A DNA stretch of 36,780 bases from Candidatus Lambdaproteobacteria bacterium RIFOXYD2_FULL_56_26 (lineage in GTDB: Bacteria > SAR324 > XYD2-FULL-50-16). The stretch spans positions 1-36,780 of the forward strand of contig MFNF01000019.1 in NCBI GenBank assembly GCA_001783715.1. The letters run 5' to 3'. Under the pieces are notes generated by a model that was not told where the DNA came from, searched no databases, and saw only the letters and a program-made list of their open reading frames with translations. The translations under genes and the position numbers were made by a program. The stretch's first letter is position 1. Every line of letters starts with the position of its first letter. Shown here one piece after another: positions 1 to 36,780 of the stretch.

Positions 1-64
1 AAGGAGTGCGAATTTCGCTATAACAATCGGAAGGTTGATGTTAACAAAATCCTTCTAAAACTGA

Positions 65-1849
65 TCAGAGAAAACCCGCTGTTCTAGTCTTGACCCTATT
101 TGAAATATTGTCCTCATTTATCGGCTTCGCATCGGACTTCCGGACCAACAGGGCATCATCGAAAAGCAGCAAATACAGCGCCAGACCTCCGATGCTATAT
201 ACATCGCTGGCTACGGACCATTGCTTGATTTCAGTGGCACGGGGTATGGAAAACCATTGATTGGGCGTTGCGTTCGGGTGTTTGACAACGATTTTACCAT
301 GGAAAAGTTGGGACACGTTTCGTGAGCAGATGTACACCAACTTGTCCAACCCCGTACTTTCCGACAGCTTGCCCACCTCCAAAATTTCGAACAAAAAATC
401 TCTGGCCAGCAAACGATCCCCTTTAAGCAGCTCAACATTAGTCGAAGGGGTAAATCCATCCAGGCCTTTAAGTGCCTTTTCGACGTTGCTCATTATACAC
501 TCTTCCTCACGGTTGATCAGCTTTTGCCGCCAACCCAGGTACACGACAATCACTTCCTCCTTCTCGTTGACAATCACTTCCTCCTTCTCGTTTTCTTTAT
601 TGTGATTCAAACGAGTTGTCTCCAGCACAATGGCTATGTCCGCATCTTCCTTCTCAATGGCATACCTTCGTTCGGGAGCGTAAAAAGGCGAAATTCTTTC
701 CCCATTGATGGCCGGTCCGGTTACAGTGTTTCCGCCACTCTCACGCGGATCAACCACACCGCCCATTCCGAACCCGGCATAATCGATCAGCTTGTAGGCC
801 TCCGGGGTATTTATTGCATTGGTCATGATGTTCGCTGGCCGAATGTCGGCATGGATGAACCCCCTCTTGTGGAGGCCATTTGCCCCCCGACAGATGGTTT
901 GAAGCAGAGTGAAGTAGTTCCCGTATTTCCAATCGGCAAAATTCGCCCTGGCATCACTAACAAGATACTGCAAAGTCATTTCTCCCCATTCGTACAAAAT
1001 CGAGGGTACCCCAAAATACCAGGAATTCTCGAAGTTCTGGGCATCGTGATCGGTACGTAATGGGGAAATTCTATACGCATCTTTGCCCTGGGCATTGGCC
1101 TGGCCATTGGATGGGATCGAAAATTCTAAAGTATCAAGCCAATGTCCCTGGTGCATCTTAGCGAGTATATCCTCGTAGTACTCGCCTTTGGACCTGTCAC
1201 CGTTGAGCCCAATAGGGCACGAAATTTCTTGCGAAAGCTGAAGAAATCTGGGTTTCGTCCCCTTTTTGAATTGGATCCCGATCAGGCTGTTGTTGATCCA
1301 CGAAACCAGGTCCTGCCTATGGTTCGCGGACACGGGTCTTGAAATCAAATCCATTTCGACGCAACGCACAATGTTTTCGGCTTGTCGGACTGCCGCAGCC
1401 TGACTTTTTTCCGTGACCAGTATATCCTTGATGTAGGCATTTTCCCTGCTGGTATCCGCAAAAAGTCTGGGGATTTTGAGTGCATATTTGTTCCCTCTAG
1501 TTACATGCGTTATTTGGATAACGATTCCCAGGGCTCCTTCGAAAACCGGCGCCAAACAGTATCCATTCTCATTTATGGCAAAATAATGGTCGCCTGAGAG
1601 CCAAATCATACCGTCACCTCTTTTGACCTCTACATTCCTACTCGCTTCTCCAGCGACCGCTTTGGGGGGTGAAGGCTTAGGTACATTTTTGCTTCTTCCC
1701 CCGGACCCTTTCCCCTTTTTCTGGGCACTTTCACTGCTTTGGGGTGAAGGCTTAGGTTCATTTTTGCTTCTTCCCCCGGACCCTTTCCCCTTTTTCTGGG
1801 CACTTTCACTGCTTTTGGGAGTCCCCTTTTTTTGATTCGGCATTTTCAA
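65..1849 (-). CDS. Protein kinase-like protein with tandem-repeat N terminus
   Basis: 594 aa. Residues 12-61 are two near-identical 25-residue Lys/Ser/Gly/Pro-rich repeats, likely disordered. A kinase fold follows: Lys in YALKIP (K125), catalytic loop HADIRPAN (D335, N340, with HAD replacing HRD), metal-binding D356 in LIDYAG (DYA replacing DFG), APE at 391-393, then an unusual insert of about 150 residues before the helix-F motif DVYSIG near 550. The insert contains a duplicated EKEEVIVN unit. The protein stops about 40 residues after DVYSIG, so the usual C-terminal lobe is short. It may be natural or truncated near the window edge. Key Lys/Asp/Asn residues are kept, so it could be active. 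The start overlaps the upstream cyclase-like gene by ATGA, so the two are co-translated. Base use is more A/T-rich than in the element at 3-14 kb. Target unknown. Confidence 0.75.
   Translation of the reverse strand: MKMPNQKKGTPKSSESAQKKGKGSGGRSKNEPKPSPQSSESAQKKGKGSGGRSKNVPKPSPPKAVAGEASRNVEVKRGDGMIWLSGDHYFAINENGYCLAPVFEGALGIVIQITHVTRGNKYALKIPRLFADTSRENAYIKDILVTEKSQAAAVRQAENIVRCVEMDLISRPVSANHRQDLVSWINNSLIGIQFKKGTKPRFLQLSQEISCPIGLNGDRSKGEYYEDILAKMHQGHWLDTLEFSIPSNGQANAQGKDAYRISPLRTDHDAQNFENSWYFGVPSILYEWGEMTLQYLVSDARANFADWKYGNYFTLLQTICRGANGLHKRGFIHADIRPANIMTNAINTPEAYKLIDYAGFGMGGVVDPRESGGNTVTGPAINGERISPFYAPERRYAIEKEDADIAIVLETTRLNHNKENEKEEVIVNEKEEVIVVYLGWRQKLINREEECIMSNVEKALKGLDGFTPSTNVELLKGDRLLARDFLFEILEVGKLSESTGLDKLVYICSRNVSQLFHGKIVVKHPNATPNQWFSIPRATEIKQWSVASDVYSIGGLALYLLLFDDALLVRKSDAKPINEDNISNRVKTRTAGFL
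545..592. repeat. 24-bp perfect tandem duplication in kinase gene
   Basis: Two adjacent identical 24-bp units (545-568 and 569-592) encode the duplicated NEKEEVIV segment in the kinase insert. The length keeps the frame. Perfect identity indicates a recent slippage or duplication event. Confidence 0.9.
1666..1815. repeat. 75-bp tandem duplication (2 copies) in kinase gene
   Basis: Copies at 1666-1740 and 1741-1815 differ by one base and encode the 25-residue repeat at the kinase N terminus. The period is a multiple of three, so copy number can change without breaking the frame. Confidence 0.92.
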
Positions 1850-2982
1850 CCTCTCCTATGAGTTGTATTGACTAGGATGACATCTTCATCATTCAAGTAA
1901 TGTTGATTCAACGTACGATTTGGATTCAACAACGGATGCTCCGATCCGGGCGAAAGTCTGAAAGCCAGGCCGTCCTGCGTATTCCGCACATAAACTTCAT
2001 TGTCCTTGAAACCATATCGCAACCCTTGCCTCATCAAATCGTCATAGCTTTTGGTGCCGCTTTCACCGTGATCGAAGGGAAAAAACGTTATTTTACCAGG
2101 CGATAACACAAATTTTTTCCTGTCCCCAGGATGCCCATTCGATTCAAAAGTACGTCGCACAAGTTCTGAAGGCTTAGAAATTTTTTCCAAAACCGGAATG
2201 AGATCGAGCTCATTTCCGTGCGGTTGATCAGGTTCGATGATAAATTGCGAATAGTCCGAATGGCTTTTGCTAATGAAGGCGGACAGGTAGGAAAATTTTG
2301 TATCGTTCGAAAGGCCTCTTAAAGCTGTTTGGCCTAAAGGTTCATCAGCTCGTAGAAAGGAAATGCTTGCAGTTAATCTTTTCCACTTACCCCCGCTGTA
2401 TAGATGCTTTTTTACCCTTACAGGATGAAATTCCAGTTTGTTAGATTTCTTCGGGTTCAGTTTTAAAATATCCTCAACCAAGCAAGTGGGCGCTTCGTAG
2501 GTAAAGGGGATCAGTCCTGTTTCAAAAGTGCTTTTTCCTTTTGGGTATAATTCCAGCGCTCTTCCGGCCAAATTGAGTCCGTGACCGTGCCAGAGGTGTA
2601 AACTCCTGTTCCGAGAGTTGGTTCCGATAGGAATTTTTTTTGCGGTCCCAAGGCTGAATGCGAGTTTTACGGGGTGCTGGATGCTTCCCAAGTTTCCTGC
2701 CAAATATTCACTGAACCGGCAGGCCGTATCCATTGCCGCAAGAAACGTCGAGGTCTTGTCTTTTGATGAGAGAGAGGGAGGAGTGAGATTCTTCAATTTT
2801 TCAGCAGGCAAGGCTACCCATATTGCATCTCCGGGAAACCAAAAATAGTCTGCATCGCTTCTGATTTTGAAGAACCTCTTGAACAGGTCCCATAGGGTTT
2901 TGACTTCATTCGGAACTAGGTAGCTACTGTCTCTCACGCTTGAGGCAAGATCCAATGCCACAATAAAGCGTTCATTTCCCAT
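1846..2982 (-). CDS. Putative class III nucleotidyl cyclase-like protein
   Basis: 378 aa. Residues 5-215 match the layout of a class III adenylate/guanylate cyclase domain: the opening strand FIVALDL with metal Asp D11, FPGDAIWV with the second metal Asp D52, a strand LAFSLGT (107-113), then GLNLAGR carrying the Asn (N137) and Arg (R141) that stabilise the transition state. All four core catalytic positions appear to be present, but the usual substrate-selecting Lys before GD is not obvious. The last 60 residues, with LNDEDVILV near the end, recall the tail of an FHA-like domain without its Arg/Ser/His signature; this is weak. It is the first gene of a two-gene unit with the kinase, overlapping by ATGA. 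GGGGGA lies just upstream of the ATG. Product nucleotide and role are unknown; a degenerate signalling fold is the alternative. Confidence 0.55.
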   Translation of the reverse strand: MGNERFIVALDLASSVRDSSYLVPNEVKTLWDLFKRFFKIRSDADYFWFPGDAIWVALPAEKLKNLTPPSLSSKDKTSTFLAAMDTACRFSEYLAGNLGSIQHPVKLAFSLGTAKKIPIGTNSRNRSLHLWHGHGLNLAGRALELYPKGKSTFETGLIPFTYEAPTCLVEDILKLNPKKSNKLEFHPVRVKKHLYSGGKWKRLTASISFLRADEPLGQTALRGLSNDTKFSYLSAFISKSHSDYSQFIIEPDQPHGNELDLIPVLEKISKPSELVRRTFESNGHPGDRKKFVLSPGKITFFPFDHGESGTKSYDDLMRQGLRYGFKDNEVYVRNTQDGLAFRLSPGSEHPLLNPNRTLNQHYLNDEDVILVNTTHRRG

Positions 2983-3107
2983 ATTCCCCCAATAAGTATT
3001 TTGAGCATTTTTGGCGAGAACCTATCAGGATATTTTTGGAATGTCCAGAATTTTCAAGGTATATGGATGGCAAGCTGATTCGGTTGGTTGCTACCGTTTG
3101 AGTCGGT

Positions 3108-3230
3108 TCAACCACCTATGCATAAGACCACCTTGCCGGTGCGGTTTTGGAACCGCCAGGGAGGATCGGCCAAAACCGTTTTGAACCGGCGGTCCCCGGC
3201 GAATTGGAGCAGTTCGTCCAATTCAGTCAT
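3108..3230 (-). pseudogene. MT-A70 family DNA adenine methyltransferase, 5' fragment
   Basis: A 40-codon frame whose first 33 residues match the N terminus of MT-A70 adenine methyltransferases, including the catalytic motif ADPPW followed by RFQNRTGKV. The family normally continues for about 150-200 residues with an APEH-type stretch. Here the match stops after GKV, seven unrelated residues follow, and then TGA. Its ATG overlaps the TGA of the upstream gene (ATGA), so it was the next gene of the element operon. I infer that a deletion or insertion near 3125-3135 removed the rest and joined the kinase/cyclase DNA. Confidence 0.75.
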
Positions 3231-3976
3231 GGCTTCAGCAATGAACTCCAGGCCCCTCCAAGTGAATAGTTCGAAACCAGTTCCTCTCTGATCTGTTCGA
3301 GCAGGCTGCTGCAGGCGGATTGCACCCCTTGCGGAACTTCCGCCGGTCCTACCGATTGAGGGAGAGTTTCGTTTGCGTATCGTTCAAGCAGTTGGAGAAG
3401 TATGCTCAGGTTCGTTTCCGTGAACTGTAACGTCAATCGAAAGAGGACATTTTGTTGGTCAAGCCTTTCCTCTCCCTGACGTTTGATCTGCCGGATCAGC
3501 TCAAACGTAGCCAGCTGTTGCCCCTTCCTGTCGAGGTAGGCCTCTTCTTCGGCTTCCGGATAGGGGAAAACGCCCTCGTCGGTCAACTGCCCGGATTCAC
3601 CGGGGTGGGCGTGGATGTCCAGGTAGTGCATCAAGATCCAAAACTCGGCGCTGGAAAGGGCAAAGGCAAAATCCGCCCTCGGGTTCGGCATGTAGCTCCT
3701 GGGACCATCCGGTAATTGCAACCTCTCTGCAGCGGCTACCTGCTCGGTCAGCCGCTGCAGTTCTGCCTCCTGAAAATGCAGAGCTTCTTCGAGCTCACGT
3801 TCTGAGTTAACGCTCAACACCCAATGCAGGGAAAACAAGGCTGTCAACCCCACAACCCCTACCTCACGGGCCGTTTCACCATCCCAAAGGCCCAACGATT
3901 CTCCGCCGAACCGCACCAGCGCAAAGAATCCAAGGATTCCGAAGAGTGTGCTAACAGAGATGCCGTACAGTTTCAT
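3227..3976 (-). CDS. Membrane-anchored coiled-coil protein, unknown function
   Basis: 249 aa. Two hydrophobic segments (about 9-24 and 39-56) are followed by a charged Glu/Gln-rich coiled coil (58-90) and a mostly helical soluble region. I do not recognise the family. Its start overlaps the end of the preceding 61-aa membrane protein by ATGA, and its stop overlaps the start of the methyltransferase remnant in the same way, so it belongs to the element operon. Two transmembrane helices plus a coiled coil would fit a bitopic or hairpin-anchored structural protein, but no function can be assigned. Confidence 0.7.
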   Translation of the reverse strand: MKLYGISVSTLFGILGFFALVRFGGESLGLWDGETAREVGVVGLTALFSLHWVLSVNSERELEEALHFQEAELQRLTEQVAAAERLQLPDGPRSYMPNPRADFAFALSSAEFWILMHYLDIHAHPGESGQLTDEGVFPYPEAEEEAYLDRKGQQLATFELIRQIKRQGEERLDQQNVLFRLTLQFTETNLSILLQLLERYANETLPQSVGPAEVPQGVQSACSSLLEQIREELVSNYSLGGAWSSLLKP

Positions 3977-4158
3977 TTCAGTCTCCTAAAAAACTCGGGT
4001 TGAATTTGGCCAAAGGCCATGAGTAACACAAACACCAGCACCAGAGGCCAGGCGAGGGCCAAAGTGGTGGACCTGGGGGCTTGGTAGCCCAGGCCGAGGT
4101 GGCCCAGGGTCCAGGCGAGGGCGGCACCAGTCAGGTAGGCCGCAAGCAGGGGGATCAT
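3973..4158 (-). CDS. Small two-helix membrane protein
   Basis: 61 aa from the ATG at 4158, the preferred start because it forms a TGATG junction with the stop of the upstream gene. A longer reading from 4203 would add 15 residues that overlap that gene. Two hydrophobic stretches (about 2-22 and 32-49) and a basic end FFRRLK suggest a helical hairpin in the inner membrane with a cytoplasmic tail. Not recognised. Translationally coupled on both sides. Confidence 0.6.
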   Translation of the reverse strand: MIPLLAAYLTGAALAWTLGHLGLGYQAPRSTTLALAWPLVLVFVLLMAFGQIQPEFFRRLK

Positions 4159-4424
4159 CACCGGGAGGCTCCCTGATAGACTTCTTTTAACCCCAAAAAA
4201 CACCGGTCGACCGGGTAGGTCAGGCAGGGTTCCTCTTCAAAGAGACAGCGCAGGTTCTCGATGTACCGCCGCAAGGTGGGCTGGTCCGGGACATGACCGG
4301 TCAACTCCTCCAGGACGTTGTCCAGGGTCTCCTCGATGCTTTGAGAAGAGACGAACCCTTGGAAAAACTCGGTCAGTTCGTCCCCATGTTGCCGGTGCAG
4401 GGAAAGCAAAAGCAGTTCGTCCAT
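4158..4424 (-). CDS. Small helical acidic protein, unknown
   Basis: 88 aa, soluble, rich in Leu/Glu and predicted helical, with two Cys at about 65 and 72 (LRCLFEEEPCL). AGGG sits upstream of the ATG at a normal distance. It lies 3 bp after the deoxyribosyltransferase-like gene and its stop overlaps the next start. No family recognised. Confidence 0.6.
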   Translation of the reverse strand: MDELLLLSLHRQHGDELTEFFQGFVSSQSIEETLDNVLEELTGHVPDQPTLRRYIENLRCLFEEEPCLTYPVDRCFLGLKEVYQGASR

Positions 4425-4427
4425 AGG

Positions 4428-4913
4428 TCACCCTTGGGAAAGCTGGTGGCCGTCAACCTGGGCAACGTTCGGATGTAGGCCGGGAACGGAAAGCGGACTG
4501 TCCACCGCATCCAGCAAAGCTTCCACACTCGGCACCCACCGGCTGACCAACTTGCGCATCAACCCCACCCGCTCCCCTGGGTGCCAAAGGCCCAAGACCG
4601 GCACCCCCGAACCGGCGGCATGGCCGACCTCGGCCCAAGCGTCACAGCCCGAAGGTCCCAGGTAGATCACCAAGTCCACCGTCCGGGTGGCCTGGGTGTC
4701 AAATTCAAAACAGGCCTGGGCCGCTGGGGTTTCGGTCCATTCCGGGTTTTGTTCCGCCAAGGCCTCTCCGAAGCCCAAGGCTCGGTTGTTCTCAATGAAG
4801 GAAAGCACCTGGTGGCCCCGAAGGCGCAGTTCCTGGGTCAGCCGCTCGATCTCGGCCTTGTGTCGCCAGCTGCCGCAGATGTAGATGTTTTTGGGGGATA
4901 AGGAAGGTTGCAT
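4428..4913 (-). CDS. Nucleoside 2-deoxyribosyltransferase-like protein
   Basis: 161 aa from ATG 4913, with GGAG about 9 bp upstream. A GTG at 4928 would add 5 residues. It starts with NIYICGSWRHKAEIERL, the beta-strand plus loop typical of nucleoside 2-deoxyribosyltransferase-fold proteins. Near 85-120 it has DLVIYLGPSGCDAWAEVGHA, recalling the family motif in which Asp and Glu contact the sugar (D..W.E.G.A), then GVPVLGL. Such proteins cleave or transfer N-glycosidic bonds of nucleosides, and phage and element versions occur in nucleotide metabolism. Substrate and activity cannot be judged from sequence. The neighbours are the ParA pair and small membrane proteins. Confidence 0.65.
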   Translation of the reverse strand: MQPSLSPKNIYICGSWRHKAEIERLTQELRLRGHQVLSFIENNRALGFGEALAEQNPEWTETPAAQACFEFDTQATRTVDLVIYLGPSGCDAWAEVGHAAGSGVPVLGLWHPGERVGLMRKLVSRWVPSVEALLDAVDSPLSVPGLHPNVAQVDGHQLSQG

Positions 4914-4962
4914 CGGTGGTAACTCCACAAAAATGGGTTTTTAAAGTAGCTCCGGGGGGACC

Positions 4963-5007
4963 GGTCGGGCTGGAAGCATCGCTCAGGGAAGCGCCTCCGG
5001 CCCGACC
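4963..5007. other. Strong hairpin between element genes
   Basis: Arms GGTCGGGC (4963-4970) and GCCCGACC (5000-5007) are perfectly complementary and extend inward to GGA/TCC with one mismatch. A smaller CGCT/AGCG stem lies in the loop. It occupies the 93-bp gap between the ParA partner and the next gene. No T-run follows, so it is more likely an mRNA-stability or attenuating structure, or a protein/centromere-type site, than a simple terminator. Confidence 0.6.
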
Positions 5008-5021
5008 AGCCCCTGGAGGGG

Positions 5022-5327
5022 TTAAAGTTTGTCGTAGTTTTCCGCTTTGGCCATGGACCGTTTGATCAGGGTACGAACCACTTCCGAACCCTCTGCTCCT
5101 TGGCACCAAAACCGAAATTTGGCGGCTTCATCTTGGCTAAGGTAATAATGATATTGCTGCCTTTTTGAATCGGGCTTTCGGGGACCCTTTTTTTGCTGCT
5201 TGGGGACAGTTCCTTCCGCCAACAACCCCTCCGCCTTCTCCGGCATCCCCTCCATCACCTGTCTGGCGGAGAATTTTGGTTTTGGGGAAGTCTTGGATGC
5301 GGTCAAACCGCCTTGGCCTTCTTCCAT
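5022..5327 (-). CDS. Small ParA-partner candidate (putative DNA-binding)
   Basis: 101 aa. The N-terminal 55 residues are basic and Lys/Pro/Gln-rich. The C-terminal part (YHYYLSQDEAAKFRFWCQG, then SEVVRTLIKRSM) reads as a short strand plus two helices, like a ribbon-helix-helix protein. A very strong SD, AAGGAGGAGG, precedes the ATG, and the gene overlaps the end of parA by 25 bp. Small basic ribbon-helix-helix proteins next to ParA usually bind the centromere site and stimulate the ATPase. That role is inferred from position and composition. Confidence 0.6.
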   Translation of the reverse strand: MEEGQGGLTASKTSPKPKFSARQVMEGMPEKAEGLLAEGTVPKQQKKGPRKPDSKRQQYHYYLSQDEAAKFRFWCQGAEGSEVVRTLIKRSMAKAENYDKL

Positions 5328-5929
5328 GCCTCCTCCTTGGTTTCTTGGGGACTCAGCCCCAGGCTCTCGAATAACCGGTCAAAGTCGCCGGACACCGGCC
5401 CGTAGCTGTGCCGCCGGAGTCCTCCATCGGCGGCCAGTGCGGCCACCGACCGGCGCTCCAACAACATGTCGGTCAAAGCCATGCTCTTTCGCAGGGTAAA
5501 CAGCGGCAGACCCAGGGGCCCAAAGGTCTCCAGGAACAGGGGCAGGTCTTCCTTTTTGGCTTGGTTGAGCACCACCACCACCCTTTTGTTGTAAGGCTCC
5601 ATCTCCCTAATCGCCCGGATGGTGACCCGAAAGTCCAATAGGTCGCAAAGGGTGGGGACAATCACCCAGTCGCAGGACTTCAGCACCCCACCGACCCTTG
5701 GGTCCACGTAGCCCCCCAAGTCAAAGATGCAGCTTTGGCCCTCGATCTTGGGGAACGCCGCTCCGGGAGCCACCTTGATGAAGGCATCGGGGCCCAAAAA
5801 CTGGTCAATGTCGTTGTAGGATTCGTTGGTGACCAGCCCAAACTCCGGGAAGCTCAAGGCCAAGTTGAGGGCGATCCGGGTCTTGCCCACTCCGCCCTTG
5901 AAGTTGTAAATGGCAATTCGACTGCTCAT
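5303..5929 (-). CDS. parA: ParA-family partition ATPase
   Basis: 208 aa from ATG 5929, preceded by GGAGGA; a longer frame from 5944 lacks such a site. The deviant Walker A KGGVGKT is at residues 11-17, including the signature Lys. A Walker-A'-like FDLGG follows near 75-80 and VIVPTLCD near 95, typical of the MinD/ParA switch regions. Members bind DNA nonspecifically as ATP dimers and segregate low-copy replicons or elements. At this length it is a short ParA without an N-terminal HTH. Together with the overlapping small gene it forms a partition module, suggesting the element is or was maintained as a plasmid or an excised circle. Confidence 0.88.
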   Translation of the reverse strand: MSSRIAIYNFKGGVGKTRIALNLALSFPEFGLVTNESYNDIDQFLGPDAFIKVAPGAAFPKIEGQSCIFDLGGYVDPRVGGVLKSCDWVIVPTLCDLLDFRVTIRAIREMEPYNKRVVVVLNQAKKEDLPLFLETFGPLGLPLFTLRKSMALTDMLLERRSVAALAADGGLRRHSYGPVSGDFDRLFESLGLSPQETKEEAWKKAKAV

Positions 5930-5958
5930 GGTTCCTCCAGACAATCGGTTTTAAAATC

Positions 5959-6342
5959 CTAGCGCACCAGGCGCACACAGTTTTTCTGAACAATGTTGCG
6001 CCGACCGGTCCCGCCTCGATTAAAGCTCACGTACTTGGCTGCGGTTCCGGTTGGCATCACTTCCGTTTCCGAGGTCCAATAATGGTTGGCCTCGACACCA
6101 GGGAAAAATCTTAGGTCCAGCAAGGGGGCCTTCAGCTGGCTACGGTCCAAAAGCCCCATCAGTTCCTCCAGGGTCGGCAAACGCCAGTCGTTGTACCCCC
6201 CATGGTTAGACTCCTTGGCGTAGTCCACGGCAGATTGCCATTTCATGTATTTTGGTTCTCGCTGGTCCCAGGTCAAGCCAGTCGAAAGATCGGTCACGGT
6301 CTGGTTCCCGTTGTCCAAAAATCTCTTTTTTTGTGCTTCCAT
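5959..6342 (-). CDS. DUF1566 (Lcl_C-type) domain protein, copy 2
   Basis: 127 aa comprising little more than one DUF1566 domain: TVTDLSTGLTWDQ, then YNDWRLPTLEELMGLLD, HYWTSETE, KYVSFNRGG and a final CVRLVR. This domain has a C-type-lectin/FGE-like fold and is found at the C terminus of Legionella Lcl adhesin. No signal peptide is visible, so it is probably cytoplasmic or exported by another route. It is a tandem paralog of the upstream 6366-6782 protein, strongly conserved in the framework and divergent in the loops. DUF1566 proteins are among the targets diversified by some retroelements, but no reverse transcriptase is present here. Confidence 0.82.
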   Translation of the reverse strand: MEAQKKRFLDNGNQTVTDLSTGLTWDQREPKYMKWQSAVDYAKESNHGGYNDWRLPTLEELMGLLDRSQLKAPLLDLRFFPGVEANHYWTSETEVMPTGTAAKYVSFNRGGTGRRNIVQKNCVRLVR

Positions 6343-6365
6343 TGTCTCCTCGTTAAAGACGTTTT

Positions 6366-6782
6366 TTATTCCACCGGCTCCGAGCGGACGCAGCGGACCA
6401 GCGCATACTTGGTTTTGGTCCTTCTCCCCACCCTACCCTGGTCGAAACTGACGTACCAAGCGGTGGTCGACCCCGGTTTGGAGGTAGAGGTCCAGTAGCG
6501 GTTGGCTTCCCCTTGGGGGAAAAACCGCTTGTCGATCAGCGGGCCGGATTTCCAGGACAGGTCAATCAGCGTGGCCAACTCCTGGCGGGTTGGCAGCCGC
6601 CAATCCGTTGCCCCGGCACGGGAAAGCCCTTGGGCGTAGTCCATGGCTTGGTCCCAGGCCATCAGCCCCGCCTCGGTCCGGTCCCAGGTCAGTCCGGTGG
6701 TCACGTCGGTGACCGTTTGGTCCTGGTTGATCACGAAGCGGATTTTCTGCTTGTTGAAGTGGTCCAACAAACGTTCGTTCAT
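6366..6782 (-). CDS. DUF1566 (Lcl_C-type) domain protein, copy 1
   Basis: 138 aa, paralog of the gene just downstream. It has the family framework TVTDVTTGLTWDR, ATDWRLPTRQELATLID, RYWTSTSK, AWYVSFDQG and VRCVRS. A short helical N terminus (MNERLLDHFNKQK) replaces any signal peptide. Its start overlaps the stop of the replication-type protein by ATGA. The fold is a C-type-lectin-like ligand-binding scaffold; the ligand is unknown. The pair probably arose by tandem duplication within the element. Confidence 0.83.
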   Translation of the reverse strand: MNERLLDHFNKQKIRFVINQDQTVTDVTTGLTWDRTEAGLMAWDQAMDYAQGLSRAGATDWRLPTRQELATLIDLSWKSGPLIDKRFFPQGEANRYWTSTSKPGSTTAWYVSFDQGRVGRRTKTKYALVRCVRSEPVE

Positions 6783-7825
6783 TTGACTTCCTTCCCCTCC
6801 AAAAAGTCGGTTTTAGGTTCGATTTCTACGCTGACCTCGATCAGGTTGATCATAAACTCCGGTTCAAAGACTCGCTCCCAACCCCTGGGCTCGTCCGGGC
6901 CCATCTTGGAGAGCCACTCCCGGTCCAGCCATTCCAAGGCGTTTTCGATCATCCCGGTCAAAATCCGCTCGCTTATCCCAGACGATGCCTCCCGCAATCT
7001 CCGGCACAGATCCGCAAAGACCGGGTTCTTTGGGTCCACCAGGGGCCATGCGATGACCCGGTTGTACTCCGCCGCACAGGCCTCCACGAAGCCTGGGCTG
7101 GTAATGGGCACCGGCTCGACCGGTGGACCAGCCATTGCCTCGGCAGGCCCGGATCGGGTGGCCGGAACCGGCGGACCGGCACCGCAAGCGTCCGCTGCCC
7201 TTCCGATTACGTTGGGGTGAAGCAGAGAGGTCCACTTGAGGAAACTGGCCTTGCCGGAGTCCCGGTTGGCTTCCTCCAACAGCCGGACCATCCCGGCACG
7301 GATTTGTTGCAGGTTCAGGTCCGGTCGTTGCCGTTTGAGCTCAGCGCACTTGAACCGGAACTTCCGGTTCTCCGGTTGGGCCTTGAGCCCCCGGCTGGCC
7401 ATCACCTCGTTGTAGATCCCGGCCACTTCCTCGGCAAAGGCCTCAAAGTGGGACTTGGGTTTGGGCTTGCCGGTCAATCCCGCTGCCGCCTGTTGGGCTA
7501 CCCCGGCCACTAGGCTGCCCAAAAACCTAGCCTCGTCCACAAAGGCGTACCAGTTGGTCCGGTCACTCCAAAACTTGCCGAAGTGCCCCACCTGGAGCAC
7601 CCCTTGTGTGCGCAAGGAACCTAGGATCCGCCGGACCTGCTTGACCGTCCAAAATTCTATCCGCTCGGCGATCCGTTCCAGGCTGTCGTAGGTCCAGGTC
7701 CGGCCCTCGACCTGGTTGTGGCCCGTGGTCTGGTTGTATAGGATCCAGCCCCGCAGATACTTGATCATCTGGGCTTCCTCCTGGCCGAACTGTACGGCCA
7801 GTGCCTGGTATTGGGCTTCAGTCAT
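6779..7825 (-). CDS. Replication-initiator-like winged-helix protein
   Basis: 348 aa. Residues 1-85 form a winged-helix-like domain with FWTVKQVRRILGSLRTQGVLQV, the typical recognition helix and wing of phage and plasmid replication proteins, preceded by QFGQEEAQMIKYLRGWI. The C-terminal region has two similar helical modules, one ending in KASFLKWTSLLHPNVI, resembling phage replication proteins of the DnaT/O-like type. A Pro/Ala-rich linker (about 215-245) joins them. It overlaps the upstream 107-aa paralog of its own N-terminal domain by 8 bp. Function as element replication initiator or helicase loader is inferred from architecture. Confidence 0.6.
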   Translation of the reverse strand: MTEAQYQALAVQFGQEEAQMIKYLRGWILYNQTTGHNQVEGRTWTYDSLERIAERIEFWTVKQVRRILGSLRTQGVLQVGHFGKFWSDRTNWYAFVDEARFLGSLVAGVAQQAAAGLTGKPKPKSHFEAFAEEVAGIYNEVMASRGLKAQPENRKFRFKCAELKRQRPDLNLQQIRAGMVRLLEEANRDSGKASFLKWTSLLHPNVIGRAADACGAGPPVPATRSGPAEAMAGPPVEPVPITSPGFVEACAAEYNRVIAWPLVDPKNPVFADLCRRLREASSGISERILTGMIENALEWLDREWLSKMGPDEPRGWERVFEPEFMINLIEVSVEIEPKTDFLEGKEVK

Positions 7826-8141
7826 CGATTCTCCCCGAATCCGAACATGATTCCAGGAAATTCATCAGGGCGTATTCCTTGCTCCTGACTTTTCCGTTTC
7901 GGGTCAATCGAGATACGATTGCCCCCTGCTCCTCCAGGGACTTGAGTATCCTTCGGACTTGCTTCAGGGACCAAAATGCCGTCTCCTTCGAAATCATGGC
8001 CTGACTTCCCCTGATCCATGCTTCTTTTTCTTCTCGTCGGTACTGGCCTTGTCGAATCTTGGAGCGGAAATATTCGATCATCATCGCCTCTTCCTGGCCG
8101 TACTGGAGGGCCAACTCCCTAAAATCCGGGTGTAGGATCAT
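7818..8141 (-). CDS. Small winged-helix protein, paralog of the replication-type protein
   Basis: 107 aa that align over their length with the N-terminal domain of the next gene: LALQYGQEEAMMIEYFRSKI against LAVQFGQEEAQMIKYLRGWI, and FWSLKQVRRILKSLEEQGAIV against FWTVKQVRRILGSLRTQGVL. It lacks the C-terminal modules. A stand-alone DNA-binding domain beside the full-length protein could act as a copy-number or transcriptional regulator by competing for the same site. Its ATG directly follows the upstream stop with no gap, and its own stop overlaps the next start by 8 bp. Confidence 0.7.
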   Translation of the reverse strand: MILHPDFRELALQYGQEEAMMIEYFRSKIRQGQYRREEKEAWIRGSQAMISKETAFWSLKQVRRILKSLEEQGAIVSRLTRNGKVRSKEYALMNFLESCSDSGRIDD

Positions 8142-8795
8142 CTATCTTTCGGACCTCAAGCCAGTTTGGCCGGGACCCGCACCCAATTCCCGCAAACGGT
8201 CCTCGGTCGTTTGAGCCCGATTTTCCCAATCCTTCGCCCATCGTTCGTACCAGTCCCTGGGGAACGGATGATATTGGCCGGACCCCAGTCCCCTCGCTCC
8301 AGGACTGTTGTACCCCAAGGGTCCCACCTTCAGGTCGGCTGGAGTCTCTTGGGCATGTTTTAGGTTGGCTTGCACCATCTCTTTGCAATGGGCCAGATCC
8401 CACTCCAAGGCCCCCTGTTCTTCGATGATCTCCAAGGCGTAGCGCTTGGCTTCCCCCGGACATGCAAGTTCCGATTCGAGCTGGATCACCCCGAGACTCT
8501 GCAATCGATCCAGTTCGCTTTGAACCTGAGGCCTTGGCCAAAGGTCAGCAAAGGCAAAGAGTTCCTGGGAATTTACCCAACAAACCTCCTCCCTACCTCG
8601 CCCTTGAAGACGGTGCCGAACCTCCGACACTAAAAGTTCCAGGATCACCAAGACCCCGATATCCCCGAAATGTTGTCGCAAGGCGCTAGCGTCGGGATAG
8701 GCTTGAAACTGATCGGTCATGAAGACCCTGGGCCGGTCAATTTCCACCTTTTTCCCCCTCCAAAAGCCCCAACCCTTCCAGTAGTTGGTGGCCAT
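8142..8795 (-). CDS. Element protein, putative DNA-binding, unknown
   Basis: 217 aa. The N terminus is short and Trp-rich (NYWKGWGFWRGKK), followed by a helical region (35-115) containing LDRLQSLGVIQLESE, which reads as the end of a winged helix. The C-terminal third is Gly/Arg/Gln-rich and ends RDWYERWAKDWENRAQ. GAGG lies 6 bp before the ATG. No family recognised. Its position directly before two replication-type winged-helix genes suggests a role in element replication or control. Confidence 0.62.
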   Translation of the reverse strand: MATNYWKGWGFWRGKKVEIDRPRVFMTDQFQAYPDASALRQHFGDIGVLVILELLVSEVRHRLQGRGREEVCWVNSQELFAFADLWPRPQVQSELDRLQSLGVIQLESELACPGEAKRYALEIIEEQGALEWDLAHCKEMVQANLKHAQETPADLKVGPLGYNSPGARGLGSGQYHPFPRDWYERWAKDWENRAQTTEDRLRELGAGPGQTGLRSER

Positions 8796-8822
8796 AGGTC
8801 CTCAAGGTCTTTGGTCGTATGT

Positions 8823-9533
8823 TCATCCGTTCTGCCCCAGCAAAAATCGTTGCGCCCCCTGGGACTCCGGAATTTGGCGGTTCAACCGAATGTCTTTCGC
8901 CGCCTCTCGCCCCCCTTGGTAGGCATTGACCTCTTTTTTGTATTCCTTGAGATCGGGCGTGTCTTCCAAGTCAGGTTTCCACGAACAGTACCAATCCATG
9001 GCCTGCTGGGCTTCGGAGACCAGGATCAGGGCGTGCTCCTGCTCCACTCGCTTGCGCCCTTGCGCAAGCTTGGTCAGAAGCCCATCGGTCAAACCTCGGT
9101 GGAAATGGTCCCGCTTGGCCAGATTGACCACCCGCCTCGCCTTTCTCTCATTGAGCCGAAACAGCTCCCACTGCCGGTCATATTCTCCTTCCAGCCAAGG
9201 GTAGAGGTATCCGGCAAAAGCCACCGGCTCCAGGCGGCCTACAAAACGGATCCGCCACCAGGATTCGTGGCGTTGGTAAACAATGCCCACGTCTGCAGCC
9301 TCGCACACCACCCAGCCCACCAACTTCCGCTTGTTGCCCTGGGAGTTTTTGACCTCCAGCGGTTCACCTTCAACGAACTTCAGGTCTTCTTCCAGCAGTT
9401 GAGCGGCCTCGATCCGGTGTTCCAGCATCAGTTGTTGGGCCTTGGCCAAGGCGGCCTCCCGCTCGTTCGGTTCGGGGTTGTGGCTCGCCAGGGCCAGCAA
9501 CTTCTTGATGCGGTTGATCACGGTTTCGTTCAT
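8823..9533 (-). CDS. DUF2786 domain protein
   Basis: 236 aa. Residues 1-42 are a clear DUF2786 domain (INRIKKLLALASHNPEPNEREAALAKAQ, Glu/Ala-rich helices ending QLMLEHRIE). The rest is helical and charged, with WKPDLEDTPDLKEYKKEVNAYQGGREAAKDI near the end, as in other phage and plasmid DUF2786 proteins. The biochemical function of the family is not established; members are common in phages and conjugative elements. A 17-bp repeat shared with the 10487 promoter region begins 11 bp upstream of the ATG. Confidence 0.78.
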   Translation of the reverse strand: MNETVINRIKKLLALASHNPEPNEREAALAKAQQLMLEHRIEAAQLLEEDLKFVEGEPLEVKNSQGNKRKLVGWVVCEAADVGIVYQRHESWWRIRFVGRLEPVAFAGYLYPWLEGEYDRQWELFRLNERKARRVVNLAKRDHFHRGLTDGLLTKLAQGRKRVEQEHALILVSEAQQAMDWYCSWKPDLEDTPDLKEYKKEVNAYQGGREAAKDIRLNRQIPESQGAQRFLLGQNG

Positions 9534-9543
9534 CGTCGTTTTC

Positions 9544-9560
9544 TTCCAGAGGAGTTTCTG
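9544..9560. repeat. 17-bp direct repeat, copy 1
   Basis: TTCCAGAGGAGTTTCTG, identical to 10531-10547. The CAGA/TCTG ends form a weak dyad. Each copy lies in the leader of a minus-strand gene, so it may be a shared operator or promoter element. It may instead mark a recombination point, because the copies bracket the only plus-strand gene of the element. Confidence 0.8.
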
Positions 9561-9726
9561 TATAACGGTTTGGTTATCGGTTGAAACGGTCCTGTTTTGT
9601 TTTCAGCTTCCTGTTGTTTCCAAAAAGTGCTAAAGGGGGATCGGTGTCGGGAACTTTTTTAAGGTCCTCGGGGCCATGTTGCCGAAAACCCCTTTCCTTC
9701 AACCTCTTCATCGTTTGGTTCTTGTT

Positions 9727-10008
9727 ATGAAAAAATTTCTTATCTTTATGTTCTCTTTCAGCCTTCCCTATTTGGTCTTTGCTGCGGACCTGCTTGACGG
9801 AGGGACGGATGAATGGCTTAATGCCTCCGTTGAACAAAGACTGGATGCCGCAAAAGCGGCATTGATGATACATACGCCAGGTACCAAAACTTACCCTGTC
9901 GAAAAACTTGTTGATTGCCTCAACTACCGTTTCCATAAGGATGCACAGTCCGGCAGGTTTCCAGGGGCCGTGAGGCAGTCGATAGAAGCCTGCCTCATGT
10001 TTCCTTAG
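9727..10008 (+). CDS. Small exported protein, unknown
   Basis: 93 aa from ATG 9727. The start gives a classic signal peptide (MKKFLIFMFSFSLPYLVFA, then ADL), with cleavage likely after VFA, so it acts in the periplasm or outside. The mature part (about 73 aa) has a W followed by helices (EQRLDAAKAALMIHTPG) and two Cys (LVDCLN and IEACL) that could pair. No strong SD is visible. It is the only plus-strand gene of the element, is convergent with the four-Cys gene that ends 2 bp later, and sits between the two 17-bp repeats. The function is unknown. The 150-codon frame on the opposite strand has no credible protein features. Confidence 0.62.
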   Translation: MKKFLIFMFSFSLPYLVFAADLLDGGTDEWLNASVEQRLDAAKAALMIHTPGTKTYPVEKLVDCLNYRFHKDAQSGRFPGAVRQSIEACLMFP

Positions 10009-10010
10009 TA

Positions 10011-10487
10011 CTATGGTGCGCACCACAGGTCCTTGTGCGCAGTATTTGGCTGATCCTTAGACTGCTCCGAGATACCCAGATGCAGTTCCAAAAGCGTTTT
10101 CCCCAAATCGGCTCCATCCAGTACAATCCGTCCCTTCCGGACTGACCGGCTTTTTCCGGGAGTCAACTCGAAAGGAGGAGCTTCCCCGAGGTCGGTGATC
10201 TCGATGAGGGAAGCGTTCCGGATTTTGTTCTCCATCAAATCGACCACCAGATTGCTCAAAAGCGTGGCGGCTTGGCACCGAGAGGGCCAGGAAGGCAACT
10301 GCACACCTGCAACCTGGATCAGGGCATCCTTTCCCCAAGTGTGATCCCCAGCAGGAAGACTGAACCGACAAACCCCGGAGGGACCGCACAATACCAATGA
10401 GGAAGGAGGAAGCTTGAGAGGCTGGTTGGCGGAAAAACCTGGGTTTGCCAGGAGGATTGCCAGGATTGCCAAAAAAGTCTTTTTCAT
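10011..10487 (-). CDS. Exported four-Cys SNase-like protein A
   Basis: 158 aa from ATG 10487. It has a signal peptide (MKKTFLAILAILLANPGFSA). The mature protein has the pattern shared by its element paralogs: C34-x5-C40-RF, strand, GVQLPSWPSRC (C71), helix, then GRIVLDGADLGKTLLELHLGI and a final LWC (C156). This layout mirrors bacterial thermonuclease-type proteins (GIDAPE..C..E, GR..VdG.dl...L...GlA, WC). The catalytic Arg and Glu in the GID-PE loop are replaced, so it is probably non-catalytic. Periplasmic or secreted, likely with two disulfides. Confidence 0.68.
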   Translation of the reverse strand: MKKTFLAILAILLANPGFSANQPLKLPPSSLVLCGPSGVCRFSLPAGDHTWGKDALIQVAGVQLPSWPSRCQAATLLSNLVVDLMENKIRNASLIEITDLGEAPPFELTPGKSRSVRKGRIVLDGADLGKTLLELHLGISEQSKDQPNTAHKDLWCAP

Positions 10488-10530
10488 CTGTTTCGCCTGT
10501 GTTGATGGTTTCAAGTTGCCTTGTTACTTT

Positions 10531-10547
10531 TTCCAGAGGAGTTTCTG
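10531..10547. repeat. 17-bp direct repeat, copy 2
   Basis: Identical to 9544-9560 and in the same orientation, 44 bp upstream of the ATG at 10487. The flanks are also loosely similar (T-rich before, CGGTTGG-type after), consistent with a conserved promoter or operator region or a duplicated junction. Confidence 0.8.
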
Positions 10548-10614
10548 CAGGTCGGTTGGGGGAAAATTGCACCCGGACCTAGACTCCAACGTGATGCGGT
10601 CGATTAAAATGGGG

Positions 10615-11343
10615 TTAGTTTCCATCGTGTGTTTCCCTTAAAAGCCCCAGCCGTTCCAGCAACTCGGGGCCGTAGATTTCCGAAAGGACCCGGCCCACCG
10701 CAACACTTCGCCGCTCTTCAGGTATGCCCAGGTTGTTTGTCAGTTTGGCGGCCACCTCGGCGGAGTCGGCCAAGGCGCTCAAAAACCTGGGGGCAGAGGA
10801 AAGCCCAACATCCTCAAACAGCAGGTCCAGTGCCCCCCGCCTGGGGCCGGGCTCGGTCGGGTCCTTGCCTTCCCAGGCTGTTTCCAATTCCTTGCGCCGC
10901 AAAATCCCTTCTCCCACCAGCCGCTCCAAGGTCGGGTCGGAATGGCCCAGTCGGGCAAAGGGGCGCTGCAAAGCTTGGCGTTCGCATTCGATAAAGTACC
11001 GTCGGACCTGCTTGCCCTTCTCGTTGCGTTCGACCATGGAGAGTTCCTTGGCCATGTCCAAGGTGAGTTGGTATTCTTTGCGGTTGTGACCACCTTTGCC
11101 CTTTTGCTCGCCAAATTTGGCGAGCAATCGAAAGTCCTGATTTTCCTGGAAGTCGTATTCCTTGATCCGGTCTTTGATCCAATTGCTGAAGTCTTTGCCG
11201 ACCCCCAAAAACTGGTGCAGTTCACGACCCTCCACCACCAAGACCGACCTCCCCTCCCACTGAGCCTCCCGAACCTCCACCGGCCCATGGATCACCCGCT
11301 CCAAGCGGAGTTCGGTCTTTTGAGTTGTCTTTTTGCCCTTCAT
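10615..11343 (-). CDS. AntA/AntB-type phage antirepressor
   Basis: 242 aa from ATG 11343, with AAAGGGC as SD; an upstream extension to 11451 is unlikely. Residues 35-110 carry the AntA signature: VEGRELHQFLGVGKDFSNWI, then RIKEYDFQENQDF and, after a short gap, NRKEYQLTLDMAKELSMVERNEKG, followed by the conserved VRRYFIECE. In phages this domain is the N-terminal part of antirepressors that inactivate or titrate the prophage repressor or act as DNA-binding switches. The C-terminal 120 residues are helical and unlike the usual KilA/ANT tails. It supports a phage-derived element under lysogeny-like control. Confidence 0.85.
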   Translation of the reverse strand: MKGKKTTQKTELRLERVIHGPVEVREAQWEGRSVLVVEGRELHQFLGVGKDFSNWIKDRIKEYDFQENQDFRLLAKFGEQKGKGGHNRKEYQLTLDMAKELSMVERNEKGKQVRRYFIECERQALQRPFARLGHSDPTLERLVGEGILRRKELETAWEGKDPTEPGPRRGALDLLFEDVGLSSAPRFLSALADSAEVAAKLTNNLGIPEERRSVAVGRVLSEIYGPELLERLGLLRETHDGN

Positions 11344-11404
11344 ATCATTGCCCTTTAGATGTACCGCACTTGGTTTTTTGGATTCTTTGGGAAAAGTGAG
11401 TAGC

Positions 11405-11866
11405 TCAATGCCTGCACCAGAACCTTTCATCCTGAGGTATGGTAAACCCACGGTCTAGGATACCCAACCCCAGATAGAACAACTCTTCCGCAACCTCGCG
11501 GCCGTCGATGGTGATGTCGGCCAAGTGGACCTGGATTTTGCCGACACGTACGGCGATAGGGACCGTCTTTGCTTCAATACCCGAGATCTCAATCCGTTTG
11601 GCCTTGGAAAGAAGTTCCCACAATCTGGACTCCAACTGCCTCGATAGGCTCATTTCAGCCCAGCACCAGCTATTCCCCTTTTTGGTGCCGATCCATCGCG
11701 GCAGGAGGATGCCCTTTGGCTTCAACCAAACTTCCTCTCCCTCGATCCGAAACTTGCAGGCACTTATGGAGCATTCGAGGAACTCGGCCTCGTCGGTTGA
11801 TTCGGGCAGCCCTAAGGCCGTGAAGGACCAAAGGAGCAGCAGGGGAAGCAGCAGTCTTTTTTTCAT
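11405..11866 (-). CDS. Exported four-Cys SNase-like protein B
   Basis: 153 aa from ATG 11866, with SD AGAGGAA. The signal peptide is MKKRLLLPLLLLWSFTALG. The mature protein has C32-x4-C37-KF, GILLPRW (the GID-PE loop equivalent), C68 in NSWC, then HLADITIDGREVAEELFYLGLGI and a final FWC (C151). Same four-Cys, thermonuclease-like layout as proteins A, C and D; the catalytic Arg/Glu are not conserved. It lies 30 bp downstream of the membrane fusion protein in the same operon. Confidence 0.68.
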   Translation of the reverse strand: MKKRLLLPLLLLWSFTALGLPESTDEAEFLECSISACKFRIEGEEVWLKPKGILLPRWIGTKKGNSWCWAEMSLSRQLESRLWELLSKAKRIEISGIEAKTVPIAVRVGKIQVHLADITIDGREVAEELFYLGLGILDRGFTIPQDERFWCRH

Positions 11867-11896
11867 CTTGTGTTCCTCTTTGAGGGGCAAAGGTCG

Positions 11897-13090
11897 CTAG
11901 TTGTTTTGTACGCACCAGGGATTGTCTGCAGGCAATCCTTCGGCGATACTTTCGTTGACCGCTAACTTGTTTGCGGCCAACAACTCGGAAAGGTCTTGGC
12001 CATTAACCCAAATCCTGGCCCGTCTTACTTTAATTGTATTTTTGAACAGACGGTTGAAGAAATCTTCTTCAGGATCGATTTCCGTCAGGAATATCTTCTT
12101 GAGTTTGCCGGGTTCTGCCCCGACTTGCTTGTTCAAGAACTCGTTTGAAAGGAGGTACAAAAGGTCCTCCGCCAGACAATGCCCCGGAAAGTCGGGCAAA
12201 AGGATCCCCTTGGGCAGGATCGTCAACTTTTTCCCCTCGACCTTGAATCCGCAAAATCTGGTGGCGCATCCTAGCGGGATAGCCTCCAACCGTTGTTCCG
12301 TCTTGGTTTGGGGTGATTGTGCGGCAACCGGTTTGGCCCCCAAGGTCGCCAAGGCAAACAAGCCCAAGACCAGAACACTCGACTTGGGCTTGAACCGTCC
12401 CCGTTCATCTCGGACCCAAAGACCCTGGCCGTCCTGGGAACTTTCCCCTGGTCGCACCAGCGGGGCCTGGGGCTGAGTCAGTGAGCGGTCCACCAGCCGC
12501 AAGGGAGCCCGGCGGCCTAGGCTCCAAGCGAGCCACAAGGCGGCCAACTGGAGGCCCAGGCGGTTGAGCCAAAGCAAAGCAATTTCGAGAGGATCTTTGA
12601 TGCGAGGGGAATTGGCCTGGGTTCGTTGGCCCAAGTGGTCGATCAGTCGGTTTTCGGCCTCGATCCGGGCAAGCGAGGCCTTGGCGGCATTGGTCTTTTG
12701 ACCGGCGGCCAGGAAATACCGGCTCCCTGAGCCCTGGCCTTCAACGGCCCGTTCCAAGGCTCGTTGGTAGTCTTGGGCTCGGGCCTCCGCCTGAGCGACT
12801 TCCAGGGCCGGAGCGGCCAGACGGTACCCCGCCCCGGTTAAACCGGCGGTGGTGAGGCAGAGGACCGTGGCCCAGCCAAAAAAACGGGCTCCGGTTCCCG
12901 TTTCGCCGGAGAGCCGGGACACCAAAGCGGCGGTCCCGAATTCCAGCGCCAGGGCCACGGCCCAACCTCGCCAAGCCTGGGGGTAAAACCCGGCAAAGTA
13001 CTCTGCCGTATCTGCCACCAGTACCCCAAGAATCAAGCCTAAGGCAAGATACCCCCCAAGGATTCGCCAAACTCTGGAGTTCTCAGACAT
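11897..13090 (-). CDS. Membrane protein fused to a four-Cys SNase-like domain (C)
   Basis: 397 aa. The N-terminal half has hydrophobic segments at about 9-28, 43-60 and 70-90, an amphipathic Ala/Glu-rich helical region (95-155), and a segment at 170-192 (LLWLNRLGLQLAALWLAWSLGRR). After a linker, residues 238-258 (VLVLGLFALATLGAKPVAAQ) resemble an internal signal or anchor. The last 120 residues are the four-Cys domain: C275-x4-C280, GILLPDFPGHC (C305), RRARIWVNGQDLSELL, NPWC near the end. The membrane half matches the topology and several residues of the protein at 16309-17988. The SNase-like domain probably faces the periplasm. Start overlaps the zinc-ribbon gene by 8 bp. Confidence 0.7.
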   Translation of the reverse strand: MSENSRVWRILGGYLALGLILGVLVADTAEYFAGFYPQAWRGWAVALALEFGTAALVSRLSGETGTGARFFGWATVLCLTTAGLTGAGYRLAAPALEVAQAEARAQDYQRALERAVEGQGSGSRYFLAAGQKTNAAKASLARIEAENRLIDHLGQRTQANSPRIKDPLEIALLWLNRLGLQLAALWLAWSLGRRAPLRLVDRSLTQPQAPLVRPGESSQDGQGLWVRDERGRFKPKSSVLVLGLFALATLGAKPVAAQSPQTKTEQRLEAIPLGCATRFCGFKVEGKKLTILPKGILLPDFPGHCLAEDLLYLLSNEFLNKQVGAEPGKLKKIFLTEIDPEEDFFNRLFKNTIKVRRARIWVNGQDLSELLAANKLAVNESIAEGLPADNPWCVQNN

Positions 13091-13301
13091 GGCCCTCCCC
13101 GAGTTTGGGGACCGGGGGCAATCCGCTGGGATCCGGGAACAGCTGGCCCGAACACCGGGGACAAAGCCCCGACCAAGCGGGCTGGGGGCCGCAATTGGGG
13201 CAGATCAAGGGGGGCTCCAGGAAGGTCAACTGCTCAAAGCGGCTTCCCTTCCGTGGCCGACCCCGCTGGGGCTGCTCCCTGGTGAACCCTTTTCGGCTCA
13301 T
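13083..13301 (-). CDS. Small zinc-ribbon protein
   Basis: 72 aa from ATG 13301, chosen because it overlaps the preceding stop (ATGA) and shares the duplicated leader and start. It begins MSRKGFTREQPQ, identical to the start of the neighbouring protein D, then has a basic linker and a zinc ribbon: ICPNCG (CxxC) and LCPRCSG (CxxC). It is probably cytoplasmic. Zinc ribbons of this size bind nucleic acid or bridge proteins; the partner is unknown. Confidence 0.65.
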   Translation of the reverse strand: MSRKGFTREQPQRGRPRKGSRFEQLTFLEPPLICPNCGPQPAWSGLCPRCSGQLFPDPSGLPPVPKLGEGHV

Positions 13302-13311
13302 CGGGCCTCCT
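13266..13311. repeat. 46-bp direct repeat, copy 1 (start of zinc-ribbon gene)
   Basis: Perfectly identical to 13811-13856. It spans the leader with SD (AGGAGG-like), the ATG and about 12 codons on the minus strand, so two unrelated proteins share the N terminus MSRKGFTREQPQ. It indicates a recent duplication or recombination that reused a translation start. Confidence 0.93.
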
Positions 13312-13846
13312 TTTGCAAAGGGCCGCACCATACACCACCAGCTTGCTTTTCCATAGCGGCGGCAAATTCGCTTGAGACTGCAAACCCAGCATCGGAAAGA
13401 GTTTTCGCAAGGTCCTTGCCGTCAATCAAAACTCTGGCGGGCCGGGCCAAGACTTCCAGGTTGAATAGGGGGTAACGAAAAACCTTTTCTTCGCCGATCT
13501 CCGACAATTCAATCGACTTGGGAGCTTCCAACAACGCTCTTAAGAACCGATCCGTAAAAAGATACAACCGGCGCTCAGCAACGCAGGAACCGCCAATATC
13601 CGCCAGCTCAACCCCTCGCAAGACAACATGCAACTCTTCTTCTCCTACGAGAAACCGACAGGTCCGATTCGCACAAATTCCCTTTGATGCCTTAATCGTC
13701 CCCTTGGCGGCAATAGCGTTGGAACCGGACCAAGGCAAAAGCGCCAAGGCCAGAAACAGGCCCAGCCCCCCTTTAAGTTTAAAGGTCCGGTTCTCTTTGG
13801 GAGCAGACTTCTGGGGCTGCTCCCTGGTGAACCCTTTTCGGCTCAT
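13298..13846 (-). CDS. Membrane-anchored four-Cys SNase-like protein D
   Basis: 182 aa. A basic cytoplasmic N terminus (MSRKGFTREQPQ, shared with the zinc-ribbon protein) precedes a hydrophobic segment (27-46) that would anchor or export the protein. The domain has C58-x4-C63-RFLVG, VVLRGVELADIGGSC (C88), the helix AERRLYLF, then ARVLIDGKDLAKTLSDAGFAV and VWC (C174). It is the paralog closest to true thermonucleases in layout. Even so, the first catalytic Arg is Val and the Glu is Asp, so activity is doubtful. It is coupled by ATGA to both neighbours. Confidence 0.7.
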   Translation of the reverse strand: MSRKGFTREQPQKSAPKENRTFKLKGGLGLFLALALLPWSGSNAIAAKGTIKASKGICANRTCRFLVGEEELHVVLRGVELADIGGSCVAERRLYLFTDRFLRALLEAPKSIELSEIGEEKVFRYPLFNLEVLARPARVLIDGKDLAKTLSDAGFAVSSEFAAAMEKQAGGVWCGPLQKEAR

Positions 13847-13856
13847 CGGGCCTCCT
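13811..13856. repeat. 46-bp direct repeat, copy 2 (start of protein D gene)
   Basis: Identical to 13266-13311, offset 545 bp. Covers leader, SD, ATG and first 12 codons of the 13298-13846 gene. Confidence 0.93.
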
Positions 13857-14235
13857 GTTGAAAGGGGCTACACCAAGGGCCACCCTTTTTTTGGGCCAGA
13901 TACTTGACCATGTTGTCTTCCTTGGCAGCAAAGCGCCCTACTTCAAACCGGCAAACTTGACTGAAGCAATAGCCATGTTCGCCGAAGACGGCATCAACCC
14001 CTGGGTTTGCTTCCAATATCCGGGGAGCCAGCAGCAAGGCCAAGAACAGAACGGACAAAACCAGAGGCCTCGTCAATCTGCGCTTTTGAAGGGTAGTCGA
14101 ACGCCTAGCCTTTACTCCGTCTGATTTAGCGGCAGGGTTTGGCTCCGGGTCAAGGGGGAGTTCTTCAAACTCCACCACGACCCCAAAGCCTTTGCCGGTC
14201 CGATTACGATTTTTGGGGATTTTGCGCCGGGTCAT
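13843..14235 (-). CDS. Membrane-anchored truncated four-Cys family protein E
   Basis: 130 aa. A long basic N terminus (residues 1-56, MTRRKIPKNRNR) precedes one transmembrane segment (57-74). The family start follows, C90-x4-C95-RFEVG, then only about 25 residues before GGPWC (C122) and SPFQQEAR. The central strands and third Cys of the family are missing, so it looks like an internally deleted paralog that kept the N- and C-terminal Cys motifs. The end is nearly the same as in protein D (WCGPLQKEAR). ATGA overlaps on both sides. Confidence 0.62.
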   Translation of the reverse strand: MTRRKIPKNRNRTGKGFGVVVEFEELPLDPEPNPAAKSDGVKARRSTTLQKRRLTRPLVLSVLFLALLLAPRILEANPGVDAVFGEHGYCFSQVCRFEVGRFAAKEDNMVKYLAQKKGGPWCSPFQQEAR

Positions 14236-14432
14236 TGGCCCTCCTGGGATTGAGGGCGGCTCTTGATCCTGACCCGTAAGGCCACCAGACGGAGGCCGAA
14301 GGTCTGAACCACAGCTTGGCGTTTGAGCGCCAGACTCAAGCCCACCGAGGAGGCCAGGGACAAAGAAGGGGAAGGGGGTAAAACATGCCCGAAAAGGGGC
14401 CTGGGAGTCAATCTTTGGAGAGAACTTTTCAT
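14232..14432 (-). CDS. Small basic protein, first gene of element operon
   Basis: 66 aa, Leu/Arg/Ser-rich, with a hydrophobic middle (SLSLASSVGLSLAL) and a basic tail. A good SD (AGAGGT) lies 5-6 bp before the ATG and the stop overlaps the next start (ATGA), which is the main support. No family recognised. It could also be only a leader peptide for the operon. Confidence 0.45.
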   Translation of the reverse strand: MKSSLQRLTPRPLFGHVLPPSPSLSLASSVGLSLALKRQAVVQTFGLRLVALRVRIKSRPQSQEGQ

Positions 14433-14818
14433 GCCTACCTCTTACACAAGAGAGGTTAGGGCACGGTCACCACCAAATTCCAAGGGCCTAAAAACAGAAA
14501 GGCTCTAAGAATTCGGCGGTGTAACAGCACCATCACGCCGGGTTACGAAGCCGACGCTGCCAAATCCTTAGAGCCTATCTCCACCATCCTCAAACACGAC
14601 CGGGGTAGTAGCCCTTCGAAGATCTCTGTTAAAGCCTTCAAAATCGCTCGGGTGGTGGATCAAAACCAAAGGGTTTCGATGTGGGCTCAATTATGCATGA
14701 GCTTCCACCCCTGTCAACCCCTCCGCCAGGAGGATGGCAATAATTGGTAATAATTGAAAAGCTGGGATGTCACATCTCCAGCCACTTATTACCATTGGCT
14801 TTAGAGCCAAAATGCGTA
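14433..14818. other. Gene-free region with nested inverted repeats at the element/tRNA junction
   Basis: No credible gene. It contains a perfect 10-bp inverted repeat, AGGCTCTAAG (14500-14509) with CTTAGAGCCT (14567-14576), enclosing a second GTAAC/GTTAC and CGGC/GCCG pair. It also holds an almost continuous 50-bp dyad at 14745-14794 and a short hairpin at 14795-14810. It lies between the start of the element operon and the 3' end of tRNA-Asp, so it may hold the attachment region, operators or a replication/transfer origin of the element. Confidence 0.6.
14745..14794. repeat. 50-bp near-palindrome beside tRNA-Asp
   Basis: Outer arms TGGTAATAA (14745-14753) and TTATTACCA (14786-14794) are perfect. 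Inner arms 14761-14770 and 14772-14782 pair with a one-base bulge. The length and near-continuity suggest a protein-binding site or cruciform rather than a normal terminator. Confidence 0.75.
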
Positions 14819-14895
14819 TGGCGGGGTTGACGGGGCTCGAACCCGCGGCCTCCAGCGTGACAGGCTGGCGTTATAACCAACTTAACTACAACCCC
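14819..14895 (-). tRNA. tRNA-Asp (GTC)
   Basis: 77 nt with encoded CCA. The acceptor stem GGGGTTG pairs with CAACCCC, discriminator G. Anticodon arm CCAGC-CTGTCAC-GCTGG reads GTC, and the T arm has GCGGG-TTCGAGC-CCCGT. It is second in a two-tRNA transcript behind tRNA-Val. Its 3' end faces the element, the usual arrangement for tRNA-targeted integration. Confidence 0.96.
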
Positions 14896-14954
14896 GCAAA
14901 AGGTTGTTGGGCGGCGAAGCGGCCCGGATGCGGTATCCAATGCCCGGAGGCAGT

Positions 14955-15030
14955 TGGTGGGCGCTACAAGGCTCGAACTTGTGACCCACGGCTTGTAAGG
15001 CCGTTGCTCTACCAACTGAGCTAAGCGCCC
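14955..15030 (-). tRNA. tRNA-Val (TAC)
   Basis: 76 nt with encoded CCA. Acceptor GGGCGCT pairs with AGCGCCC, anticodon arm ACGGC-CTTACAA-GCCGT reads TAC, T loop TTCGAGC. First gene of the tRNA pair, 59 bp upstream of tRNA-Asp. Confidence 0.96.
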
Positions 15031-15043
15031 GCTTGAGCCCTCC

Positions 15044-15073
15044 AAGCTATCCAAGCAACCTAGAATATGTCAA
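15044..15073 (-). promoter_or_regulatory. Promoter of the tRNA pair
   Basis: A consensus -35 TTGACA (15068-15073 read on the minus strand), an 18-bp spacer and TAGCTT as -10 (15044-15049), 14 bp before the first tRNA base. Confidence 0.65.
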
Positions 15074-15606
15074 GGATATTTCCTGGCAGTGCCGTCTGGG
15101 TCGGTTAGACTTTGGATGATGGCAACGGAGCAACTTAAAAAGGCCGACCACACTGGAGGCATTCGCTCTTTGGCTGATGAGAGAGGGCAGGTAGGCGAAG
15201 TAAACGGCTAGGGAGTCGGCTTTGGACTTTGAGGCGGTCTGGAGCAAAGGGCGGTCAGAGGTTAAACCGCTTGGACCTAATATATCGGACTAGTGTCCCG
15301 TTCTGGCGTTGCACTTATAAACCGGTCATCGGAAAAGAGGTTATATGAGTATTATATTCAGCATATTGGCCTCTTTACAGAGGTAGATGAATGCACCGAA
15401 CGAGACAGTAGAGGCAGGGCAAAAGCTTAGGGGCCCCTGGATTCCGGCTACCCACGGAGCTTGGAATCGATCGGGAGTACAGAGCGACCAAAAGGACGTT
15501 CTGAAAACTTTTGGCCCAGGGACTGATCCAGGGAAAGGAGAAAAGCCAAAGCTTAGTGGGCGGTAGGGTGCTGAGCGAACCAGCCGGGGTCAAAAACCAG
15601 AGGCTC
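15074..15606. other. Intergenic region without a supported gene
   Basis: No frame here has a good start or a recognisable product. An A/T-rich patch at 15334-15376 has AAAGAGG/CCTCTTT arms and could be a cruciform or promoter. Otherwise nothing is seen. Confidence 0.5.
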
Positions 15607-15650
15607 AAAAAAGGGCCACTGCACCCGGCAGGAAACAGCGGCCTTTTTTG
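15607..15650. terminator. Bidirectional Rho-independent terminator after cheY
   Basis: Stem GGCC.CTG / CAG.GGCC (15614-15621 with 15636-15643) is flanked by A6 on the left and T6 on the right, so it can end transcripts from either side. It lies 30 bp past the cheY stop. Confidence 0.75.
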
Positions 15651-15678
15651 GCCGGAAAAATTCTGAAAAAGAGCCGGG

Positions 15679-16059
15679 TTAAACGAAAATCTTCTCGATT
15701 TTCTCGCTGATGGTAGCCGCATCAAAGGGCTTCACCACGTAGTTGCTCACCCCGGCCTTGATTGCGGCGATGATGTTTTCCTGCAGAGCTTCTGCGGTAA
15801 CCATCAAAACCGGAATGTCCTTGAGGGAGTCGCTGGAACGGATGGCCTTGAGTAATTCCAGACCAGACATCTTGGGCATGTTCCAGTCGGTGATCACAAA
15901 GTCAACCTTTTCGGACTGGAGCTTGGAGAGGGCCGTGGTGCCGTCGTCCGCTTCAATCACGTTGTTGAAACCCAGTTGCCTCAGGATGTTCTTGACGATC
16001 CTTCGCATGGTGGAGAAATCGTCAACCACCAGAATACGCATGTCTTTGTTTGCTGCCAT
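15679..16059 (-). CDS. cheY: Chemotaxis response regulator CheY
   Basis: 126 aa, a stand-alone receiver of normal CheY length. It has the acidic pair D13/D14, phospho-acceptor D58 in TDWNMP, T88, Y107 and K110 in VVKPF. Phosphorylated CheY binds the flagellar switch FliM to change motor rotation. GGGAG lies upstream of the ATG. It is monocistronic, ending at a bidirectional terminator, and divergent from the membrane protein at 16309. No other chemotaxis gene is nearby, so a CheY-like regulator with another target is possible, but residue conservation is close to true CheY. Confidence 0.9.
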
Positions 16060-16308
16060 GAACTACTCCCATTAGATGGATTGGAACCAGCAACTCGCTG
16101 TTTCGGTCCGTATCTTTCGTCGTGCCGTTTGGTGAATGCGAGAACCGTTCCTTACTGGCTTTTTAAAAACTTTGGCCCTTTTGGTCAATCTTTTTCAGCT
16201 TTCGGCCATTCTATCCTTCTTTTTTAAAAAATCAAAGATGGTGAGGAATTATTTCCTTGACTAGAGTGAACATACGTACGATAAAGAACATAAGTTCACG
16301 GAGGCAAA

Positions 16309-17988
16309 ATGGCGAGTTTCAAAAAAGGCCTGTTCATTTTGGGGTTATTGGTGGTCAGCCTGACCGCTTCGGCCTTTATGGTGCTGGAGGCGGGGTATTA
16401 TTACCAATCGCTGTATCCCCAGTCCTCCTTCGGCTACATGGGCTACTTGGCCGCCACCTTGAACGAAGCCTTCATGGCCATCATGGCCGGGGTCTGGCTG
16501 CCCGGAAAGGTCCGGGGCAAGGGGCACCCGGTCAACTTCTTGTTTCGTTTCCTGCTGATTTTGTTGTTCTTTACGACCGTCGGAGGGGCGAGCTTCAACG
16601 CCATTTCCGAGCATTTGTCGGTATTGGAGTCCCAGGCGAACAACCGTGCTGTTGTGGAGATCCTCAAAAGCCAAGTGGAAGACCACGAAAAATCCCTGGC
16701 GACCTTCTCCGAACAACGGCAGAAGATGAATTCCGCTTTGACCGTACGCAACCAACTGGCGACCAAACAAAGGCTGGTTGAGGCGATGGAACAACAAAAG
16801 GCGGTCACCGGTCTTTGGATGCAGGTGATTTTTTTGGTGGTGCTCCGGGTTGCGGTGCAGCTGGCGAACCTCAGCTGTGTTTGGCTGGTGGGCTGGGTCT
16901 GGCGCAGAAAAGAAACGGTGTCGCAGCAGGCCAGGGAAGCCGGAGTTTTGGTGGAGACCAAGAGCAGTGTTCCTGGCCGCACGGCACCCACGTTGCTGGA
17001 CCATTTGCTCCAAGATAACCCCGAGAAGGCGTTACCGGCCCCTGAGGCCCGACGAGGCCCTGCTTGGCAACCCAAAACCCCACCTGAAAGGACGTTTACC
17101 CCCTACTCTGACCGAGCTGCTGGAGAGACAACCGGGACGACAGAGAAAAATGCGCTGCAGGCCCAAAGCCCGAGCCTTTCCCCGGCTGCTCCGGCGCTAA
17201 AATTGCCGGAAGAAGCGGTGGTGTCGGCAGTGGTTTCCCCCCCGGAGCAGGCTCCCACCAAGGACCTGAGCCGTTCGGAAGCGGCTGGGTCCGCCCTGGC
17301 GGGTATCTTTTCTGCACCCTTGCCCCAAAGGGCCAAGGTGCTCCCGGAGCCTGAAGTTGCCTTACCGGTCGGCTCCGAGACAAGCAATCTGTCCCCAAAA
17401 CAGTTGGCCCCGGTTCCGGCACCTGAACCGGCGGCGCAAACCGTCTTGCCCGTTGTCTTCAAGGACCAAACCCCGCCTTTGGAGTCAAAAGACCCCCCCC
17501 AAGTTGTCACGGCTCCAGTCGAGGTTCCAGGCCAAATGGTCACTCCGGAAGTGGAGCCCGCTTTAAAAATGGTGCAGCCAGAAGCACAAGTCTGCCAACC
17601 CCCGGCAGAGCCAATAGCCGCTCCGGCGGTTGCCCCCGAGGTCCGCCCACCGGTCCAGCCACTGCCCCCCCGTGCCGGGAAGGCCTTGCCTTTTCCCCAG
17701 AAAGCCAAAGCCCCCCAGGCCCCAGCAGCGGAAGCGGTGGTGGAGGTCCAAGACTTTGAACAACAAGAGCTCAAGCGACTGCGGACCCGGATTGTCCGGC
17801 TTGCCAACCAGCGGAATCCGGGTGTCAGTTTGTCAGCCTTTTGTGCCGCCTTAGGGGAAAGCCCGGTTGAGCTGCGGGAAATCGCCAACTTCCAGGCCGA
17901 ACTTTCTCCCCAACTGGCTGAGCGGCTTGAAGAGATAGTTGGAAAGATTGAGCGGCTCCACCAAAGCCAATGGGCAGCAAACGGGTAG
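16309..17988 (+). CDS. Membrane/coiled-coil protein with long Pro/Ala-rich linker
   Basis: 559 aa; SD GGAGG 7 bp before the ATG. Hydrophobic segments at about 7-27, 43-63 and 76-96 are followed by a coiled coil (105-165) and a fourth segment (168-195, ending VGWVWRRKE). Residues 200-480 are a low-complexity Pro/Ala/Glu/Val linker. The last 75 residues form a compact helical domain (LSAFCAALGESPVELREIANF) that may be an HTH-like or protein-binding module. The membrane half closely resembles the N-terminal half of the element protein at 11897-13090 (YxxxFYPQ/LYPQ after helix 1; R-x5-QLA-x-L in helix 4). Function unknown; the linker could span envelope or cytoplasm to a partner. Confidence 0.75.
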   Translation: MASFKKGLFILGLLVVSLTASAFMVLEAGYYYQSLYPQSSFGYMGYLAATLNEAFMAIMAGVWLPGKVRGKGHPVNFLFRFLLILLFFTTVGGASFNAISEHLSVLESQANNRAVVEILKSQVEDHEKSLATFSEQRQKMNSALTVRNQLATKQRLVEAMEQQKAVTGLWMQVIFLVVLRVAVQLANLSCVWLVGWVWRRKETVSQQAREAGVLVETKSSVPGRTAPTLLDHLLQDNPEKALPAPEARRGPAWQPKTPPERTFTPYSDRAAGETTGTTEKNALQAQSPSLSPAAPALKLPEEAVVSAVVSPPEQAPTKDLSRSEAAGSALAGIFSAPLPQRAKVLPEPEVALPVGSETSNLSPKQLAPVPAPEPAAQTVLPVVFKDQTPPLESKDPPQVVTAPVEVPGQMVTPEVEPALKMVQPEAQVCQPPAEPIAAPAVAPEVRPPVQPLPPRAGKALPFPQKAKAPQAPAAEAVVEVQDFEQQELKRLRTRIVRLANQRNPGVSLSAFCAALGESPVELREIANFQAELSPQLAERLEEIVGKIERLHQSQWAANG

Positions 17989-18127
17989 AAACCCTGTTGG
18001 AGAGGAGCGGGGGCCGCGGACCTAAAGGAAAAGGTTGGGGTTTGAAGCTAGGGACGGAGGTACCGCCAGAAACCGGTAACGGGCTGAAGCCTTAGGCTAA
18101 AACCCAGGGTTGGAGGTTAAAAGGAGT

Positions 18128-18697
18128 TCAGCCCAAAATCGGCAGCGGGGCCAACATGGCCTTGGCAACCGCCTTTTGTTTCTCCGGGCCACAGAGCAAC
18201 AGGACCAAGGCCAAGGAAAAGTCCAGTGCCGCTCCTGGACCTTGCCCGGTGACAAAGGGGCCGTCCACCACGACCGGTTGGTCCAGGTAGGCTTTGGCTT
18301 TGAGTTGGTTGCGGAAGGTGGGGTAGCAGGTGGCAAGGTGGTTGGACAGCAGGTCATGCTTGGAAAGCACCAGGGCCGGAGCGGCGCAAAGTGCGGCAAT
18401 GGGCTTTGCTGCTGCGGCCTGGGCCAGCAGCAAGGTCTTGAGTGACCGGTCTGCCCCCAACCTCCGGGACCCCGGCCCACCGCCGGGCAGGGCAATCAGG
18501 TCCCAAGGTTGACCCAAGGCGGTGTCGATCAAAATGTGAGCGGTCAAAAGCGCTCCCCGGCTGGCCTTGATCCGGCGGCTTTTCTCTACCGAGGCCACCA
18601 CTACTTCCAGCCCAGCCCGTACCAACGTATCGATCAGGCAAACCGCCTCCAATTCTTCGGTGCCTTCGGCAATCGGGATCAAAGCGGTTGAGGCCAT
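18128..18697 (-). CDS. DJ-1/PfpI family protein
   Basis: 189 aa from ATG 18697, the start that gives the canonical N terminus ALIPIAEGTEELEAV; a frame from 18724 adds nine unlikely residues. It has the conserved acidic residue in GTEELE, the nucleophile elbow ALCAAP (C104), and the C-terminal TGQGPGAALDFSLALV, matching YajL/DJ-1. Members protect against oxidative and carbonyl stress as chaperones or deglycases with an oxidation-sensitive Cys. Cytoplasmic, monocistronic, convergent with the membrane protein gene upstream in coordinates. Confidence 0.88.
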   Translation of the reverse strand: MASTALIPIAEGTEELEAVCLIDTLVRAGLEVVVASVEKSRRIKASRGALLTAHILIDTALGQPWDLIALPGGGPGSRRLGADRSLKTLLLAQAAAAKPIAALCAAPALVLSKHDLLSNHLATCYPTFRNQLKAKAYLDQPVVVDGPFVTGQGPGAALDFSLALVLLLCGPEKQKAVAKAMLAPLPILG

Positions 18698-18769
18698 GGT
18701 CGGTCCTGGGTTGGAGAGGGGCATTGACTGGGCTAGACGGTGTAGAGGCTACCAAAAAAAGAAAGTTTT

Positions 18770-18911
18770 GCCAACCGGATCCGGTCTTTGGTTTGGCTCT
18801 GGAGTTCGACCGGTTGGCCAAAGGAGAGGCGAAGGAGAGCCAACTTTCCCAGGGCTGAGGGCGGGGGCTGATGAGCGAGGCAGGGGGAAGGACCTCCCCC
18901 CCCTTTTTTTT
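18770..18911 (+). ncRNA. Candidate structured small RNA with terminator
   Basis: Two perfect complementary pairs interleave: GCCAACCGG (18770-18778) with CCGGTTGGC (18810-18818), and TTGGCTCT (18793-18800) with AGAGCCAA (18836-18843). This is the order of an H-type pseudoknot. A G5/C5 hairpin followed by eight T (18904-18911) ends it on the plus strand. No plus-strand gene precedes it, so the terminator has no other obvious user. A TTGACT (18724-18729) could be its -35. It may be a small RNA or a cis leader of the lipase gene. Confidence 0.35.
18882..18911 (+). terminator. Plus-strand terminator upstream of lipase gene
   Basis: AGGGGG pairs with the C-run, followed by T8 at 18904-18911. It sits 97 bp before the lipase ATG with no upstream plus-strand gene. 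Confidence 0.55.
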
Positions 18912-18968
18912 CAAGGCAGCACAAGGAACCAAGAGGGGCAATTTTTTGCGGTGGTTTTTCTTTAATCG

Positions 18969-18978
18969 TGATTATAAA
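18969..18978 (+). promoter_or_regulatory. Possible extended -10 promoter of the lipase gene
   Basis: TGATTATAAA has the TGn extension before a TATAA-type -10. No good -35 is visible. It lies 30 bp upstream of the lipase ATG and downstream of the orphan terminator. Confidence 0.4.
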
Positions 18979-19007
18979 AGGGAATATCAACTCTTTTGGA
19001 GCAAAGG

Positions 19008-19939
19008 ATGAAACAGAAGATTTCTGGGGTTTTGTTTGTTTTGTTGGGTTTGTTTTTGGTCGGCTGCTCCACCCAGAGGGGCCTTAGGAATTTGAAAGGG
19101 CTAGATTCCGGTACCTCTGGCTATCGGTACGGGAACAGTTTTTGGTTGTTACAATTTGCTGACTTGGCCTACCTGGATGAAATAGGTTTTCGTAAAGGGA
19201 TCCGTGAGCTTGGGATCGCTGAGGGCACCACTACCCGATTGATCGAGCACAAAGGCTCGGATGCCCAGGCTTACGTGGTCAGTGACCGGGATGTGATCAT
19301 TGTTGCGTTTCGAGGGACTGAAGGGACCAAGGATATTTTGGCGGATTTGGTTTTTTTAAGGCTGAGACCAACCTTGGTGCTGTCCACCAAGGGTTCGCCG
19401 GGCAGTACAATGAGTTGATCCGGTCCCTCAACGAGTATCTTTTGACCGTCCGCAAGGACCAAGTGATCTTGGTGACCGGGCACTCTCTGGGCGGGGCATT
19501 GGCGGTGCTTTATGGGGCGAACGGCGACCGCCGATTGCGGCCTTTGATTCGCAGCATCTACACCTACGGCCAGCCTAGGGTTGGGGACGGAGAATTTGTC
19601 AGCACTTTGTCCCAAAGGTTTCCCATTGGTTATTACCGTATCACCAATGAGGAGGACCCAGTCCCCAATTTGCCTAAGATTGGCTACGAACATGGAGGAA
19701 CGGAGATTTATTATGATGGGGAGGGGCAGGTTTATTGTGGAAGGCCCAAATTGGGTTGGTTTAAAAAGCCCTTTGCCACCGGCAAGGGTTATGTTTTTTT
19801 CCCCGGTAAATTTGATCGGCACCAAGTTGCCTACTACAAACAACTCCAACAAAAGGGCCAGTTGATTCAGGCCCCGGCGGAGCCTTTGCAGGCAAACAAA
19901 CAATGTCTAAGTATTATTGCGGAAAAACAAAGAGGTTGA
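19008..19939 (+). CDS. Class 3 lipase lipoprotein, read through a -1 frameshift
   Basis: Read as one gene in two frames: frame 1 from ATG 19008 (SD GGAG) to the T-run at 19351-19357, then -1 frame to 19939. N terminus MKQKISGVLFVLLGLFLVGC is a lipoprotein signal with lipobox LVGC. VAFRGTEG precedes the shift; after it come KAETNLGAVHQGFAGQYNE, the nucleophile elbow GHSLGGA (Ser), NEEDPVPNLP (Asp) and FDRHQVAYY (His), the full alpha/beta-hydrolase triad of Lipase_3. Without the shift, frame 1 stops at 19418 before the catalytic Ser. The join is a perfect T TTT TTA heptamer in frame, so it may be programmed frameshifting, phase variation, a recent indel or a sequence error. Confidence 0.8.
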
Positions 19940-19988
19940 TCGGCAGTTTTTGGCTGGCCCTAAAGCCAAGCTTTGTGGCTCTCCCCTT

Positions 19989-20393
19989 TCAGGTCAAGCC
20001 CCCGGGCTTCAGTAATCCCTGTTCTTTGAGCAGTTCAAAGATTGCTTGGCGGTCGTAGGGTTTGGTGAAAAAATGCTGTGCTCCGGCGGCGAAGCTTTGG
20101 AGTATGGTGTGGCCGTCCTCCTTGACCGTGGCGATGACCACCGGGGTTTCCTCCCGGTGGTTTCTTTGGGCTTCGATCCGGCGGATTCCTTCCAGGACTT
20201 GGTGCCCATTGAGGTCGGGCATGACGATGTCCAAAAAAACCAAATCAAAAGGGGTTTGGTGGTCCAGGCCCTGGGTAAAGAGAGTCAACCCTTCCTTACC
20301 GCTCAGAGCAATCTCCACCGTGGACCAAGGGCTCAGGATCTTGGCCAGTAAATCGGCGCTGTGTTTTTCGTCGTCAATGACCAGGATTCGCAT
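19989..20393 (-). CDS. Stand-alone CheY-like response regulator
   Basis: 134 aa from ATG 20393 (MRILVIDDEKHSA), preceded by AAGAGG. Longer upstream frames have no such site. Receiver residues: D7/D8, phospho-acceptor D55 in FLDIVMPD, Thr in IATVKEDG and Lys in FFTKPYD. No output domain, so it works by protein contact, for example with a kinase, phosphatase or another regulator. No histidine kinase is nearby. It is distinct from cheY at 15679 and belongs to the broad single-domain receiver group. Confidence 0.85.
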   Translation of the reverse strand: MRILVIDDEKHSADLLAKILSPWSTVEIALSGKEGLTLFTQGLDHQTPFDLVFLDIVMPDLNGHQVLEGIRRIEAQRNHREETPVVIATVKEDGHTILQSFAAGAQHFFTKPYDRQAIFELLKEQGLLKPGGLT

Positions 20394-20800
20394 AAGCCTC
20401 TTTGGAAGACCAAAACTCTTTCCATCACCCATTAGAAAAAAAGATTCTCTTGGGGGCAGAATATCAAATTCTGAGAGAGACTTCACCCAAAAAGCGTTTG
20501 ACCTGAGGGGTTTTTGGGCCTTTGGCCGGTAAAAAAAGGCCGAGGGAAAAGGGAGCCAAGGTCCAAGGAAACGGACCGGGCAGCCTTTCCCTTGCTTGGG
20601 GGTTACCATAAATAGCAGTTCTCCGAAAACCACTGCCGCCGGTGTTTTTGGGGGCGGCCTTCTTTGGGAGAGGGGCGTTTTGTTTTGGTGAGGGGGTTTT
20701 GGTTTTTGTTGGAAAGCACCGCCGCTTTTTTGCTGCAGACTTTGCGCTACCGCCAAAAAGTAAAGCCCCGCTCCGCCGGTGGACCGGGGTGCCAAAACGC
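20394..20800. other. Intergenic region without a supported gene
   Basis: About 400 bp between the receiver gene and the DUF6279 terminator. It is T/G-rich on the plus strand with several short GGCC and GGTCC/GGACC hairpins. It should hold the receiver promoter, but no clear -35/-10 pair is seen. Confidence 0.4.
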
Positions 20801-20827
20801 AAAAAAAGCCCGGCCCTGTGGGGCCGG
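20801..20827 (-). terminator. Strong Rho-independent terminator of the tesA-DUF6279 operon
   Basis: On the minus strand, CCGGCCC-CACA-GGGCCGG is followed by GC and seven T. It starts directly after the stop codon at 20828. Confidence 0.9.
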
Positions 20828-21676
20828 TTACCGGGACAGGGCTATGAGGTCGGAAACCACTGCTCCCACCTTCCTTTGGAGGTGCCGTTTTTGTTCCCTC
20901 GTCAGGTTCAAGGCCAGCTCCAGCAAAAACCGTTTGTAGGCCTCTTGGGTCGCCAGCACCTTGGCCTGGTAGGGAGAAATCTCTTCCTCATAGGAGGTGA
21001 CCCAAAGCTGGGTCAGTTCGGCTTGGAAGGCCTCGGGGGTTTTCAGTTCCGGCAGGCGGGCAAAAAACTCCCGCTGGGAAGACTTCCGGTAGGCCAAACG
21101 GTCAGGTTCCAGAGAGGGCTGACCGGCCAAAAAAGTTTTGGTTTGCTCCCGTTGGGCGGGGGTCAGGTCCCCGATCCAGTCCTCCAACAACCCCGCCACC
21201 CATTTGATCCGTTTGGCTTCCTGCTCCGAAGCGGGTTTTATGAGGTCTTCCTCCAATTCCTGGTTTTCTTCGGCCAATTTTTTTTGCAACAAGCCAAACT
21301 GTCCCGGCTCCAAACCGGCCATCCAGGGGGCCGCTTGGCCGACCAGTCCGGCATAAAACCGGTGGCGGAGCTCCTGGTATCGAGCAAAAAAACGGTCCAG
21401 GTCCGGGCGGGTCAGCCCCTGGTCCACCTTCGCTCCGATTTCGGTAAGGTAAGCGGCATACTCGGGCAGCTCTTGGGTCCTGTGCCACAAGGCCAATTGG
21501 GCGATCCGGGCTTTGGCTTCCTTTTTTTGCGGACCGGTCAGGTCAAAGTAGGAATTGACCTGCCGCAGGAGATACCAGTCCGCCCAGGGGTACCCGAGCC
21601 GCAGGGAACTGCACCCGGCTAGCAGCACCGCCAGGGCAAGCAGGACCCAAACAAGGGAAAGTGCCCGGGCTTTCAT
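20828..21676 (-). CDS. DUF6279-type lipoprotein
   Basis: 282 aa from ATG 21676, which overlaps the permease stop (ATGA); the frame upstream lies inside the permease gene. Lipoprotein signal MKARALSLVWVLLALAVLLAGC with lipobox LLAGC. The mature protein is helical and follows the DUF6279 pattern: LGYPWADWYLLRQVNSYFDLTGPQK near its start, then repeated helical segments with TPAQREQ and LTREQKRHL. The family function is not known. Outer- or inner-membrane-attached, last gene of the operon, possibly an accessory of the YbbAP-type exporter. Confidence 0.72.
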   Translation of the reverse strand: MKARALSLVWVLLALAVLLAGCSSLRLGYPWADWYLLRQVNSYFDLTGPQKKEAKARIAQLALWHRTQELPEYAAYLTEIGAKVDQGLTRPDLDRFFARYQELRHRFYAGLVGQAAPWMAGLEPGQFGLLQKKLAEENQELEEDLIKPASEQEAKRIKWVAGLLEDWIGDLTPAQREQTKTFLAGQPSLEPDRLAYRKSSQREFFARLPELKTPEAFQAELTQLWVTSYEEEISPYQAKVLATQEAYKRFLLELALNLTREQKRHLQRKVGAVVSDLIALSR

Positions 21677-24249
21677 AGGGCGGAGAGCAACTGGGCCGGG
21701 CTTTTGGCCAGGGTCCGCCGGGTGGCCAACCAACCGGCAAACAGGCTCAAGAGGGTCACCCCCCCGACCGTCACCCCGGTGATCCAAAGGTTGATCACAA
21801 AGATACGCTCAAACAGGAATTGGGCCAGCCCCCAGGCGATGCCCAGGCTGAGGGCGGCCCCGGCCAGAGAGGCAAAAAAGCCGACCAGCCCGAATTCCAA
21901 GGCGACCATCCCTTGCAGGTGCCCAAACGAAGCCCCCAGGATCTTGAGCAGGTTGATCTCGGTTTCCCGAGCCTTGGCGTTGAAGCTGGCAATCGAATAA
22001 ACCACCACCAGCCCGGCCAGTACCGCCAAAAAGGCCATGACCTGGATGGCCCAGCGGACTTGGCCTGCGATCTCCAACACCTTGCCGACCAGCCCGGTGA
22101 CGTTGATCAAGGAGACGTTGGTAAAGTGGCGGTTGACTTGGTTTTGGAAGCCGGTCTTTTGGTCCTCCGGGACGTGAAACACCGTGGCCAACCAAGTGGA
22201 GGGAGCGTCCTCCAAAACCCCCGGCTGGAAGAGCACAAAAAAGTTGGGCGTAAAGCTGTTCCACCGGACTCTCCTGAGGCTGGTGACCCGGCCTTCGACC
22301 GGGACCCCCTGTACGTCGAAGCTCAATTTGTCCCCCACCCCGACCCCCAAACGTTCGGCAAAACGAACCTCCAAGGAGAGTTCGGGCAACACCAATCCGG
22401 CCGGGTTGTAGGGACCGGGGAACCAAGCGCCTTCGACCAGCTCTTCCGATTCGTACAGGTTGGGCCGGTAGCTCAGGTTTTGGTCTCTACGGCGGGTAAA
22501 CTCCTCGTTTTCCTCCTCCCGAGTTTGGGACTGCTTTTCCGGCTCCAGGTCCATAGACCGGTCATTGATGTGGGTCAGGCGGGCCAAGACCATGGCGGAG
22601 CGATTCTGGGCTTGGTAACCCAAGGAAGCGACGTACTCTTCCAAGGGGGCCACTTGGTCGGGCTGGATGTCAAAGAGGAAAAAGCTGGGCAGTTTGGTGG
22701 AATCGGGGGAAGCGATTTCAGTGGCCAACCCTTCGTGGATCTGGGGGATCAGGTTGATCAACAGTGCCCCCAGGCCCAAGGCGATGACCGAGGTGACCGA
22801 AGCACCGCCGCCCCGGCCCAGGTTGCGCAGCGCCAGACGGAGCGACAAGGACAGACCGGTCAAGCCCCGCACCCCGAACCACAAGGGCAACAGGCCGAGC
22901 AAAGAGAGCGCCAAGGCCGAAAGGGCCAATCCGCCCAAAAAAAGGCTGCCCACAAACAGGCTTTTGGACTGCCACACCGCCAGCGCCCAGTAGAGCCCGC
23001 CCAAGGGCAGGTAAGCCAAGGCGGAAGCCCAGGTGCTCAGACCCGCTTCCTGGGCCAAGGTCGCCGGGGTTTCTTGCAACAGCAATTTGGGGCTGAGGTT
23101 GAGCAGGCCGAGCAGCAGGGGCAGGCAAAAGAGGGCGGACCCTAGGATCCCGACTCCAAAGGCGAGGGCCATACTTTTGTAGCTCAAGAGGGTAACAAAA
23201 CCCAGCGGCAAAAAGGTCGAGAGCAGCCGCACCAGCAAGGGCAGCGCCAGTTGGGCCAAGAGGCTCGACAGCAAGGCGGCCACCGCCCCCAGGACGGCGA
23301 TTTGGAACACCGAGAGCCAGACCGTTTCCCAAGGCTTGGCCCCCAAGGCCCGCAGGATCGCCAAGTCTTTGAGCCGTTGGCTCAAAAAGGACCGGAACAA
23401 AAAGGCAGTGCCCATGCCCGCCAAAAAGAGCGCCACCAACGCCACCAGCCCCAGGTAGTCGTTGAGGTAACTCAAGATCCGAGACATCTGCTGGTTCGCT
23501 TGGGAGTAGGTCCGCAGGTAGAGGTAGGGGCTGGGGCCGAACTTGGCCTTGAGCGCTTGGTACAAGGCCCGGGCAGTGGGGGTCGCTTCGGCCCCGGCGG
23601 GGAGCTTGTAGAGCCGGTAATGGTACCTGCGGCTGCCTTGGCGGATCAGCCCGGTTTTGAGCGCTTGGTCATAGCCGATAAAAACCTTGTAGGCGATTCC
23701 GGCGTTCCAAAAGTTTTGCCCCGGTGCCTCCAGGAGTTGGTCATCCACGCTAAAGTCCTGGTCCCCGATCCGAATTTGGCCCTGGGGCTCGACCCCCAGC
23801 AGCTGGACCAGTTCGGGTTGTACCCAGGCCCGGTTTCCGCTGAGCAACCGTTCCTGCACCTCTTTGGCTCCGACCCGCCCGGTTTTTAAGGTCAGTTCCC
23901 CATAAAGCGGGTACCCGGAATCCACCGCCACGATCTCGACCAACCTGGTTTCCTTGGGCCCTTGGATCATGGACATGAAGTTGATCTGCCTTGTGACCTG
24001 GGTCCCTGGGGGCAGGTTTTGGGCCAGAAGCGTTTCCTCCTCTTCGGTAAAGGGCCGGGAGGCATAAACCGCCAAGTCCGCCGCCAAAATGGCCTTGGAT
24101 TTTTTTTCGATGTGTTCGTGCAGGGACAGCTTGAAGGAGTCCAGGGCAATAAAACCCACCAGCCCCAAGGTGAGGTTGGCCAGGAAAAACACCGAAAACC
24201 CCCGGTGGTTGATCAGCTCACGGAGCGCCAGCTTAACCCAGGTTTTCAT
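21673..24249 (-). CDS. ybbP: ABC transporter permease, YbbP/FtsX type
   Basis: 858 aa from ATG 24249 (MKTWVKLALRELINHRGF). An N-terminal membrane helix (about 17-38) is followed by a large periplasmic domain. Then come a three-helix FtsX domain (about 270-390), a further pair of helices, a second core (about 475-510), another periplasmic domain and a second FtsX domain with three helices at the C terminus. This duplicated FtsX layout with about ten helices is that of YbbP, partner of ATPase YbbA. It overlaps ybbA by 17 bp. Such complexes work by mechanotransmission or lipid/lipoprotein handling rather than classic transport. The YbbAP substrate is proposed to be a lipid or ester passed to TesA. 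Confidence 0.88.
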   Translation of the reverse strand: MKTWVKLALRELINHRGFSVFFLANLTLGLVGFIALDSFKLSLHEHIEKKSKAILAADLAVYASRPFTEEEETLLAQNLPPGTQVTRQINFMSMIQGPKETRLVEIVAVDSGYPLYGELTLKTGRVGAKEVQERLLSGNRAWVQPELVQLLGVEPQGQIRIGDQDFSVDDQLLEAPGQNFWNAGIAYKVFIGYDQALKTGLIRQGSRRYHYRLYKLPAGAEATPTARALYQALKAKFGPSPYLYLRTYSQANQQMSRILSYLNDYLGLVALVALFLAGMGTAFLFRSFLSQRLKDLAILRALGAKPWETVWLSVFQIAVLGAVAALLSSLLAQLALPLLVRLLSTFLPLGFVTLLSYKSMALAFGVGILGSALFCLPLLLGLLNLSPKLLLQETPATLAQEAGLSTWASALAYLPLGGLYWALAVWQSKSLFVGSLFLGGLALSALALSLLGLLPLWFGVRGLTGLSLSLRLALRNLGRGGGASVTSVIALGLGALLINLIPQIHEGLATEIASPDSTKLPSFFLFDIQPDQVAPLEEYVASLGYQAQNRSAMVLARLTHINDRSMDLEPEKQSQTREEENEEFTRRRDQNLSYRPNLYESEELVEGAWFPGPYNPAGLVLPELSLEVRFAERLGVGVGDKLSFDVQGVPVEGRVTSLRRVRWNSFTPNFFVLFQPGVLEDAPSTWLATVFHVPEDQKTGFQNQVNRHFTNVSLINVTGLVGKVLEIAGQVRWAIQVMAFLAVLAGLVVVYSIASFNAKARETEINLLKILGASFGHLQGMVALEFGLVGFFASLAGAALSLGIAWGLAQFLFERIFVINLWITGVTVGGVTLLSLFAGWLATRRTLAKSPAQLLSAL

Positions 24250-24910
24250 GCAAAGCCCCCTCAAAGAGAAACAAGGACCGCTCACATCGTTTGGCCAACT
24301 CTTGGTTGTGGGTGACCAAAAGCAAGGTCATCTGCTGTTGTTCCACCAAGGAAAAAAAAAGGTCGCTCAAGGATTGGCCGGTTTTTTCGTCCAGGTTCCC
24401 GGTCGGTTCGTCGGCCAAGAGCAACTTGGGCCGCACCGCCAAGGCCCGAGCAATAGCGACCCGCTGGCACTCGCCGCCCGAAAGCTGGGAAGGGAAATGT
24501 TGCAGCCGGTGGGTCAGGCCCACTTGGGCCAGCTGTTCCCTGGCCGCTTCGACCGCCTGGGGCTTACCCATCAGCTCCAGGGGGAGGGAGACGTTTTCTA
24601 GGGCGCTCAAGTGGGGCAGCAGGTGAAACTGTTGGAAGACGATCCCCAGCTTCGAGGCCCGGTACGAGGAGAGGGCCTTTTCGCCCAAACCGCCCAGGTC
24701 CTGGCCGTCTAGGATCACTTGGCCCCGGTCGGGCCGGTCCAGCCCGGCGATCAGGGACAGCAAGGTGGACTTGCCCGAGCCGGACTGGCCCAAAATCGCC
24801 AAGGTCTTGCCCTGGTCCAAGGAAAGGTTGAGGTTGCTCAACACCTGCACTGCCGGGCCGTTTTTGGCCCCGCGGTAGTTTTTTTCGATTCCGATCAGTT
24901 CTAGGGACAT
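24233..24910 (-). CDS. ybbA: ABC transporter ATP-binding protein YbbA
   Basis: 225 aa, MacB/LolD-type ATPase. Walker A GQSGSGKST (41-49), Q-loop FQQFHLLPHLSALENV, signature LSGGE, Walker B LLLADEPTGNLD with Glu, and the switch His in LVTHNQ. Energises the YbbP permease. It starts 5 bp after tesA, and the end overlaps ybbP, so the three genes form one translational unit, as in the conserved tesA-ybbAP neighbourhood of proteobacteria. Confidence 0.93.
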   Translation of the reverse strand: MSLELIGIEKNYRGAKNGPAVQVLSNLNLSLDQGKTLAILGQSGSGKSTLLSLIAGLDRPDRGQVILDGQDLGGLGEKALSSYRASKLGIVFQQFHLLPHLSALENVSLPLELMGKPQAVEAAREQLAQVGLTHRLQHFPSQLSGGECQRVAIARALAVRPKLLLADEPTGNLDEKTGQSLSDLFFSLVEQQQMTLLLVTHNQELAKRCERSLFLFEGALHENLG

Positions 24911-24915
24911 GGTTT

Positions 24916-25527
24916 TTAAGGTCGTAAATTGGAGATAAAAAAGCCGGTCACCAATTCGGCCACCTGCCGGTGGCCTTGCCCATTGGGGTGGATCCCGTCG
25001 GCTTGGTTTAATTCGGGTTTTCCTGCCACCCCATCAAGGACAAAGGGCAACAGCGGCAGTTGGTATTCTTTGGCCAGCTCCGGGTACACCTGCCCAAAGG
25101 CCTTGGTGTAGGCCGCCCCGTAGTTGGGGGGCATCTTCATCCCGACCAGGAGCACCTTGATCCCTTGGGCCTGGGCGAGCCGGATGGTGGCCGCCAGGTT
25201 TTCCTTCATCCCTTCCACCGACTGCCCCCTGAGCCCATCGTTGGCCCCCAGGGCGAGGTAAAGCAGGTCCGGTTTGGTTTTGAGGTACCAGCGCAAACGG
25301 CCCAAAGCGGAGGCGGTGGTAGAGCCGCTGACTGAGGCATTGGTGAAGACCACGGAATAACCTTTGGCCTTTAAAGCCGCTTCCACCAAAACCGGATAGG
25401 CCTGGGCCGGGTCCACCCCAAACCCGGCGGTCAGGCTGTCTCCGAGCAACAAGACCTTGGTTTGCCCAAAAGCCGGGGGGGCCAAAAACAACCCCAAAAG
25501 CACCGCCAACCATTCCAGGCCCTTCAT
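24916..25527 (-). CDS. tesA: SGNH/GDSL esterase TesA (arylesterase/lysophospholipase L1)
   Basis: 203 aa with a signal peptide (cleavage near 21-22, PAFGQ), so periplasmic. Block I LLLGDSLTAGFG holds nucleophile S31. Gly and Asn of the oxyanion hole are in the middle blocks (LGANDGLRG), and the Asp/His pair is in DGIHPNGQGH near the C terminus. The length fits the family (about 200 aa). It hydrolyses acyl-CoA, aryl esters or lysophospholipids in E. coli. It overlaps the DUF362 gene by ATGA and is followed at once by ybbA. Confidence 0.93.
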   Translation of the reverse strand: MKGLEWLAVLLGLFLAPPAFGQTKVLLLGDSLTAGFGVDPAQAYPVLVEAALKAKGYSVVFTNASVSGSTTASALGRLRWYLKTKPDLLYLALGANDGLRGQSVEGMKENLAATIRLAQAQGIKVLLVGMKMPPNYGAAYTKAFGQVYPELAKEYQLPLLPFVLDGVAGKPELNQADGIHPNGQGHRQVAELVTGFFISNLRP

Positions 25528-26438
25528 TGCACCGACTCCTTGGCTTTGGTCCAGGCTTGCCGGGCGATTGACCGGGCGACCCGTAAGGGATGAAAAAACA
25601 CCGGCACCTTGGCTGCGTGCAAAAAGCTGGGGTCCGGTTCAATCGGTTCCCCGGAGGAGACATAAACCGGTGGAGGCCCGGACAGTTGGAATTGCAGGGT
25701 CGAAAGCGGGTCCAGTCCAATCCGGCCACAAAGCCCCCAATCCAAGGTGGCTCCGTCTTCACAAAACAGCAGACTGTGCAGTTCATGGGGGTCTCCGCTG
25801 GTGGGGCCGTGGTTGTGCAGACAACGGATCCCATCAGCGAGGTGGAAAAAGGCTCCAGCCTCTTTGGCATTGGCCAGGATCATCTGCACAAAGGCAACCT
25901 CGTCTCCCAAACAGGTCATGTGACGGATTGCCTTGCGTTTTCCCGGTACGCAGCCGTAGAGGTTCTTGACTGCCCCGGAAAACCCGGTTTGGCAGTGGGT
26001 CTTGACCTTGGGCAGGTTGATCGTCCCATCGTAATCGGAAAGCTCCTTGGCAATGGCCAACACCGGAAATTTAGGAATCCGGGTGCGGTAGTAACGAACC
26101 TGGGTAAAGGTAAAAAAGGGCACCGCTCGGTGTTGCAAGGCCTGGGTCAGCCCCAGGGCCTCAATCGCCCCTTCGGTGCTGCCAAAGCCGGGGGATTCGC
26201 CGATCGCCACCTTGACCCCCAGGTCCAACAGCAGGTCCAACAGGGCCAGGATCACCTCGGGTCTGGTGCAGACCTCCGCTTCCTTGGGCCGAATCGTCAC
26301 AAAGTTGGGCTTGAGCAGGACCGACTGCCGCCCGTCCAGCACCTTCGCCAAGCCGCCAAAGGCCCCCAAACCGGCTTCCATAGCATCGATCAAGGCCAAA
26401 GGTTCATAACTTTGGGCCTTTTGGTGGTGCAAGATCAT
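25524..26438 (-). CDS. DUF362 domain protein
   Basis: 304 aa from ATG 26438, with AAGGA 6-7 bp upstream; the longer frame from 26639 is not supported. Family motifs: SVLLKPNFV near 40, IGESPGFGST near 90, then INLPKVKTHCQTGFSGAVKNLYGCVPGKRK (the diagnostic LPKxKTH...GAVKNLxG block, split here across two lines of sequence), and HLADGIRCLHNHGPTSG. There is no CxxCxxC ferredoxin module, which many DUF362 proteins carry. Function unknown. First gene of the operon with tesA. Confidence 0.85.
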   Translation of the reverse strand: MILHHQKAQSYEPLALIDAMEAGLGAFGGLAKVLDGRQSVLLKPNFVTIRPKEAEVCTRPEVILALLDLLLDLGVKVAIGESPGFGSTEGAIEALGLTQALQHRAVPFFTFTQVRYYRTRIPKFPVLAIAKELSDYDGTINLPKVKTHCQTGFSGAVKNLYGCVPGKRKAIRHMTCLGDEVAFVQMILANAKEAGAFFHLADGIRCLHNHGPTSGDPHELHSLLFCEDGATLDWGLCGRIGLDPLSTLQFQLSGPPPVYVSSGEPIEPDPSFLHAAKVPVFFHPLRVARSIARQAWTKAKESVQ

Positions 26439-26655
26439 TTTGGTCCTTGTGGGGATACGGTTGCGGGTAGGATACAGGCTTTTTCCCCTTCCGTAAATCC
26501 AACCCTTCCCTCCCCCCTTTCTACCCGCCCCCAGCCTCCTGCGCCAAGTTTCAAATTGTAATTTTTGGTGAACAAAGGTGGGGACTTTGGAGGTTTGGTC
26601 GGGGCTTATAAAATCCAAAATTTCGTGAAAAAAACACAAAATGTCGTTTTAAACT

Positions 26656-26685
26656 TTGACGGCCCTGGGCAGATGCGCCTATAGG
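26656..26685 (+). promoter_or_regulatory. Possible promoter of the RloAB genes
   Basis: TTGACG (26656-26661), an 18-bp spacer, TATAGG (26680-26685), about 46 bp before the ATG. Confidence 0.45.
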
Positions 26686-26731
26686 AGTGCAGACCAGACT
26701 GGTTTTGTAACCCCAAACCTCTCCCTTAAAA

Positions 26732-28015
26732 ATGCTTATCGACTTTCGGGTAAAAAACTTCCGCTCCTTTAAGGACTGGGCCACTTTTTCGATGGTGGCG
26801 GACGAAAAGGTGGAGCTGCCCCAAAATACCTTTGAGGCCGGAGGGCTGACCTTGCTCAAAACTGCGGCGATTTACGGGGCCAATGCGAGCGGGAAGAGCA
26901 ACTTGATTCGGGCGATGCAGCGGTTTTTCCGCCTGATATTAGATTCCTACAATACCAATCGAGTGAAACAGCCGATCCCGGAGTATGATCCTTTTTTGTT
27001 GGGTGCCGAAACAAAAACCCAACCTATCGAGTTTGAAGTACGGCTTTTGATGGGTGGAGTGATCTATCGGTATGGGGTGGCCTTTAACCGCAAAGAGATC
27101 GTAGAAGAGTGGTTGTTTGAAAAAAAGAAAAAGGAGATCCAGCTTTTTATGCGGACCCAAAATAGAATTGAGTTAAGCAAAAAGTTTGGGAAAGAGGTGG
27201 CGGTTCCTGCAAACGGAATTGGCCCGGAATTTTTGTTGCTCTCCTTTTCGGCTTTAAATGAGGGAATCAGTCGGTCCATTGTGGAGGAAGTTCGAAAAAA
27301 CACTATTATCTTGGATGATTTTGATATCAGGTTTCATGGCTTCATCACCTCAGATTTTGTCCATCGAAGCGGTGCTGCTCGAAAGGATGCCTGTAGGTTG
27401 TTGACCTCGGCTGATTTGAACATAAAGAGCATCCAAATCATTGATCGTTCGCTCCCAGAGTCTTTAGTGCAAGAATTCAAGAACAATGTCCCCGATTCTG
27501 AACAAGCTGCTGTTTTAGAAACTGTTAAACGACAAGAATCGATCCACTGCATGCATCCTGTCTTTGATATTGAGGGCAGGGAAGCTGGTGAAATTCCTTT
27601 CCCTTTGGCGCAGGAGTCAGAGGGCACAAAACGACTGTTTGCCTTCACCGAGCCCATTTATGCTACCCTCGAAAGCGGTGGAGCCTTGGTTGTTGATGAA
27701 CTGGACGCAAGTTTGCACCCTTTGTTGCAGGAACATCTGGTCAAATTGTTCCAGGACCCCCAGACCAACCCCAAAAACGCCCAATTGATCTTTACCACTC
27801 ATTCCACCGAGATTCTGAACAACCGTTTGTTCCGACGGGACCAAGTCTGGTTTGCCGAGAAAGATGATTTAGGGGCGACCGAATTGTTCAGTTTGTTGGA
27901 AATAAAAGGGGTCCGCAAGGACCTGTCTTATGGAAAAAACTATCTGTTAGGAACCTTTGGCGCAGTGCCAAAACTCAAATCCTTAAAAACCACCGGCCAT
28001 GACAAAGTCAAGTAA
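26732..28015 (+). CDS. RloA/AbiLi-type AAA ATPase (putative anti-phage)
   Basis: 427 aa. Starts MLIDFRVKNFRSFKDWATFSM, the typical SMC/OLD-like first strand. Walker A GANASGKSN (49-57), an extended middle region with a long coil, then Walker B ALVVDELDASLHP near 320, the switch IFTTHSTEILN, and the C-terminal GTFGAVPKL. This is the AAA_15/21 architecture of RloA/AbiLi. Its partner RloB overlaps it by 17 bp. In RloAB/AbiL systems the ATPase and a Toprim-type RloB act together against phage by abortive infection. The middle of the gene is more A/T-rich than the flanking operons, suggesting transfer. No strong SD is visible before the ATG. Confidence 0.85.
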   Translation: MLIDFRVKNFRSFKDWATFSMVADEKVELPQNTFEAGGLTLLKTAAIYGANASGKSNLIRAMQRFFRLILDSYNTNRVKQPIPEYDPFLLGAETKTQPIEFEVRLLMGGVIYRYGVAFNRKEIVEEWLFEKKKKEIQLFMRTQNRIELSKKFGKEVAVPANGIGPEFLLLSFSALNEGISRSIVEEVRKNTIILDDFDIRFHGFITSDFVHRSGAARKDACRLLTSADLNIKSIQIIDRSLPESLVQEFKNNVPDSEQAAVLETVKRQESIHCMHPVFDIEGREAGEIPFPLAQESEGTKRLFAFTEPIYATLESGGALVVDELDASLHPLLQEHLVKLFQDPQTNPKNAQLIFTTHSTEILNNRLFRRDQVWFAEKDDLGATELFSLLEIKGVRKDLSYGKNYLLGTFGAVPKLKSLKTTGHDKVK

Positions 28016-28580
28016 ACGAGCTGCCCAACCGATGGAGCGAAAAGTCGGGGGACGAGAGCAAAAAAAGCTGTTGATCGTTTGCCTCGGAGAGAAGACGGAA
28101 AAGGCTTACTTCGAGTCCTTTAAAACCCAGTCAGGCCACAAGGTGGTGGTGCTCGGTATGGGAGTGAACCCCTCAAACCTGGTGGCCAAAGCCAAAGGGC
28201 ATATAGGTCACAGCAAGAAAAACTATTCCCAAGTCTGGTTGGTCTTTGACCAAGACCAGTTTGGGGCAGACATCGGCCTAGCGATCAGGCAAGCAGGGGA
28301 AGAGGGCTACAAGGTGGCCCTGTCGGTAAAACAGTTTGAACATTGGTTGTTGCTGCATTTTGATTCCTACAAGGCACCGCTAAATGCCAAGGACTACGCC
28401 AAAAAACTCGGAAAACATTTGGGCAGGGAGTATGACAAAACGCTCACTCCCTCTGATTTGGAAAAACTAGCGCAAGGGAGGGAAGTGGCCATTGAAAGGG
28501 CCAGAGCAATGAACCACGGCGATGATCCAAGCACCTCCGTTTGGGAATTGGTGTCAACGCTAAAAGAATACTGCGGTTAA
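27999..28580 (+). CDS. RloB family protein (AbiLii-type, Toprim-like)
   Basis: 193 aa. KLLIVCLGEKTEKAYFESF carries the Toprim Glu, and VWLVFDQDQ carries the DxD-like acidic pair. QFEHWLLLHF is the RloB hallmark (family form FE.WLLLHF). A basic, disordered start is followed by the Toprim-like core and a helical C terminus. Toprim nucleases or ligases act on DNA or RNA; the RloB target is not known. It overlaps rloA by 17 bp, so the pair is co-translated. Alone it could be toxic. Confidence 0.85.
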   Translation: MTKSSKRAAQPMERKVGGREQKKLLIVCLGEKTEKAYFESFKTQSGHKVVVLGMGVNPSNLVAKAKGHIGHSKKNYSQVWLVFDQDQFGADIGLAIRQAGEEGYKVALSVKQFEHWLLLHFDSYKAPLNAKDYAKKLGKHLGREYDKTLTPSDLEKLAQGREVAIERARAMNHGDDPSTSVWELVSTLKEYCG

Positions 28581-28603
28581 CCCTGCCCCTCCCCCTCCCC
28601 AAT

Positions 28604-28632
28604 TTGACAGAGCCCCGAAAAATTGAAAGACT
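28604..28632 (+). promoter_or_regulatory. Possible promoter of the IclR-ilv operon
   Basis: Perfect -35 TTGACA at 28604-28609, 17-bp spacer, weak -10 AAGACT (28627-28632). A leader of about 36 bp precedes the ATG at 28674. Confidence 0.4.
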
Positions 28633-28673
28633 GGCGGCCCTATTCCTAAATGTTTCCGGTCCCGGTTGGAAAA

Positions 28674-29471
28674 ATGGCTTCAAAGGAAATCAAAGACAAA
28701 TATGCAATCCAGGCGGTGGACCATGCCTTGGACGTGCTTGAGCAACTGGCCGGGGTCAAGGCGGAACTGGGGATCAGCGAGATCAGCCGGGAATTGGACC
28801 TGCACAAAAACAACGTGTTCCGTCTCCTGGCAACCTTAAAAGCCAGGGGTTATGTCGAGCAAAACAAAAATTCCGAGGCCTACCGGTTGGGCATCCGGGC
28901 GCTGGAGCTGGGCAAGGCCTTTTTGAGTCACACCGGCCTGATCCGGGTGGCCGCCGAAGAAGTGGCGAGGCTCTCTGCCGAGGTGAACGAGACGGTTTAT
29001 TTGGGCATCATGCGGGAAAATCAGGTCTTTTACATCGAAGACGCTGAGTCCACGCAACCTTTGCGGGTAGCCAGCCGGGTCGGGACTAGGCTCAGCCCCC
29101 TTTGTACCGCCATCGGCAAGACCTTTTTGGCCTTTTACGACGAAGCGACCCGGGACAAGGTCATTGGGGCCAACCAGTTTGCCGCTCATACCTCCAAGAC
29201 CATCACCGACAAGGGAATCTTTTTGGAGCACCTCAAGGCAATCAAGGCCAGGGGCTACGGCATTGACGATGAGGAAAAGGACCCAGGGGTGGTTTGTGTC
29301 GCTGCGCCGATCTTCAACTACGACGACCAAGTGGTGGCGGCCATCAGTATCTCCGGCCCGGTCACTAGGATGGTGGAACCGGCGATCCAAGGCATCTTTG
29401 CCCCCAAGGTGATTGAGGCTTGCAAGCACATTTCTCGGGCCATCGGTTACTCGGGGAGCGCCTATCCATGA
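28674..29471 (+). CDS. IclR-family transcriptional regulator
   Basis: 265 aa from ATG 28674 (an upstream in-frame start at 28650 adds eight residues). N-terminal winged helix (about 10-70: ISEISRELDLHKNNVFRLLATLKARGYVEQ) and a C-terminal effector domain containing TVYLGIMREN, PLRVASRVGTRLSPLCTAIGKTFLAF and DEEKDPGVVCVAAPIFNYDDQVVAAISISGP, all typical of IclR. Binds a small-molecule ligand and represses or activates nearby genes. First of the run leading to ilvBNC, suggesting it may control this operon, which is unusual because ilv genes are normally under attenuation or Lrp/IlvY. The stop overlaps the lipoprotein start (ATGA). Confidence 0.9.
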   Translation: MASKEIKDKYAIQAVDHALDVLEQLAGVKAELGISEISRELDLHKNNVFRLLATLKARGYVEQNKNSEAYRLGIRALELGKAFLSHTGLIRVAAEEVARLSAEVNETVYLGIMRENQVFYIEDAESTQPLRVASRVGTRLSPLCTAIGKTFLAFYDEATRDKVIGANQFAAHTSKTITDKGIFLEHLKAIKARGYGIDDEEKDPGVVCVAAPIFNYDDQVVAAISISGPVTRMVEPAIQGIFAPKVIEACKHISRAIGYSGSAYP

Positions 29472-29989
29472 GGCGAGTTTGGCTTTTGCTCCTGGCCTTG
29501 GCCTTGGCTTCCTGTTCGGAGCAGGTGGGCTACCAAGTGGGCTTTGTCACCAGAGAGGTGACTGGCAAGGTTGAAGCCGAAGGTGGTGCCGCTCCCTTGG
29601 TCTTGGTGCGGATGCACCTAGCCACCTTTGTGGAGTCCTCCCAAGGCCGAATCCACCAAACCAGGGCCAAGCTGGCCTACCCGGACCCCAAAGGGGTGTA
29701 TCTGGTTTATATGGAAGACGAGGTGGACGCAGTGGACCTCTATTATTTCGCCAAAGGCCACAAAACGGCCCAGGCCAGTTTTTCTCGGACCTTGGGGGTC
29801 AAGGCTTACCAATTTGACGTAAAGCTCAAGACCGACCCCAATCCCAAGAACGGGTATTATCTGGGACTCAAGCCGCTGTTGAGCGGATACATCACCGAGC
29901 CAAGGTACCAATTGCCCCCCAAAGACCAGCTCTTTTTGGGCCAATGGATGGACCAGGCAGAAAAGGACTTTTACCAAGTAACACCATGA
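29468..29989 (+). CDS. Lipoprotein, unknown function
   Basis: 173 aa from ATG 29468, overlapping the IclR stop. Signal MRRVWLLLLALALASC with lipobox LASC. The mature protein is beta-rich (YQVGFVTREVTGKVEAEGG, KLAYPDPKGVYLVYM, QFDVKLKTDPNPKNGYYLGL), suggesting a carboxypeptidase-regulatory-like or Ig-like fold, but no family is recognised. The stop overlaps ilvB (ATGA). Its place inside an amino-acid synthesis operon is unexplained. Confidence 0.8.
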   Translation: MRRVWLLLLALALASCSEQVGYQVGFVTREVTGKVEAEGGAAPLVLVRMHLATFVESSQGRIHQTRAKLAYPDPKGVYLVYMEDEVDAVDLYYFAKGHKTAQASFSRTLGVKAYQFDVKLKTDPNPKNGYYLGLKPLLSGYITEPRYQLPPKDQLFLGQWMDQAEKDFYQVTP

Positions 29990-31680
29990 CCATGAGAAAG
30001 GGGACCCAAATCATCCTGGAGGCGATCAAGGCCCAGGGCATCAAACAGGTGTTTGGTTATCCCGGCGGCTGTGTGATCCCTTTGTTTGATGAGTTTTTGA
30101 ACTACCCGGAGGTCCAAATGGTCCGGGTGCGGCACGAACAGGCTGCCGCCCATGCCGCCGACGGCTATGCCAGGGCAAGCGGGAAATGCTCGGTGGTGAT
30201 CGTCACCTCCGGTCCGGGGGCGACCAACACCATCACCGGAATCGCCACTGCCGCCATGGACTCGATCCCCATGGTGATCCTGACCGGGCAGGTACGGACC
30301 CCGATCATCGGCACTGATGCCTTCCAGGAAACCAATGTGATCGGGGTGACCCGGCCAGTGACCAAACACAACTATCTGGTCAAGTCGGTCCATGAACTGC
30401 CCGAAATCTTGACCGAGGCCTTTTTTATCGCCACCACTGGCCGCCCCGGCCCTGTGGTGGTGGACATTCCGGTGGATGTTCAGACCCACATGAGTGAGGT
30501 GGAGTTCCCCAAAGGGGTGGAGATCCCTGGTTACGAATTGCCCCAACCCATTGAGGTTGAGCGTATTGAGGCGGCTTGGGAGATGATCGAAGCTTCTTGC
30601 CGTCCGGTGATCTACGCTGGCGGTGGGCTCAACCTTTGCTTGGGCAGCGAAGCCTTGGTCCGGTTCGCAGAGACCACCGGCATTCCGATCACCACGACCC
30701 TGCTTGGCCAAGGTGCCATTCCCAGGGGACACAAGTTGGCCTTGGGGATGCTGGGGATGCACGGCGAATATGTGGCCAACTATGCCATGACCCGTGCCGA
30801 TTTGGTGATCGTTCTGGGGGCGAGGTTTGACGACCGGGTGACCGGAAAGGTGGAGACCTTTTTGGCCCAGGCCAAGATCATCCATGTGGACATTGATCCA
30901 AGCGTAATCAATAAAATCAAAGATGTTGACTTAGGCATGGTGGGGGACCTCAAGGACGCTTTGGCCCAATGGACCGCCAAGGCCAAAGCCCTCGATACCA
31001 AGGCGTGGCTTTCGGAGCTTGCGGAGGTGGAAGCCAAGCACCCCTTGCCCAACTACGATGGGTTGGACACCGCCGATGGCAAGTTGCGTCCAGAATTTGT
31101 GATTCGTCAGTTCTCTGAAATTACCCAGGGGGAAGCGTTGGTGGTCTCCGATGTGGGGCAGCACCAGATGTTCATCGCCCAGCACTTCGCCTTCAAACAC
31201 CCCAGGACCCATTTGACCTCCGGTGGCCTAGGGACCATGGGATTTTCGTTGCCCGCTGCCATCGGTGCGGCTTTTTCCAAGCCCCAATGGCCGGTGATCA
31301 GTTTTTCGGGAGACGGTGGATTCCAGATGAACATCCAAGAGTTGGCCACGGTCAAGGCCTACAACCTGCCTATCTTGATTGTGATTTTTAACAACGCCAA
31401 TTTGGGTATGGTCAAACAGTGGCAGGACCTCTTCTGGCAGAGTCGCTACGCTGGCACGATCTTCGAGGAAAGCCCGGATTTCCTGAAAATCGCCGAAGGT
31501 TATGGCCTTCCGGGGGTGCGGATCGGGAAAAAAGAGGAAGTAGCCCCGGCGATCAAAAAGGCCCTGGAGGTCAAAGGCCCGCTGGTGTTGGAATTCATGT
31601 TGGAATCCGACACCTGTGTTTATCCGATGATCCCTGCCGGTAAGGAATTTAAGGACCTGATTGAAGGGGCGGCAACATGA
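29986..31680 (+). CDS. ilvB: Acetolactate synthase large subunit
   Basis: 564 aa from ATG 29986 (ATGA overlap; ATG 29992 is also possible). Catalyses condensation of pyruvate to 2-acetolactate (or with 2-oxobutyrate), the first step of Val/Leu/Ile synthesis, with ThDP, Mg and FAD. ThDP-activating E51 in RVRHEQAAAHAADGYA, central FAD domain (about 190-330), C-terminal GDGGFQMNIQEL with the Mg/ThDP motif and FNNANLGMVKQWQDLFW. Full length. Its stop overlaps the regulatory subunit start by 4 bp. Confidence 0.97.
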   Translation: MTMRKGTQIILEAIKAQGIKQVFGYPGGCVIPLFDEFLNYPEVQMVRVRHEQAAAHAADGYARASGKCSVVIVTSGPGATNTITGIATAAMDSIPMVILTGQVRTPIIGTDAFQETNVIGVTRPVTKHNYLVKSVHELPEILTEAFFIATTGRPGPVVVDIPVDVQTHMSEVEFPKGVEIPGYELPQPIEVERIEAAWEMIEASCRPVIYAGGGLNLCLGSEALVRFAETTGIPITTTLLGQGAIPRGHKLALGMLGMHGEYVANYAMTRADLVIVLGARFDDRVTGKVETFLAQAKIIHVDIDPSVINKIKDVDLGMVGDLKDALAQWTAKAKALDTKAWLSELAEVEAKHPLPNYDGLDTADGKLRPEFVIRQFSEITQGEALVVSDVGQHQMFIAQHFAFKHPRTHLTSGGLGTMGFSLPAAIGAAFSKPQWPVISFSGDGGFQMNIQELATVKAYNLPILIVIFNNANLGMVKQWQDLFWQSRYAGTIFEESPDFLKIAEGYGLPGVRIGKKEEVAPAIKKALEVKGPLVLEFMLESDTCVYPMIPAGKEFKDLIEGAAT

Positions 31681-32147
31681 AACACCTGATTTCGATCCAG
31701 GTCAAAGACCGGTTCGGCACCCTGGCCAGGGTGGTAGAGATGTTTACCTCCAGGGGTTACAACCTGGATTCGGTTTGCACTGGAGAGAGCGAAGTCCCCG
31801 GAGTCCACAAGATCACCTTGGGGACCAGCGGGGACGACAAGAAAATCAAACAAATCCTAAAGCTCTTGAAGAACATCGTTTATGTTTATAAGGTGACCCA
31901 TCTGGAGCCGGAACAGAGCTTCAGCGCCGAATTGATGTTGGTCAAGATCAAGGCCCCCGAGACTTTACGGAGCAAGGCCTTGGAATTGATCCAGTCTTTG
32001 GGGGGAGAGGTGCTGGAAATAAACCATCTGGCCCTGACCTTTCAGATCACCGGCAGCGCTTCCAAATTGGACGGCGCTACCGAAGTATTCCGGGAATTTG
32101 AGATCCTAGAATTGGCCCGCACCGGCGAGGCCGCAATCCACAAGTAG
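31677..32147 (+). CDS. ilvN: Acetolactate synthase small (regulatory) subunit
   Basis: 156 aa. An N-terminal ACT domain ([34 protein letters not shown]) gives valine feedback inhibition. The C-terminal domain (about 80-156) activates the catalytic subunit. The length is typical of the IlvH/IlvN form in non-enteric bacteria. Overlaps ilvB by ATGA. Confidence 0.95.
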
Positions 32148-32178
32148 CCAACCACAACCGATTGAACCTAAGGTACCG

Positions 32179-33174
32179 ATGAAATTACCGATCTTTTACG
32201 ACAAAGACGCAAACCTGAGCCTCCTTAACGGCAAAACCCTGGCCGTGATCGGTTACGGCAGCCAGGGCCATGCCCATGCCCAAAACCTGAAGGATTCGGG
32301 CATGAAAGTAGTGGTTGGCTTGCGCAAGGACTCCAAGTCTTGGGCGGATGCCGAAAAAGCGGGGCTGAAGGTAATGACTACCGCCGAGGCCGCTGCTGCC
32401 GGGGACATCATCATGATCTTGGCTCCCGACCAATCCCAAGGGGACATCTACCGCAACGACATTGCCCCCAACCTCAAGCCGGGCAACGTGCTGGCGTTTG
32501 GCCACGGCTTTAACATCGTTTACAAACAGATCGTCCCGCCCGCCGATGTGGACGTGATCATGATCGCCCCCAAAGGGCCAGGGCACTTGGTTCGCCGAGT
32601 GTTTACCGAAGGCAGCGGGGTGCCTTGTCTGATCGCCATTCACCAAAACGCCAGCGGCAAGGCCCAGGACATTGCCTTGGCTTGGGCCCAAGGGATCGGC
32701 GGAACCAAAACCGGCGTGATCTTGACCAACTTCAAAGACGAAACCGAGACCGACCTTTTTGGGGAACAGGCAGTTTTGTGCGGCGGGATCAGCGAGTTGA
32801 TCCGGGCCGGGTTTGAAACCTTGGTGGAAGCAGGTTATCCGCCGGAAATCGCTTACTTTGAGTGTCTGCACGAAACCAAGTTGATCGTGGACCTGATCTT
32901 TGAAGGCGGGATCAACAAGATGAACTGGTCGGTTTCTGAAACCGCCGAGTACGGCGGCCTTTTGCGTGGCCCTGAAGTGATCGGCAAAGAAAGCCGGGCA
33001 GCGATGAAAAATGTGTTGGCCGAAGTCCAAAACGGCAAGTTCGCCAACCGCTGGTTGCTGGACAACAAAGTGGGCCAAGCCCACTTCAACGGGATGCGCC
33101 AAGAGTCGGAGAACCACCCGATCGAAAAAATCGGTGCGGAGCTTCGCAAGATGTTTACCTTCATCAAGAAGTAA
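32179..33174 (+). CDS. ilvC: Ketol-acid reductoisomerase (class I)
   Basis: 331 aa, the short class I form. NADPH site [13 protein letters not shown] (25-37), metal-binding Asp/Glu in [12 protein letters not shown] and the C-terminal EC-helix region, and the GHGFNIVY loop. Converts 2-acetolactate to 2,3-dihydroxyisovalerate (Mg, NADPH). 31 bp after ilvN, in the same operon. Confidence 0.97.
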
Positions 33175-33177
33175 ACC

Positions 33178-34539
33178 TTGGCCGACCAGCCCGTCTATTC
33201 GGTTGGTCAACTGACCCAGGAGCTCAAACGGCTCCTGGAGCTTCGTTTTGCCCATCTGGCGGTGAGGGGGGAGATTTCCTCCCTCTCCCGTCCGGGTTCC
33301 GGGCACCAGTACTTTACCCTCAAAGACAGCCAAGCCCAACTTTCCTGCGCCTTTTTTAAGAACTCCGCCGCCCGTTGCCCCTTTGTGCTCGAAGAGGGAA
33401 TGGAGGTGGTCTTGCAGGGAAGGATCAGTCTTTATGAGCCCAGGGGCAGTTACCAGTTGATTGTAGAGTCGGTCCTGCCGGTAGGGGCGGGGGCGCTCCA
33501 GTTGGCCTACGAACAGCTCAAGGCCAAGCTGGAGGCCCAAGGGCTGTTTGACCTTGCCCGAAAAAGGCCTCTGCCCTGGCTGCCCAAGGGAATCGGGATC
33601 ATCACCAGTCCGACCGGGGCGGTGATCCAAGACCTGCTCTCTATCCTGGGTCGCCGTTGTCCTTCGGTGCCGCTGCTGATCTACCCCAGCTTGGTGCAGG
33701 GGGAGACGGCGGCGGCTTCGCTCAAAAGGGGGATTGAGGTGATGGGCCAGCGGGAGGAGCTCGACCTGATCATCCTGGCCCGAGGGGGCGGGTCGTTCGA
33801 AGACCTGTGGGCCTTTAATGACGAGGCCCTGGCCCAGGCGATTTTCCGTTGCCCTTTGCCGGTGGTCAGCGCCGTGGGGCACGAAACGGACTTCACCATT
33901 GCCGATTTTGTGGCCGACCTGCGGGCCCCTACCCCATCGGCGGCAGCGGAGCTGGTGGTGCCCTTGGAAGAGGAGATCCTGGCTAGGCTCAAGGAAACAG
34001 AGCGGCTTTTGGTCCGAGCGGTACGCCGGGCGGTGACCGGCTGGAGACAACGATTGGAGGCCCAGTCCAAACGGCTTCGTAACCCGGCCTGGGTGATTGA
34101 GGCCCAGGCCCAGAGGGTGGACGATTGGACCTTGCGGCTCAAAGGGGCATTGGACCAAAAAATCTTGTCCCAGCAACACCGGTTGGCCCTGTTGGGGGAA
34201 AGGCTGGAAGGGCACAACCCCAAAGCCCAACTGGCCCACCGGACCGAACGGCTGGCGGGGCTGGAAAAGCGGTTGGCCCTGTGGGCCAAGACCGGGGTGA
34301 AGGCTCCGCTGGGCAAGTTGGCGGGGCTCAAGGACCGGTTGCATCTGGCCAGCCCCCTGAGCGCCCTGCGCCGGGGCTATGCCGCCGCCAAGGACCCCCA
34401 AGGACGGCTCTTAAAGTCGGTCACCCAGACCCAGGTGGGCCAAAAGATCCAACTTTTCCTTTCCGATGGCCAAGTCCGGGCGGAGGTTTTGGAAGTTACG
34501 GCCCAAAAAACCGCTTTGCCACCCAACGGGGAAAAGTGA
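33178..34539 (+). CDS. xseA: Exodeoxyribonuclease VII large subunit
   Basis: 453 aa from a TTG start 3 bp after the ilvC stop. No other in-frame start would keep the conserved N terminus YSVGQLTQELKRLLE. OB-fold domain (about 1-100), then the catalytic domain with GIGIITSPTGAVIQDLL, RGGGSFEDLWAFNDE and VSAVGHETDFTIADFVADLRAPTPSAAAEL, followed by the long coiled coil. Degrades ssDNA with XseB, which is not next to it here; xseA and xseB are separate in many genomes. A weak AAGAAG precedes the TTG, so expression probably depends on coupling from ilvC. Confidence 0.95.
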   Translation: MADQPVYSVGQLTQELKRLLELRFAHLAVRGEISSLSRPGSGHQYFTLKDSQAQLSCAFFKNSAARCPFVLEEGMEVVLQGRISLYEPRGSYQLIVESVLPVGAGALQLAYEQLKAKLEAQGLFDLARKRPLPWLPKGIGIITSPTGAVIQDLLSILGRRCPSVPLLIYPSLVQGETAAASLKRGIEVMGQREELDLIILARGGGSFEDLWAFNDEALAQAIFRCPLPVVSAVGHETDFTIADFVADLRAPTPSAAAELVVPLEEEILARLKETERLLVRAVRRAVTGWRQRLEAQSKRLRNPAWVIEAQAQRVDDWTLRLKGALDQKILSQQHRLALLGERLEGHNPKAQLAHRTERLAGLEKRLALWAKTGVKAPLGKLAGLKDRLHLASPLSALRRGYAAAKDPQGRLLKSVTQTQVGQKIQLFLSDGQVRAEVLEVTAQKTALPPNGEK

Positions 34540-34615
34540 GGCAAACATGCCAGATTTTCGCCGCAAAAATATTGTGGCTCCAATAAAAACAGAATTTTGC
34601 AAATGTGCCTCACTT
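34534..34615. repeat. Inverted repeat spanning the xseA stop
   Basis: Perfect 10-bp arms AAGTGAGGCA (34534-34543) and TGCCTCACTT (34606-34615), with nested GCAAAA/TTTTGC and ATTG/CAAT pairs inside, form an 82-bp nested dyad. The left arm contains the xseA TGA. It may act as a processed terminator or stabiliser, or be a small MITE-like element. No T-run follows. Confidence 0.7.
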
Positions 34616-34896
34616 GGGCGAGACAAAAAGCCCTAGTGCCATGCCCGGCACCCCCGGTGGGACAGGTTACCGGAAAAGGTCGCCTTTCCCCAAACCCCTG
34701 CCGGTGGTTTTTAATAGCGCCTCAGGTTTTTTACATTTTGGTGCCTCATTCCCCCTTGGCCTACCGATAGGGGTTGGGGGCGAGATAGGGCTTGCTTTTT
34801 TGTGTCCCGGTGGATATTCTCCTAGGACCCTTAAGCCCCTTTTGGGCTTGTCCAAATTCTGCTCCCTTGGTGGGCGGAAAAAACGGTGAGAACGAT
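34616..34896. other. Intergenic region before accB
   Basis: No credible gene. A short AAGCCC/GGGCTT stem lies at 34831-34847. The accBC promoter is expected here but no consensus pair is clear. GGTGAG at about 34884 serves as the accB SD. Confidence 0.5.
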
Positions 34897-35379
34897 ATGA
34901 ACATAAAGGATTTGAAGGGGATCAAAAGCTTGATCCAGCTGATGGGTGAATCGGACCTTTCCGAGATCACCTTAGAAGAGGACGGAGTCAAGCTGACCCT
35001 CAAGCGTGAAAGATCGGCCCAGGCCCAGCAGATGGTGATGGCCCACCCGATGGCGCAACCCCAGCTGCATTCGGTGTCGGTCAACGTCCCCGCTGCTCCG
35101 GCTCCGGCCTTGAGCGCCGCTGTCTTAGAAGACTCCAGCCTCCATTACATTACCGCCCCCCTGGTCGGAACCTTTTACACCTCCCCCGCCCCCGATGCCG
35201 CCAACTATGTTAAGGTGGGCGACAAGGTCAAAAAAGGCCAGACCCTTTGTATCATCGAAGCGATGAAGTTGATGAACGAGATCGAGTCGGACATTGACGG
35301 GACCCTGGTGGAAGTTTTGATCCCCAACGCCTCGCCCATCGACTTTGGGGCTAAAATCTTCTCCATCCGGCCCGGCTGA
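34897..35379 (+). CDS. accB: Biotin carboxyl carrier protein of acetyl-CoA carboxylase
   Basis: 160 aa from ATG 34897; upstream frames reach further but lack a site and family similarity. The N-terminal helix MNIKDLKGIKSLIQLMGES is standard, followed by a Pro/Ala-rich linker (about 42-80) and the biotinyl domain, with K124 in EAMKLMN as the biotin site. Carries carboxybiotin between AccC and the carboxyltransferase in fatty acid synthesis. 2 bp before accC. Confidence 0.96.
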   Translation: MNIKDLKGIKSLIQLMGESDLSEITLEEDGVKLTLKRERSAQAQQMVMAHPMAQPQLHSVSVNVPAAPAPALSAAVLEDSSLHYITAPLVGTFYTSPAPDAANYVKVGDKVKKGQTLCIIEAMKLMNEIESDIDGTLVEVLIPNASPIDFGAKIFSIRPG

Positions 35380-35381
35380 AC

Positions 35382-36734
35382 ATGACCCGACCGATGTACA
35401 AAAAAATCCTGATTGCCAACCGTGGCGAGATTGCGGTTCGGATCATCAGGGCCTGTAAAGAAATGGGCATCAAGACCGTCTCGGTCCATTCGACCGCCGA
35501 CCGGCACTCCTTGCATGTCAAGCTGGCCGATGAGTCTCTTTGTATCGGCGGCAACAGCTCCGCCGAATCTTACCTCAAGATCCCCCACATCATCGCCGCT
35601 GCCGAGATCACTGGCGCAGAGGCGATCCACCCCGGCTATGGATTTTTGTCGGAAGATGCGGATTTTGTGGAAAAGTGTGAGGCCTCGGGGATCGACTTTA
35701 TCGGCCCCAGCGCCCACGCCTTGGACCAAATGGGCGACAAGATCAACGCCCGTAAAATCGCCGATCAGGCAGGCTGCCCCACCACTCCGGGGACCAAAGA
35801 CGCAATCAAGGATGTCGCCGGGATCAAGGAAGCGGCCCTCCATATCGGCTTCCCGGTTATCATCAAGGCCAGCGCCGGTGGCGGTGGTCGGGGGATGCGG
35901 GTGGTCCACAGCATGGGCGGGTTGGTCAACGCCTTTGAAACCGCCAGGGCCGAAGCCTTCGCCTCTTTTGGGGACGATTCGGTCTTTTTAGAAAAGTTTG
36001 TTGAAAAGCCCCGGCATGTAGAAGTCCAGGTCTTGGGGGACAAACACGGCAACTTGGTTTACCTCTTTGACCGGGACTGTTCAATCCAACGGCGCAACCA
36101 AAAGATCATCGAAGAAGCCCCCGCCCCCGGCCTTTCCAAAGGCCTGCGCAAGCGGATGGGCGAAGCGGCGATCAAGGTGGCCAAGGCGGTGGGTTACTAC
36201 AGTGCGGGGACCATTGAGTTCCTGGTGGACAAGGACGAGAACTTCTACTTTATGGAGATGAACACTAGGCTCCAGGTGGAACACCCGGTCACCGAGATGA
36301 TCACCGGGATCGACTTGGTCCGGGAGATGATCCGCATTTCCGTGGGCGAGCCTCTGGGGTACAAGCAAGAGGACATCAAACAAAAGGGCCACGCCATTGA
36401 ATGCCGGATCAACGCCGAAGACCCGGTCAAGTTTACCCCCAGCCCCGGCTTGATCACTGCTTACCACGCCCCCGGTGGGCTTGGGGTGCGGGTCGATTCG
36501 GCGGCCTTCCAGGGTTGGAATATTCCTCCCTATTACGACTCGATGATCGCCAAGGTGATCACCTTCGGGGACGACCGGGACCGGGCGATCAGGAAGATGA
36601 TCGGGGCTTTGGAGGAATATGTGGTTGAAGGGGTCAAGGTGAACACCCCCTTGCACCTCAATGTGCTGCGAAGCCTGCGCTTCCAAAGCGCCGAACTTTC
36701 CACCGACTTCCTGACCCACTTCATCAAGCCCTAG
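35382..36734 (+). CDS. accC: Biotin carboxylase, acetyl-CoA carboxylase subunit
   Basis: 450 aa, normal length. N-terminal ILIANRGEIAVRIIRACKEMGI, ATP-grasp Gly-rich loop ASAGGGGRGMR, FMEMNTRLQVEHPVTEMITGIDLV and the C-terminal domain EDPVKFTPSPG. Carboxylates biotin on AccB with ATP and bicarbonate. ATG 35382 is used; ATG 35394 is also possible. Forms the conserved accBC operon. Confidence 0.97.
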   Translation: MTRPMYKKILIANRGEIAVRIIRACKEMGIKTVSVHSTADRHSLHVKLADESLCIGGNSSAESYLKIPHIIAAAEITGAEAIHPGYGFLSEDADFVEKCEASGIDFIGPSAHALDQMGDKINARKIADQAGCPTTPGTKDAIKDVAGIKEAALHIGFPVIIKASAGGGGRGMRVVHSMGGLVNAFETARAEAFASFGDDSVFLEKFVEKPRHVEVQVLGDKHGNLVYLFDRDCSIQRRNQKIIEEAPAPGLSKGLRKRMGEAAIKVAKAVGYYSAGTIEFLVDKDENFYFMEMNTRLQVEHPVTEMITGIDLVREMIRISVGEPLGYKQEDIKQKGHAIECRINAEDPVKFTPSPGLITAYHAPGGLGVRVDSAAFQGWNIPPYYDSMIAKVITFGDDRDRAIRKMIGALEEYVVEGVKVNTPLHLNVLRSLRFQSAELSTDFLTHFIKP

Positions 36735-36780
36735 GGCCAGAAAGGGTTGTAGTCGGATTTGCTGACAAAAAAGCCGCTGC
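36731..36780 (-). CDS. Possible 3' end of a minus-strand gene (partial)
   Basis: The minus strand is open from the window edge to a TAG at 36731, ending SGFFVSKSDYNPFWP. It overlaps the accC stop convergently. Only 15 codons are visible, so it is tentative. Confidence 0.3.
   Translation of the reverse strand, partial: SGFFVSKSDYNPFWP

Follow-up and report, generated by a model that had tools for sequence, protein, structure and literature searches.

The window, a stretch of 36,780 nucleotides that makes up an entire contig (C19) of a 3.08 Mb draft genome, carries on its minus strand a cluster of genes, here called P1 to P5, whose products appear related to staphylococcal nuclease (SNase). 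Reading away from a tRNA-Asp gene, the order is P5, P4, a gene for a zinc-ribbon-like protein, P3, P2, an AntA gene and P1 (Table 1). From P5 to P3 successive genes overlap by a few bases, and the first 12 residues of the zinc-ribbon-like protein are common to P4. The gene coordinates of the first-pass annotation proved correct with the chosen ATG starts, most of which have Shine-Dalgarno-like stretches upstream. Beyond P1 lie DUF2786/phrog_421, phage-type replication-initiation genes, two Lcl_C (DUF1566-type) genes and a ParA-like gene.

Table 1 Features of the cluster and its surroundings, with positions in the window; functional descriptions are predictions
Feature	Position	Strand	Description	Basis or remark
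P1	10011–10487	−	Secreted SNase-like pseudo-nuclease, signal peptide, four Cys	ORF; profile match 10014–10430
AntA	10615–11343 (about)	−	AntA-type antirepressor gene, between P2 and P1	Pfam AntA, 3e-27
P2	11405–11866	−	Secreted SNase-like pseudo-nuclease, signal peptide, four Cys	Profile match 11408–11806
P3	11897–13090	−	Four-TM protein, further TM and SNase-like domain (11906–12310)	
P3 four-TM half	12512–13090	−	Four-TM region	Profile (hmmsearch) and single-sequence matches to stand-alone prophage relatives
Zinc-ribbon-like gene	13083–13301	−	Small zinc-ribbon-like protein	Start inside a copy of the 74-nt repeat
Direct repeat, copy 1	13266–13339		Gene-junction unit: P4 3' end and zinc-ribbon gene start	
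P4	13298–13846	−	N-terminally anchored or exported SNase-like pseudo-nuclease, four Cys	Profile match 13319–13708
Direct repeat, copy 2	13811–13884		P5 3' end and P4 start	88% identical, 74 nt
P5	13843–14235	−	Remnant with TM, C-x4-C-RF and WC, without barrel	Internal deletion (best reading)
Promoter match	14690–14717	−	Sigma-70-like, TTGACA-16-CATAAT, upstream of P5	Weak: site count equals chance expectation
tRNA-Asp	14819–14895	−	Possible integration site	Element on 3' side

That the cluster lies within one mobile element, as the first-pass annotation had it, is probable from the gene content (AntA, phage-type replication genes, ParA-like gene) and the position beside tRNA-Asp, although no integrase was seen within the window and no att repeat was found flanking the element next to the tRNA. 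Two candidate att sites elsewhere in the assembly were rejected: a second copy of the tRNA-Asp 3' end on contig C31 is part of a complete second tRNA-Asp, and a 16-mer match on C45, which looks like coding sequence, was put down to chance. The window holds no conjugation or virion genes; T4SS genes are found on contigs C30 and C7. Joining the window to these through contig ends fails, the left end of its contig being a repeat common to many contig ends. An AntA gene related to that of the window (53–68% identical) lies near TraG and an integrase on C7 in the same genome, which hints, without proving it, that the window element and the T4SS contigs belong together.

Five genes had been proposed to share a set of four-cysteine motifs. 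The full motif (C-x4/5-C-[RKG]F, G[IV]xL[PA], a third Cys, [DN]Gx[DE][LV] and WC) is present in P1–P4 and appeared in 0 of 20,000 shuffles of P3, whereas P5 has its two ends only, so that the family counts four members and a remnant. Pairwise identity within P1–P4 is 22–32%, and in the alignment all four cysteines and two structural glycines are kept. A single-genome search with P3 recovered P4 at E = 1.7e-13 and P2 at E = 8.6e-4. Sequence comparison thus confirms P1, P2, the C-terminal third of P3 and P4 as homologous four-Cys domains behind predicted export or membrane signals. Relatives in our residue table without the first cysteine pair are missing both members together, which fits a 1–2 and 3–4 disulfide pairing. 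None of P1–P5 gave a significant match to Pfam, PHROGs, NCBIfam or PADLOC models. Single-protein searches also returned no relatives of the pseudo domain from plasmids (P3), and no relatives from phages (P4) or IMG/VR (P1–P4).

A profile built from the four domains was searched over 192 genomes. With a threshold of E 0.01 it found SNases in 12 other genomes of the class (one of the 12 weak and with an internal stop), plus one marginal match in a distant genome; at E 1e-5 in the 52 class genomes it found 11 other genomes, at E 4.6e-12 to 3.5e-7. Viral-contig SNases are matched as well. Judged by sequence, the matched SNases are mostly secreted or membrane-anchored. The closest relatives read CYDGDTC-x-F ... 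R-x-x-G-(I/V)-DTPE-x-x-G-(K/R)-C ... K(Y/F)xR ... DG ... WC, and the C-x4/5-C of P1–P4 would therefore be the DGDT loop minus its acids. These profile matches to real SNases, together with the predicted fold, bear out the earlier comparison of the motif order with secreted SNases. The sole result of a PDB sequence search with the same profile was a weak match to cytidylate kinase (E 0.005 over 25 residues), which was judged a chance match.

An AlphaFold model of P4 was obtained from an alignment of the four window paralogues only, containing no active enzyme, with a pLDDT of 85.6 and a pTM of 0.80. Among the PDB matches listed for this model, 50 of 50 were staphylococcal nuclease, the best at E 6.4e-6 and a TM score of about 0.6. 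The P1 model (pLDDT 89.0) likewise had staphylococcal nuclease in 50 of 50 of the PDB matches listed, but active relatives were present in its alignment and it is less independent than that of P4. Both models superpose on staphylococcal nuclease with TM scores of about 0.5–0.6. The first-pass annotation had named models lacking an SNase barrel as the outcome that would speak against it; P4 and P1 were both predicted to adopt the SNase fold, and its structural reading of P1–P4 appears largely right. Membership of P1–P4 in the SNase superfamily, with an OB-type barrel as modelled for P4 and P1, is well supported.

The active site has been lost. In the alignment, the Ca ligands D21, D40 and T41 and the catalytic R35 and E43 are changed in all four domains: P1 reads D21G, R35Q, D40Q, T41L, E43S and R87E; P2 D21S, R35K, D40L, T41L and E43R; P3 D21R, R35L, D40L, T41L and E43D; and P4 D21R, R35V, D40E, T41L and E43D. 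Some of these changes are conservative (D40E in P4, E43D in P3 and P4), yet in P4 D21, R35 and T41 are nonetheless gone. The catalytic Arg and Glu had been described as altered in each protein, which holds for R35 and E43 throughout but not for R87, kept in P2–P4. The loss of the metal ligands goes beyond that description. With catalytic and metal residues gone and the SNase relationship well supported, the view of P1–P4 as exported pseudo-nucleases, predicted to be inactive, is itself well supported.

All 76 distinct relatives whose sequences span every site have D21, R35, D40, E43 and R87 intact, a figure that is partly a product of retrieval, the viral scan having used GIDTPE-type patterns. 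A less biased same-class set contains one other dead copy (G047:C370, with NGNV and IETPR), in a genome that also has a second, intact SNase; its loss of the site looks independent of that in P1–P4. The four window domains grouped together in 84% of bootstrap trees, on branches so long that attraction is possible. They also share T41L and an insert near the R87 segment, and together these features suggest a single loss of activity in an ancestor, followed by duplication. The amplified set was found nowhere else among the 52 class genomes, and more than one SNase-like gene per locus was seen in no other locus searched, those loci being short.

P5 retains 23 residues between C-x4-C-RF and WC, against 107–112 in P1–P4, and has no G(I/V)xL(P/A) loop, third Cys or DG. 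Because its 3' end lies inside the 74-nt repeat common to the P4 3' end and the start of the next gene, P5 is best read as an internally deleted copy. The presence of this repeat at both the P5/P4 and the P4/zinc-ribbon junctions shows that gene ends were duplicated in tandem.

Signal peptides and TM segments were read by eye. P1 and P2 each start with an ordinary signal peptide; P4 and P5 begin with a basic leader and one hydrophobic stretch, either an N-terminal TM or a signal anchor; and P3 consists of four TM segments, a coiled-coil-like middle and a fifth TM ahead of its SNase-like domain. The export modes therefore differ as first described, and the sequences support a periplasm-facing arrangement in which P1–P4 would be displayed in the periplasm or on the periplasmic face of the inner membrane.

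The membrane half of P3 has relatives of its own. Its hmmsearch profile matched L031, L035, L037, L036 and window positions 16309–17988 at E 1e-14 to 1e-87, values to be read with the fact that all these sequences except L031 were themselves rows of the profile; an independent single-sequence search with P3 found four-TM relatives at E 3.1e-15 to 6.8e-7. This half stands alone in the early regions of three prophages: in G005 a Mu-type transposase lies directly downstream of it, in G002 an ORF6N gene precedes it, and the G003 prophage is a tailed one that also carries Rha. The match at 16309–17988 is a longer, chromosomal version of the four-TM protein that adjoins CheY, an arrangement also seen in G005.

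Among the intact SNase relatives, an exported one on C30 of the same genome sits within an F-type T4SS operon that reads, by Pfam, TraE, TrbI/TraB-type, TraV, SNase, TraC, TraU, TraF, TraH and TraG; G005 has the same TraV-like/SNase/TraC-like order. In G006 an active-type SNase is encoded next to an amidase gene of a tailed prophage, on the opposite strand, and on viral contig L073 an HTH/S24 repressor and a DUF2511 gene lie upstream of one. SNase genes occur in 2046 plasmid records, and those examined had no annotated transfer genes adjacent. The T4SS-type SNase of G005 is the nearest sequence to P4 (34% identity). The P1–P4 domains have pI 5.8–7.9 and net charge −2 to +1, whereas most active same-class relatives have pI 8.5–9.6, with net charges of +4 to +7 in the T4SS-linked and prophage ones; three same-class relatives fall at pI 4.6–7.0, one being the dead G047 copy.

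Compared with known staphylococcal nuclease homologues (PF00565, 'thermonuclease family protein'), P1–P4 are alike in predicted OB/SNase fold, element order and secretion, and their homology to these proteins runs through the intermediate same-class SNases. They differ in escaping the Pfam model, in lacking D21, R35, D40, T41 and E43, and in forming a cluster of four paralogues, one fused to a multi-TM protein. Inactive SN-like domains serve as non-catalytic binding modules in Tudor-SN/SND1, where they are eukaryotic, intracellular, arranged in tandem and not encoded by mobile elements. P1–P4 resemble these in having non-catalytic SN domains, and differ in being exported and mobile-element encoded. 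A mobile setting is shared with other thermonucleases, namely the C30 T4SS SNase, a gene of Sulfurimonas phage SNW-1 and pLPU83a_0136 of Rhizobium, a thermonuclease gene next to traG that is induced with the tra genes (PMC13055273). The closest of these belong to the same four-Cys subfamily (CYDGDTC...GKC...WC), but in the sequences examined, which leave out the pLPU83a protein, catalytic residues are kept and there is one gene per locus. In their putative mode only, with no sequence relation claimed, P1–P4 may work like the superinfection-exclusion proteins T4 Spackle (PMC7677548) and P22 SieA (PMC10883804), which are small phage proteins of the periplasm or inner membrane and keep out a later invader. 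We found no literature on SNases in exclusion beyond the Rhizobium gene co-induced with tra genes.

The explanation that we prefer starts from a secreted SNase with disulfide bonds, of a type carried by conjugative elements and prophages. One copy would have lost its metal site and general base, and the dead copy would then have been duplicated inside the element and diversified, one descendant becoming fused to a four-TM phage or element membrane protein. Exported and shown in the periplasm or at the periplasmic face of the inner membrane, the copies would act as non-catalytic binding modules that block the entry of competing DNA. Their target may be a component of an invading phage or conjugation apparatus; alternatively, they may compete with an active SNase built into such an apparatus. 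We put the probability of this explanation as a whole at about 0.35. From the evidence above we infer a single loss, selection for the fold, an envelope location, a protein partner and a role in exclusion. The near-neutral charge of the domains beside their mostly basic active relatives makes a protein partner more likely than plain DNA binding, if not decisively so, and the prophage and T4SS company of the relatives suggests interference with DNA entry by competitors. Exclusion is argued from the company that relatives keep and not from the window locus itself; the amplified set was found only here, so conserved linkage cannot serve as an argument. The lack of conjugation and virion genes in the window, and the plasmid SNase genes that lie apart from transfer genes, also count against the explanation. 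An envelope role in exclusion or competition, as the first-pass annotation envisaged, fits the context, and the function we prefer, if still more tentatively than the scheme as a whole, is that the copies use protein contacts to interfere with incoming DNA or with a rival transfer machine.

That annotation had also suggested binding of incoming DNA. Here the proteins would be exported to bind DNA: with the nucleic-acid groove of the barrel preserved, they would hold DNA in the periplasm on its way into or out of the cell, in the service of uptake or transfer. Both the SNase fold of the P4 model and the R87 kept in P2–P4 are in keeping with this. However, the neutral charge of the domains weakens the idea, and R35 and the metal site are gone; we consider it unlikely. 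The charge argument is not decisive, since there are neutral or acidic proteins among the active relatives too. We give similarly low odds to a part for the proteins in the element's own conjugation machine, as accessory or regulatory subunits in mixed complexes with the active, TM-anchored T4SS SNase. The SNase between TraV and TraC in the same genome, the resemblance of P4 to the T4SS-type SNase of G005 and the AntA relative near TraG and the integrase on C7 point this way. Against it, the cluster is not adjacent to tra genes, the tree places P1–P4 apart from the T4SS SNases, and a profile search found no pseudo copies in G005 despite its active T4SS-linked SNase.

Inactive paralogues acting on active kin have general precedent, and the dead copies could likewise guard against a secreted SNase or DNase toxin, as inhibitors or immunity proteins in the periplasm; the genome does encode an active-type exported SNase, on C30. 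No toxin gene is linked to them in the window and PADLOC recognised no known system; of the explanations considered, this is the least probable. Hardly more probable is decay, in which duplicates without function were amplified and then drifted. The internal deletion of P5 and the recombination within the cluster recorded by the 74-nt repeat speak for decay, but P1–P4 remain open at 22–32% identity, with export signals, Shine-Dalgarno-like sequences and all four cysteines, where a random 130-codon frame stays open with a probability of about 0.002, and the P1 and P4 models are confident.

Among the accessory genes of plasmids and phages, those for SNases are widespread, and their role there is little known. 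Dead, exported and diversified copies in one element would indicate a binding role separable from cutting, and the cluster offers a direct way to ask what such proteins touch at the envelope. It is a more speculative proposal, and an unlikely one at present, that a diversified non-catalytic envelope family recognises different parts of competing DNA-entry machines, which would make the cluster an undescribed type of exclusion locus with multiple specificities. If the copies do exclude competitors, mobile elements would be using the SNase fold in a new way in their conflicts with one another.

Another secreted SNase with altered catalytic motifs (CYNGNVC and IETPR) is found at 530-835 of locus L016, on contig C370 of G047, a different genome of the same class. 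From its sequence it would be a second catalytically dead case besides the window family, with loss apparently independent of it; G047 also encodes an intact SNase, on contig C347. The source genome (G000) itself carries an intact SNase within an F-type conjugation operon on contig C30, and the traV-SNase-traC gene order recurs in the relative G005.

Features of the element, its surroundings and compared loci
Feature	Location	Context
Repeat, about 100 bases	window 1-100	contig start; copies at many other contig ends
Kinase-like gene (65-1849) and two unnamed neighbours	window 65-3976	element's left end
Two adjacent Lcl_C (DUF1566-type) genes	window 5959-6342, 6366-6782	within element
Imperfect 27-nt inverted repeat, arms 31 nt apart	window 14496-14580	between P1-P5 (SNase-like) cluster and tRNA-Asp
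Four-TM protein, long chromosomal version	window 16309-17988	adjoins CheY
Four-TM protein, long chromosomal version	L036 (relative's locus) 8077-9495	adjoins CheY
Intact, membrane-anchored SNase	L030 (G000:C30) 12251-12850	flanked by traV and traC

The terminal repeat is probably an insertion sequence interrupting the kinase-like gene, which gave weak matches to PADLOC kinase models and possibly forms, with its neighbours, a cargo or defence module. The inverted repeat may act as a regulatory element or as a site of recombination.

CheY adjacency of the long four-TM gene is common to both genomes, and the mobile copies (prophage genes and P3, the four-TM and SNase-like fusion) seem to be offshoots of the unnamed family to which it belongs.
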